This document shows positions 1 through 64,000 of a DNA stretch of 64,000 bases, in pieces (positions within the stretch are counted from its first letter, which is position 1; each line of letters begins with the position of its first letter). The notes beneath the pieces are model-generated. The model was not told the origin of the DNA. It made no database searches and saw only the letters and a list, made by a program, of their open reading frames with translations. A program made the position numbers and the translations under genes. Where the stretch lies: the NCBI GenBank assembly GCA_030710605.1, contig CP092863.1:142754623-142818622 (forward strand), read 5' to 3'. The DNA is from Cordylochernes scorpioides (lineage: Eukaryota > Arthropoda > Arachnida > Pseudoscorpiones > Chernetidae).

Positions 1-2681
1 GTTGCTTCCGAGACTGCTTTTGTTTCTGCATATCTAGTGTAGTAGTCCGTCAGCACGATTATCCATTTTTTCCTGTTTTTCGTAGATGGCAATGGACCAA
101 CAAAGTCAATTCCAATTCTTTCGAAAGGAAAGTTGGCTGGGGGAATGGGCTGTAGTAGTCCAGAAGGTAATTGGTTTGGGCCTTTTCTACTTTGGCAAAG
201 ATGACACGTCTTAACGAACTCTGAGACATCCTTTAGCATGGATGGCCAAAAGTATTTACTCTTTATTCGGTACATGGTTCTGGCGACACCCAGATGGCCA
301 TTCGACATATGATTGTGATATTCTTTCATAATTTCTCTCTTTTTCTTCTCTGGAACCACAAGCAACCACGCCCTGCCTTCAGGGTTCGGGTTTTTCTTAA
401 AGAGGCATCCATCTTCTACTTTAAAGTTTTGCGCAATTGATCGCCTGCTTCCATTAAGGTTTTTCTTAACACTTTCGATAAACTTATCCTCTTCGTCTGT
501 TATTTGATTTAAAAATAGCCTTTCAAAATCCTCATCCCAATCAGTTTCTGGTAAGGGTCCCCTAGATAAGCCATCGGCGTCCAGATGTTTCTTTCCTGAT
601 TTATGTATTATATCGAAGTCATATTCTTGAATTTTCAATGCCCATCTTGCCAATCGACCTGTTGGATCCTTCAAGTTTTTGAGCCAGCATAAGGCGTGGT
701 GGTCTGTTACTATTTTAAAGTGTCTTCCATAAAGGTAGGGTCGTAATTTTGACATTGACCAGACAACGGCCAGACATTCTTTTTCAGTGGTTGAATAATT
801 TTGCTCCGCTTTACTTAGGGTACGACTCAAATATGAGATCACCTTCTCTTCACCACCGATGTCTTGGACAAGTGTTGCACCTATGCCGATGTTGGACGCA
901 TCAGTATGAACATAAGTAGGTGCATTTGGATTGAAGTGACCTAAAATTGGTGGACTTAATAGTGCTGTTTTTAGGGTTTGAAACGCTTCCTCTTGTCTTT
1001 CTGTCCAGATAAATGATACACTTTTTTTTATAAGGTTGGTCAAAGGGTCAGCAATTTTTGAGAAGTCTTTGATAAATTTTCTATAATATGAACACATTCC
1101 CAAAAAGGATTGTACTTCTTTGACCTTTTTGGGCCGAGGGAAATTTCTGACAGCTTTGATGTTATTTTCCGCGGGTTTTATACCATGTTTGCTCGTTATA
1201 TAGCCGAGAATCTCCAATTCTTCAAAAGCAAATCGGCATTTTTTGTCGTTTAACCTTAAATTAGATTCACGAAAACATCTAAAAACAGCTTCAAGTCTTT
1301 TGAGGTGCGTTGGAAAATCCGGGCTATATATGATAACATCATCCAGATAACACAAACAAATTTGCCATCTCAGATTTCCAAGCATATTCTCCATATTTCT
1401 CTCAAAGGTAGCAGGCGCGTTACAAAGTCCAAAAGGCATCACGTTGAATTCATATAATCCATGTGCTGTAGTGAAAGCTGTTTTCTCTTTGTCTCTTTCT
1501 TCGACTTCAACTTGCCAATATCCAGATCTGAGGTCTATTGCTGAGAAGTGTGTAGATCCTTGGAGAGTATCCATAACTTCGTCTATTCTAGGGATCGGAT
1601 AGACATCTTTTACTGTCACATTATTCAGTTTTCTGTAGTCCACACAAAATCTGTATTTACCATCTCGCTTCTTGACCAATATTACTGGAAAAGACCAGGG
1701 GCTAGAAGATGGCCTAATTATGCCTTCTGTAAGCATCTCGTCAATTTGCTCTTTTATAATATCTCGTTCTTTAGCACTTACCCGGTAAGGCTTGTGTTTA
1801 ATTGGCTTCGCGTCTTCTGTGTCTATCCGATGTTTTGCCAAATTGGTTCTCCCTAATCTCGACGAAAAAAGATCTCCATACCTTTCTAAAACTTGTTTTA
1901 ACTCCTTCTGTTCCTTTGGTGAAAGATTTTCGTTTATTTGGAATCTAGGTTCTTTGTTCTCTTCTACCTCTCTTTCTCGACTCACATTTATTTTCGCTGG
2001 ACTACTTCCAAAAGCCAATGTTTGGTTTTTCATTATTTTTAACGGTCGAGGATACGGATTAGTTATCCAGATGTGTGTTTCCCTATTTATAACATTGATC
2101 AAGCTTCTTGCTAGACGAAGTCCATTTGTTTGAAACATTTTGCTGCTCTCCTCGATAATATATTCTCCATCCTCTGTTTCTACCAATGCCTTGATCAATT
2201 TCATGGAACATTCCGGTACAATGGAATCCTTGGCACTCTTTATTTTCAACATTTCAAAATTGATTTCGTCATGATTATTCGTCAAATCGTATTTGATAGT
2301 TTCTTGCTTACAATCTATTTTTGCGTTCATTTTCTTAAGGAAATCTCTCCCAAGAATTAATGTCCGTAAATGCGTTTTCAATATCACAAAGTTGTGTGAT
2401 AATGTTTCGTCATCAATTTTTATATTTAAAAATATACTTCCTACCATGTCCAATTTTTTTCCATCGGGTCCTGCACAAATTTTTGCGAGTTTACTTATAC
2501 CATGGCCTGTATCGAGGGCCGTTCTGAGGTCGACCACTGAGAGGTCAGCACCTGTATCAACCAAAGCTTCAAAAGTCCCTATCTTGTCCACGTTAATTTT
2601 TAATTTGTATTTAGGGTCCAACTTCTTGATTCCGTTTATGGTCGACTTGCTTTGATTGACAGATTCAGGCGCGACGCTTAG
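1..2681 (-). CDS. pol: Ty3/gypsy retrotransposon pol (partial, runs off window start)
   Basis: Minus-strand reading in the -1 frame relative to gag gives, in order: aspartic protease with DTGA codons at 2547-2558; reverse transcriptase with VDYRKLN and the catalytic YLDD at 1338-1349; RNase H with TDHHALCWL near 690-720; an HHCC integrase zinc-binding region around 190-320; and an integrase core with IDFVGP near 95-112 and LTDYY near 30-45. Protease-RT-RNaseH-integrase is the Ty3/gypsy order. I saw no stop in the stretches I translated, so the element may be fairly young. The last integrase acidic residue, the C-terminus and the 3' LTR lie outside the window. No ATG is needed because expression is expected by ribosomal frameshift from gag. 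Clade within Ty3/gypsy is not determined. Confidence 0.93.
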
Positions 2682-3841
2682 TTTAAATCTTCCAACACGG
2701 AATATCTATTCCGGGTAGGAATATTTGTCTGTGTGTTATGACATACATCGGCATAAAGCCGAGGTCCTGATTTCTCTGATATTTCATTCATTTGGCATTT
2801 CTCTTCGACCTTCTCTTGGGTATCTGCTGGATCCTCTTCTAAGATTCTTATAAACTTGACCCTACAATAACGGGCCACGTGCCCTGGCTTGTTACATTTA
2901 AAGCAGATTGGTCTCCCGTCTTCTGTCCTATTCCTAATTGAATTTGGATTCTTATTGTATGTTTTACTTGGGTAGACTGGTTTTGGCTCAGGATTAGGAG
3001 TGTAAGATCGTCTAGGGGCAGATACCTGGGGCAGAGGTTTGTCCTGGTAGTACCTCGGAGTGGGGGCCTGGGGCTTGGAGGTGTTCTGGTAGTACCTCGG
3101 AGCGGGGGCCTGGGGCTTGGAGGTGTTCTGATATGGTCTTCTGAACGACGTAGCATTCTTCCATTGCTCTTGATGATGGGGACGAGGAGAGCGTGGTCCA
3201 TTATATAGAGCTTTTGATTTTTCTGCACGTTCTTGGTAATTCTTTTCGAACAAATCCAGCTTCTTACAAATTTCTAGGAGTTCATTGGTATTTTTAGGAG
3301 GGTTTAGGTGAAGGGCAAAAGAGTATTCTTTCTTTAACCCTCTAATAACCCAGTTTATTTTAGTCTTTTCTTCCATTTGGGGGTCGACCTTGTTGCACAG
3401 TACAAGGATATCCTCTGCGAACCTGATTGCAGGTTCATTCCACTGTTGCATCCTGTTTAGTTTCATCTTAATTTCTTCTTTGTTGGCGTCTGAGGCAAAA
3501 TCCTCAATTAGGCGGCTCTTGAAATTTTCCCAGCTGGTGAAACTTATCTTGTGTAGGTTCAGCCAGGTTTTGGCGCTACCAATCATATTCATGGCAGCAT
3601 AACGAGAGATAATGTAGTCTGCCCAATGGTACAGGAAGCCAATTTCTTCAAGAGATTCAATCCATGGGCGAGGGTCTTCCGTTCCATCATACTTGGGGAT
3701 GTCGATGTTGGGATTCAGGACAACTGGGTCGGAACTAGCATCTCTACCAATTGTTGCACCAGGTTGCGGCTTGGCAGACTCTTCAGCCTTGATTCTCTCC
3801 TGTGCTGGGTCTTGCATCTTACCAGAGCGTGTTTCAACCAT
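2678..3841 (-). CDS. gag: Ty3/gypsy Gag polyprotein with CCHC zinc knuckle
   Basis: 387 residues starting at the ATG ending at 3841. The N-terminal half has the retrotransposon Gag (capsid-like) pattern (PKYDGTEDPRPWIESLEE, then AKTWLNLH and NWVIRGLKKEYSF). It is followed by a basic, proline-rich stretch with two near-identical YYQNTSKPQAP repeats. A zinc knuckle CX2CX4HX4C (CFKCNKPGHVARYC) sits at residues 313-326 (2864-2905) and would bind genomic RNA. The ORF ends in TAA at 2678-2680, directly after a -1 slippery heptamer, and pol continues in the -1 frame. It is intact in length. I see no clear primer-binding site or LTR in the 250 bp upstream before unrelated repeat DNA, so the 5' end is probably truncated. 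Confidence 0.92.
   Translation of the reverse strand: MVETRSGKMQDPAQERIKAEESAKPQPGATIGRDASSDPVVLNPNIDIPKYDGTEDPRPWIESLEEIGFLYHWADYIISRYAAMNMIGSAKTWLNLHKISFTSWENFKSRLIEDFASDANKEEIKMKLNRMQQWNEPAIRFAEDILVLCNKVDPQMEEKTKINWVIRGLKKEYSFALHLNPPKNTNELLEICKKLDLFEKNYQERAEKSKALYNGPRSPRPHHQEQWKNATSFRRPYQNTSKPQAPAPRYYQNTSKPQAPTPRYYQDKPLPQVSAPRRSYTPNPEPKPVYPSKTYNKNPNSIRNRTEDGRPICFKCNKPGHVARYCRVKFIRILEEDPADTQEKVEEKCQMNEISEKSGPRLYADVCHNTQTNIPTRNRYSVLEDLN
2681..2687 (-). promoter_or_regulatory. -1 ribosomal frameshift slippery heptamer (T TTA AAC) at gag end
   Basis: Read on the minus strand, gag ends GA-T-TTA-AAC-TAA. T TTA AAC fits X XXY YYZ in the gag frame and lies immediately before the stop. Slipping back one base gives TTT AAA CTA AGC, which is exactly the open pol frame leading to the protease. 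I did not work out a downstream pseudoknot. Confidence 0.8.
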
Positions 3842-4087
3842 CCTACAAATTTATATAAGGGAATAATGAGATAAGTCTACTTTAAGTAACCTCCAGCAAG
3901 ATCTATTTATTTTCTCACATCAAAGAGAGCAGTGAAGTCACAGTGTACCTAAATACAAATGATGATAATCTAATCTGTTTTAAATAAATATCATTGAATA
4001 TTTTATATATAAAAATAAATAAATATATAATTTAAATTTCAAATATATTAAAAATAATATAAGAAATACGCCATTAATCATGATGTA
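3842..4087. other. Gag leader remnant and AT-rich spacer
   Basis: About 245 bp between gag and the U6-derived array. No LTR, PBS or other gene could be recognised. The part from about 3980 is nearly pure A/T. Confidence 0.5.
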
Positions 4088-4090
4088 ACA

Positions 4091-4128
<38 letters not shown>

Positions 4129-4352
4129 GGCCCCTGTGATACCAGTTCGGCGGTACAACTACAACAATAGGAAGGATACAGAGAAGATTAGCATGGCCCC
4201 TGTGATACCAGTTCGGCGGTACAACTACAACAATAGGAAGGATACAGAGAAGATTAGCATGGCCCCTGTGATACCAGTTCGGCGGTACAACTACAACAAT
4301 AGGAAGGATACAGAGAAGATTAGCATGGCCCCTGTGATACCAGTTCGGCGGT

Positions 4353-4392
<40 letters not shown>

Positions 4393-5622
4393 GGCCCCTG
4401 TGATACCAGTTCGGCGGTAAAACTACAACAATAGGAAGGATACAGAGAAGATTAGCATGGCCCCTGTGATACCAGTTCGGCGGTACAACTACAACAATAG
4501 GAAGGATACAGAGAAGATTAGCATGGCCCCTGTGATACCAGTTCGGCGGTACAACTACAACAATAGGAAGGATACAGAGAAGATTAGCATGGCCCCTGTG
4601 ATGCCAGTTTGGCGGTACAACTACTACAATAGGAACGATACAGAGAAGATTAGCATGGCCCCTGTGATACCAGTTCGGCGGTACAACTACTACAATAGGA
4701 ACGATACAGAGAAGATTAGCATGGCCCCTGTGATACCAGTTCGGCGGTACAACTACTACAATAGGAAGGATACAGAGAAGATTAGCATGGCCCCTGTGAT
4801 ACCAGTTCGGCGTTACAACTACTACAGTAGGAAGGATACAGAGAAGATTAACATGGCCCCTGTGATACCAGTTCGGCGGGACAACTACTACAATAGGAAG
4901 GATACAGAGAAGATTAGCATGGCCCCTGTGATACCAGTTCGGCGGTACAACTACTACAGTAGGAAGGATACAGAGAAGATTAGCATGGTCCCTGTGATAA
5001 CAGTTCGGCGGTACAACTACTACAATAGGAACGATACAGAGAAGATTAGCATGGCCCCTGTGATACCAGTTCGGCGGTACAACTACTACAATAGGAACGA
5101 TAAAGAGAAGATTAGCATGGCCCCTGTGATACCAGTTCGGCGGGACAACTACTACAATAGGAAGGATACAGAGAAGATTAGCATGGCCCCTGTGATACCA
5201 GTTCGGCGGGACAACTACTACAATAGGAAGGATACAGAGAAGATTAGCATGGCCCCTGTGATACCAGTTCAGCGGTACAACTACTACAATAGGAAGGATA
5301 CAGAGAAGATTAGCATGGCCCCTGTGATACCAGTTCGGCGGTACAACTACAACAATAGGAAGGATACAGAGAAGATTAGCATGGCCCTTGTGATACCAGT
5401 TTGGCGGTACAACTACTACAATAGGAACGATACAGAGAAGATTAGCATGGCCCTTGTGATACCAGTTTGGCGGTACAACTACTACAATAGGAAGGATACA
5501 GAGAAGATTAGCATGGCCCCTGTGATACCAGTTCGGCGGTACAACTACTACAGTAGGAAGGATACAGAGAAGATTAGCATGGTCCCTGAGCAAGGATGAC
5601 ACGAAAAATCGTGAAGCGTTCT
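4088..5622 (+). repeat. 66-bp tandem array derived from the 5' half of U6 snRNA (23 cores)
   Basis: The unit is 57 nt alignable without gaps to U6 snRNA from TTCGGC through ATACAGAGAAGATTAGCATGG to CCCCTG, plus a 9-nt linker (tgataccag). The core recurs every 66 bp with ATGs at 4127, 4193 and so on to 5579, giving 23 cores. Each keeps the ACAGAGA box (one unit has AAAGAGA) and the AGC triad. The stretch between TTCGGC and GATACAG has drifted in most units (CAACTACAACAATAGGAAG), but the first unit (4091) and the fifth (from 4352) keep the U6 form ATATACTAAAATTGGAACG. The array closes with U6 3' sequence. Because 66 is a multiple of 3, long repetitive frames stay open on both strands; these look incidental. 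Confidence 0.93.
5588..5622 (+). pseudogene. U6 snRNA 3'-end remnant closing the array
   Basis: GAGCAAGGATGACACG followed by AAAAATCGTGAAGCGTTC matches the U6 internal stem-loop and 3' region with a few changes. It follows the last core in native U6 order, so the last core plus this segment is a nearly contiguous U6 3' two-thirds. There is no oligo-T terminator immediately after it, so it is unlikely to be an active U6 gene. Confidence 0.85.
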
Positions 5623-5727
5623 CTCTGACCACTCAAATGAACATCTTAGATAGCAAAGCGTACCATCTATAATAATAATTATCAACATCAATTTTTATTA
5701 TGATATATCATATAAATATTTTATATA

Positions 5728-6306
5728 TACAGTCATAGACAAAGCTTAAGGAAGTTGTACCTTTTAGCATGTGTATCGGGATTCAGACAATAACTCTGAA
5801 AGATATTACAGTGACCTTTATTGGAGACACACGAGATAACCAAGTATGTATACACTCATAGACAAAGCTTAAGGAAGTTGTACCTTTCAGCATGTATATC
5901 GGGATTCAGACAATAACTCTGAAAGATATTACAGTGACCCTTTATTGAAGACACACGAGATAACCAAGTGTGTATACACTCATAGACAAAACTTAAGGAA
6001 GTTTTACCTTTCAGCATGTATATCGGCATTCAGACCATACCTCTGAAAGATATTACAATGACCTTTATTGGAGACACACGAGCTAACAAAGTATGTATAC
6101 ACTCATAGACAAAACTTAAGAAAGCTTTACCTTTTAGCATGTATATCGGGATTCAGACAATAACTCTGAAAGATATTACAGTGACCCTTTATTAAAGACA
6201 CACGAGATAGCTAAGTGTGAACAAAATTGCCTCTGAATCTTAAAAAAAAAGGACGTCTGGCGAAATCAAATACTTTCTACTACCTTATGTTTTTGTCTAT
6301 GAGTGA
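5728..6306 (+). mobile_element. TIR DNA element (Tc1/mariner-like end) with four tandem left ends
   Basis: The left end TACAGTCATAGACAAA (5728) is the inverse of TTTTTGTCTATGAGTGA at about 6290-6306. The left-end segment is repeated four times at about 123-bp spacing (5728, 5851, 5975, 6098), each beginning TACACTCATAGACAAA or TACAGTCATAGACAAA. No transposase is seen, so the element is non-autonomous. The outer TA is compatible with Tc1/mariner target preference. A lone left end with similar sequence is at 19795 (and 46195 in copy 2). Confidence 0.65.
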
Positions 6307-6535
6307 AAATTAAATTTCACGTTCAGTAATTGGCAGTGGTGCCATTTTGGGGGTTCATTGTGAAATTTTATTTTTCAATATATCATATATTACAACATTG
6401 GCTACGAGAGACGGCCGCACTTAACATCGCTCCCAGCTAAGTACTTTTTATTTCTCTAAACTAGTAATTCTTTTAATTTTTTCATATAATATACATTGCT
6501 AGACTGTCACTCTTTCATAAAGCATTCAGAAAAAG

Positions 6536-7492
6536 ATGAAAATTCTCTCTGGCCCCAACATTACTTTTGTTTTGTATTTGCTAATTTGCATACAAACGCC
6601 AAACTTCCTGTTACAAAAATATGCTAATTTTAGGATGAAAATCTATAGGAAATTATCGCACAATATCTACTGCTCCCCTCTACCCTCGTCAAAACTTTCT
6701 CAAATGTTTCATGCTAAGGTTTTAGCTATTTTGCTAATAATTGGAGGTATTGAACTCAATCCTGGACCTAAGGGACAAACAACTCTGACACCCGCGATTT
6801 TACCGGCAACACACGAATCGGCAGACAGTGATTTAAAGGTGCTGATATTGAATTTGTCAACTGAAATGAAAAGTATGCGAGAAAGACTAGATTCGGGATT
6901 GGCGCAAATAGAAAGACGATTGAAAGAATGGGATAAGAGAGCTCAAGAGATGGAGACGAAAATAACTCAAAGTATGGAGGCACAACGCAACACCGATAAA
7001 AGGGTTGTCAGCAACACTCTGCTACTGCACGAACTGGAGGCTAGAATAGAATATACAGAGGCGAGACTTCGCGAACAGAATCTTATTTTCTATGGCATTG
7101 TAAGAGAGGAAAATGAAAACCCCTTCGACTGTAACCGCAAGGTCAAAAGCATAATCACAGATAAAATGGGACTCACCGATGAAGTCAAAATAACAAAATG
7201 CCATAGGCTATCCCGAGCTGAGAATTCACCGGTACTGGCGGTAATACCGGACCATGAAGAAAGAGCAAGAGTGCTTTCTAATGCAATTAAACTCAAAGGG
7301 TCAAAAATATTTATCAGTAAAGACTATAGCCTCAAAGTAAGGGACCAAAGAAGAATTCTAATTGCGAAGAGAAAGGAGCTGTTTGGGAGGGGTATAAAAG
7401 CCAAATTAAGGGACAACAAACTCATCATAGATGATACGACTTATAGTGTGGTGAACGGTGAGATCGTTAATTCTAGAGGAAATACAATATAG
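6536..7492 (+). CDS. LINE-A ORF1 protein with N-terminal 2A-like motif and coiled coil
   Basis: 318 residues from the ATG at 6536. Residues 8-20 and 61-69 are hydrophobic, and residues 70-78 read GGIELNPGP, a 2A-like motif. A heptad-like charged region follows (about 90-180; LSTEMKSMRERLD, EARIEYTEARLREQN). Next is an RRM-like segment starting NLIFYGIVRE and a basic C-terminal domain ending in DDTTYSVVNGEIV. Coiled coil plus RRM plus C-terminal domain is the architecture of L1-type ORF1 RNA-binding chaperones. The expected role is RNP formation with the element's RNA. The 2A motif would split off the first 77 residues during translation; the canonical aspartate two residues before the glutamate is replaced by glycine, so activity is uncertain. 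The frame is intact, unlike ORF2. Confidence 0.8.
   Translation: MKILSGPNITFVLYLLICIQTPNFLLQKYANFRMKIYRKLSHNIYCSPLPSSKLSQMFHAKVLAILLIIGGIELNPGPKGQTTLTPAILPATHESADSDLKVLILNLSTEMKSMRERLDSGLAQIERRLKEWDKRAQEMETKITQSMEAQRNTDKRVVSNTLLLHELEARIEYTEARLREQNLIFYGIVREENENPFDCNRKVKSIITDKMGLTDEVKITKCHRLSRAENSPVLAVIPDHEERARVLSNAIKLKGSKIFISKDYSLKVRDQRRILIAKRKELFGRGIKAKLRDNKLIIDDTTYSVVNGEIVNSRGNTI
6743..6769 (+). other. 2A-like ribosome-skipping motif (GGIELNPGP)
   Basis: Codons GGA GGT ATT GAA CTC AAT CCT GGA CCT. The canonical consensus is DxExNPGP; here D is G. A hydrophobic run (VLAILLII) precedes it, as is usual for 2A-like sequences of APE LINEs, some of which also act as signal peptides when uncleaved. 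Confidence 0.65.
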
Positions 7493-7616
7493 CAACAAGA
7501 AACGGTGATCACGGTTCCGAAAGGAATTGTTAAGCCACATTTTAATAAGATTGAAAAAATATGTAAAAATAAAGATTCAAGTGCTGGCGTTGTACCATAT
7601 GTAAATACGTTAAACA

Positions 7617-10600
7617 ATGAAATATGCAAATTCGCTCCTAAAAATATCAAAGCAAGATCATGCTAGGGAAGCGAATATTAGTCTTAAGATTGTAAATGGA
7701 AGAATTAACTATGGAGGAAGGAAACAGCTTTCACTGTTGTGCTGGAATATTAACGGTTTAGTCAGGATTTCATCCACTTTCCCTTTAGTTGATTACCTGA
7801 AAAAATTTAACATATTCGCTCTAACTGAAACATGGACTGATCGTTACTTAGAATACAAACTGAACGGATTTCAATTGATAGAATCTAAGGCCTCCAGAAA
7901 ACACTGGATAATTATTACTATAAAATTGAACACCAGAATATTAACATGCATTTTTGTTGTTTACCTACCACCAAATGAAAATTATATGACTAACAGAAAT
8001 ATTTTACAGGAATGTATAGAAGTCGAAATTTCAGAGGGATACGAAGTTGTACTAGCTGGTGATTTTAACACGCGCACAGGAACACAGGGATACCTACACA
8101 ACCCACTAATGCTGCCCACCTCTTTAAATGCCAGTCGTAACTCCAAGGACGAGGTAATTTCCCCTAATGCAGTGCAATTTATAAATTTTCTTGAAGATAA
8201 CCTCCTGGTAATTATAAATGGAAGAACGAAGAGTGATGAAAATAGGGAATACACCTACATATCAGAACGGGGTTCCTCTGTGGTAGATTACTGTATAGTT
8301 TCTCACTCGCTCCTAGAACATAGAATTGATTTGTTGATTAATCCACTTCCATATTCGGATCATATGCCAATGGTTATTAAAGTGGACTCCAACTTAGATG
8401 GAATGAAACTTGAAAGCTCTACACCTCGTACCTTTAAAAAGTACAAATGGGCATCCGAAAAAGAGACTCCCTTCATACAGAATCTAGTCGCAATACAAGG
8501 ATCTTGGAATTCACCGATTGAAATGCTAACTAATAATTTCACCAATCAAATCCGGAGTGAAATGCATACTGCTGGTATGCAAGTAGTAATAACACCCGAT
8601 GGTCCTAAATCCAAACCTTGGTTCGACCGTGAGTGCTACTTAACAAAAAAATCTCTAAAATCTCAGCTTAAAATCTACATAAGATCAAACAGTGAAGGTG
8701 ACCGCAAGGCATACGCTTTATTAAAAAAGAAATACTCATCACTTCTGACTGGCAAAAAGAAAACCTACTATGCTAAAATACAAGAGAGGTTGAAGGAGGT
8801 GAGGGACTCTGCGGGTTTTTGGAAAACAATATCACTTTTTAAAAATAGAAGAACAACTCTCGGGAACATTTCTATTCAAAAATGGCAACAGTTTTATACC
8901 GAACTTCTCGCGACTTCGCCACCAGTCAAGTGCGATTGGCCCATAAGAGTTATACTGATGCCAGACGACGAGTTAATGGCCGAAATATCCTTGTCGGAGA
9001 TAACTGGAGAAATCGCTCACTTGAAGCGCAATAAGGCTTGTGGACTTGATAATATTCCTAATGAAGCTATAAAAGCCTTGCCCCCAGCTTATTTGACTGC
9101 CTTAAAAGATATTTACAATAGAGTTCTAAAAACTGGTCAATTCCCAACAACTTGGTGCAAAACAATTATACATCCCATCTTTAAAAATGGTGATGCCGAC
9201 AATCCTCACAATTATCGGGGAATAGCACTTCTAAGCAACCTCGCTAAGCTTTTCTCATCAATAATGAAAATACGGCTAAGCAACTGGACCGAAAATAGAG
9301 CAATTATACCGGAAAATCAAGCGGGTTTCAGAAAAGAACATTCATGCCAGGATCATATTTTTACTTTAGTCTCACTAATCCAATTAACACTTAGACGTAA
9401 AAGACGAAAGTTCTACGCTTTCTTTATTGATCTTAAAAAGGCTTTTGATACGGTGCCCCAAGCTCTCCTATGGAAAAAAACTGTTAGACATTGGATTAAA
9501 TTTCCGATTCATAAATCTAATTAAGAATTACTACGAAAACATGACAGCTGCGGTGAGATGGAACAATTCACTCACTGAATTTATCAAAATAAAATCCGGA
9601 GTGTTACAGGGTGAGCCACTATCTCCTTACTTATTCATACTTTTTATTAATGACCTGATTGGTACTTTTGACTGCTCTGATATACCTGGTATTTATCTGC
9701 CAAAGCATGGAAATGTCCATTTGTTACTATATGCAGATGATATTGTACTGATAGGCGAATCTAAGAACAATTTGCAGTTAAAAATTAATATGATACGAAA
9801 ATATTTTGAGGAAAATATGCTAACGCTGAACGAAAACAAATAAAAATAATGGTATTTCACAATGGTGGGAAGCGGTCAAAATCCGATATTTGGTATTGGG
9901 GACAACAAACACTGAATGTCACGGAAAGATACATGTATCTAGGATATCCACTCACCTCAACAAACTCTTTTAAGCAAGCCGCATTATACTATAAGGGTAA
10001 AGCTCTCGCTGCCAGTGGTGCGGTATGGCCTATTCTGACCAGGTCGAAGATGAACTCTTTTAAATCCTCTATGAAACTTCTTGACGCGATGGTTCTATCA
10101 ACCCTGCTATACGCGGCACCTATTTGGGAAAATGAGCATACATTAATTGTTGATCAAATTCAGGACTCATTTATGCGAAGATATCTAAATCTACCAAGAT
10201 ACACCCCCGGATACATGCTTAGGATAGAATTGGGAAGAGTCTCACTCAGCGTTACAGTCTTGAAACTTACCTTAAAGTTCTGGTTGAGAATGCTGGGAAT
10301 GGGTGAAACTAGATTGCCGCTGCTCTGCTTGTCCCAGCTGTGGGAAATCTCAAACGCAACGAAAAAATATATAGGTTTCACAGGAAGTATAGTTAATATT
10401 TTAAACACCACCGGATTTCAATGGCTGAATTTCTGCACAGACTATAGAACATTACAAAGATAAATTCCCTACATAATCAGGACTGCAATAGATCAATCTC
10501 TGCAAAAGGATCACACAAGAATAATAAATTCAAGACTATACCCCCACTATAAAAACATCTGCTCAACTCCGTTACCGGAACACTATCTGTCCAGCGATTT

Positions 10601-10916
10601 CCCGCTCCGGGTCAAACGGTGTATTGCCGGACTGAGAATACTCTCGGTGCTCTTTACTGATGATCGCCCCAGAATATTTAAAACAGACGGTTGGACATGC
10701 AATATTTGCGGGACAAGAATGGAGCCGGGGCTACATCACCATATACTCTCATGTATGGGGCTGAAAGACGAACGAGAAGTGCTCCTCAGTGAAATAGGCC
10801 TTGAGGGACTCTCTCTGGAGCTCCTGTTGAATGAGGTGGTGAGAAATAGAGCTGGAGCGTTTGCGTTGTTCAAATTTTGGAAGACGGCTGAAGAGAAAAG
10901 GAAGCTATATACATAA
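7617..10916 (+). pseudogene. LINE-A ORF2: APE endonuclease + reverse transcriptase (frameshifted)
   Basis: Endonuclease motifs are visible in order: CWNING, TETWTD, AGDFNTRTG, DYCIVSH and YSDHMP, the expected APE catalytic set. The part between IESKASR and KHWIIIT looks internally deleted. RT motifs follow: PIFKNGDADNPHNYRGIAL, ENQAGFRKEHSCQDH, FIDLKKAFDTVP, GVLQGEPLSPYLF and catalytic YADD (9730-9741). The C-terminal part carries a CX2C...HX4C finger (CNICGTRM...HHHILSC). Damage: frameshift near 9450-9530 (frame 3 to frame 1), a return shift near 9838-9848, and an in-frame TAA at 10461-10463. It would make nicking/RT protein for target-primed reverse transcription if intact; here it is dead. 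CR1/L2-like affinity is my inference. Confidence 0.85.
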
Positions 10917-11070
10917 TCTAATTGATGTAAATAATTATATGTAAATAATCTTTGTCAGGACTAGAATGACGAATCATGTATAGGACTTTGATTCCAGTAA
11001 AAGGCTTGTTGCTGCTGTTGTATATAGTCACAGTGTGTAGAAAATACTATACTATACCTACTACTTAGAG

Positions 11071-11120
11071 TAGTAGTTAGGTTGCGCAAGGATGACACGC
11101 AAAATCTTGAAGCGTTCCAT
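11071..11120 (+). pseudogene. U6 snRNA 3'-half fragment
   Basis: GCGCAAGGATGACACGCAAA then ATCTTGAAGCGTTCCA (about 11084-11119) matches the U6 3' half almost exactly. The 12-mer TACTACTTAGAG occurs on both sides (11059-11070 and 11120-11131), like a target-site duplication around 11071-11119. A LINE 3' tail follows within 100 bp. Confidence 0.8.
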
Positions 11121-11241
11121 ACTACTTAGAGGTTTCTCTCTGTATTCTTAGTTCTCTTCCCTTCAATTACTCTGTAAACTGGCGAATCCTTTATAGGACG
11201 AGAGGTCCTCAATAAAGGCTTTTGTTGTTGTTGTTGTTGTA
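11121..11241 (+). mobile_element. LINE 3' end with AATAAAGGCTTTT(GTT)n tail
   Basis: GGCGAATCC, then GGACGAGAGGTCC (a small hairpin), then TCAATAAAGGCTTTTGTTGTTG. The AATAAAGGCTTTTG plus TTG or TG microsatellite end recurs at 16283, 20391, 30009, 31306, 40064 and 41344, so it marks a LINE family whose 3' ends carry this signature. Confidence 0.7.
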
Positions 11242-11329
11242 TATTACAACATAAAGTACTCTTGCCTTAAAGAAAAAGAAACAGTAGTCAAAACAAAAAT
11301 AAACAAGAACTGGAGGATCCCACCTAAGC

Positions 11330-11495
11330 ACAGTTGGTACAGTGGAGTGGACACAGGAGGAGCTCTGAACATCAGAAATAGACAGCATCAAACAACACTA
11401 ACAAGATTTAGAACAGGCCATCTCAAACCATTGAAGATAGAAAATAACAACAAAATCTACCCCACTTGCCCAAATTGTAGCTTGGCACCATTCTA
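11330..11495 (+). pseudogene. C-terminal remnant of an RNase H-type LINE ORF2
   Basis: Frame 1 reads RQHQTTLTRFRTGHLKPL and then YPTCPNCSLAP, the typical region after RNase H (Q..LxRfrtGHL, CX2C start of a C-terminal finger). It is cut after SLAP, where AT-rich unrelated sequence begins. Confidence 0.55.
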
Positions 11496-12110
11496 TTTTT
11501 ACATTATTATTATTAAAATAAAGAAGATATTTCCTGACCACGAGCATATGTGCTTTTTAGATGGCAGAACGCCATCTAGTGGAGCAAAAATAAACTAAAC
11601 GTTTATTTAACTTGCTCCGTGATATTTGGACAATCCAATTTCTTGATAAATCAAGAAAAGCCATCCACGAACGCGTTTCGCGCTGTTGACGCTCGTCAGC
11701 GTGGAGTAGGCTGTACCACTGCGACCAAAGGAATTTTTTGGTCCCAGAGGCTTCTTGAGAAACCAAGAAATGGGTATTTAAGGACAAATTTGCGTAAATA
11801 CACTTAACACTATTTTTTTCACATTATGCTATATATAACCTTAGTTTTAAAAAGTTTTAGAGGAAAGGAAAGAAGCATAAAATTGATAAAACTTAAATTG
11901 ATTCCCGAATTTTTTATAGAAACAAAAATTAACGTCAAAATCGTGTAAATGACATTAAATGGATATATCCATTAATCCTTAACTGGATTTAAAGGCCATA
12001 AAACGTGTTTTATAAGCTGATCAATCTCTTCTGTTTTTTATAATCCCTTTAATCTATTAAAGTAGATTACAATATATATATATAGTTTAATTACTCTAAT
12101 TATTATTATT
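11496..12110. other. AT-rich intergenic stretch
   Basis: No gene recognised. Short inverted words around TTCTTGATAAATCAAGAA and TTCTTGAGAAACCAAGAA (11639-11770) may be a decayed MITE. The rest is A/T-rich. Confidence 0.4.
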
Positions 12111-12114
12111 TTTT

Positions 12115-12413
12115 ATTATCCCTAGTACACGTGGTACAGGCCATGATAATCATGGTGGGTAGTTAGCGACTGCTTTTACTGTAAGCGCACCACATGTCTA
12201 CACATGTTAAAAGCAGTTCGACTTTGCACTTACAAATGTGCTAGAGCCCCGTTTGGTTACGTGCACTCGCTGGTGAAGTTGGACTTTTGCAAGAATCGGG
12301 GTCCATTGGAGCATTGTTTTTTCAAATCAGAAAAAAGTGTCCAATGCGGGAATCGAACCCGGGTCGTAGTGGTCGAAAACCAAACGGTTTAACCAGCCTT
12401 CCACCGACCCCCT
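12115..12413 (-). mobile_element. tRNA-derived SINE, full-length copy
   Basis: On the minus strand the element begins GGGGGTCGGTGGAAGGCTGG, has a pol III B-box-like GGTTCGATTCCC, then a roughly 230-nt body ending CCACGTGTACTAGGGATAA. Other copies: 30937-31254 (+), 34429-34737 (-) and 3'-end fragments at 29508-29600 and 55738-55830. Confidence 0.8.
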
Positions 12414-12546
12414 ATTTCTCTAATTTAATAATACTTATTTAACAATGATTTTAAAACGGATTTCATATAATAAATAGGATTATTGTTTTTTTTAATCTAA
12501 TCTTTTTTTGCTCTTATCTTAGATGGGTTTATATAAAGTTTAGCTT

Positions 12547-12646
12547 NNNNNNNNNNNNNNNNNNNNNNNNNNNNNNNNNNNNNNNNNNNNNNNNNNNNNN
12601 NNNNNNNNNNNNNNNNNNNNNNNNNNNNNNNNNNNNNNNNNNNNNN
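12547..12646. other. Assembly gap (100 N)
   Basis: Exactly 100 unspecified bases, the usual placeholder between contigs. Confidence 0.98.
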
Positions 12647-12800
12647 GATCCTCAGATGTCTCCATGCATCTCTATCACAGCAGCAGCAATGTCCACTATC
12701 TTGGGTGTGTATACTGGATTGTTGCTGTTGTCGTGTCCAAAGAAGAGTCTCAGATGTCTCCATGCATCTCCATCACAGCAGTTGCAATGTCCTCTATCCT
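12647..12800 (-). repeat. 92-bp repeat unit pair (inverse of copies near 56540-56890)
   Basis: GATGTCTCCATGCATCTCTA, then TCACAGCAGCAGCAATGTCC, then ACTATCTTGGGTGTGTATACTG and a GTT run, with a second partial unit. This is the reverse complement of the unit at 30655-30735, 31335-31435 and the four-unit cluster 56530-56890. Confidence 0.65.
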
Positions 12801-13032
12801 TATTTAATACACTGTAAATAACATTGCTGATTACTGGTATTATTACTGTTATTCCTGCATGTACCAGAAATGGTACCAGTATACAGGGATCTGACGTGCT
12901 TCTTTCAAGCATTCCATCGGAGTTTTGGAACTTTGTCCCTAGTACTTTAACGTCCTTTTTCTTGTGGCGTGAAGAGTGGCTTTGTCGTCGTATCGGGACA
13001 TGGTCATCTTGACGACAAGTCTTGGCTTTGAC

Positions 13033-13240
13033 AAGGTGGTCTTCTTCTTCTTCTTTCTTATCTCCACTCAATCACATGTCTGCCGGGGAAGAGTAGAGCT
13101 CATCAATGGATGAGTCAATACAGTCAATGTGTCTTGGGGTTGCAGGCTGAGAATTGCACTTAGTACATAGTGAGAAAACCCTGCAACCATTCTGGAAAGT
13201 CATTGTCCGTAGATGACCAGACTTAAGTCTGGAAACGGAC
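13033..13240 (-). mobile_element. 3' end of RNase H-type LINE with (AAG)n tail
   Basis: The minus strand reads CCAGACTTAAGTCTGG through CTTTCCAGAATGGTTGCA to GATTGAGTGGAGATAAGAAA then AAG repeats. It is the same 3' region as the longer copies at 21852-22500 and 48271-48920, which encode the RNase H end of ORF2. 5'-truncated. Confidence 0.7.
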
Positions 13241-13673
13241 ACGGTGGTGGAATCCTGGAGCCATTAGCTGAAAATGTAGATCACAGCACCCATTCCCTTC
13301 AATGAATATAGATGTGCCTCCGTGCTTGAAAGCTAGAGATTAAAGATTTTGATAAGAAACTACTCCCTGGAAACCTTATATTTTTTTACTTAATAACTGT
13401 TTCTATACTTTTTTTATTTGATTAATATATTTTGTAAAACGACACTTGAAGTTACACCGCATGAGTTTCTTTTCAATGAAAAATCAAAATTTATTTCAAG
13501 GTGAAATATTGACTATTTCTAACCTTTTTTGATGAGGTATATGGTGTTAACATTATTAACATCATGAAACGCGATATCCCAAACTCAGGGATATTTGCGT
13601 CAATACCTTTCACTGCATTACAGCAATTCGGCTATATACAATCCTGTTCAATTCATTATTTTACATAAATTAA

Positions 13674-14482
13674 CTAAAGAAAATTGTACAAAGAGAAAAA
13701 CAAACAACAAAGCAAAACACAAAGAGCAAACATAGCAGTTCTTTTTTTTCTAAGATTCCTTCTCTTTTTTTTCCAATTCAAGAGAAAGTTGTATATGTAT
13801 TTACAAAATTGATCAAAATTTTTATACTTTTCTTTTATGTCTACAAATTCATCAAGCTGTCCAATACGACCAAATCTATTTTCCCTAAAATCCCTGAAAA
13901 TTGGACACTCCAGAAGTAGATGTCTCGCGTCTTGAATTTCACCTCCGCAGAAGCATCCTGGTTCCTTCACGGCGCCGATAGTTGCCAAAAATTTCCCAAA
14001 AATGCCATGATCTGTAATGAATTGGATATTATAAAAATTTGGACGGAAAAATCTTGGAATTCAAATACGAAAAAGCTTCTGAAAATTTCATTAGTATTCT
14101 CAAATATTTCATTCATTTTTGCGTATAAGAATGATTTGACTATACTTGGAGCATGGGGTTCGTAAGTAATTAGATCTTCAATGGACAGTTGAGCTAGATC
14201 AAATTTGATTATTCTGGATTCTATATAGTCTGTTAGGAGTGGAATTTTTGCCAAACTATGCACACAGTTTGATGAAGTGGTTTTGTATGCTCTAACTGCC
14301 CATAAAATGATCTGGTACTGCATGGAGTTCAGTTTTTGTTTACAACGATTGTTTAAATATTTTAACCAAATTTCAGAACCGTATGTAAGTACAGGCCTAA
14401 TGATTGTTTTAAATAAAGTTAACCTCTTTTGAGTGTCTAAACCCCACATATTGCTACTTAGTGAACATAATAAAATTTTCAT
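13674..14482 (-). pseudogene. 3' end of a Jockey/R1-like LINE ORF2 (truncated, frameshifted)
   Basis: The upstream frame (13967-14482) reads KTIIRPVLTYGSEIWLKYL followed by QKLNSMQYQIILWAVRAYKT, the thumb/C-terminal region after RT in Jockey/R1-type LINEs. The downstream frame (13674-13988) reads CFCGGEIQDARHLLLECP, the terminal CX1-2C...HX4C finger. The two parts are in different frames that overlap at 13967-13988, so there is a frameshift. The catalytic RT and endonuclease are absent. It is a different LINE lineage from LINE-A and LINE-B. Confidence 0.75.
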
Positions 14483-14539
14483 ACGTCCTGCCTTACACAG
14501 AATATCATTAACATGCGGTGTAAAGTTAACTTTATTATA

Positions 14540-14728
14540 CTTAAGGTATGAAAGGGTGAATTATGAAGAGTAATGATGAAAGGAAAAATACGTCCAGGGT
14601 AGCCTAGTGGACATTGCATCTGCCCGGTAAGCGGAACATTGTGGGTTCGATTCCCATCCCTGGACACTTTTATTTTTCCGTTTATCATTACTCTTCACAA
14701 TTCATCTCCTTTCATACTTCATCCCTAA
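14540..14728. repeat. Inverted repeat (about 50-bp arms) with a tRNA-like loop
   Basis: The left arm GGTATGAAAGGGTGAATT..GAAGAGTAATGATGAAAGG is the inverse of TTTATCATTACTCTTCACAA..CTCCTTTCATACTTC on the right. The loop is the tRNA-like sequence at 14597-14667. Confidence 0.65.
14597..14667 (+). tRNA. tRNA-like sequence (degenerate; SINE head or pseudo-tRNA)
   Basis: The acceptor arms TCCAGGG and CCCTGGA pair fully. The A-box-like TAGCCTAGTGG and B-box GGGTTCGATTCCC are present. The anticodon arm TCTGC-CCGGTAA-GCGGA would give anticodon GGT (Thr), but the D stem is poor. A sister copy at 38765-38833 has a broken acceptor. I favour a mobile tRNA-like element over a working tRNA gene. Confidence 0.45.
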
Positions 14729-14901
14729 GGTTAGAAATAATCGTAATTTTCCTTAAAATAAATTTTGATTTTTCGTTGAAAAGAAACTCATGCGGGATAG
14801 TTTTCAAATGTCGTTTTACAATATATATTTTGTGCACAGTTCTTTTTTCTCGTTTTTTCTATCTTTCTCATTGTTAACATCATATCACTATTCTATTATT
14901 G

Positions 14902-15045
14902 TATATCCTACCAGAAATATTTACAAAAACATACGCGCGCAGCGTGGAGATAATACAACTGAAAAATTTTAATTGGTTTGTAATTTCAGTTTTGATTATC
15001 CACGCTGCGCGCGTATGTTTTTGTAAATATTTCTTGTAGGATATA
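14902..15045. mobile_element. Palindromic MITE with about 50-bp inverted repeats
   Basis: TATATCCTACCAGAAATATT and ACAAAAACATACGCGCGCAG on the left mirror the right end (CTGCGCGCGTATGTTTTTGT, AATATTTCTTGTAGGATATA). The spacer of about 45 bp is A/T-rich. No coding capacity. Confidence 0.75.
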
Positions 15046-15244
15046 GTCGATATTTTATTAAGCCCGATGAAGAGCGATTATCACTTGAAAGCTAGCGTTT
15101 TGTAATAAAAAGAAACTCATTGTGAGAAAATATTTTGTAATTTTAAAACTTGTTTTCACAATTTTATCATAAATAAAGTAATTGTACGAGTATAGATAAA
15201 TGTAAAGTCCTGAGTCCCCACGCTGGCTAGCCTACCGTGGCAAA

Positions 15245-16181
15245 ATGGACCTAGCTGAGAGAACCCTTCATAAGAACTGTGTTTCGGAGTCCAAGGTGCT
15301 CCAGGAAATGGAAGATATCAGGACTTACTGCGCTTCTGAGGTGTCAAATCAAGGTAAGCAGAAATGGACTTTCTTAGTAACTCCATATCATTCTTTTTTT
15401 TTTTTTCGGTTCCAAAATCACTTTATTAGGTACCGCTCAACAAGAGCAACCTAGTTTATGATAATTACAACAATGAATAATATATGAAGGTTATTCACAT
15501 ATTAAACAAAATGTTAACGTGGGATTCAATCCCGGTTCATGACGTCGGGAATCGAGGATGTTACCCACTCGTCCACCGACTTCTTTTTTACTTTTTTTTA
15601 AGACTATAGAATTATTGTATAAATATGTATAGACAAATGTAAAGACATACATGTATGACAGCGTAAGTGTCCCTAGGGGTGCATAGCGCTTTAAATTGAA
15701 ACAAAATGGCGAGATTTTTGCCATGAAAAATGTCTACGAAGGTGAGAATTGGGCCATAGCTAAATTATCTACAGTGATAGCGGTTCTTCAAGAGATTCTA
15801 TGGCGGTCAGTGGCTAGAGAGATAAAAGATGACCCTTAGTTTTATCTTCTGTTTACCTGTACAAAGTAGGCATTTGGTATTTGCTATTTTATCTTTTTTT
15901 TTTTATTCCTTTGTTTGTCTTTCTCTGGCCATGTCTGACTTTTAAATTGTTGTTGATGTTAATTTCATTCACTTATATATAATTCCTTTTAACTCCCCCT
16001 TTACTTGCTTAATTATACAGCCCTTTATGCAGAGAGGAAGGCCCTATATCAACAAATTAAATGCACCAACAATTCACCCTACATATTGCTTTCAAAAATA
16101 TCAGCAAACAAATCTAAGGCAATAGCTTACTATAAATTTTTTAGATCATCATTATGTAAGGACCAGTCAACAAGTGAATGA
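15245..16181 (+). CDS. Small two-exon gene candidate, unknown product (copy 1)
   Basis: Exon 1, 15245-15353, opens at ATG (MDLAERTLHKNCVSES) and ends AAATCAAG|GTAAGC in phase 1. Exon 2, 16021-16181, follows TTAATTATACAG and continues in phase (ALYAERKALYQQIK) to TGA at 16179-16181. The joined protein is 89 residues, rich in charged and helical residues, with no domain I recognise. Reading frame and both splice signals survive in copy 2 despite several amino-acid changes. The frame is also open a few codons upstream of the ATG (YRGK) back to an AG, so this could instead be the last two exons of a longer gene. The intron (15354-16020) contains a SINE. The 3' UTR ends in the AATAAAGGCTTTTG(TG)n LINE signature, so a mobile origin is possible. 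Confidence 0.5.
15375..15595 (-). mobile_element. tRNA-derived SINE (second family) within the intron
   Basis: The minus strand reads GAAGTCGGTGGACGAGTGGG (A-box-like), later CCGGGATTGAATCCC (B-box-like), and ends in an A-rich tail before 15375. The same insertion is in copy 2 (39148-39366), so it predates their split. Confidence 0.6.
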
Positions 16182-16229
16182 CTTTGAGACGAAGAGTAAA
16201 GCCAGTTCAATTTCTATGTAAATAACACA

Positions 16230-16316
16230 AGATGATTATTACCTTACCCAATTGGGAGAATCTGTATGGGGCAAGTCCCTAATAAAGGCTTTTGTGTGTG
16301 TGTGTATATAATTCCT
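16230..16316 (+). mobile_element. LINE 3' tail: GGGAGAATC...AATAAAGGCTTTTG(TG)n
   Basis: Same terminal layout as other LINE tails here: GGAGAATC, a short hairpin (GGGGCAAGTCCC), AATAAAGGCTTTTG and a TG run. Counterpart at 40003-40078. Confidence 0.6.
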
Positions 16317-16324
16317 TTTGAAAT

Positions 16325-16482
16325 GGTACAATTTAGATGATAGATAAGAACTACAAGGTAATAAAATTAAATCTAAATGAATTAATAGTGTGTGACGTTT
16401 CGGTAACAACAATGTTACTGAAAGACGTCACACATTCTTAATTCATTTGGATTTGCTTTTACTACCTTGTAATTAAGACCTT
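16325..16482. mobile_element. Foldback MITE, GTTTCGGTAACA family
   Basis: ACTACAAGGTAATAAAATTA, then AATAGTGTGTGACGTTTCGG on the left are inverted at right (GACGTCACACATTCTTAATT, TTTTACTACCTTGTA). It belongs to the same family as the many copies at 28.5-37.9 kb. Counterpart at 40085-40248. Confidence 0.75.
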
Positions 16483-18395
16483 TAGTTTATACACAGATTC
16501 TCTTGAGAGATACAGAAAATGAGTGGGGAAAATTTTGCATTGAATCAATACCTTTATTAAGACCTTTAGTTTTATATACAGATTCTCTTGAGAGATACAG
16601 AAAATTAATGGGGAAAAATTTGCATTCAATCAATACCTTTATTAAGACCTTTAGTTTATATACAGATTCTCTTGAGAGATACAGAAAATGAGTGGGGAAA
16701 AATTTGCAATGAATCAATACCTTTATTAAGACCTTTAGTTTTATATACAGATTCTCTTGAGAGATACAGAAAATGAATGGGGAAAAAATTTGCATTCAAT
16801 CAATACCTTTATTAAGACCTTTAGTTTTATACACAGATTCTCTTGAGAGATACAGAAAATTAATGGGGAAAAAATTTGCATTCAATCAATACCTTTATTA
16901 AGACCTTTAGTTTTATATACAGATTCTCCTGAGAGATACTGAAAATTAAAGGGGAAAAAATTTGCATTCAATCAATACCTTTATTAAGACCTTTAGTTTT
17001 ATATACAGATTCTCCTCTGAGAGATACAGAAAATGAAAGGGGAAAAAATTTGCATTCAATCAATACCTTTATTAAGACCTTTAGTTTTATATACAGATTC
17101 TCTTGAGAGATACAGAAAATTAATGGGGAAAAAATTTGCATTCAATCAATACCATTATTAAGACCTTTAGTTTTATATACAGATTCTCTTGAGAGATACA
17201 GAAAATGAATGGGGAAAAAAATTGCATTCAATCAATATCTTTATTAAGACCTTTAGTTTTATATACAGATTCTCTTGAGATATACAGAAAATTAATGGGG
17301 AAAAAATTTGCATTCAATCAATACCTTTATTAAGACCTTTAGTTTTATATACAGATTCTCCTGAGAGATACAGAAAATTAAAGGAGAAAAAATTTGCATT
17401 CAATCAATACCTTTATTAAGACCTTTAGTTTTATATACAGATTCTCTTGAGAGATACAGAAAATTAATGGGGAAAAAATTGCATTGAATCAATACCTTTA
17501 TTAAGACCTTTAGTTTTATATACAGATTCTCTTGAGAGATACAGAAAATGAGTGGGGAAAAATTTGCATTCAATCAAAACCTTTATTAAGACCTTTAGTT
17601 TTATACACAGATTCTCTTGAGAGATACAGAAAATTAATGGGGAAAAATTTGCATTCAATCAATACCTTTATTAAGACCTTTAGTTTTATACACAGATTCT
17701 CTTGAGAGATACAGAAAATTAATGGGGAAAAATTTGCATTCAATCAATACCTTTATTAAGACCTTTAGTTTTATACACAGATTCTCTTGAGAGATACAGA
17801 AAATTAATGGGGAAAAATTTTGCATTCAATCAATACCTTTATTAAGACCTTTAGTTTTATATACAGATTCTCCTGAGAGATACAGAAAATTAAAGGGGAA
17901 AAAATTTGCATTCAATCAATACCTTTATTAAGACCTTTAGTTTTATACACAGATTCTCTTGAGAGATACAGAAAATTAATGGGGAAAAATTTGCATTCAA
18001 TCAATACCTTTATTAAGACCTTTAGTTTTATACACAGATTCTCTTGAGAGATACAGAAAATTAATGGAAAAAAAAATTGCATTCAATCAATACCTTTATT
18101 AAGACCTTTAGTTTTATACACAGATTCTCTTGAGAGATACAGAAAATTAATGGGGAAAAATTTGCATTCAATCAATACCTTTATTAAGACCTTTAGTTTT
18201 ATATACAGATTCTCCTGAGAGATACAGAAAATTAAAGGGGAAAAAATTTGCATTCAATCAATACCTTTATTAAGACCTTTAATTTTATATACAGATTCTC
18301 CTGAGAGATACAGAAAATTAATTGAGAAAAAAATTGCATTCAATCAATACCTTTATTAAGACCTTTAGCTTTATATACAGATTCTCCTGAGAGAA
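16483..18395 (-). repeat. 85-bp satellite made of LINE 3' ends, copy 1 (about 22 units)
   Basis: The unit read on the plus strand is CCTTTATTAAGACCTTTAGT, TTTATATACAGATTCTCTTG, AGAGATACAGAAAATTAATG, GGGAAAAATTTGCATTCAAT, CAATA. Reversed, it ends GAGAATCTGTATA..GGTCTTAATAAAGG, the terminal signature of the LINE tails at 20391, 30009 and 41344. Units alternate CTTGAGAG and CCTGAGAG and ATTAATGG, ATGAGTGG and ATTAAAGG variants, i.e. higher-order mixing. Confidence 0.88.
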
Positions 18396-18451
18396 AATAA
18401 GTGTGAAAAAAGGGGGAAAGAATTTGAATATACAAAGTTATATGTAAATAT

Positions 18452-18588
18452 AAATAGCTATAAAACGAAGAGAAAATTTTTTTATTAAAATGCATGGGCT
18501 ATAAGCTTTCGTCGAAGGGCGTGGAGCCCGAAAGCTTATAGCCCATGCATTTTAATAAAAAAGTTTTCTCTTCGTTTTATAGCTATTT
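18452..18588. repeat. Long hairpin, centre-deleted form of a palindrome
   Basis: The arms (AAATAGCTATAAAACGAAGA, GCATGGGCTATAAGCTTTCG) are inverted to the right, but the centre is asymmetric: CTTTCG joins TCGAAGGGCGTGGAGCCCGA directly. Copy 2 (45000-45163) is a perfect palindrome 27 nt longer. Confidence 0.9.
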
Positions 18589-18807
18589 ACAATTCAATAA
18601 GAGAAATTTTCATGATTCTTGTTATATGTAAATATGCATATATAGAGAGTTATAAAATTTATGTATCAAAGAACACATCTCCCTTAAATATGCATTTTTG
18701 TATATTTTTTTATCATCCAAATGCAAAAACGTAAAGGTGGTGATAAAAAAAAAAGAGCCACAACACCAGTTTTGATATATTCAGACAAAAAGCCAACAAC
18801 TTGTATA

Positions 18808-19000
18808 CCATCTTCTTCTTCTTTTTATCTCCACTCAATCATATTAGGGTATCAAGTTGTGACCCTTGGTGGTGTCTGTTTGACAACCATCATGACTGGG
18901 GAAGATAGAATGCATCTGCCTTTGTCATTAAGACTGGGAGCACTACTCAGTGGCAGGCCGACTTAGCTCCAAAAGAAATGGCCGCCTTTGACATGAGGAA
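18808..19000 (-). mobile_element. LINE 3'-end fragment with (AAG)n tail, rearranged
   Basis: CTTCTTCTTCTTTTTATCTC, then CACTCAATCATATTAGGGTA is the reverse of the RNase H LINE 3' end. The inner part (GACAACCATCATGACTGGGG, CTACTCAGTGGCAGGCCGAC) is inverted relative to the fragment at 29755-29875. Counterpart 45388-45570. Confidence 0.5.
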
Positions 19001-19239
19001 CAGACACCATGTGCAGCTGCTCCTAACATGGAGTACAAACGCTGCTCATCCTGTATCCCTGGATTAGGAGCCCTTACAGAGTACTTGTATACCATGGTTT
19101 CGGACTATGGCCCTCTTCAGTACAGAAACGGCTTCAATTTCGTGTTGTGGCTCATTCTTCCTCATCACTTTAACATTCTATACTGGGGTGATGAACAAAT
19201 GCATTATTTTAATACATTTTTGACAGTATAGGAGACTCA

Positions 19240-19725
19240 GCACAAGTAAGTAAGGGACTGCCCTGTACTACGGTGTTGTGAGCCGCTACGGTAACCGTGA
19301 ACAGGAAACTCTGAAATGTGGCTGACTAACGGGACAATGGCACCCTTCTTTCCATTGGACAAGACACAAACACTTGGTACCCTGCCCAGAAGTCCTCCTC
19401 TACATGGCGGGCGGGAGAAGCAGCACAAGTAAGGGACTGCCCTGTAGTACGGTGTCGTGAGCCGCTATGGTAACCGTGAACAGGGAACTCTGAAATGTGG
19501 CTGACTAACGGGGCAATGGCACCCTCCTTTCAATTGGACAAGACACAAACACTTGGTACCCTGCCCAGAAGTCCTCCTCTACATGGCGGGCGGGAGAAGC
19601 AGCACAAGTAAGGGACTGCCCTGTAGTACGGTGTCGTGAGCCGCTACGGTAACCATGAACAGGGAACTCTGAAATGTGGCTGACTAACGGGGCAATGGCA
19701 CCCTCCTTTCAATGGACAAGACACC
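19240..19725. repeat. 179-bp GC-rich tandem repeat, about 2.7 units
   Basis: Units begin CACAAGTAAGGGACTGCCCTGT at about 19239, 19425 and 19604 and include GTGAGCCGCTACGGTAACCG and TACATGGCGGGCGGGAGAAG. It is far more GC-rich than its surroundings. Copy 2 has one unit fewer (45832-46135). Function unknown. Confidence 0.8.
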
Positions 19726-20163
19726 ACCACCACAGTATAGGTACCTCTTTTGGAACATGAATATCATCTTTCCGCAACTTTATGTTATATATACACTCAT
19801 GGACAAACTTAAATGTCTTTTTAAAAAAGGCCTTTGCTGTTATTGGTATCAAGCAAAAAAAATCCGCAGTATTTACAGAAATACTTTAGTTTTATGCGAA
19901 AAGACTATGGCTATAGCTTAATCATCTTAAAGGAATTTTGTTTGAAAAGTTAGGCCAGTCTACGAACCGCTTCACCAGAAATCTCTATATAAAATTGCGT
20001 CAAATTGGCCTTCATTGAAGCCAAAAAGAGAAATAAATGTTAATGATACTGAAACAATATAAATATTTAATAGCTGTCGTTCTCTAGATTCAATAACGCG
20101 CCGTCTATACATAATAAATGAGAATATTCAAAGCACGAATGTTTCTTTTTTCACAAAAATCAA

Positions 20164-20386
20164 AATTCTACTGTCCTTACTGCAATGAAAAAAAAATATT
20201 GGGTGGGCTTGGCTCATTAGTGGCTAATCCTTCCAGCGGTTTTGCCAATTTAATCTACCAGACCGCATTTTAGAGCTCTAATACTGTATTGGACGATTCT
20301 GATTATATATGCTACACTGAAGGGTGGAATCTTAGAAATGGTATTCAGGCAAACTATGGACATAAGCTTTTAGGACAGTAGAATTC
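20164..20386. mobile_element. MITE with AATTCTACTGTCC ends
   Basis: AAATTCTACTGTCCTTACTG at left and AGGACAGTAGAATTC at right form about 13-bp inverted ends around about 220 bp. Copy 2 counterpart 46567-46788. A related left part is at 37460-37560 (TTTCTACTGTCCTTACTGGG). Confidence 0.55.
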
Positions 20387-20390
20387 GCAC

Positions 20391-20570
20391 ACACACACAA
20401 GCCTTTATTAAGACGTCTTATACAGATGATTCTCCTGTTAGAAATGAATCTAAAAAGAAATGAGAAGCAGGGGAAGAAATTGAATCCTCGCTCAGAAAAG
20501 AGAAAAAGAAGAAAAGGAAAGAATATCTATGTACAAAAGTTGAGACTATATACATCGTTTTCGTGCATAG
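20391..20570 (-). mobile_element. 5'-truncated LINE tail (minus)
   Basis: Starts (CA)n AAGCCTTTATTAAGACGTCT then TATACAGATGATTCTCCTGT, the reverse of the AATAAAGGCTT(GTG)n signature. It extends into about 150 bp of A/G-rich 3' UTR. Counterpart 46795-46975. Confidence 0.6.
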
Positions 20571-21850
20571 AACACAGTGAAGAAGTAGATTATTGAGTAA
20601 ATGGTTGCATCTTGAGAAAAAATATATTTACACACAGTTCAGTTACTTTGTTAGATATTTTTTCCTCTTCTAGGACATTAGAATTGCGTATAAATATTTG
20701 CATCGAGAAATGCTCTTCCATCTTATTAAATTATGACTAGGAGTTTATTGCCTTTAAGGAGCCTGATTGAGAAACTTGATTATGTCAATGATAGGCAAGC
20801 CCATCATACTTCCCTGATCATAAATCTCCTTAGGTTAATCCCATAGTCATCCTTCCACCTCAAACTTCATCTTACTCTTAAAAGCTGTCGCTTCAGAGCT
20901 TTCTTGAAAGGTTAAAAGACATTAAAAGTAGCTTTGTAAAAGTATGGATTGTGTGACTGGCTATTGAAAACTTACCATTTCATCCTACAAGGTAACACAC
21001 GAGTCACCTCAAAAGTATGAGGATAGAAGTTATGATGTAGATGGTTGACCTGTTGTAACAGCAACAGACTCAGGTCTCCTGTTTTTATTCACACATGGAT
21101 ATTCTGTGAAGAGTTTGGAAGCATCACTCGGCGACAATTTTTGATCCACGGAGAATAAAAAGAAAGTATTTTAAAGATAAACATCATAAGGCTTTATGTA
21201 CCCGAAAGCAAGAAAACTAAATTAATTTAAAAAAAAAACTTATCTCTTGAAGCCTGATGATTTCACCTTAATATTGATGCAAGTGAGATTATTTTATTGA
21301 AAAATAAAAGTCTATAAGTTTATTTTAATCAAAGAATACAGTTTCGTAGAGAAAACAATGAGTAACATATCTTCTGTGATTACATCTGAGAGTAGCCATG
21401 GCATTCTCTGTATTTGGTTTCGGCTAGATAATGGTGGCACCTCGTTTCATCACCCCGGCCAATATGCCTTCAGTTCATACCTTCAGCTATAAATAATCGA
21501 ATTTCAATATCTCTCTAAGATTTTCTTCTGATTTACTGTTTGGGCAAGAGGCCACGCAAAATACATTGGGCACTTTTTCGAAGGCTTAGCGTGTTTGGTC
21601 AAGACAAGATGTGCAATTCATATTAAGGCTAGAAGCTATACCATGTACAATAATTTTCGAATTTTCCAAAAGGATAGTCCTTGTCTCTTCCAGAAGCTTT
21701 TCAAAGACAACATGGTGAATGTTATCTCTTGGTGGAGAATTAATTATCTGTGAATGATTTTTTGTAAAATAAATCCACCCAATGGAACACCCTTGTCTGT
21801 TAAATGTTATTTTTACCAGATACAACTTTCAGAAGATAAATTTGTAGACC
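20571..21850. other. Intergenic, nothing recognised
   Basis: Unique A/T-rich sequence shared with copy 2 (46976-48269). A 79-codon minus frame at 21586-21825 is conserved between copies but resembles nothing I know. Copy 2 carries a small tandem duplication of GGCTAGATAATGGT at about 47826-47853. Confidence 0.4.
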
Positions 21851-21851
21851 T

Positions 21852-22505
21852 TTGACATTCTTAGCAACAAGGAAGCGTATACAACTAGCCAAGCAAAATG
21901 ATAATCTACTCCGCCTCAAGAGAGCAGCCATTTATACCCTTCAGACCTGCTTCTACAGTCAAGAACCTCTTCTCAAGAGCGTCGCTAAGTCTGTAAACCG
22001 ACTCCCAACAAACAGCTCTGTCAAAGTGCGATTGCTTCCAACTCACGTTGGAATTCCTGGTAATGAGCTGGCAGACTCTCTGGCAAAGTCTGGATCTCTT
22101 GGCTTTCCTAAGGCCAGGGAATCGACTATCCAACTAAACGAAAGAGACCTCCTCCGTACCATCAAAACCCAATGCCTGCAGGAATGGAAATCTAATGCTG
22201 CACATGACTGATACAGAGCAGGAGGGACAAGAACCAGTTCTGTCTTCCCAAGAGAACAACAATCTTTGATTTCCAGACTTAAGTCTGGTCATCTATAGAC
22301 AATGACTTTCCAGAATGGTTGCAAGGTTTTCCCACTATCTACTAAGTGCAATTCTCAACCTGCAACCCCAAAACACATTATTTACTGTATTGGCTCATCC
22401 ATTGACGAGCTCTCCTCATCCCCTGCAGACACCATCAAAAGTCTCAAGCTCTACGAGCTTGATATCCTGATATGATTGAGTATAGATGAGAAATAAGAAG
22501 GAGGA
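21852..22505 (+). pseudogene. RNase H domain and 3' end of a LINE ORF2 (copy 1)
   Basis: The 119-codon frame at 21852-22211 contains LLPTHVGIPGNELADSLAKS, the HxGxxGNExAD signature of LINE-encoded RNase H, followed by LQEWKSNAAHD and a stop. The continuing 3' part in broken frames reads SGHL, MTFQNGCK and HIIYCIGSSIDELSSSP, the C-terminal finger region. It ends ATGATTGAGTATAGATGAGA then AAGAAGGAGG. RT and endonuclease are missing. Copy 2 counterpart 48271-48920 is nearly identical, so the insertion predates the block split. Confidence 0.75.
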
Positions 22506-24590
22506 AAGGAAGCCTATTACAGATCTATATTTTTAATTTTTTTTGACGTTCCCATTGCTCAAATTCTAGAATTTAATTGCGTGCTACTTGCAAGATCATC
22601 ATGCTTCACGTCACTAATTAAACTATATGTTATCTAAAGTGATTTTTTATTTGTGTATCTCATTATAAGATCTTTGACACATTTTTTTCTCAAGTTTAAA
22701 TCAAATTCCTGATTTGATGTATTCAACCCTTGTAGGTGAAATGAAATCGGCAAATTATATTTTAATTTAGTTTATTCTTAACCTGACTTAAACTATGCTC
22801 TTGGATCGCAATTCTGACAATTTGAGTTATGCGTTTCATTTTGCTTATAACAAAGGCATAATTTATCCTATAAGCTTCGCATGAAAGCCAACTTAATCTG
22901 TAAATTTTTATTGGTTTAATGAAAGGAATTGATCAAAATTCTGGTCCAAAGCAAATAAGGCATTGAATACTAAATTAATGTATACCCAAATACAAGTAAT
23001 AAGTAATTTCTTTTGTTCCAAAAATTATTGCTAGAAATTATTTAAAAACTTGAATAATATAAAATAATAATTTTGGATATGAAAATTGGAAACAAGATTT
23101 TATTCTCTTACAGAATGGATACTTTACCCAAAGAAATTATAATACCCTGTCCAATTGAGATATTATTTTTAAAAATATATGTATTTTAAGATCTGGAAAT
23201 TAAATTAACCATAAAATATTAAAAACGGAAAATCCAGACTGCCTTTAAACTGTATAACCTAATTTTGGGAAATATCAATCTCTGCGAAGATATTTACTGG
23301 CTTCTCGGAAATATCTTAGCTTACATAATAAATACTACCAGATTTTCGTGGCTTAGGTACTGCTAGATTTAATGTCCTCAAAAATCTGATACCTCAACTT
23401 ACTATGTAATGTAATCACACTAGAACAAATTATCCAAACAAGAATAACCAACTCTAAGCTCTACCTACATTTAAAAAGTATACATACATCATTTGAAGTA
23501 GTAAAATTATCTACTTAATGATCTACCACTGCCAGCTAAACGCTTCATCCCACAGCAATGAATCCTACCTCCCTTTCTTAATAAAATATTATTTAAAAAA
23601 TACAAAGAAAAAAAAATATTGCGAAATATGCAAAAAAGAAATTAAAAACTGAATTGATATTTATATATTTAAATGCATAGCCTCCAGATATTTTTCTACA
23701 GGATTGGTAGAATTAAACACAAGCACAAGCAAAAAGCTTGGTTTTCTAATTATTATTTTTATTATTCTAATAATTTTTCTTTATGTTTTTAGATAATTTC
23801 TGTATACAGCTATTTAATAAAAAGTTTGTGTGTGGGTATTTAAAGATTGCAGCTATAATATTTTCTATAAAGAATTTGAATGATCAATATTCTTTACCAA
23901 GGTTTTTTTTTTGTTATGAAGAATTGCTCTATATATAAAGTGTGTTTTTTAAAGAAACTAAGAATCTTACTATCTAAAAAAAAATGTTTGAAATATATTT
24001 TTATCCAGTATTTCAAAAATAGTTTAAGATTTGGAGATATAAAAGGTTTTATTTATATAACATAAATAAAATATTTTATGAAAACACAAAATTTGAGATA
24101 AATTGAAATATTTGAAAAAAATAAACAGTAATTTTCTAAAATAAGAACTTTGGTTAATTTAAATAAGAAATCAAATCCTTGATATAATAATCCCGAAAGG
24201 GGGATAAAAGTGAAAAAATATCCTATTTAAATACTCGATAAAACATGATAAAAGAAATAATGATATTTGAAAGACCCAGATTTGCATAATAATTACTAAA
24301 TCTAATAAATTAAATTTTAAAATGATATTATTATTGCTTAATAATTCCGTTTTTATTAAAAAAAATAATTTTAAAGGGATGGTACAAGCAAAAGAAAGTG
24401 TAAATTAGATTTTAAAAATTTTAAAATTGCACATTTGTGATTCCTTAAACGATACATTGTTTATTTGATATTTTTTCAAAAAATATGATGGTTTACAATT
24501 GAGATTTTTCTTTTAATATTTTATTAAAGATTTAAAACTTTTCAGCGATCAATATTATCATCACAGAAAAAAAGTTTCAAGCCGTTTCTT
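22506..24590. other. A/T-rich intergenic DNA upstream of eEF1A-a
   Basis: No gene, RNA or clear repeat recognised. Copy 2 lacks roughly the segment 22785-23000. Mostly homopolymeric A/T tracts. Confidence 0.5.
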
Positions 24591-24595
24591 TTTTT

Positions 24596-24681
24596 TATAA
24601 TATTGCCGGCACCACTGTTGCATATCTTCCTTTTAGCCTCTACGTTTCTAACTTGACTGAACGTTACATCCATTTTCATCG
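24596..24681 (+). promoter_or_regulatory. Probable eEF1A-a core promoter and 5' UTR exon (copy 1)
   Basis: TATAATAT at 24596-24603 lies about 28 bp before CTTCCTTTTAG (24626), a pyrimidine tract like the 5'-TOP starts of translation-factor mRNAs. The leader ends CCATTTTCATCG|GTAAGTAGG at 24681. The intron of about 990 bp would end at TTGTTTTGAGCAG just before the ATG. Start site and splice are inferred from motifs only. Confidence 0.6.
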
Positions 24682-25672
24682 GTAAGTAGGAAAAATTTAT
24701 AGGGATTTCAAAGGGTTTTTGTTAAAATTCACGCAATTTCATTTTGTTTAAAGCTTCTTTAACACGTTATTTTAATATTTTATTTAAAAAAGGGTCTCTA
24801 AAACCGGTTTTTTCGGCACCGGATCTTTATTAAGGGTTGAGGTATTTCGACATTTGGCAATTTGTTCTGTAGCTTTCCATGAAAGTTATTTCTAATTGTA
24901 ATGAATTCTTTAGCAATGTTTCAAATAAATACATCCTGTTTATTAATATAATTATTTTAAATCCCCGTTACCGGTTAGAAAACAAAGTATGTTTTGAAAG
25001 GGTTAATTTGACTCAAAAAGGTGTTTTTTGAAGTTGTTGAAGAGTTTATGAGCTAAAATTCGCCAAAAGCTAAACTGCTGGAAAGTTAGTTATCGATTGA
25101 AAAAGTTTTTGCCACGTGGTACGCCGTCTGGCTCGTAGACGTGGAACTATAATTATTAAAGCGCTTGTTTATAAATGTTAAAAATACTAATATACTGTCA
25201 TTTAAATTGAATTATGTTGCACATTTTTACTGCTTTATGAGTATAAGAGATAACGCAATCCTTTGATACCCTGTTAGGCCTAAGTAGTGAGGGAGGGTAA
25301 GACGCCGCGTATTGTTGTCTACATTTCGTCCCAAACGATTAATAATATTGACAGTGTATAAAGATTTAATTCTAACAAAACACTTATATAAAGTTTGTTT
25401 ATATGTAATCAGTGATTAATAAAACGCTTTCATTGTTCTCGCATCAGATATAAGTATACCAGTAAAAACAAAGAGTGTTTAAAAGTATTTTATGTACTTT
25501 TTATTAAGTTTTAGCGATTTTATTTTTATAATATTATTCGCCTTGAATTACATTTTTATTACAATATTGTAAAAAGGTTTCAGTATCAAATTAAACAATT
25601 TCTATAATATTTAAAAAAAATTATCAGTATTTTGTGATTATAATTTTTTTGTTGTTGTTTTGAGCAGCAGCC

Positions 25673-27176
25673 ATGGGAAAGGAAAAGACCCATATTAACA
25701 TTGTCGTCATTGGACACGTCGACTCTGGCAAGTCCACCTCCACTGGTCACCTCATCTACAAATGTGGTGGTATTGACAAGCGTACCATCGAGAAGTTTGA
25801 AAAGGAAGCCCAGGAAATGGGCAAGGGTTCCTTCAAGTACGCCTGGGTGTTGGACAAGCTGAAGGCCGAGCGTGAACGTGGTATCACCATTGACATCACC
25901 CTGTGGAAGTTCGAGACTGCCAAGTACTACGCCACCGTCATTGATGCCCCAGGCCATCGTGATTTCATCAAGAACATGATCACTGGAACCTCCCAGGCTG
26001 ATTGCGCTGTCCTCATTGTGGCTGCCGGTACTGGAGAGTTCGAAGCTGGTATCTCCAAGAATGGACAGACCCGTGAGCATGCCCTTCTGGCTTACACCTT
26101 GGGTGTCAAGCAGATGATTGTGGGAGTGAACAAGATGGACTCCACTGAGCCACCCTTTAGCGAGAGCCGTTTCGAGGAAATCAAGAAGGAAGTCAGTGCC
26201 TACATCAAGAAGATCGGTTACAACCCAATCCAGGTTCCTTTCGTGCCCATCTCTGGTTTCCACGGAGACAACATGATCGAGCCCAGCAGCAACATGGGAT
26301 GGTACAAGGGATGGGCTATTGAGCGCAAGTCTGGAAAGGCTGATGGCAAGACCCTCCTCAATGCCCTCGACGCTATGGAGCCCCCAAGCCGTCCCATGGA
26401 CAAGGCTTTGAGACTTCCCCTGCAGGATGTCTACAAAATTGGAGGTAAGTTTCCACCAAAGGTAATATTTACACAATTCTAAAATTGTGCCTGTCTATAG
26501 GTATTGGAACGGTGCCCGTCGGACGTGTGGAGACTGGTGTCCTGAAGCCCGGCACTGTTGTGACCTTCGCCCCCGCCAACATCACCACTGAGGTCAAGTC
26601 TGTGGAGATGCACCACGAGGCCCTCACTGAGGCCGTCCCCGGTGACAACGTTGGTTTCAACGTGAAGAACGTCTCTGTGAAGGAGCTCCGTCGTGGCTAC
26701 GTTGCTGGAGACAGCAAGGACAATCCCCCTAAGGCAACTGAGGAATTCACCGCCCAGGTCATCGTCCTCAACCACCCTGGTCAAATCTCCAACGGCTACA
26801 CCCCCGTGCTGGATTGCCACACCGCCCACATTGCCTGCAAGTTCCGGGAGATCAAGGAGAAGTGCGATCGTCGTTCCGGCAAGAAGCTTGAAGGTAATCA
26901 TTTCATATCTTAACTTTCGAACATGTTCTAAAGCAAACTTTGCTTTGTGTAGACCTCCCTAAGGCCATCAAGTCTGGTGATGCCGCCATTGTTGACCTGG
27001 TTCCCACCAAGCCCATGTGTGTGGAGAGCTTTACCGCTTTCCCCCCTCTTGGCAGGTTTGCTGTGCGTGACATGAGGCAGACTGTGGCTGTCGGAGTCAT
27101 CAAGTCTGTCAAGCCTAAGGACCCCAGTGGTGGCAAGGTGACCAAGGCTGCTGAGAAGGCCCAGAAAAAGAAGTAA
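25673..27176 (+). CDS. eEF1A: Translation elongation factor 1-alpha, paralog a (copy 1)
   Basis: Three coding exons: 25673-26444, 26501-26893 and 26953-27176, with introns of 56 and 59 bp (GTAAGT..TCTATAG; GTAATC..TGTGTAG). The product is 462 residues, the normal eEF1A length. G-domain motifs: G1 GHVDSGKS (14-21), DAPGH (91-95), NKMD (153-156) and SGF (194-196). Domains 2 and 3 follow ([20 protein letters not shown]) and a lysine-rich C-terminus. It delivers aminoacyl-tRNA to the ribosome with GTP hydrolysis in the cytosol. ATG context is good (GCAGCCATGG). AATAAA at 27229-27234 is the likely polyA signal. Compared with copy 2, residues near [12 protein letters not shown] differ in a tight cluster. 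It appears intact and functional. Confidence 0.97.
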
Positions 27177-27613
27177 TTTAAAGCTGGACTTGTTGGAGGG
27201 TCTATAGTAAACTGTCTGTCAATTTTTAAATAAAACTAATTTTCTAACTTGTTTCTTTGCTTTATATATTCATTCATTACATTTAATTCATTAAAGATTC
27301 ATATATGTCCAAATAAAATACAATAAATACGATTTTAATTAAGTCATAACATATTTTAAAAAGGACCTATTATGTATAACAAACGAAAACCGGTCTAGTT
27401 TGGTATCGATTTAAGGGTTAGGTTTGTAAACATTGTATATTAAAAAATCAATTTACCCAGGCCTTTTTTTCGTAGCCATTTAAAGTTATTTAAATATTAG
27501 GAATAGCTATTTATTATTACTTTTAGGCCATTTTCAAATTTAAAATATCAAAAAAGCTATTTTGCTAATATTTAATACAAGTTCTAAAAGAATTATCATC
27601 ATCGTAAGTATTG

Positions 27614-27685
27614 AGCTGGAAAAGGCACGTGAATAGTGAGGCCTAGCGGTATTCTACGATCGCCCAAATTTATCCAATAAAATCG
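27614..27685 (+). other. Possible 5' UTR exon of eEF1A-b
   Basis: An island conserved in both copies contains an E-box (CACGTG at 27626-27631) and ends AATAAAATCG|GTAAGTAC, resembling the eEF1A-a leader end (TTTTCATCG|GTAAGTAGG). If joined to the acceptor TGCTGCTGCAG before the eEF1A-b ATG, the intron would be about 10.5 kb. Inference only. Counterpart ends at 53892. Confidence 0.3.
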
Positions 27686-28470
27686 GTAAGTACAATTTAA
27701 ATATATCTTCAAAATATATTTATATTAATTTAAAATATCACTAAGCATCAAATCACATACTTATTTACCTCTTATGTCAAATAATATTTATTTTTTATAA
27801 GTTTGGGAATATCGTGTGGTATTTAAAGTTTTTGATTAATCGTGTCTATATAATAAAGAACGTTATATATTTTAACGATTTATATATCCACTTTTTAACT
27901 TTATTTCTATACGTTTTTATTGGAGATAAACAATTTAATTTATCTTTAGCCTAATGTGTATTCCAAACACAAGTCATTTAATATCTATAATATAAATTAT
28001 TTAGACACCTTTTTAAATACTAAAATCAAGTATGATAAGGTACAATTCGGATTATAGATTAGAAATTGTTTCTCTAATTGCAAAATATTTTCAATTAGCT
28101 CTTTTTTAAGCTCTAAAGGGTTTTCTAGAAATGCTTTGTACTTTTTAACAATTTTTAGAAGCCTTGTAGTTTTGTATATCACACACTTTGTTCCATTATC
28201 ATAATATTCAATCAAAAAGCTTAAATGTTTGAGTAAGTGTAGAATAAATTGAGCCTCCCCCCCCTTTTTTTTTTGTTTTTTTATTACAACATACCTCTAG
28301 GGGTTTACCTCATTGTATATATCGCAAATTAGGTGTTGTTTCCCAATATATATATATAGTTATAGTAAGTCAATATTAATATTTTTGGGTTAATCTTAGG
28401 TTAGTAAGCCAACATAGATGTATCAGTGCTTACTTTGTGCAATCAAATCTCATATCAACTGTAATTTCTT
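27686..28470. other. A/T-rich intergenic or intronic DNA
   Basis: No gene recognised. A C-run next to a T-run at about 28257-28273 varies in length from copy 2 (54471-54489). Confidence 0.4.
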
Positions 28471-28484
28471 TGGAATGAAATAAT

Positions 28485-28968
28485 GATAAGATACAATTAG
28501 GATTATAGATTATAAACACAAGGTAAATAAATAGTGTGTGATGTTTCGGTAACAGCGTTGTTACCATCTTCAGACAAAAGTACTGAATGAGAAAGATATC
28601 ACAGTATGTTATAAATAGTTACTGTTATCAAGTGTGTAAACAAGATAGCAGATAAGAAGATAGTTTTATATAAGAACCCTAAAATATTATTCTTTGGATT
28701 ACAAGTGGAAAAAACCCTCATTATTATTTTTGATTTTGATGATTTTTTTTTTGCTTATCCCAAAAAAAAAAAAAAGTGCCGTGACCAGGATTCGAAACTG
28801 GGTTATTGTGGCCACAATGCAATGTCCTAACCACTAGACAATCATACCAGATAGATATAATTGATAGCATATCTATTAGCAGCATATCTGTTAATATCAT
28901 TGTACTTTTGTCTGAAGATGGTAACAATGCTGTTACCGAGATGTCGCACTTTATTTGGTTATTTACCA
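28485..28968. mobile_element. GTTTCGGTAACA MITE arms enclosing a tRNA-His-like element
   Basis: The left arm (TTATAAACACAAGGTAAATA, TGATGTTTCGGTAACAGCGT) and right arm (GATGGTAACAATGCTGTTAC, CGAGATGTCGCACTTTATTT) belong to the common foldback family but are separated by about 370 bp that includes the tRNA-like sequence. Counterpart 54705-55208. Confidence 0.65.
28777..28850 (-). tRNA. tRNA-His-like pseudogene or SINE head
   Basis: The minus strand reads TGATTGTCTAGTGGTTAGGA, then CATTGCATTGTGGCCACAAT (anticodon GTG), CAGTTTCGAATCCTGG, TCACGGCA. The 3' half fits tRNA-His, but the anticodon stem has two mismatches and the T stem and acceptor are imperfect. T(14)GGG follows. Copy 2 (55008-55081) pairs slightly better. 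Confidence 0.5.
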
Positions 28969-28998
28969 TGGGTTTGGAATGAAATAGTTTTTAATCTG

Positions 28999-29460
28999 AT
29001 AAAGCACAATTTGAATTAAAGATTATAGATACAAGAAAATAGGACCTAATCCAAATAAATTAATAGTGTGTGAGATTTTGGTAGCAACGCTGTTACTGAA
29101 ATGTCGCACACTATTAATTTATTTGGATTAGGTCTTATTTTCTTGTATCTATAGTTTTTAACCTACTAATTACCAGTAAAACACTAGAACTTTAGGTTTA
29201 TCCACATTGATAAAGCACAATTTGGATTATAGATACAAGAATATATTACTTAATCCAAATAATTTAATAGTGTGTGACGTTTCGGTAACAGTATTGTTAC
29301 CGTCATCAGGCAAAATATTAAATGAGAAAAAAGTTTAAGAACATGCTGTGATATTTTTTCTCATTTATTCTTTTGTCTGATGATTGTAACAATGCTGTTA
29401 CCGAAACGTCACATACTATTTATTTAGATTAGGTATTATTTTCTTGTGTTTATCCTCATT
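28999..29460. mobile_element. Two further MITEs of the GTTTCGGTAACA family
   Basis: 28999-29152 is a compact foldback (AGATACAAGAAAATAGGACC and its inverse, with no internal spacer). 29208-29450 has the same arms with an internal segment CATCAGGCAAAATATTAAAT. Counterparts 55236-55392 and 55447-55670. Confidence 0.75.
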
Positions 29461-29507
29461 GTTTAAATATTAAATATTAAATTTTGCTAATGGATGTTAT
29501 ATATAAT

Positions 29508-29880
29508 TTTTTTTTGCTTATCCTTAGTACACGTGGTACAGGCCATGATAATCATGGTGGGTAGAAGTAGGCGACTGCTTTTACTGTAAGTGCACCGCAT
29601 GTATGAGTTTTATATGATGTCTTGGAGTGTTTTTTTCCCTTATACATCCATGTAAAGATATCCTCCATTTATCTTCTTTCTCATCTCCACTCAATCATAT
29701 GGTATCAAGCTTGTTGATGGTGTCTGCCGAGGAAGAGTAGAGCTCATCAATGGATGAGTCAATAATTGGAGCTAAGTAAGTGGCCTGCCACTGAGTAGTG
29801 CTTCCAGTCTTAAGGCAGACGCATTCTACTTCACCTAGTCATGATGGTTGTCAAATCTCCCCTCCATTTATAATTAGGGG
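29508..29880 (-). mobile_element. SINE 3' fragment followed by (AAG)-tailed LINE 3' fragment
   Basis: 29508-29600 matches the last 90 bp of the tRNA-SINE (TAGTACACGTGGTACAGGCC). 29660-29880 is the RNase H LINE 3' region (CTCATCTCCACTCAATCATA, GTAGAGCTCATCAATGGATG), partly rearranged. Counterparts 55735-55830 and 55895-56100. Confidence 0.65.
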
Positions 29881-29907
29881 AACCCTTAACATATTTACCT
29901 ACTAGTT

Positions 29908-30410
29908 ATAAACACAAGGTAATAAGACCAAATAAATAGTGTGTGACGTTTCGGTAACAGCGTTGTTACCATCTTCAGACAAAAGTATTGAATGATCCAA
30001 TATATATCACACACAAAAGCCTTTATTAAGACACACAGGTCTTACAGAGGATTCTCCTTGGGGTTACAAAACGGAGAAACCTATGAAAGTGGGAAATAAA
30101 AAATGGAGAAAGATTATATACATTTGGTAAATATATACAGATTATAAGAAAGAATAAAAAAATAAGAAGAATAAAAAAATCAAAAAAAAAAAAAATTTTT
30201 TTTTGGAAATATGGATGGGAGAAGTGGAGAGCGAAAAGAGGAAAGAAAACAGGTATTTACATATGGAACAAGACAATTTAAGCTCTCACACAACACAGGT
30301 GGGCCATGTATTTTTTAAGAAATCTTTGAGATTTCCCAGGAAAATCCGCGTGTTCAGGGTGATCCAATATATATCTATAATCCAAATTGTGCCTTATCAA
30401 CTAGTTATAA
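29908..30410. mobile_element. GTTTCGGTAACA MITE split by a LINE insertion
   Basis: The left part (ATAAACACAAGGTAATAAGA, GTGTGACGTTTCGGTAACAG) runs to 29992. The right end (TATAATCCAAATTGTGCCTT) resumes after 30375. The uninterrupted version is at 56145-56285 in copy 2. Confidence 0.75.
30009..30359 (-). mobile_element. 5'-truncated LINE-B-type insertion with 16-bp TSD
   Basis: Flanked by TGATCCAATATATATC at 29993-30008 and 30360-30375. The body (CTTTATTAAGACACACAGGT, CCTTGGGGTTACAAAACGGA, up to AATCCGCGTGTTCAGG) is the same 3' UTR as 41344-41700. Copy 2 has the empty site at about 56235-56255. Minus orientation; 351 bp, no coding. Confidence 0.9.
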
Positions 30411-30654
30411 GTTAACGTTTTGGAAGTCTTTGCATATTTATTACTAATCCCCCTCCCTACTACACTTAACTAGTTATGTCTTCCTCATTGCTTTTCCCTT
30501 AAGGAGAAATTTTCCTCTAGTCACATCTTGTAAAAATGTCTTGCAAGTCTTGTCTGTTTTCTTTGATAAGTTATAATTTTGGTGGTTGGCTGGCAAATTG
30601 CTGAAAGAGAATAAATCCAATATGTTTGGGTACCATCTTAAGGAATAAAATGTA

Positions 30655-30735
30655 AGATAGTGGACATTGCTGCTGCTATGATAGAGATGCATGGAGACAT
30701 CTGAGGCTCTTCATTGGACATAACAACAATACTCA
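30655..30735. repeat. 92-bp repeat unit (single copy)
   Basis: AGATAGTGGACATTGCTGCT, GATAGAGATGCATGGAGACA, TCTGAGGCTCTTCATTGGAC. Sister of the unit at 31335-31435 and the cluster at 56530-56890. Confidence 0.65.
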
Positions 30736-30936
30736 CTCCCATCAATAATTGACAATATGACCCAGAATAAGTATATTGCTACGGCGTTTTATGGTTTCCA
30801 CAAGTCCATATCTCAGAAGAAAGCCAAGTGACACTCACTTTCTTACTGCTACTCTTTTTGTGTTGTTTTTCTTGCCTCCCTCTTTCTCTTTCTTGTTTTT
30901 TTTTTCTTTTTCTTCTGTCTATATCATTGTTTCCTT

Positions 30937-31254
30937 GGGGGGTCGGTGGAAGGCTGGTTAAACCGTTTGGTTTACGACCACTACGACCCGGGTTCGATCC
31001 CCGCATTGGACACTTTTTTTCTGTTAAAAAAAAAAAAAATGCTCCAATGGCCCCCGATTCTTGCAAATGTCCAACCCCACCAGCGAGTGCAAGTAACCAA
31101 ACGGGGCTCTGGCACATTTGTAAGTGCAAAGTCGAACTGCTTTCACATGTGTAGACATGTGGTGCGCTTACAGTAAAAAGCAGTCGCTAACTACCCACCA
31201 TGATTATCATGGCCTGTACCACGTGTACTAGGGATAAGCAAAAAAAAAAAAAAA
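30937..31254 (+). mobile_element. Full-length tRNA-derived SINE with TSD
   Basis: TSD ATTGTTTCCTT at 30926-30936 and 31255-31265. Head GGGGGGTCGGTGGAAGGCTG; B-box GGTTCGATCCCC; body with CAACCCCACCAGCGAGTGCA and ATGTGTAGACATGTGGTGCG; end TACTAGGGATAAGC(A)n. Absent from copy 2. It defines the family consensus in this window. Confidence 0.9.
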
Positions 31255-31289
31255 ATTGTTTCCTTTGTCTCACTGCTTTGTTCTTATGC

Positions 31290-31435
31290 ATACCTCTGGT
31301 GAATCCTAAATAAAGGCTTTTTGTTGTTGACAACAACAATACAGTATACACACCCAAGATAGTGGACATTGCTGCTGCTGTGATAGAGATGCATGGAGAC
31401 ATCTGAGGCTCTTCTTTGGACACGACAACAACAAA
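31290..31435. repeat. LINE-type tail plus 92-bp repeat unit
   Basis: AATCCTAAATAAAGGCTTTT and GTTGTTG are followed directly by a 92-bp unit (CAGTATACACACCCAAGATA..GACACGACAACAAC). Confidence 0.55.
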
Positions 31436-31439
31436 TAAA

Positions 31440-31600
31440 ATGTAGTGAATCCGCATTAAGTACTTGATAGAATTATCTATAAAAAGAAAGGCCAGCTCCT
31501 CTGTCAAAATAAACACCATCAATTGACAGTCTCCACAAACTAGCGGACTCAGGTTAGTGACAACACCAGCTTTGGAAAAGTGCCCATCTGTATAGACCAT
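31440..31600 (-). pseudogene. Candidate coding remnant, unknown (copy 1)
   Basis: The minus frame contains FSKAGVVTNLSPLVCGDCQL and IKYLMRIHY. In copy 2 (56885-57094) the same frame stays open, with GNCQLMAFILTGEVAFLFID. Conservation of frame and a CX2C pair hint at an exon or an old transposon piece; no family recognised. Confidence 0.3.
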
Positions 31601-31761
31601 GGTTTCAAGCTGATGAGTTATTTTTATAGATCAATATCCTCCTAACCAAAATTTTTGTGTCTATGATAAAAATTTGTAAACTAAAAAAAAATGCTACAAT
31701 TTTTCTTTTAAAATATATTTTATTGGGAATTTTTAGGTCTTACCCCTTTTACAATCTGTAC

Positions 31762-32216
31762 TTATGATAAGCCACAATTTGGATTATAGATTAGAAACAC
31801 ACAGTAATAAGACCAAATAAAATAAATAGTATATAATGCTTCGATAACAGCGTTGTTACAGAAACATCACATACTATTTATTTGGTCTTATTACCGTGTT
31901 TCTAATCTATACTTATATAATGAAAGATTGTATTACCTCTTTTTGTATATCTCATTAATTGTAACTACAGGTGGAGATAACATTTCGGCAAAGTTATGGA
32001 GAAATAATTCTTCAAAAATACCAAATTTTTAAAATTTTAGTAACACAAGTTAATAAAACCAAATCTATATAAATAAATTGTATGTGACCTTTCAGTAACA
32101 GTATTGTTACCATCATCAGACAAGAGTACTGGATGAGAAAAAATATCAGATGATGGTAAAAAACAGTTACAGAAACATAAGATACTATTTATTTGGTCTT
32201 ATTACCTTGTGTTTAT
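31762..32216. mobile_element. Two GTTTCGGTAACA-family MITEs
   Basis: 31762-31912 (compact foldback, AATGCTTCGATAACAGCGTT centre) and 32040-32216 (ACCTTTCAGTAACAGTATTG; internal CATCATCAGACAAGAGTACT). Counterparts 57205-57350 and 57485-57668. Confidence 0.7.
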
Positions 32217-32283
32217 AACAGAATTAATCTTTATAAATACTGTATGTTGTTTTTAAACAAAATTCTACTGCAATTAAAAATTA

Positions 32284-32439
32284 AGATTTTGGCAAGTTAT
32301 TTATTTTTGTATTTTTTATCACATGGTTTAATGTATCCATAATTGTAGGTATATGGGATTGAAGTAAACAGTGATTCAACATCTAATGGATACATTAAAC
32401 CATGTGATAAAAAAATACAAAAATAACTTGCCAAAATCT
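32284..32439. mobile_element. Foldback MITE with about 57-bp arms
   Basis: AGATTTTGGCAAGTTATTTA..CATGGTTTAATGTATCCAT mirrors ATGGATACATTAAACCATGT..AACTTGCCAAAATCT. The spacer is about 45 bp. Counterpart 57733-57889. Confidence 0.85.
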
Positions 32440-32544
32440 GAATTTAGAATTAATCTTATTTTGTAACAATATTCTTTACTATTTTTAGCAAACAGGACAG
32501 TGATGGTAGTCCTGGCAATTTGAAAGTGTTTCATTCACCTTTAG

Positions 32545-32776
32545 TCTTCTTCTTTCTTATCTCCACTCAATCACACTAAGGTATCAAGCCCGTAAAGCTT
32601 GAGATTTTCGATGGTGTCTGCCGGGGAAGAGTAGAGCTCATCAATGGATGAGTCAATACAGTCAATAATATGTCTTGGGGTTGCAGGTTGAGAATTGCAC
32701 TTAGTACATAGTGGGAAAACCTTACAACCATTCTGGAAAGTCATTGTCCGTAGATGACCAGACTTAAGTCACTCAC
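32545..32776 (-). mobile_element. RNase H LINE 3'-end fragment, (AAG)n tail
   Basis: CTTCTTCTTTCTTATCTCCA..GTAGAGCTCATCAATGGATG..CATTCTGGAAAGTCATTGTC, reverse of the ORF2 3' end. 5'-truncated. Counterpart 57992-58212. Confidence 0.7.
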
Positions 32777-32889
32777 CTTTAGTTACCAAAGTTAGTGTGG
32801 AGAGAGACTGACTCCAATACCTGACAATGGTAGAGGTTGGCACGACTCTAGGTAAACATTTGGGGAGCAGCCTATTTTATGTACTCATC

Positions 32890-33460
32890 AATGATAAGGC
32901 ACAATTTGGATTATAGATTATAAACAAAAGGTAATAAGACCAAATCCAAATAAATAAATAGTGTGTGTGACATTTCTGTAACAGCGTTGTTACCAATACT
33001 TTTGTCTGAAGATGGTAACAACGCTGTTACCGAAACATCACAGTATTTATTTATTTGGTCTTATTTCCTTGTGTTTATGTACTCATCAATGATAAGGCAC
33101 AATTTGGATTATAAACACAAGGTAATAAGACCAATTCCAAATAAATAAATAGTGTGTGACATTTCGGTAACAGCATTGTTACCAATACTTTTGTCTGAAG
33201 ATGGTAACAACGCTGTTACCGAAACATCACAGTATTTATTTATTTGGTCTTATTTCCTTGTGTTTATGTACTCATCAATGATAAGGCACAATTTGGATTA
33301 TAAACACAAGGTAATAAGACCAAATCCAAATAAATAAATAGTGTGTGACATTTCGGTAACAGCGTTGTTACCAATACTTTTGTCTGACGATGGTAACAAT
33401 GCTGTTACTGAAACGTCACACACTATTTGGTCTTATTACCTTGTGTTTATGTACTCATCA
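32890..33460. repeat. Tandem array of three whole MITEs, 189-bp unit
   Basis: Each unit contains both arms (GTAATAAGACCAAATCCAAA, CATTTCGGTAACAGCGTTGT ... ACAACGCTGTTACCGAAACA) and the connector TGTACTCATCAATGATAAGG. Unit starts are about 32890, 33079 and 33268. Copy 2 has four units (58330-59090). Confidence 0.88.
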
Positions 33461-33567
33461 AGTTTTTATGATGACAATAAAAATGACTTTTATTAAGATG
33501 TCATTAAAGATTATGTTGTGGAAGGAAACTAATTATAGAAGTTGAGGGAATTTATTTAAACAATTGG

Positions 33568-33800
33568 TACAATTGATACAAGAAAATAAGTCCTAATCCA
33601 AATAATTTAATAGTGTGTGATGTTTCGGTAACAACATTGCTACTATCATCAGACAAAAGAATAAATGATTAATAATAAAAAAAAAATCATTTTTTTGTCT
33701 GATGGTAACAATGCTGTTACTGAAATGTCACACACTATTAAGTTATTTGGATTAGGTCTTATTTTCTTGTATCTATATTCCAAATTGTGCTTTATCGAAT
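33568..33800. mobile_element. GTTTCGGTAACA-family MITE
   Basis: Arms GATACAAGAAAATAAGTCCT, GTTTCGGTAACAACATTGCT and inverses, internal CATCAGACAAAAGAATAAAT. Counterpart 59198-59420. Confidence 0.7.
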
Positions 33801-34056
33801 TGGTACAATGAATGATTGGCTTCTGGGGGAATCAGTGGCCTCACCTGAGAATTGTGTCTTTTAAGGTCACTTGCAGGTTGGTTGTAACTTGTCAAGAGTA
33901 GAGGATGCCATGTCAACTTTCCATTTAAGAACGCAAGTTGATCTTGGATTAACAGCACTGATGTAAGTCCATAGCACCAAGTTAGACACTAGTTAACAGT
34001 CAAATATGTCTCAACAACTCTGTGACATTGATGTGACAATTGGTTTTTTAAACCTA

Positions 34057-34208
34057 AATAACACAAGGTAATAAGACCAATTCCAAATAAATAAATTGTG
34101 TGACATTTTGGTAACAGCATTGTTATGAAAATGCCATACACTATTTATCTATTTGGATTTGGTCTTATTACCTTGTTTCTAATCTATAATCCAAATAGTG
34201 CCTTATCA
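34057..34208. mobile_element. GTTTCGGTAACA-family MITE, compact form
   Basis: Arms AACACAAGGTAATAAGACCA..TTTTGGTAACAGCATTGTTA and inverse. In copy 2 the same element (59690-59838) is followed by an additional MITE absent here. Confidence 0.7.
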
Positions 34209-34428
34209 TAAAACTAAATAATTGTAGATGGACAAATAACCACTGTAAAAGAGACTTCATCTTAAATTCTAGAACATTCAAAGCAACCCTAGGTTTCTTG
34301 GAGTCATCAAAACAGACTAAATCCTAGCCTCAATAAAAAAGTAAGGAAGTTTTAATCTTATCCAACTTTAACCAAAACCTAGCTACCACTTGTGTCCCAT
34401 AGTATTCTATCCATCACATGTTTATCTT

Positions 34429-34737
34429 TTTTTGCTTATCCCTAGTACACGTGGTACAGGCCATGATAATCATGGTGGGTATTTAGCGACTGCTTTTTTA
34501 CTGTAAGCACACCACATGTCTACACATGTGAAAAGCAGTTCGACTTTGCACTTACAAATCTGTCAGAACCCCGTTTGGTTACTTGCACTCGCTGGTGGGG
34601 TTGGACTTTTGCAAGAATTGGGGGCCATTGGAGCATTTTTTTTTTTTTTTTAAACAGAAAAGTGTTCAATGCGGGAATCAAACCCGGGTCGTAGTGGTCG
34701 AAAACCAAATGGTTTAACCAGCCTTCCACTGACCCCC
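34429..34737 (-). mobile_element. tRNA-derived SINE, polymorphic between copies
   Basis: TSD CATGTTTATCTT at 34417-34428 and 34738-34749. The minus strand reads GGGGGTCAGTGGAAGGCTGG, B-box GGTTTGATTCCC, and ends TAGGGATAAGCAAAAA. Copy 2 (about 60345-60362) has no SINE at the corresponding position. Confidence 0.9.
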
Positions 34738-35117
34738 CATGTTTATCTTACACCATATAGAACAACCATGTAACAACCTTGTATCATAAACCTTTGTAGA
34801 GAGTTGTAGAGTAAGGTGACATGTAGAGTTTGTATAAAACCAATGGTGCATGAAGAAGAAATAAGTTGTTGAACAAATAACCACAATTATTTATTTTCAC
34901 ATTCTTGTTGGGGATACATCACAATACTGATCAAACAGTTTGGTGGATTAGGGTGGAGTTATTTACAAGTCTATCAAAGTTGTACTACGTATATTATTGG
35001 CTGGTATTTTTACAATCATCCATATCTTTTAACCAAATTAATTACATTACCAAGTTGTACATATTGATATATTATAAATAAAAAGGAAAGTGATAAGACC
35101 CAAGTCTATCAAGCATA

Positions 35118-35306
35118 TACAGTAGAACTACCTCTCTGTAAAGGACAACACCTAGTTACAGAACCAAAGTGTCCTTTAAGGAGAGGTGTCCTCTTACCGG
35201 AGAGTTGCAAAATAGTAAAAATGGTAATTTTAGCAATGAAAACTGTCCTTTATAGAGAGGTGTTCTCTAGCACCCAGTTTCCTCTCATGGAGTAAGTTAT
35301 ACTGTA
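35118..35306. mobile_element. pogo-like MITE (TACAGTAGAAC ends)
   Basis: TACAGTAGAACTACCTCTCT at left and GGAGTAAGTTATACTGTA at right with TA flanks. Internal words alternate direct and inverted GGAGAGGTGTCCTC forms. Copy 2 has about three partial tandem copies (60735-61100). The pogo/Tigger resemblance is by TIR only. Confidence 0.6.
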
Positions 35307-35566
35307 TATGTCTCACAAATCAAAATTTTTATTGGAGGAAGCTGAAAGAATTATAATCTACTTTCAGTGCAATTTTTATAATGGAAGCATTTCCTTAGTA
35401 TTTGTTTTTAAAAATATATTTTATATTTAGAGAGATAGTGATTTAAGTAAAACTATAATAAGATTCAATTCGGATTATATATTATAAACATAAGGTAATA
35501 AGACCAAATCATAAATGATTGAACATTTAAGCTAAATTTATCCTACATTTCTTGGTCCCATTTCAG

Positions 35567-35677
35567 GATGTTAAAAGGGACAAAAGCCATATTCAATGTG
35601 TCACCACAACAAAGAGAGGTAGATGTGTTGAAATTACTCCAAAAGCTATCCACCCAACTTCTTGAAAGTAGGAGAAG
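35567..35677 (+). CDS. Candidate internal exon, unknown gene (copy 1, GC donor)
   Basis: The acceptor TGGTCCCATTTCAG is followed by 111 bp that stay open in one frame (MLKGTKAIFNVSPQQREVD, then VLKLLQKLSTQLLESRRR) up to GGAGAAG|GCAAAC. In copy 2 the donor is GTAAAC. A length divisible by three, conserved splice edges and helical, charged content favour a real exon. Partner exons were not identified; it may belong to the same plus-strand gene as the 15245 exons or to none. No domain recognised. Confidence 0.4.
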
Positions 35678-36099
35678 GCAAACTATTATTTCACCTTATT
35701 ATTTTTGTTAGGTGTTTGAAGCATCATAAAAAAATATTTCTCAAGGGATGTGGCCTTTGTCATAATTATGGTAAATTACCCAGTTTTTGGTTTTTTTTGC
35801 TCTTTTCCTCCCCCCACCACCGTTTGTTTTATAACACATCCTTTTCCCATTGTCTCTTTTTCCCAATTTTTGAGGTTTGGAACTTTGGTGTGGAAATTCC
35901 AAATATCATATTCCTAATATTTTTATTTTTATAAAAGAGCTTGTTTATAAAATTGCAAATATTTTTTTATAGGAAAATCATCATCCTCTCTATTACCTTC
36001 TACTTTTTAAAAAGGATTAAAATTATTTCTACACATGAACACTTTGTACTGTGTTGATAAATACTGCCATGTCCTCTCATTTAAATTTTTATATTGTAG

Positions 36100-36262
36100 T
36101 ACAGTAGAACACTTCCATGAGAGGACACTTCTCTACAAAGGACAGTTTTCAATGCCAAAATGACCATTTCTATTATTTAGTAACTCTCTGGTAAGAGGAT
36201 ACTTCTCCATAAAGGACACTTTTGCTCTGTATTTAAGTGTTCTTCAAGGACAGTAGAATTTA
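36100..36262. mobile_element. pogo-like MITE fragment
   Basis: Starts TACAGTAGAACACTTCCATG and contains AGGACACTTCTCTACAAAGG and a reversed ACTCTCTGGTAAGAGGATAC, ending AGGACAGTAGAATTT. Copy 2 (61895-62125) has an internal duplication. Confidence 0.5.
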
Positions 36263-36354
36263 CATGTAAATAGCTCTGTCGAGCAAAGCTCTTCCAAAAA
36301 TAATTCAGTTATGTATAAATTAAATACATGCATAAAGAAATATAATGTGTCATA

Positions 36355-36836
36355 TCTATATTAATAAAATGCAAATTTCATAAGTGGTGTTAGCTAAAAA
36401 CTTTCGTTACAATGCATCAATTTCGACCAAATTTTCAACATTTATGTAAAACGAGATGGAGCAGGTTTTGCTTAACATCAAAATATTTTTCCTAACTTTA
36501 ACATGCGTAACTTCGCTGTTATCGATTAAATACAAAAAAAAAAATCAACAGAGTTAATTTTATTTATATATAAATACAAAAAAAAATTCAGCAATTCATT
36601 CAACTCAATCTAAAAAAATATTCAAAACAAGCAATTTTAAGATAACACCATATGTAAAACAGTCGGCCAAGAAAACAACAACGATATTACATCTTTCTCA
36701 CATATTCACACACAATCTTGATTAATAATTAAAACTAATCTTTAACATTGTTTATTATACTTCATAATATATAATATTCGTTAGGCAAACTTTCACTCGG
36801 ATAAAACCCGGGCGAAGCCGGGTACACATCCGCTAG
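36355..36836 (+). mobile_element. Non-autonomous Helitron 1
   Basis: 5' TCTATATTAATAAAATGCAA preceded by A. The 3' end has the hairpin CCCGGGCGAAGCCGGG, then 11 nt and CTAG followed by T, the A|TC...CTAG|T Helitron pattern. 482 bp, no Rep/helicase frame. Absent from copy 2. Confidence 0.8.
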
Positions 36837-36850
36837 TATATATATATATA

Positions 36851-37408
36851 CTAGACGAATGGCCCGGGCAACGCCCGGGTTTTACCCGAGTGCGAATATA
36901 TTTTAAAAACGTTTTAATCTTCATCTAGATCTTCATCTTGTCTACACCTTGTATACATCTTGCTTCCTAGGGTTGCCCGGCAACGCCCGGGTTTACATGA
37001 TTAATTGTATTATTCAAACACATTAAACATGTGCCCGTTGGCTGCCAGCGAGTAAATGTCGGCGCCCGTTGACTCCCGTCGAGCAAGCGACCGCTTCCGT
37101 CGGCTGCCGGCGGGCGAGTGCCTTCCCGGCGCATGCGCGCGCACAGGGAAGCCACGTGTCGCAGGCCGTCCAATGGGCGCGCCCCGCCATCAGATTCCAC
37201 CGCGTTCTAGATGAGCTATTTAGAATAATTTGAATATATAGTTTTAATAATTGATTTATATATTTTTTAAAATAGCCTATCGTCATCCTCGTTATTTTTT
37301 ACCTATGTATTGAAATTTTGGTTTGAATTAGTGAACTACTGCGAATTTGTATACCGGACATACAAACCAACCAACAAACATACAAACATTCATTTTTATA
37401 TATATAGA
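36851..37408 (-). mobile_element. Non-autonomous Helitron 2 with GC-rich cargo
   Basis: On the minus strand it starts TCTATATATATAAAAATGAA (5' end at 37408) and ends with hairpin CCCGGGCGTTGCCCGGG, CCATTCGT and CTAG (36851-36854). The interior 37030-37200 is very GC-rich and CpG-rich. It lies tail-to-tail with Helitron 1 across a (TA)n. Absent from copy 2. Confidence 0.82.
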
Positions 37409-37722
37409 TATAGGAATTAAAATTTATTAATCGTGAATTATTCTTTTTGAAATGAACCAACTTTCTACTGTCCTTACTGGGATGAAAAGGTAAAGGGAAG
37501 GCTTGGCTCATCACTTTAGGATACTGCTAACTGGCCTAGTTGTTTTACTAGTAGAACTCAAAACATGCACAGAGAAGAAATGTTTCAATACAATATTTAT
37601 AAGTGATAGGCTTCTTTTTTATAATAATCAATGTGTGAACTTTGTATTGAATCTTATAATTCTTGAGTATATAAATTCTGATTTATGATTGTAGAAATAT
37701 TGACCTTTTTGCAATGTATTGT

Positions 37723-37885
37723 AAACTAGTAAGACCACATCTAATAAGTTATGTATGAAGTTTTGGTAACAGCACTGTTAACATCTTTTGTCTAAAGAGG
37801 GTAACAATGCGGTTACCAAAACATCACACATTATTTATTTGAATGTGGTCTTGTTACCATAGGCTTCTAATCTATAACTCAAATG
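37723..37885. mobile_element. GTTTCGGTAACA-family MITE upstream of eEF1A-b
   Basis: Arms AGTTTTGGTAACAGCACTGT..AGAGGGTAACAATGCGGTTA and GTGGTCTTGTTACC. Counterpart 62575-62745. About 260 bp before the eEF1A-b start. Confidence 0.65.
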
Positions 37886-38119
37886 GTACCTAAGTTGCAA
37901 TGTATCAATTCATGATGTTCAAATAGATTCTTGATTTAAGACCGAATTAAATAGTCCCAGAAAGTTCATATCTTAAATCCGAATAGCAGTAATTCTACAA
38001 GAATTGTATTTTCAAGACCATACAAATCTTGGGTCTTAAAATTTCATAGGTCTTAAATTGAGAAAGGAGAATGTACAGTAATTGTTGTAAAAAAATACTT
38101 GTTTAACTCTATGGAATAA

Positions 38120-38559
<440 letters not shown>

Positions 38560-38659
38560 NNNNNNNNNNNNNNNNNNNNNNNNNNNNNNNNNNNNNNNNN
38601 NNNNNNNNNNNNNNNNNNNNNNNNNNNNNNNNNNNNNNNNNNNNNNNNNNNNNNNNNNN
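38560..38659. other. Assembly gap (100 N) inside eEF1A-b
   Basis: Exactly 100 N. The sequence on the right does not continue eEF1A; it is a Helitron end, a tRNA-like sequence and then the start of the second block. Confidence 0.98.
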
Positions 38660-38669
38660 AAAATATTTT

Positions 38670-38735
38670 GCAACTAGCCGAATGACCCGGGCAACGCCCG
38701 TGTTTTACCCGATTGAATGTTTTGATTCAAATACT
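38670..38735 (-). mobile_element. Helitron 3' end (minus)
   Basis: The minus strand reads GGGTAAAACACGGGCGTTGC, CCGGGTCATTCGG, CTAG (38674-38677), T. It matches the end of Helitron 2; its 5' end was not located. Confidence 0.6.
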
Positions 38736-38764
38736 ATTTGTTACAATCATAAATTGTGGTCATG

Positions 38765-38833
38765 TGGCCTAGTGGTCATGGCATCTGCCCGGTAAGCGGA
38801 AGATCGTGGGTTCGATTCCCATCCCTTAACACT
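38765..38833 (+). tRNA. tRNA-like sequence (degenerate)
   Basis: GGCCTAGTGGTCATGGCATC, TGCCCGGTAAGCGGAAGATC, GTGGGTTCGATTCCCATCCC. Same type as 14597-14667, but the acceptor ends do not pair. Followed by ACACTTTTTTTATTT. Likely a SINE head. Confidence 0.45.
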
Positions 38834-39017
38834 TTTTTTATTTTATACATTCTGACCAAAATCTATCCGTGAACTTCACACAGACAGAATAAGGCAATTA
38901 TATAAGTAGATTTTAAAACGTTTTTCACAATTTTATCATGAATAAAGTAATTGTACGAGTATATATAGGCAAATGTAAAGTCCTGAGTCCCCACGCTGGC
39001 TAGCCTACCGTGGCAAA

Positions 39018-39954
39018 ATGGACCTAGCTGAGAGAACCCTTCATAAGAACTGTGTTTCGGAGTCCAAGGTGCTCCAGGAAATGGAAGATATCAGGACTTA
39101 CTGCGCTTCTGAGGTGTCAAATCAAGGTAAGCAGAAATGGACTTTCTTAGTAACTCCATATCATTCTTTTTTTTTTTTCGGTTCCAAAATCACTTTATTA
39201 GGTACCGCTCAACAAGAGTAACCTAGTTTATGATAATTACAACAATGAATAATATATGAAGGTTATTCACATATTAAAACAAAATGTTAACGTGGGATTC
39301 AATCCCGGTTCATGACGTCGGGAATCGAGGATGTTACCCACTCGTCCACCGACTTCTTTTTTACTTTTTTTTTAAGACTATAGAATTATTGTATAAATAT
39401 GTATAGACAAATGTAAAGACATACATGTATGACAGCGTAAGTGTCCCTAGGGGTGCATAGCGCTTTAAATTGAAACAAAATGGCGAGATATTTGCCATGA
39501 AAAATGTCTACGAAGGTGAGAATTGGGCCATAGCTAAATTATCTACAGTGATAGCGGTTCTTCAAGAGATTCTATGGCGGTCAGTGGCTAGAGAGATAAA
39601 AGATGACCCTTAGTTTTATCTTCTGTTTACCTGTACAAAGTAGGCATTTGGTATTTGCTATTTTATCTCTTTTTTTTATTCCTTTTTTTGTCTTTCTCTG
39701 GCCATGTCTGACTTTTAAATTGTTGTTGATGTTAATTTCATTCAATTATATATAATTCCTTTTAACTCGCCCATTACCTGCTTAATTATACAGCCCTTGA
39801 TGCAGAGAGGAAAGCCCTATATCAACAAATTAAATGTACCAACATTTCACCCTACGTATTGCTTTCAAAAATATCAGCAAACAAATCTAAGGCAATAGCT
39901 TACTATAACATTTTTAGATCGTCATTATGTAAGGACCAGTCAACAAGTGGATGA
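39018..39954 (+). CDS. Small two-exon gene candidate (copy 2)
   Basis: Exon 1 39018-39126, intron 39127-39793 and exon 2 39794-39954. Exon 1 is identical in protein to copy 1. Exon 2 differs at several residues (ALDAERKALYQQIK; TNISPYVLL; YYNIF; ends TSG) but keeps frame, length (161 nt) and stop. The coincidence of unbroken frame with several nonsynonymous changes leaves it open whether this is a constrained gene. The intron carries the same SINE (39148-39366). Confidence 0.5.
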
Positions 39955-40084
39955 CTTTGAGATGAAGAGTAAAGCCAGTTCAATTTCTATGTAAATAACA
40001 CAAGATGATTATTACCTTACCCAATTGGGAGAATCTGTATGGGGCAAGTTCCTAATAAAGGTTTTTGTGTGTGTGTATAATTCC

Positions 40085-40248
40085 TTTTGAAATGGTACAA
40101 TTTAGATGATAGATTAGAACTACAAGGTAATAAAATTAAATCTAAATGAATTAATAGCATGTGACGTTTCGGTAACAACAATGTTACTGAAAGACGTCAC
40201 ACATTCTTAATTCATTTGGATTTGCTTTTACTACCTTGTAATTAAGAC
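40085..40248. mobile_element. GTTTCGGTAACA-family MITE (copy 2)
   Basis: Counterpart of 16325-16482, preceded by a LINE tail (40003-40078). Confidence 0.7.
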
Positions 40249-41343
40249 CTTTAGTTTATACACAGATTCTCTTGAGAGATACAGAAAATGAGTGGGGAAA
40301 AATTTGCATTGAATCAATACCTTTATTAAGACCTTTAGTTTTATATACAGATTCTCTTGAGAGATACAGAAAATGAATGGGGGAAAAATTTGCATTGAAT
40401 CAATACCTTTATTAAGACCTTTAGTTTTATATACAGATTCTCTTGAGAGATACAGAAAATGAATGGGGAAAAATTTGCATTGAATCAATACCTTTATTAA
40501 GACCTTTAGTTTTATATACAGATTCTCTTGAGAGATACAGAAAATGAATGGGGAAAAAATTTGCATTCAATCAATACCTTTATTAAGACCTTTAGTTTTA
40601 TACACAGATTCTCTTGAGAGATACAGAAAATTAATGGGGAAAAAATTTGCATTCAATCAATACCTTTATTAAGACCTTTAGTTTTATATACAGATTCTCC
40701 TGAGAGATACTGAAAATTAAAGGGGAAAACATTTGCATTCAATCAATACCTTTATTAAGACCTTTAGTTTTATATACAGATTCTCCTGAGAGATACAGAA
40801 AATGAAAGGGGAAAAAATTTGCATTCAATCAATACCTTTATTAAGACCTTTAGTTTTATATACAGATTCTCTTGAGAGATACAGAAAATTAATGGGGAAA
40901 AAATTTGCATTCAATCAATACCATTATTAAGACCTTTAGTTTTATATACAGATTCTCTTGAGAGATACAGAAAATGAATGGGGAAAAAATTGCATTCAAT
41001 CAATATCTTTATTAAGACCTTTAGTTTTATATACAGATTCTCTTGAGATATACAGAAAATTAATGGGGAAAAATTTGCATTGAATCAATACCTTTATTAA
41101 GACCTTTAGTTTTATATACAGATTCTCCTGAGAGATACAGAAAATTAAAGGAGAAAAAAATTGCATTCAATCAATACCTTTATTAAGACCTTTAGTTTTA
41201 TATACAGATTCTCTTGAGAGATACAGAAAATTAATGGGGAAAAATTTGCATTGAATCAATACCTTTATTAAGACCTTTAGTTTTATATACAGATTCTCTT
41301 GAGAGATACAGAAAATTAATGGGGAAAAATTTGCATTCAATCA
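40249..41343 (-). repeat. 85-bp LINE-tail satellite, left part (about 13 units, copy 2)
   Basis: Same unit as 16483-18395. Interrupted by LINE-B at the sequence GCATTCAATCA and resumes at 44626. Confidence 0.88.
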
Positions 41344-42536
41344 CACACACACACACACAAAAGCCTTTATTAAGACACACAGGTCTTACAGAGGATTCTC
41401 CTTGGGGTTACAAAACGGAGAAACCTATTAAAGTGGGAAATAAAAAATGGAGAAAGATTATATACATTTGGTAAATATATACAGATTATAAGAAAGAATA
41501 AAAAATAAGAAGAATAAAAAAAATCAAAAAAAGAAAAAAAAATTTTTTTGGAAATATGGATGGGAGAAGTGGAGAGCGAAAAGAGGAAAGAAAACAGGTA
41601 TTTACATATGGAACAAGACAATTTAAGCTCTCACACAGCACAGGTGGGCCATGTATTTTTTAAGAAATCTTTAAGAGATTTCCCAGGAAAATCCGCGTGT
41701 TCAGGGTTGTAAGGTAAACACCGTTTTATCAGTGTGGGGGTTAACTTATCGTATCTGCCTAAACAAATAATTGGATGTTGGTTCTGTCTTTCTCATCAAA
41801 CAGAAATTTTTGGTATGTTTGAATGTTCGGTTAAGTCTTTCTTTTTTACAGCATTTTTATGGAAGTTATATAGATTTAGAGCTACTGAACTATTGTCTAT
41901 AAAGTTGGATAGTAAAGAATATAATGTGAAGTGTGTATGGCCTATCTTAGAGAAGAGTATTTTTCTTTCCGTGTCAAGAGGCATGCATTCAAATATATAA
42001 TGTTCTAAAAAATTCATTTTCGGTTCTATTTTTGCATAGTTGGCAATACAAGTCTTCTGTCCTTAGATATTTTATATGGTCTTCTCGATATAAAACAAAT
42101 AGAATTCTCAATTGCGCAATGAGGCGTTTAGCCGGCAGTGGGAGTTCACTTAGTAGATAGTTCTCTGCTGCGAATGTTTTATGTAAATATTTGTAGTGTG
42201 TGTGTAGCTTCGAATTGGTTATTCTTGATTGATCGGTTTGGATAGACTGTTCTATAGTGATTCTGATAATTTGAGGTATTGCTTTCTGTAGAATATTGGG
42301 GTCTGAACAATACTTTAACCACATGAATCCAGTTGAGTTTAGGATATTCATTAAATTTTCTGTAAAACCTATAAAGGCATTCGTCAGAGTGGACGTTTCC
42401 CATAATTGGGCTAGACAGATTGCGGGCAATCTGGATTTTTCCATTTTTAATATTCTTAACCAGAACTTTAGAATTAGTTTGGTTGCTGTGACTCCTAGTG
42501 AGAAGCGTCCGGTTTCCATGCGTAGTATGTAGCCTG

Positions 42537-43043
42537 CAGTGTTGGGCATTAAAAAATTATTTTTCAATTAAATTGAAGTGCAATTAACAATTAATTAATT
42601 GTTAATTAGAAAAGTGCAATTAACAATTAATTAATTGTTAATTGTATGAATACAATTAATCAATTGTTAATCTTTAATAAATAATTTTAATTAATATTTG
42701 CCCAACACTGCCTGAGATAAAAAGTGTTTTTATTAAATACAACACACCTTTACCATCGTCAGCTGCAGTTGAACGCCTTTTTTCTTTTGCGACAATGACA
42801 AATCTGCCAAAGAGTCACAAATTGTTGGACAGCATGTTCGAGAAAAGAGTGGTACTGAAATGCAGTGTTGGGCATTAAAAAATTATTTTTCAATTAAATT
42901 GAAGTGCAATTAACAATTAATTAATTGTTAATTAGAAAAGTGCAATTAACAATTAATTAATTGTTAATTGTATGAATACAATTAACAATTAATCAATTGT
43001 TAATCTTTAATAAATCATTTTAATTAATATTTGCCCAACACTG
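42537..43043. mobile_element. hAT composite: two MITEs around a transposase fragment
   Basis: TSD GTAGCCTG at 42529-42536 and 43044-43051. The outer ends CAGTGTTGGGC and GCCCAACACTG are inverted. MITE copy 1 is 42537-42710 and MITE copy 2 is 42863-43043, near-identical direct copies, each with both inverted ends. The inner junctions have no TSD (CCTGAGAT; TGAAATG), so the whole 507 bp inserted as one unit. Confidence 0.9.
42711..42862 (+). pseudogene. hAT transposase C-terminal (dimerisation) fragment
   Basis: The plus-strand frame reads VFIKYNTPLPSSAAVERLFS and then TMTNLPKSHKLLDSMFEKRV, the hATC dimerisation signature. About 45 codons only; no DDE catalytic part. Confidence 0.88.
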
Positions 43044-44625
43044 GTAGCCTGGTGTGTTACTCGGCAAGTTCAATAGTCGTCGGAGATAGTTATTCTGAAT
43101 TTGGTCCAAGATTTTGTACTTTTCGTTTGCCCAAATTGGAGCAGAATACAGCAGAGTTGACAGGATAATCGAGTCTAATAGTTTCATTGATGAACCAAAT
43201 GAATTCAACCTGGATTTCTCCATAATTTTCCATACTTCGCCGGTAGCTGCAAGCGCTTTGCCTTTAAAGTATGAAGCCACTTGACTAAACGAGATTGTTG
43301 TTGTGAGGGGATAGCCAAGATAGAGATATTTCGATGTCACTGTCAACAGTTGGTCTCCCCAGAACCATTTGTCCGATTTTGCAGGGCGGCCACCATTTCG
43401 GAAAACCATTATCTTGGATTTTGATTCGTTCAGGGTTAGATGATTTGTTTCGAAGTATTTTTTCAACATGTTGATTTTTATTTGTAGATTGATTTTTGAT
43501 TCTCCTATGAGAATTATGTCGTCGGCATACATCAAAAGGTGGACCGTTCCAAAATTAGGGAGGTATATGCCTGGTAGAGTAGAGTCATTAAAAATGTTGA
43601 TTAAATCAGTTACAAAGAGTATAAATAGATAGGGTGATAAGGGTTCTCCTTGTAACACTCCCGATCGGATTTTGATGGGTTCAGTAAATAGTCCATTCCA
43701 TCTCACCGTCGTTGTCATTTGTTCGAAGTAGTTCCTGATAAGGTTAACAAAGCGGAAATCCAGACCTAATTCACCCAATTTTGACCACAGAAGTGAGTGG
43801 GGAACAGTGTCAAAAGCCTTTTTTAGGTCCACAAAAAAAGCATAGAGTTTTCTTCTTTTACGTCTGAGAGTCAGCTGTATCAAGGACAACAGTGTGAATA
43901 TGTGATCTTGACAGGAGTAGCCTTTTCTGAATCCGGCCTGGTTTTCTGGAATAATTGATCTACCTTCAATCCAGTTGCGTAATCGCGATTTTAGTATTGA
44001 TGTGAAAAGTTTTGACAGATTACTAATAAGGGCAATTCCGCGGTAGTTTGATGGATTATCCCGGTCACCGCTTTTAAAAATAGGATGGATGATAGATTTA
44101 GACCATATTAAGGGATATGAACCAGAATTAATGATTCTGTTGAATATATTTTTTAGAGTAACAAGGTGTTCGAAAGGTAGGGTCTTTAATGCTTCATTCG
44201 GAATTTCGTCAGCGCCACAAGCTTTTTCATTTGCCAGACTGGAGATTTCTCTAGTTATTTCTGTTATGGAGATTTCACAGTAGAGTTCAGGATCAATTCG
44301 TGAGAGAGTAGATAGGTTGCTTCCTATCGTCGTTTCAGCAGAGAGCAGTTTGTTGTAAAAGCATTTCCACTCTAAAATTGTTATATTTCCTTGTATATAG
44401 CTTTTGTCTTTCAAGGTAGCTATAGTTTTCCAAAAGTTTGCGGAGTCACGGGCATTTTTAAGAAGTTCTTGTTTTTCCTGAAGATATTTTTTCTTGTTGA
44501 AGTTTATTAAGGTCGTGTACCTTTTCCTATTTGAGACATAAATATTGCGGTCTACGTCAGTGTTCGTTTCCTTAAAGGTTGTGAGGCTTGCCTTAGCAGA
44601 TTTTTTGGCTAAATAGCATTCCCTG

Positions 44626-44950
44626 GCATTCAATCAATACCTTTATTAAGACCTTTAGTTTTATACACAGATTCTCTTGAGAGATACAGAAAATTAATGG
44701 GGAAAAAATTTGCATTCAATCAATACCTTTATTAAGACCTTTAGTTTTATATACAGATTCTCCTGAGAGATACAGAAAATTAAAGGGGAAAAAATTTGCA
44801 TTCAATCAATACCTTTATTAAGACCTTTAATTTTATATACAGATTCTCCTGAGAGATACATAAAATTAATTGAGAAAAAAATTGCATTCAATCAATACCT
44901 TTATTAAGACCTTTAGCTTTATATACAGATTCTCCTGAGAGAAAATAAGT
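44626..44950 (-). repeat. 85-bp LINE-tail satellite, right part (about 4 units, copy 2)
   Basis: Resumes in phase after LINE-B and ends with the same terminal variant (CCTTTAGCTTTATATACAGA) as copy 1. Total in copy 2 is about 17 units against about 22 in copy 1. Confidence 0.88.
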
Positions 44951-44999
44951 GGGAAAAAAGGGGGAAAGAATTTGAATATACAAAGTTATATGTAAATAT

Positions 45000-45163
45000 A
45001 AATAGCTATAAAACGAAGAGAATTTTTTTTTATTAAAATGCATGGGCTATAAGCTTTCGGGCTCCACGCCCTTCGACGGGTACCCGTCGAAGGGCGTGGA
45101 GCCCGAAAGCTTATAGCCCATGCATTTTAATAAAAAAAAATTCTCTTCGTTTTATAGCTATTT
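45000..45163. repeat. Perfect 164-bp palindrome centred on GGTACC
   Basis: Arms of 82 bp (AAATAGCTATAAAACGAAGA..GCTCCACGCCCTTCGACGGGT) are exact inverses, including matched nine-base T and A runs, with the centre between 45081 and 45082. There is no spacer. Counterpart 18452-18588 has lost 27 nt around the centre. Confidence 0.93.
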
Positions 45164-45387
45164 ACAATTCAATAAGAGAAATTTTCATGATTCTTGTTAT
45201 ATGTAAATATGCATATATAGAGAGTTATAAAATTTATGTATCAAAGAACACATCTCCCTTAAATATGCATTTTTGTATATTTTTTTATCATCCAAATGCA
45301 AAAACGTAAAGGTGGTGATAAAAAAAAAGAGCCACAACACCAGTTTTGATAAATTCAGACAAAAAGCCAACAACTTGTATACCATCT

Positions 45388-45570
45388 TCTTCTTCTTCTT
45401 TTTATCTCCACTCAATCATATTAGGGTATCAAGTTGTGACCCTTGGTGGTGTCTGTTTGACAACCATCATGACTGGGGAAGATAGAATGCATCTGCCTTT
45501 GTCATTAAGACTGGGAGCACTACTCAGTGGCAGGCCGACTTAGCTCCAAAAGAAATGGCCGCCTTTGACA
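45388..45570 (-). mobile_element. LINE 3'-end fragment with (AAG)n tail (copy 2)
   Basis: Counterpart of 18808-19000; same order, a slightly longer CTT run. Confidence 0.5.
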
Positions 45571-45831
45571 TGAGGAACATACACCATGTGCAGCTGCTCC
45601 TAACATGGAGTACAAACGCTGCTCATTCTGTATCCCTGAATTAGGAGCCCTCTCTCTCTTACAGGGTACTTGTATACCATGGTTTCGGACTATGGCCCTC
45701 TTCAGTACAGAAACGGCTTCAATTTCGTGTTGTGGCTCATTCTTCCTCATCACTTTAACATTCTATACTGGGGTGATGAACAAATGCATTATTTTAATAC
45801 ATTTTTGACAGTATAAGAGACTCAGCACAAG

Positions 45832-46135
45832 TAAGTAAGGGACTGCCCTGTACTACGGTGTTGTGAGCCGCTACGGTAACCGTGAACAGGAAACTCTGAA
45901 ATGTGGCTGACTAACGGGACAATGGCACCCTTCTTTCCATTGGACAAGACACAAACACTTGGTACCCTGTCCAGAAGTCCTCCTCTACATGGCGGGCGGG
46001 AGAAGCAGCACAAGTAAGGGACTGCCCTGTAGTACGGTGTCGTGAGCCGCTACGGTAACCGTGAACAGGGAATTCTGAAATGTGGCTGACTAACGGGGCA
46101 ATGGCACCCTCCTTTCAATGGACAAGACACCACCA
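45832..46135. repeat. 179-bp GC-rich tandem repeat, about 1.7 units (copy 2)
   Basis: Unit starts at about 45828 and 46009, one fewer than copy 1. Confidence 0.8.
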
Positions 46136-48269
46136 CCACAGTATAGGTACCTCTTTTGGAACATGAATATCATCTTTCCGCAACTTTATGTTATATATAC
46201 ACTCATGGACAAACTTAAATGTCTTTTTAAAAAAGGCCTTTGCTGTTATTGGTATCAAGCAAAAAAAATCCGCAGTATTTACAGAAATACTTTAGTTTTA
46301 TGCGAAAAGACTATGGCTATAGTTTAATCATCTTAAAGGAATTTTGTTTGAAAAGTTAGGCCAGTCTACGAACCGCTTCACCAGAAATCTCTATATAAAA
46401 TTGCGTCAAATTGGCCTTCATTGAAGCCAAAAAGAGAAATAAATGTTAATGATACTGAAACAATATAAATATTTAATAGCTGTCGTTCTCTAGATTCAAT
46501 AACGCGCCGTCTATACATAATAAATGAGAATATTCAAAGCACGAATGTTTCTTTTTTCACAAAAATCAAAATTCTACTGTCCTTACTGCAATGAAAAAAA
46601 ATATTGGGTGGGCTTGGCTCATTAGTGGCGAATCCTTCCAGCGGTTTTGCCAATTTAATCTACCAGACCGCATTTTAGAGCTCTAATACTGTATTGGACG
46701 ATTCTGATTATATATGCTACACTGAAGGGTGGAATCTTAGAAATGGTATTCACGCAAACTATGGACATAAGCTTTTAGGACAGTAGAATTCGCACACACA
46801 CACAAGCCTTTATTAAGACGTCTTATACAGATGATTCTCCTGTTAGAAATGAATCTAAAAAGAAATGAGAAGCAGGGGAAGAAATTGAATCCTCGCTCAG
46901 AAAAGAGAAAAAGAAGAAAAGGAAAGAATATCTATGTACAAAAGTTGAGACTATATACATCGTTTTCGTGCATAGAACACAGTGAAGAAGTAGATTATTG
47001 AGTAAATGGTTGCATCTTGAGAAAAAATATATTTACACACAGTTCAGTTACTTTGTTAGATATTTTTTCCTCTTCTAGGACATTAGAATTGCGTATAAAT
47101 ATTTGCATCGAGAAATGCTCTTCCATCTTATTAAATTATGACTAGGAGTTTATTGCCTTTAAGGAGCCTGATTGAGAAACTTGATTATGTCAATGATAGG
47201 CAAGCCCATCATACTTCCCTGAACATAAATCTCCTTAGGTTAATCCCATAGTCATCCTTCCACCTCAAACTTCATCTTACTCTTAAAAGCTGTCGCTTCA
47301 GAGCTTTCTTGAAAGGTTAAAAGACATTAAAAGTAGCTTTGTAAAAGTATGGATTGTGTGACTGGCTATTGAAAACTTACCATTTCATCCTACAAGGTAA
47401 CACACGAGTCACCTCAACAGTATGAGGATAGAAGTTATGATGTAGATGGTTGACCTGTTGTAACAGCAACAGACTCAGGTCTCCTGTTTTTATTCACACA
47501 TGGATATTCTGTGAAGAGTTTGGAAGCATCACTCGGCGACAGTTTTTGATCCACGGAGAATAAAAAGAAAGCATTTTAAAGATAAACATCATAAGGCTTT
47601 ATGTACCCGAAAGCAAGAAAACTAAATTAATTTAAAAAAAAACTTATCTCTTGAAGCCTGATGATTTCACCCTAATATTGATGCAAGGGAGATTATTTTA
47701 TTGAAAAATAAAAGTCTATAAGTTTATTTTAATCAAAGAATACAGTTTCGTAGAGAAAACAATGAGTAACATATCTTCTGTGATTACATCTGAGAGTAGC
47801 CATGGCATTCTCTGTATTTGGTTTCGGCTAGATAATGGTGGCTAGATAATGGTGGCACCTCGTTTCATCACCCCGGCCAATATGCCTTCAGTTCATACCT
47901 TCAGCTATAAATAATCGAATTTCAATATCTCTCTAAGATTTTCTTCTGATTTACTGTTTGGGCAAGAGGCCACGCAAAATACATTGGGCACTTTTTTCGA
48001 AGGCTTAGCGTGTTTGGTCAAGACAATATGTGCAATTCATATTAAGGCTATAAGCTATACCATGTACAATAATTTTCGAATTTTCCAAAAGGATAGTCCT
48101 TGTCTCTTCCAGCAGCTTTTCAAAGACAACATGGTGAATGTTATCTCTTGGTGGAGAATTAATTATCTGTGAATGATTTTTTGTAAAATAAATCCACCCA
48201 ATGGAACACCCTTGTCTGTTAAATGTTATTTTTACCAGATACAACTTTCAGAAGATAAATTTGTAGACC
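46136..48269. other. Intergenic with small MITE and LINE tail (copy 2)
   Basis: Contains the left-end fragment TACACTCATGGACAAAC (46197), the AATTCTACTGTCC MITE (46567-46788) and the minus LINE tail (46795-46975). The remainder is unrecognised. Confidence 0.5.
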
Positions 48270-48270
48270 T

Positions 48271-48920
48271 TTGACATTCTTAGCAACAAGGAAGCGTATA
48301 CAACTAGCCAAGCAAAATGATAATCTACTCCGCCTCAAGAGAGCAGCCATTTATACCCTTCAGACCTGCTTCTACAGTCAAGAACCTCTTCTCAAGAGCG
48401 TCGCTAAGTCTGTAAACCGACTCCCAACAAACAGCTCTGTCAAAGTGCGATTGCTTCCAACTCACGTTGGAATTCCTGGTAATGAGCTGGCAGACTCTCT
48501 GGCAAAGTCTGGATCTCTTGGCTTTCCTAAGGCCAGGGAATCGACTATCCAACTAAACGAAAGAGACCTCCTCCATACCATCAAAACCCAATGCCTGCAG
48601 GAATGGAAATCTAATGCTGCACATGACTGATACAGAGCAGGAGGGACAAGAACCAGTTCTGTCTTCCCAAGAGAACAACAATCTTTGATTTCCAGACTTA
48701 AGTCTGGTCATCTATAGACAATGACTTTCCAGAATGGTTGCAAGGTTTTCCCACTATCTACTAAGTGCAATTCTCAACCTGCAACCCCAAAACACATTAT
48801 TTACTGTATTGGCTCATCCATTGACGAGCTCTCCTCATCCCCTGCAGACACCATCAAAAGTCTCAAGCTCTACGAGCTTGATATCCTGATATGATTGAGT
48901 ATAGATGAGAAATAAGAAGG
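48271..48920 (+). pseudogene. RNase H end of LINE ORF2 (copy 2)
   Basis: The 119-codon frame at 48271-48630 is the same as copy 1 apart from one residue near the end (LLHTIKT here, LLRTIKT there); HVGIPGNELADSLAK is present. Continues to ATGATTGAGTATAGATGAGA. Confidence 0.75.
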
Positions 48921-50800
48921 AGGAAAGGAAGCCTATTACAGATCTATATTTTTAATTTTTTTTTTGACGTTCCCATTGCTCAAATTCTAGAATTTAATTG
49001 CGAGCTACTTGCAAGATCATCATGCTTCACGTCACTAATTAAACTATATGTTATCTAAAGTGATTTTTTATTTGTGTATCTCATTATAAGATCTTTGACA
49101 CATTTTTTTCTCAAGTTTAAATCAAATTCCTGATTTGATGTATTCAACCCTTGTAGGTGAAATGAAATCGGCAACTTATATTTTAATTTAGTTTATTCTT
49201 AACAAGTAATTTCTTTTGTTCCAAAAATTATTGCTAGAAATTATTTAAAAACTTGAATAATATAAAATAATAATTTTGGATATGAAAATTGGAAACAAGA
49301 TTTTATTCTCTTACAGAATGGATACTTTACCCAAAGAAATTATAATACCCTGTCCAATTGAGATATTATTTTTTAAAAAATATGTATTTTAAGATCTGGA
49401 AATTAAATTAACCATAAAATATTAAAAACGGAAAATCCAGACTGCCTTTAAACTGTATAACCTAATTTTGGGAAATATCAATCTCTGCGAAGATATTTAC
49501 TGGCTTCTCAGAAATATCTTAGCTTACATAATAAATACTACCAGATTTTCGTGGCTTAGGTACTGCTAGATTTAATGTCCTCAAAAATCTGATACCTCAA
49601 CTTACTATGTAATGTAATCACACTAGAACAAATTATCCAAACAAGAATAACCAACTCTAAGCTCTACCTACATTTAAAAAGTATACATACATCATTTGAA
49701 GTAGTAAAATTATCTACTTAATGATCTACCACTGCCAGCTAAACGCTTCATCCCACAGCAATGAATCCTACCTCCCTTTCTCAATAAAATATTATTTTAA
49801 AAATACAAAGAAAAAAAGACTTATATTGCGAAATATGCAAAAAAGAAATTAAAAACTGAATTGATATTTATATATTTAAATGCATAGCCTCCAGATATTT
49901 TTCTACAGGATTGGTAGAATTAAACACAAGCACAAGCAAAAAGCTTGATTTTCTAATTATTATTTTTATTATTCTAATAATTTTTCTTTATGTTTTTAGA
50001 TAATTTCTGTATACAGCTATTTAATAAAAAGTTTGTGTGTGGGTATTTAAAGATTGCAGCTATAATATTTTCTATAAAGAATTTGAATGATCAATATTCT
50101 TTACCAAGGTTTTTTTTTGTTATGAAGAATTGCTCTATATATAAAGTGTGTTTTTTAAAGAAATTAAGAATTTTACTATCTAAAAAAAAAAATGTTTGAA
50201 ATATATTTTTATCCAGTATTTCAAAAATAGTTTAAGATTTGGAGAAATAAAGGGTTTTATTTATATAACATAAATAAAATATTTTATGAAACACAAAATT
50301 TGAGATAAATTGAAATATTTGAAAAAAATAAACAGTAATTCTCTAAAATAAGAACTTTGGTTAATTTAAATAAGAAATCAATTCCTTGATATAATAATCC
50401 CGAAAGGGGGATAAAAGTGAAAAAATATCCTCTTTAAATACTCGATAAAACATGATAAAAGAAATAATGATATTTGAAAGACCCAGATTTGCATAATAAT
50501 TACTAAATCTAATAAATTAAATTTTAAAATGATTTTATTATTGCTTAATAATTCCGTTTTTATTAAAAAAAATAATTTTAAAGGGATGGTACAAGCAAAA
50601 GAAAGTGTAAATTAGATTTTAAAAATTTTAAAATTGCACATTTGTGATTCCTTAAACGATACATTGTTTATTTGATATTTTTTCAAAAAATATGATGGTT
50701 TACAATTGAGATTTTTCTTTTAATATTTTATTAAAGATTTAAAACTTTTCAGCGATCAATATTATCATCACAGAAAAAAAGTTTCAAGCCGTTTCTTTTT
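48921..50800. other. A/T-rich DNA upstream of eEF1A-a (copy 2)
   Basis: As 22506-24590 but missing about 215 bp near 49203. No gene recognised. Confidence 0.5.
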
Positions 50801-50802
50801 TT

Positions 50803-50888
50803 TATAATATTGCCGGCACCACTGTTGCATATCTTCCTTTTAGCCTCTACGTTTCTAACTTGACTGAACGTTACATCCATTTTCATCG
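50803..50888 (+). promoter_or_regulatory. Probable eEF1A-a promoter and 5' UTR exon (copy 2)
   Basis: TATAATAT at 50803, CTTCCTTTTAG at 50833, donor CATCG|GTAAGTAGG at 50888. Sequence as in copy 1. Confidence 0.6.
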
Positions 50889-51877
50889 GTAAGTAGGAAA
50901 AATTTATAGGGATTTCAAGGGGTTTTTGTTAAAATTCACGCAATTTCATTTTGTTTAAAGCTTCTTTAACACGTTATTTTAATATTTTATTTAAAAAAGG
51001 GTCTCTAAAACCGGTTTTTCGGCACCGGATCTTTATTAAGGGTTGAGGTATTTCGACATTTGGCAATTTGTTCTGTAGCTTTCCATGAAAGTTATTTCTA
51101 ATTGTAATGAATTCTTTAGCAATGTTTCAAATAAATACATCCTGTTTATTAATATAATTATTTTAAATCCCCGTTACCGGTTAGAAAACAAAGTATGTTT
51201 TGAAAGGGTTAATTTGACTCAAAAAGGTGTTTTTTGAAGTTGTTGAAGAGTTTATGAGCTAAAATTCGCCAAAAGCTAAACTGCTGGAAAGTTAGTTATC
51301 GATTGAAAAAGTTTTTGCCACGTGGTACGCCGTCTGGCTCGTAGACGTGGAACTATAATTATTAAAGCGCTTGTTTATAAATGTTAAAAATACTAATATA
51401 CTGTCATTTAAATTGAATTATGTTGCACATTTTTACGTCTTTATGAGTATAAGAGATAACGCAATCCTTTGATACCCTGTTAGGCCTAAGTAGTGAGGGA
51501 GGGTAAGACGCCGCGTATTGTTGTCTACATTTCGTCCCAAACGATTAATAATATTGACAGTGTATTAAGATTTAATTCTAACAAAACACTTATATAAAGT
51601 TTGTTTATATGTAATCAGTGATTAATAAAACGCTTTCATTGTTCTCGCATCAGATATAAGTATACCAGTAAAAACAAAGAAAGTTTAAAAGTATTTTATG
51701 TACTTTTTATTAAGTTTTAGCGATTTTATTTTTATAATATTATTCGCCTTGAATTACATTTTTATTACAATATTGTAAAAAGGTTTCAGTATCAAATTAA
51801 TCAATTTCTATAATATTTAAAAAAAATTATCAGTATTTCGTGATTATAATTTTTTGTTGTTGTTTTGAGCAGCAGCC

Positions 51878-53383
51878 ATGGGAAAGGAAAAGACCCATAT
51901 TAACATTGTCGTCATTGGACACGTCGACTCTGGCAAGTCCACCTCCACTGGTCACCTCATCTACAAATGTGGTGGTATTGACAAGCGTACCATCGAGAAG
52001 TTTGAGAAGGAAGCCCAGGAAATGGGCAAGGGTTCCTTCAAGTACGCCTGGGTGTTGGACAAGCTGAAGGCCGAGCGTGAACGTGGTATCACCATTGACA
52101 TCACCCTGTGGAAGTTCGAGACCGCCAAGTACTACGCCACCGTCATTGATGCCCCAGGCCATCGTGATTTCATCAAGAACATGATCACTGGAACCTCCCA
52201 GGCTGATTGCGCTGTCCTCATTGTGGCTGCCGGTACTGGAGAGTTCGAAGCTGGTATCTCCAAGAATGGACAGACCCGTGAGCATGCCCTTCTGGCTTAC
52301 ACCTTGGGTGTCAAGCAGATGATTGTGGGAGTGAACAAGATGGACTCCACTGAGCCACCCTTTAGCGAGAGCCGTTTCGAGGAAATCAAGAAGGAAGTCA
52401 GTGCCTACATCAAGAAGATCGGTTACAACCCAATCCAGGTTCCTTTCGTGCCCATCTCTGGTTTCCACGGAGACAACATGATCGAGCCCAGCAGCAACAT
52501 GGGATGGTACAAGGGATGGGCTATTGAGCGCAAGTCTGGAAAGGCTGATGGCAAGACCCTCCTCAATGCCCTCGACGCTATGGAGCCCCCAAGCCGTCCC
52601 GTGGACAAGTCCCTCAGGCTGCCCCTGCAGGATGTCTACAAAATTGGAGGTAAGTTTCCACCAAAGGTAATATTTACACAATTCTAAAATTGTGCCTGTC
52701 TATAGGTATTGGAACGGTGCCCGTCGGACGTGTGGAGACTGGTGTCCTGAAGCCCGGCACTGTTGTGACCTTCGCCCCCCGCCAACATCACCACTGAGGT
52801 CAAGTCTGTGGAGATGCACCACGAGGCCCTCACTGAGGCCGTCCCCGGTGACAACGTTGGTTTCAACGTGAAGAACGTCTCTGTGAAGGAGCTCCGTCGT
52901 GGCTACGTTGCTGGAGACAGCAAGGACAATCCCCCTAAGGCAACTGAGGAATTCACCGCCCAGGTCATCGTCCTCAACCACCCTGGTCAAATCTCCAACG
53001 GCTACACCCCCGTGCTGGATTGCCACACCGCCCACATTGCCTGCAAGTTCCGGGAGATCAAGGAGAAGTGCGATCGTCGTTCCGGCAAGAAGCTTGAAGG
53101 TAATCATTTCATATCTTAACTTTCGAACATGTTCTAAAGCAAACTTTGCTTTGTGTAGACCTCCCTAAGGCCATCAAGTCTGGTGATGCCGCCATTGTTG
53201 ACCTGGTTCCCACCAAGCCCATGTGTGTGGAGAGCTTTACCGCTTTCCCCCCCTCTTGGCAGGTTTGCTGTGCGTGACATGAGGCAGACTGTGGCTGTCG
53301 GAGTCATCAAGTCTGTCAAGCCTAAGGACCCCAGTGGTGGCAAGGTGACCAAGGCTGCTGAGAAGGCCCAGAAAAAGAAGTAA
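51878..53383 (+). CDS. eEF1A: eEF1A paralog a (copy 2), two +1 frameshifts
   Basis: Exons 51878-52649, 52706-53099 and 53159-53383 with the same introns as copy 1. Exon 1 is intact and encodes the whole G domain. Exon 2 has six C at 52775-52780 where copy 1 has five, and exon 3 has seven C at 53247-53253 where copy 1 has six; each would break the frame. Everything else, including splice sites and the 3' UTR, is intact and nearly identical. Errors in homopolymers of an unpolished long-read contig are the simplest explanation; real pseudogenisation of one allele is the alternative. Residues near [12 protein letters not shown] differ from copy 1 (PMDKALRLP). Confidence 0.93.
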
Positions 53384-53819
53384 TTTAAAGCTGGACTTGT
53401 TGGAGGGTCTATAGTAAACTGTCTGTCAATTTTTAAATAAAACTAATTTTCTAACTTGTTTCTTTGCTTTATATATTCATTCATTACATTTAATTCATTA
53501 AAGATTCATATATGTCCAAATAAAATACAATAAATACGATTTCAATTAAGTCATAACATATTTTAAAAAGGACCTATTATGTATAACAAACGAAAACTGG
53601 TCTAGTTTGGTATCGATTTAAGGGTTAGGTTTGTAAACATTGTATATTAAAAAATCAATTTACCCAGGCCTTTTTTTCGTAGCCATTTAAAGTTATTTAA
53701 ATATTAGGAATAGCTATTTATTATTACTTTTAGGCCAAGTTCAAATTTAAAATATCTAAAAAGCTATTTTGCTAATATTTAATACAAGTTCTAAAAGAAT
53801 TATCATCATCGTAAGTATT

Positions 53820-53892
53820 GAGCTGGAAAAGGCACGTGAATAGTGAGGCCTAGCGGTATTCTACGATCGCCCAAATTTATCCAATAAAATCG
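53820..53892 (+). other. Possible 5' UTR exon of eEF1A-b (copy 2)
   Basis: Conserved counterpart of 27614-27685 (GGCACGTGAATAGTGAGGCC to AAAATCG|GTAAGTAC). Confidence 0.3.
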
Positions 53893-54699
53893 GTAAGTAC
53901 AATTTAAATATATCCTCAAAATATATTTATATTAATTTAAAATATCACTAAGCATCAAATCACATACTTATTTACTTCTAATGTCAAATAATAATTATTT
54001 TTTAGAAGTTTGGGAATATCGTGTGGTATTTAAAGTTTTTGATTAATTGTGTCTATATAATAAAGAACGTTATATATTTTAACGATATATATATCCAGTT
54101 TTTAAATTTATTTCTATAAGTTTTTATTGGAGATAAACAATATAATTTAATCTTTAGCCTAATGTGTATTCCAAACAAGTCATTTAATATCTATAATATA
54201 AATTATTTTAGACACCTTTTAAATACTAAAATAACGTATGATAAGGTACAATTTGGATTATAGATTAGATATTATGTTTCTCTAATAGCAAACTATTTTT
54301 AATTAGGTCTTTATTAAGCTCTAAAAGGTTTTCTATATATGCTTTGTAGTTTTTTACAATTTTTAGAAGCCTTGTAGTTTTGTATATCACAAACACTTGT
54401 GTTCCATTATCATAATATTCAATCAAAAAGCTTAAATGGTTGAGTAATGTAGAATAAGTTGAGCCTCCACCCCCCCCCCCTTTTTTTTTCTTTTTATTAG
54501 AACATACCTTTAGGGGTTTACCTCATTGTATATATTGCAAATTGGGTGTTGTTTATTTGCTAATATATATAGTTATTTTATAGTTAATATAAATATTAAT
54601 ATTTTTGGAATAGTCTTAGGTTAGTAAGCCAACACAGATGTATCTGCTTATTTTGTGCAATCAAATCTCCTATCAACTAATCTTTGGAATGAAATAATG

Positions 54700-55675
54700 A
54701 TAAGGCACAATTAGAATTATAGATTATAAACACAAGGTAAATAGGACTAAATCTAAATAAATAAATAGTGTGTGATGTTTCGGTAACAGCGTTGTTACCA
54801 TCTTCAGACAAAAGTACTGAATGAGAAAGATATCACAGTATGTTATAAATAGTTACTGTTATCAAGTGTGTAAACAAGATAGCAGATAAGAAGATAGTTT
54901 TATATAAGAACCCTAAAATATTATTCTTTGGATTACAAGTGAAAAAACCCTCATTATTATTTTTGATTTTGATGATTTTTTTTTTGCTTATCCCAAAAAA
55001 AAAAGGTGCCGTGACCAGGATTCGAAACTGGGTTATTGCGGCCACAATGCAATGTCCTAACCACTAGACAATCATGGCAGATAGATATAATTGATAGCAT
55101 ATCTATTAGCAGCATATCTGTTAATATCATTGTACTTTTGTCTGAAGATGGTAACAATGCTGTTACCGAGATGTCGCACTATTTATTTGGATTTGGTCTT
55201 ATTTACCATGGGTTTGGAATGAAATAGTTTTTAATCTGATAAAGCACAATTTGAATTAAAGATTATAGATACAAGAAAATAAGACCTAATCCAAATAAAT
55301 TAATAGTGTGTGAGGTTTTGGTAGCAACGCTGTTACTGAAATGTTGCACACTATTTATTTGGATTAGGTCTTAGTTTCTTGTATCTATAATTCTTAGGCC
55401 ATTAATCACCAGTAAAAAGACTGGACCTTTAGCTTTATCCACATTGATAGGCACAATTTGGATTATAGATACAAGAAAATAAGACCTAATCCAAATAATT
55501 TAATAGTGTGTGATGTTTTGGTAACAGCTTTGTTACCATCATGGTACTATCACATGCTGTGATATTTTTTCTCATTTATTCTTTAATCTGATAGTAACAA
55601 TGCTGTTACCAAAATGTCGCACACTATTAAATTATTTGGATTAAGTCTTATTTTATTTTGTTTATCCTCATTGTT
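54700..55675. mobile_element. Cluster of three GTTTCGGTAACA MITEs with tRNA-His-like insert (copy 2)
   Basis: 54705-55208 (with tRNA-His-like sequence at 55008-55081, minus), 55236-55392 and 55447-55675. The tRNA-like copy here has anticodon GTG and acceptor GCCATGA / TCACGGC with one mismatch. Confidence 0.7.
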
Positions 55676-55734
55676 TAAATATTGGTTAGGAATTAGCTGT
55701 TCAATTTTGCTAATATGGATGTTATATATATATT

Positions 55735-56290
55735 TTTTTTTGCTTATCCCTAGTACACGTGGTACAGGTCATGATAATCATGGTGGGTAGAAGTAGGTGA
55801 CTGCTTTTACTGTAAGTGCACCGCATGTATGGGTGTTATATGATGTCTTGGAGTGTTTTTTTCCCTTATACATCCATGTAAAGATATCTCCATTTATCTT
55901 TTTCTTTCTTATCTCCACTCAATCATATTACGGTATCAAGCTTGTAAAGCTTGGTGTCTGCCGGGGAAGAGTAGAGCTCATCAATGGATGAGTCAATAAT
56001 TGGAGCTAAGTAAGTGGGCCTGCCACTGAGTAGTGCCTCCAGTCTTAATGACAAAGACATACATTCTACTTCACCCAGTCATGATGGTTGTCAAATCTCC
56101 CTCCTTTTATAATTAGGGGGGAACCCTTAACATATTTACCTACTAGTTATGAACACAAGGTAATAAGACCAAATAAATAAATAGTGTGTGACGTTTCGGT
56201 AACAGCGTTGTTACCATCTTCAGACAAAAGTACTGAGTGATCCAATATATATTTCTATAATCCAAATTGTGCCTTATCAACTAGTTATAA
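55735..56290. mobile_element. SINE fragment, LINE 3' fragment and uninterrupted MITE (copy 2)
   Basis: SINE 3' end 55735-55830 (minus), AAG-tailed LINE fragment 55895-56100 (minus), and the MITE 56145-56285 that provides the empty site for the LINE at 30009. Confidence 0.65.
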
Positions 56291-56529
56291 GTAAATGGAA
56301 GTCTTTGCATATTTATTACTAATCCCCCCCCTTACTACACTTAACTAGTTATGTCTTCCTCATTGCTTTTCCCTTAAGGAGAATTTTCCTCTTGTCACAT
56401 CTTGTAAAGATCCTGCAAGTCTTGTCTGTTTTCTTTGATAAGTTATAATTTTGGTTCTCTGCTACAAATTGCTGAAAGGAAAGAGAATAAATCCAATATG
56501 TTTGGGTACCATCTTAAGAAATAAAATGT

Positions 56530-56890
56530 AAGATAGTGGACATTGCGACTGCTGTGATAGAGATGCATGGAGACATCTGAGGCTCTTCTTTGGACACGAC
56601 AACAATACAGTATACACACCCAAGATAGTGGACATTGCTGCTGCTGTGATAGAGATGCATGGAGACATATGAGGCTCTTCATTGGACATGACAACAACAA
56701 CAATACAGTATACACACCCAAGATAGTGGACATTGCTGCTGCTGCGATAGAGATGCATGGAGACATATGAGGCTCTTCATTGGACATGACAACAATACAG
56801 TATACACACCCAAGATGGTGGACATTGCTGCTGCTGTGATAGAGATGCATGGAGACATCTGAGGCTCTTCTTTGGACACGACAACAACAA
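56530..56890. repeat. 92-bp tandem repeat, four units
   Basis: Units (AGATAGTGGACATTGCTGCT..CTTTGGACACGACAACAATA..CAGTATACACACCCA) start at about 56532, 56624, 56720 and 56812. Copy 1 has only separated single units, with a SINE between them. Confidence 0.8.
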
Positions 56891-57094
56891 GTAGTGAATC
56901 CGCATTAAGTACTTGGTAGAATCATCTATAAAAAGAAATGCCACCTCCCCTGTCAAAATAAATGCCATCAATTGACAGTTTCCACAAACTAGCGGACTCA
57001 GGTTGGTGACAACACCAGCTTTGGAAAACCTGGAAACCATGGTTTCAAGCTGATGACAGTTATTTTTATAGATCAATATCCTCCTAACCAACAT
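56885..57094 (-). pseudogene. Candidate coding remnant, unknown (copy 2)
   Basis: The minus frame MLVRRILIYKNNCHQLETMV..FSKAGVVTNLSPLVCGNCQL stays open. See 31440-31600. Confidence 0.3.
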
Positions 57095-57204
57095 TTTTGT
57101 GTCTATGATAAAAATTTGTAAACTAAAAAAATGTTACAAATTTTCTTTTAAAATATATTTTATTGGGAATTTTTAGGTCTTACCCCTTTTACAATCTGTA
57201 CTTA

Positions 57205-57889
57205 TGATTAGCCACAATTTGGATTATAGATTAGAAACACACTGTAATAAGACCAAATCCAAATAAATAAATAGTATATAATGCTTCGGTAACAGCGTTG
57301 TTACAGAAACATCACATACTATTTGGTCTTATTACTGTGTTTCTAATATGTATTTAAATAATGGATTGTATTACCTCATTTTGTATATCTCATTAATTGT
57401 AACTACAGGTGGAGATAACATTTCGGCAAAGTTATATGGAAAAATAACTTAATCCTTCAAAAATACTAATTTTTAAAATTTTAGTAACACAAGTTAATAA
57501 AACCAAATCTATATAAATAAATAGTGTGACCTTTCGGTAACAGTGTTGTTACCATCATCAGACAAGAGTACTGGATGAGAAAAAATATCAGATGATGGTA
57601 AAAAACAGTTACAGAAACATAACATACTATTTATTTGGATTTGGTCTTATTACCTTGTGTTTATAACAGAATTAATCTTTATAAATACTGTATGTTGTTT
57701 TTTAAACAAAATTCTACTGCAATTAAAAATAAAGATTTTGGCAAGTTATTTATTTTTGTATTTTTTATCACATGGTTTAATGTATCCATAATTGTAGGTA
57801 TATGGGATTGAAGTAAACAGTGATTCAACATCTAATGGATACATTAAACCATGTGATAAAAAAATACAAAAATAACTTGCCAAAATCTG
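57205..57889. mobile_element. Two GTTTCGGTAACA MITEs and the 57-bp-arm foldback (copy 2)
   Basis: 57205-57350, 57485-57668 and 57733-57889, collinear with 31762-32439. Confidence 0.7.
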
Positions 57890-57991
57890 AATTTAGAATT
57901 AATCTTATTTTGTAACAATATTCTTTACTATTTTTAGCAAACAGGAGAGTGATGGTAGTCCTGGCAATTTGAAAGTGTTTCATTCACCTTT

Positions 57992-58212
57992 AGTCTTCTT
58001 CTTTCTTATCTCCACTCAATCACACTAAGGTATCAAGCCCGTAAAGCTTGAGATTTTCGATGGTGTCTGCCGGGGAAGAGTAGAGCTCATCAATGGATGA
58101 GTCAATAATATGTCTTGGGGTTGCAGGTTGAGAATTGCACTTAGTACATAGTAGGAAAACCTTACAACCATTCTGGAAGTCATTGTCCGTAGATGACCAG
58201 ACTTAAGTCACT
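57992..58212 (-). mobile_element. RNase H LINE 3'-end fragment (copy 2)
   Basis: Counterpart of 32545-32776. Confidence 0.7.
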
Positions 58213-58329
58213 CACCTTTAGTTACCAAAGTTAGTGTGGAGAAAGATGACTCCAATACCTGACAATGGAAGAGGTTGGCATGACTATAAGTAAACATTTA
58301 GGGAGCAGCCTACTTTATGTACTCATCAA

Positions 58330-59095
58330 TGATAAGGCACAATTTGGATTATAGATTATAAACAAAAGGTAATAAGACCAAATACAAATAAATAAATAGT
58401 GTGCAACGTTTTGGTAACAGCATTGTTACCAATACTTTTGTCTGAAGATGGTAACAACGCTGTTACCGAAACATCACAGTATTTATTTATTTGGTCTTAT
58501 TTCCTTGTGTTTATGTACTCATCAATGATAAGGCACAATTTGGATTATAAACACAAGGTAATAAGACCAAATCCAAATAAATAAATAATGTGTGAAGTTT
58601 CTGTAACAGCATTGTTACCAATACTTTTGTCTGAAGATGGTAACAACGCTGTTACCGAAACATCACAGTATTTATTCATTTGGTCTTATTTCCTTGTGTT
58701 TATGTACTCATCAATGATAAGGCACAATTTGGATTATAAACACAAGGTAATAAGACCAAATCCAAATAAATAAATAATGTGTGAAGTTTCTGTAACAGCG
58801 TTGTTACCAATACTTTTATCTGAAGATGGTAACAACGCTGTTACCGAAACATCACAGTATTTATTTATTTGGATTTGGTCTTATTTCCTTGTGTTTATGT
58901 ACTCATCAATGATAAGGCACAATTTGGATTATAAACACAAGGTAATAAGACCAAATCCAAATAAATAAATAATGTGTGAAGTTTCTGTAACAGCGTTGTT
59001 ACCAATACTTTTGTCTGAAGATGGTAATAACGCTGTTACCGAAACGTCACACACTATTTGGTCTTATTACCTTGTGTTTATGCACTCATCAAGTT
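58330..59095. repeat. Tandem array of four whole MITEs, 189-bp unit (copy 2)
   Basis: Unit starts about 58330, 58519, 58708 and 58903. One unit more than copy 1; one junction carries an extra GGATTT. Confidence 0.88.
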
Positions 59096-59197
59096 TTATG
59101 ATGACAATAAAAATGACTTTTATTAAGATGTCATTAAAGACTTGTGGAAGGAAACTAATTATAGAAGTTGGGGGAATTTATTTAAGGAATTGGTACA

Positions 59198-60075
59198 ATG
59201 GATACAAGAAAATAAGACCTAATCCAAATAATTTAATAGTGTGTGACATTTTGGTAACAACATTGCTACCATCATCAGACAAAAGAATAAATGATTAATA
59301 ATAAAAAAAAATCATTCTTTTGTCTGATGGTAACAATGCTGTTACTGAAATGTCATACACTATTAAGTTATTTGGATTAGGTCTTATTTTCTTGTATCTA
59401 TATTCCAAATTGTGCTTTGTCGAATTGGTACAATGAATGATGGGCTTCTGGGGGAATCAGTAGCCTCACATGGGAATTGTGTCTTTCAAGGTCACTTGCA
59501 GGTTGGTTGTAACTTGTCAAGAGTAGAGGATGCCATGTGAACATTCCATTTAAGAACGCAAGTTGATCTTAGATTAACAGCACTGCTATCAGTATGTCCC
59601 TTGCACCAAGTGAGGCACCGGTCAACAGTCAAATATGTCTCCAAAAACTCTGTGACATTGATGTGACAATTGGTTTTTAAAACTAAATAACACAAGGTAA
59701 TAAGACCAATTACAAATAAATAAATAGTGTCTGACGTTTCGGTAACAGCATTGTTATGAAAATGTCATACACTATTTATCTATTTGGATTTGGTCTTATT
59801 AACTTGTTTCTAATCTATAATCCAAATAGTGCCTTATCATAAAACTAAATAATTGTAATAAACACAAGTTAATAAGACCAAATCCAAATAAATAAATAGT
59901 GTGTGACGTTTCGGCAACAGTGTTGTTACCATCTTCAGACTAAAGTACTGAATGTCTGACTTTACTTTAGTCTAAAGATTGTAACAATGCTGTTGCCGAA
60001 ACGTCACACACTATTTATTTATTTGGTCTTATTACCTTGTTTCTAATATACAATACAAATAGTGCCTTATCATAA
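59198..60075. mobile_element. Three GTTTCGGTAACA MITEs, the last absent from copy 1
   Basis: 59198-59420 and 59690-59838 match copy 1. 59853-60075 is additional and is bounded by the repeated words CATAAAACTAAATAATTGTA on both sides. Confidence 0.75.
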
Positions 60076-60253
60076 AACTAAATAATTGTAGATGAACAAA
60101 TAACAACTGTAGACTTCATTTTAAATTCTAGAACATTCAAGCAACCCTAGGTTTCTTGGAGTCATCAAAACAGTCTAAATCCTAGCCTCAGAATAAATTA
60201 GTAAAGAGAGAAGCTTTATCTTATCCAACTTCAACCAAAACCTAGCTACCACT

Positions 60254-60322
60254 CTCTTTTGCTGTTGACTAGATGTCAATAAAATATTTTTATTTGTCAA
60301 AAAAAAAAAAAAAATTGTCACT
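60254..60322 (+). mobile_element. Short polyadenylated retro-insertion
   Basis: TCTCTTTTGCTGTTGACTAG, ATGTCAATAAAATATTTTTA, TTTGTC(A)15. An AATAAA followed after about 15 bp by an A tract, inserted where copy 1 reads CTACCACTTGTGTCCC. Looks like the 3' end of a processed transcript; source unknown. Confidence 0.6.
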
Positions 60323-60734
60323 CGTGTCCCATAGGATTGTATCCATCACATGTTACACCATATAGAACAACCATGTAACAACCTTGTATCATAAACCTTT
60401 GTAGAGAGTTGTAGAGTTAGGTGTGACATGTAGAGTTTGTATAAAACAATTGGTGCATGAAGGAGAAATAAGTTGTTGAACAAATAATTACAATTATTTA
60501 TTTTCACATTCTTGTTGGGGATACATCACAATACTGATCAAACAGTTTTGGTGGATTAGGGTGGAATTATATACAAGTCTATCAAAGTTGTACTACGTAT
60601 ATTATTGGCTGGTATTTTTACAATCATTCAAATTTTTCACCAAATTAATTACATTAACCAAGTTGTACATATTGATATATAGTACTTATTGTAAATAAAA
60701 AGGAGAGTAATAAGACCCAAGTCTATCAAGCATA

Positions 60735-61105
60735 TACTGTAGAACTCTCTTTGTACAGGACAACATCTAGTTACAGGGATCGAAGTATCCTTTAGGGAGA
60801 GATGTGCTCTTACCAGAGAGTTGCTACAGTAGAACTACCTCTCTGTAAAGGACAACACCTAGTTGTAAAGCCAAAGTGTCCCTTAGGGAGAGGTGTCCTC
60901 TTACCAGAGAGTTGCTACAGTAGAACTACCTCTCTGTAAAGGACAACACCTAGTTACAGATCCAAAGTGTCCTTTAGGGAGAGGTGTCCTCTTACCAGAG
61001 AGTTGCAAAATAGTAAAAATGGTAATTTTAGCAATGAAATCTTTCCTTTATAGAGAAGTGTTCTCTAGCACTCAATGTCCTCTCATGGAGCAAGTTCTAC
61101 TGTAT
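60735..61105. repeat. Tandem triplication of a pogo-like MITE
   Basis: TACAGTAGAAC or TACTGTAGAAC starts at about 60735, 60825 and 60914, each with ACAGGACAACA or AAGGACAACACCTAGTT and ACCAGAGAGTTGC. Copy 1 has one element (35118-35306). Confidence 0.65.
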
Positions 61106-61361
61106 ATGTCTCACAAATCAAAATTTTATTGGGGGAAGCTGAAAGAATTATAATCTACTTTCAGTGCATTTTTTTATAATGGAAGCATTTCCTTAATATT
61201 TGTTTAAAATATATTTTATATTTAGAGAGATAGTGAATTAAGTAAAACTATAATAAGATTCAATTTAGATTATAGATCAGAAACCTATGGTAATAAGACC
61301 AAATCATAAAAGATTAAACAATAAAGTTAAATTGATCCTACATTTCTTGGTCCCATTTCAG

Positions 61362-61472
61362 GATGTTAAAAGGGACAAAAGCCATATTCAATGTGTCACC
61401 ACAACAAAGAGAGGTAGATGTGTTGAAATTACTCCAAAAGCTATCCACCCAACTTCTTGAAAGTAGGAGAAG
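61362..61472 (+). CDS. Candidate internal exon, unknown gene (copy 2, GT donor)
   Basis: Same 111-bp open segment as 35567-35677, flanked by TCCCATTTCAG and AGGAGAAG|GTAAAC. Identical coding sequence in both copies while the surrounding DNA shows indels, which supports constraint. Confidence 0.4.
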
Positions 61473-61894
61473 GTAAACTATTATTTCACCTTATTATTTT
61501 TGTTAGGTGTTTGAGGAATCATAAAAAAAAAATATTTCTCAAGGGATGTGGCCTTTGTCATAATTATGGTAAATTACCCAGTTTTTGTTTTTTTTGCTCT
61601 TTTCTTCCCCCCACCACCGTTTGTTTTATAACACATCCTTTTCCCATTGTCTCTTTTTCCCAATTTTTGAGGTTTAGAACTTTGGCGGGGAAATGCCAAA
61701 TCTCATATTCCTAATATTTTTATAAAAGAGCTTGTTTATAAAATTGCAAATATTTTTTATAGGAAAATCATCATTCTCTCTAGCTAGTACCTTCTACCTT
61801 TTGAAAAGGATTAAAATTATTCCTACACATGGACACTTTGTACTGTGTTGATAAATACTGCCATGTCCTCTCATTTAAAATTTTATATTGTAGT

Positions 61895-62125
61895 ACAGTA
61901 GAACACTTCAATGAGAGGACACCTCTCTACAAAGGACAGTTTTCAATGCCAAAATGACCATTTCTATTATTTAGCAACTCTCTGGTAAAAGGACACTTCT
62001 CTATAAAGAACAGTTTTCAATGTCAAAATGACCATTTTTATTATTTAGCAACTCTCTGGTAAAAGGACACTTCTCTATAAAGGACACTTTTGCTGTGCAT
62101 TTAGGTGTTCTTCTAGGACAGTAGA
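61895..62125. mobile_element. pogo-like MITE fragment with internal duplication (copy 2)
   Basis: Two successive AGTTTTCAATG..CAACTCTCTGGTAAAAGGAC modules; copy 1 has one. The Helitron pair of copy 1 is missing downstream (empty site near 62220-62235). Confidence 0.5.
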
Positions 62126-62574
62126 ATTTATATGTAAATAGCTCTGTTGAGCAAAGCTCTTCCAAATAATTCAGTTAAGTATAAATTAAAAAACATGAAT
62201 AGGAAAATATAATGTGTCTTATATATATATGAATTAATATTTATTAATCGTGAATTATTCTTTTTGAAATAAAACCAACTTTCTACTGTCCCTTACTAGG
62301 ATGAAAAATAAAGGGAGGGCTTGGCTCATCACTTTAGGATACTGCTTAATGGCCTAGTTGTTTTACTAGTAGAACTCAAAACATGCACAGAGAATAAATG
62401 TTTCAGTAGAAAATTTAAAAGTGATAGGCTTCTTTTGACAATAATCAATGAAGAAACACTTTTAAAACTTTGTATCGAATCTCTCTCTCTCTCTTATAAT
62501 TCCTGAGTATATAAAATCTGATTTGTGATTCATTTTGATTGTAGAAATATCGCCCTTTTTGCATTGTATCATAA

Positions 62575-62745
62575 GCTAGTAAGACCACATCCAATAAATC
62601 ATATGTGAAGTTTGGTAACAGCATGGTTAACATCTTTTGTCTGAAGAGGATAACAACACGGTTACCAAAGCATCCCACATAATTTCTTAATTTGAATGTG
62701 GTCTTGTTACCAAGGTGCTTTTAATCTATAACTCAAATGGTACCT
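62575..62745. mobile_element. GTTTCGGTAACA-family MITE upstream of eEF1A-b (copy 2)
   Basis: Counterpart of 37723-37885. Confidence 0.6.
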
Positions 62746-62998
62746 TATCACTGCAATGTATCATGATGTACAAATAAATTCTTGATTTAAGACCGAATTA
62801 AAGAGTCCCAGAAAGTTCATATCTTAAATCCGAATGGCAGTAATTCTACAAGAATTTTATTTTCAAGACCATATAATCTTGGGTCTTAAAATTTCATAGG
62901 TCTTAAATTGAGAAAGGAGAATGTACAGTAATTGTTGTAAAAAAAAAAAAGACTTGTTCAACTCTATGGAATAAAAATGTGTTGCTGCTGCTGCAGTC

Positions 62999-63770
62999 AT
63001 GGGAAAGGAAAAGACCCACATAAACATTGTGGTTATTGGACATGTCGACTCTGGCAAGTCCACTACAACTGGTCACCTCATCTATAAGTGCGGAGGTATC
63101 GACAAGCGTACCATTGAGAAGTTTGAGAAGGAAGCTCAAGACATGGGGAAGGGTTCTTTTAAATATGCTTGGGTTCTGGACAAGCTGAAGGCTGAGCGGG
63201 AACGTGGTATCACCATCGACATCACTCTGTGGAAGTTTGAGACGGCCAAGTATTATGTGACAGTGATTGATGCCCCAGGCCATCGTGATTTCATCAAGAA
63301 CATGATCACTGGAACCTCCCAGGCTGATTGCGCTGTCCTCATTGTGGCTGCCGGTACTGGAGAGTTCGAGGCTGGTATCTCCAAGAATGGACAGACCCGT
63401 GAGCACGCCCTTCTGGCTTACACCCTGGGTGTCAAGCAGATGATTGTGGGCATCAACAAGATGGACACCACAGAGCCTCCATTCCATGAAGCTCGGTTTG
63501 AGGAGATAAAACGTGAAGTGAGCGCCTACATCAAGAAGATTGGGTACACCCCCAACCAGGTTCCCTTTGTGCCCATTTCCGGATGGAATGGAGACAACAT
63601 GCTGGAGCCTAGTGCCAACATGCCCTGGTACAAGGGATGGTCCATCGAGCGCAAGTCTGGCAAGGTGGAAGGCAAGACCCTCCTCAATGCCCTGGATGCC
63701 ATGGAGCCTCCCAGCCGCCCCTTGGACAAGCCCCTGAGACTGCCCTTGCAGGATGTCTACAAGATTGGAG
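62999..63770 (+). CDS. eEF1A: eEF1A paralog b, first coding exon complete (copy 2)
   Basis: 772 bp, exactly the length of the paralog-a first coding exon, ending AAGATTGGAG|GTAAGT; the remaining exons lie beyond the window end. The G-domain motifs [17 protein letters not shown] and SGW are present (SGF in paralog a). Distinguishing residues: [48 protein letters not shown]. The upstream acceptor TGCTGCTGCAG and GCAGTCATGG start context match copy 1. Probably functional. It lies 11.1 kb downstream of the eEF1A-a start, same strand. A 185-bp tract (63266-63450) is almost identical to paralog a. Confidence 0.96.
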
Positions 63771-64000
63771 GTAAGTTTACATGTTCATGCTCTATTCGCA
63801 AATACTACACCATGGCTTTTAGCAGTCAACTTCGTGGATATCTCACTTTAGGGATATAAAGTACCTAGAAAATTATTTTTATTTATTGAATAAGAACCTA
63901 CATAGGTGCTGCAGGCTTTTTTTCCCAAAGAGGTACTGAGCAGATTGGAAAAAAAAAGTATATATATCTGTGCAAGGCTTTATTGTATATGTTTAATCTA
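63771..64000 (+). other. Start of eEF1A-b coding intron 1
   Basis: GTAAGTTTACATG onward, longer than the 56-bp intron of paralog a because no acceptor joining GTATTGG-type exon 2 sequence appears before the window end. Confidence 0.6.

Follow-up and report, generated by a model that had tools for sequence, protein, structure and literature searches.

A 66-bp tandem array of the U6 snRNA 5' half and its dispersed relatives in one genome

U6 is an RNA central to the splicing machinery. SVA is a composite retroposon with its own tail and an internal VNTR; in SINEU elements, a U1 or U2 head is reportedly followed by a LINE-like tail. The name SINEU (Kojima 2015), as it is cited in excerpts of PMC8010984 and PMC7245038, refers to retroposons built on spliceosomal snRNA. 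In the excerpted text of Doucet et al. 2015 (PMC4476161), mammalian U6 copies, many of them 3'-truncated, are flanked by target-site duplications (TSDs), the 3' part of the snRNA pairs with the target, and U6 chimeras are made by LINEs of several clades. Satellites of related origin include the Ciona U2_sat, which is derived from a U2 gene and is an occasional insertion site of YURE LINEs (excerpts of PMC4640811), and the squamate SINE-derived satellites (sSats) of Vassetzky et al. 2023. According to the excerpts of PMC10702118, sSats are tandem parts of SINEs that are homogenised and occur at many loci, with a reported subtelomeric preference; most have one extended terminal unit, and two are found only in minor variants. 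Here we analyze a stretch of 64,000 nucleotides (hereafter, the window; C1:142754623-142818622) from a 2.62-Gb genome in 24 contigs, in which part of U6, rather than of a SINE, forms the tandem unit.

The array in the window

The first-pass annotation described 23 cores at a 66-bp period, each with 57 nt collinear with U6, and both statements were borne out. TRF reported a single array (4094-5588, period 66, 22.7 copies, 96% matches), and a core search recovered 23 cores with all spacings equal to 66 (Table 1). The Rfam U6 model (RF00026) gave 21 matches over the gathering score across these cores, from a single array, so automatic U6 counts would be badly inflated in such a genome. The best match (5525-5630; 81 bits, E 4.9e-19) spans the full model (1-105) and takes in both the last unit and the 3' end, confirming that a true U6 3' end closes the array. 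Compared to the species' own U6 (a 109-nt sequence of the same genome, identical in L003, L006, and L007), the 57-nt core is identical at 49-57 of 57 positions (mean 90%) in the 22 units that follow the truncated first one. Shuffled U6 matched one unit at a mean of 15/57 and a maximum of 25/57 positions (2,000 trials); identity is therefore far from the chance level and the resemblance to U6 is real.

The repeated units stop at CCCCTG, which is joined to TGATACCAG of the next unit with single-base variants, and CGCAAGGATG-like sequence is found only past the last unit. The authentic ATATACTAAAATTGGAACG that was assigned to the first and fifth units is present in both, but the first is a 5'-truncated U6 without the 5' stem. 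With respect to the catalytic motifs, said to be kept except for the ACAGAGA box of one unit, the box is indeed altered only once (AAAGAGA, unit at 5063), but the AGC triad is also altered in one unit (AAC, unit at 4799). The window array, 5'-truncated as it is, has no TSD. A second, independent U6 retrocopy at 11082 is bounded by a clean TSD, TACTACTTAGAG, and its 5' joint contains a short additional segment.

Several other features accompany the array. Just upstream, an open gag-like ORF on the minus strand (2678-3850) gives matches to Ty3 capsid and zinc-knuckle domains. At about 6.5-10.9 kb lies a LINE that encodes endonuclease and reverse transcriptase domains, and the ORF that precedes its ORF2 (6521-7492) contains GGIELNPGP, which we take to be a 2A-like motif. 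An 86-bp satellite occurs at 16463-18394, 40232-41343, and 44626-44942 (22.5, 13, and 3.7 copies). EF-1-alpha-like coding stretches at 25664-26913, 38120-38677, 51869-53119, and 62975-63859, one of them confirmed by Pfam, form pairs about 25-26 kb apart that look like a segmental tandem duplication. Together with the LINEs, these EF-1-alpha-like copies suggest that the genome is probably that of an animal.

Table 1 Coordinates of the window array, the neighboring U6 retrocopy, and other U6 satellites of the genome (positions without a contig name are those of the window)
Feature	Position	Strand	Details
66-bp tandem array, 23 cores of the U6 5' half	4091..5590	+	Joint of CCCCTG to TGATACCAG, with single-base variants
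First core	4091..4136	+	5'-truncated, authentic-type; 46/46 nt equal to the species' U6; upstream without U6 5' stem
Fifth unit	4337..4402	+	Authentic-type; 57/57 core positions equal to U6
Last unit, unbroken into U6 3' end GCAAGGATGACACGAAAAATCGTGAAGCGTTC	5525..5622	+	Rfam 81 bits, model 1-105
5' TSD TACTACTTAGAG of retrocopy at 11082	11059..11070	+	Clean, 12 bp
Second U6 retrocopy, authentic-type	11082..11119	+	5'-truncated, U6 3' part
3' TSD TACTACTTAGAG of retrocopy at 11082	11120..11131	+	Clean, 12 bp
Full-length derived U6 plus local spacer, tandem	C18:71018400-71019700 (L049)		Period 112 bp, ten cores
Full-length derived U6 plus local spacer, tandem	C1 (L073)		Period 113 bp
Full-length derived U6 plus local spacer, tandem	C6 (L074)		Period 121 bp
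Full-length derived U6 plus local spacer, tandem	C3 (L050)		Period 125 bp
Full-length derived U6 plus local spacer, tandem	C7 (L075)		Period 156 bp
85-bp U6 array, other internal joint	C19:27186980-27188180 (L071)		U6 nt 1 to about 83, head to tail

A family of arrays across the genome

Searching the genome for other 66-bp arrays revealed that the window array is not a single case. The junction was found at 17,038 places (30-base pattern, ≤2 mismatches) and the reversed-pattern control at none; at 66 bp each, this amounts to at least 1.1 Mb, or ~0.04% of the genome. Among the best 40 of 827 candidates, a three-unit DNA query recovered at least 38 further array loci, making 39 with the window, on 16 of the 24 contigs. 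Collections of viral, bacterial, and archaeal contigs, which are silent on relatives of the species, contain no exact match to the junction. The presence of one junction at so many places implies a single origin, or at most a few, followed by dispersal. An assembly artefact, with repeats collapsed or inflated, has next to no probability: tandem arrays do assemble poorly and unit numbers may be wrong, but the number of loci and contigs involved, the orderly blocks of unit variants, and the differing flanks all speak against it.

Five positions, all located between the 5' stem and ACAGAGA, set the consensus unit apart from authentic U6. Thus, what had been taken for local drift of the segment before ACAGAGA is instead a set of five substitutions common to many loci. 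Of the 501 internal units, which come from loci fetched with a derived query, at least 486 have each of four of these changes and 397 have the fifth; this last position is still polymorphic, with the ancestral state in 99 units. As in a SINE family, the copies descend from a propagating variant and share its diagnostic changes. Derived-type U6 5' ends number 1,566, some of them within tandem arrays of full-length U6, and authentic U6 59-mers occur at 1,145 places, some being the last units of arrays. The looser derived 5'-end pattern has 8,106 places, internal units included, of which 74 are exact; the derived 3'-end pattern (910 places) was not used as a count, since authentic U6 satisfies it with exactly 3 mismatches. 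Authentic-type units with the 66-bp junction were found 249 times genome-wide, and because the junction is thus attached to both authentic and derived bodies, it is probably older than the five derived substitutions.

We read 22 loci (the window, L001, and L029-L048), which together hold 23 array runs; the number of cores in a run ranges from 7 to 67, with a median of 22. Intact loci start with GTACnCGCTTGTTCGG, the 5' end of U6 RNA (GTACnCGCTTG), continue with n units of 66 bp, and close with CGCAAGG...GCGTTCC at or near the U6 3' end. They are hence collinear with U6 and end at the ends of the RNA, as processed U6 pseudogenes do. Both U6 ends are present in 11 of the 23 runs; the window array is without the 5' end, and the 11 others miss one or both. 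Mosaics of authentic and derived units were seen in L001, L032, L034, and the window, the authentic-type units being the outer ones in L001 and L032 and two units in the window. Comparison of the flanks of all 23 runs found no flank common to all loci; several have dispersed host repeats in common, at differing distances and orientations. Neither a LINE-related 3' tail nor an A-tail, nor any common sequence past GCGTTCC, was found by eye and by flank comparison, and we therefore speak of a U6-derived retroposon that is SINE-like, not of a SINE. Among the best-scoring loci, 36 array loci (3 on C13 dropped) appear to lean toward subtelomeric positions (KS test: p = 0.0019); the p-value was 0.076 for 56 exact derived 5' ends, obtained from the 74 places after neighbors were merged and contigs of unknown size dropped.

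A repeat of about 120 bp, often tandem, occupies 5722-6216 of the window, between the array and the LINE. It is present in 16 of the 22 array loci (22 matches in L037, 31 in L034), lies no more than about 0.4 kb downstream of the arrays of the window, L034, L035, and L036, and is partly upstream of that of L032. The window and L046 have 197 bp of upstream sequence in common, at different distances from the array. We considered the array as a part of the neighboring LINE or of the 123-bp repeats and rejected this, though not strongly, given that distances differ and both orientations occur; the differing distances and orientations of the repeat suggest chance or shared targets.

Insertion, local growth, and tests of function

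The set of 11 array runs with both U6 ends was examined for TSDs, and 4 of the 11 scored ≥7 (permutation: 3/20,000). In a widened set of 18 pairs, 9 reached this score compared to 4.9% of mismatched pairs (permutation: 0/50,000); however, a greater distance from the ends was allowed, and the seven additions include four pairs whose duplications had already been noticed by eye (L049, L066, L075, and window 11082). We therefore rely on the first set as the fair comparison. Among array runs, 5 of the 12 tested reached a score of 7, and for one of these the sequence is CT-rich; the 11 of 23 runs that were left out are those without one or both U6 ends. Examples of TSDs are CCTTCCATTATA in L066, TACTACTTAGAG at window 11082, and the 9-bp CAATAAAGG in L037. 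When the flanks of L037 were joined with CAATAAAGG written once, 38 of 40 matches crossed the joint, the other two being L037's own flanks. These empty-site matches sit in copies of a host repeat with 81-90% identity, and 31 of the 38 cover exactly the query span, whereas 7 are off by 1 to 5 bases. In sequence terms, the TSDs and the empty site of L037 are the signature of target-primed reverse transcription, and TSDs, as known from processed U6 pseudogenes, thus occur among the 11 runs and in the retrocopy at 11082, although not in the window array.

We hold with moderate confidence that the window array belongs to a family of dispersed retroposons derived from U6, which were carried by RNA and then expanded locally. 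Many members carry the same internal duplication, which yields the 66-bp unit and grows into a satellite. An endonuclease-bearing LINE would supply, in trans, the reverse transcriptase that copies a U6-array RNA (at least two units and one junction) into new sites, and the family was probably LINE-mobilised in this way. Reverse transcription may be primed near GUUCCAU at the U6 3' end, and after landing the 66-bp unit would multiply by unequal exchange or slippage. The LINE beside the window array shows only that such machinery exists, and we infer a role for it or its kin.

Alternatively, the 66-bp array may have spread as DNA, through extrachromosomal circles or ectopic gene conversion, into resident U6 retrocopies by way of the shared 57 nt, which we regard as a real possibility although not the probable course. 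If a 66-mer circle recombined with a resident U6 by one crossover, the product would be exactly a U6 5' end, n units, and a U6 3' end between the resident's TSDs. The plentiful authentic copies, some of them last units of arrays, offer suitable targets; the mosaics of L001 and L032, with authentic outer and derived inner units, and the several arrays without either U6 end (L031, L041, and L045) also agree with this route. On the other hand, of 20 derived 5' ends that were hand-picked from the 74 exact places, 17 lead into the junction or a close variant (including L067, a dimer), two are full-length monomers, and one is a 3'-truncated monomer. The junction accompanies an authentic body in only 249 cases, compared to 1,145 authentic copies, and arrays therefore seem to be tied to the derived sequence. 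This tie is the sole argument against spread as DNA, and an indirect one; the mosaics and the TSDs would be explained by that route too.

Local growth left traces in neighboring units. In 30 loci, the second unit repeated 24 of the 50 variants of its own first unit, compared to a mean of 3.0 and a maximum of 14 in shuffled loci (5,000 trials); 12 of 42 loci had been dropped because the spacing of first and second units was not 66 or changes were too many, and authentic-type variants of L001 and L032 supply 9 of the recurrences. Long blocks duplicated inside L039, L042, L046, and L048 were seen by eye. Neighboring units thus have locus-private mutations in common, which argues for growth in place. 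Unit distances within a locus were smaller than those between loci in 19 of 22 loci, in many by little, and were not lower in L035, L036, and L042; given the small difference, some arrays may have been long and varied from the time of insertion. Since 17 of the 20 derived 5' ends meet the junction, the two appear mostly to go together, with the number of units changing locally.

The genome contains other U6 satellites, in which full-length derived U6 and a local spacer are repeated in tandem (Table 1). In those of C18 and C7 the spacer contains array-flanking sequence, and the element plus its own TSD seems to have become the unit. A further array (L071) has a different internal joint; one of its units holds a junction of the 66-bp type. 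The existence of several separate U6 satellites suggests that tandem growth of U6 is a habit of this genome and not a single event. The proposal that an ordinary U6 copy had expanded internally is therefore upheld with regard to growth in place but not as an event made afresh at this locus. A separate origin of every array, by internal expansion of an ordinary U6 copy, is very improbable, even though local growth is real and satellites with periods of 85, 112, 113, 121, 125, and 156 bp arose separately: thousands of places share the junction TGATACCAG and the substitutions.

With a chimeric query of promoter and U6, no U6 gene promoter was found on arrays or derived copies among the best 40 of 261 candidates, in agreement with the promoterless state of processed U6 pseudogenes. 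The 22 matches that reach the junction start at query position 46-55 (21 matches) or 37 (one match, L072, in which no TATA was seen), and the 11 matches with promoter and U6 all stop at CCCCTG and are all on C20. A pattern of proximal promoter plus derived 5' end had three matches, all at the 3-mismatch limit. Neither search found a promoter-bearing source copy, so the source of the RNA is missing; it may lie in sequence absent from the assembly or use a different promoter. It is conceivable, and in our view rather unlikely, that U6 here is a self-perpetuating retroposon lineage, in which a 66-nt-duplicated variant would spread as RNA, perhaps from an unrecognised or array-made internal promoter, and seed a satellite at each site.

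It had been suggested that the array, if transcribed, could act as a decoy for 5' splice sites or U4. We consider it highly unlikely that the array encodes such a functional RNA or a repeat protein. The internal stem-loop matters to functional U6 snRNA, and its 3' side is missing from the repeated units. Variant events per site were lower in ACAGAGA (3.3) than at other sites (5.8), using a unit finder that tolerates ≤5 core mismatches and slightly protects the ACAGAGA region, but they reached 10.3 in the AGC triad and 9.3 at CpG sites; selection on the catalytic motifs was rejected for the triad and is weak for ACAGAGA. In folding, a two-unit RNA did worse than every one of its 200 shuffled versions. 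Two open frames, of 392 and 550 codons, cross the array, and stop-creating changes in the plus frame numbered 9 compared to 13.8 expected (a nominal deficit), as opposed to 15 compared to 15.4 in the minus frame. Spacings other than 66 were observed 33 times, and 17 of these break the frame, while the plus frame of the array has no Pfam domain above the cut-off. Coding function was rejected, as neither stop changes nor frame-breaking spacings point to a protected frame. With near-neutral motifs, frame-breaking indels, and no 3' stem-loop side, nothing supports a decoy, and the variable triad, the poor folding, and the result of the promoter search agree with this. The arrays appear to behave as selfish or neutral DNA, and no cellular function is proposed.

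Comparison with known systems

Among the papers listed in the literature searches, none showed a U6-half satellite or a U6-derived SINE. The impression that a U6-half satellite is new to the literature therefore holds to that extent, but satellites made from SINE parts have been described (PMC10702118). As far as the excerpts of that paper go, the U6 arrays resemble sSats in being tandem parts of a retroposon at many loci, with terminal units that reach the ends of the element and with homogenisation, and the best-scoring loci may have a similar subtelomeric lean. They differ in that the parent is U6 snRNA and not a SINE, and, in contrast to most squamate sSats with their one extended end, intact loci have both U6 ends. 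Compared to the U6 pseudogenes in the excerpts of PMC4476161, the elements described here have an internal tandem array and a derived subfamily.

Unlike SINEU, with its reported U1 or U2 head and LINE-like tail, the elements consist of U6 alone, with no added tail found. The Ciona U2_sat, in the excerpted account, is likewise a satellite from a spliceosomal snRNA gene, although from U2 and not U6. Like SVA, the family is a retroposon with an internal tandem repeat of variable length; in contrast to SVA, only U6 sequence was found in it. What is new here is an sSat-like element made of U6, with both termini in intact loci and its own derived subfamily, whereas its stock is that of ordinary U6 pseudogenes. 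The system joins three subjects that are usually separate, namely snRNA retrocopies, dispersed retroposon families, and satellites. Because one genome has authentic copies, derived monomers, a dimer, arrays, and U6-plus-spacer satellites, the birth of a satellite from a non-coding RNA could be traced copy by copy.
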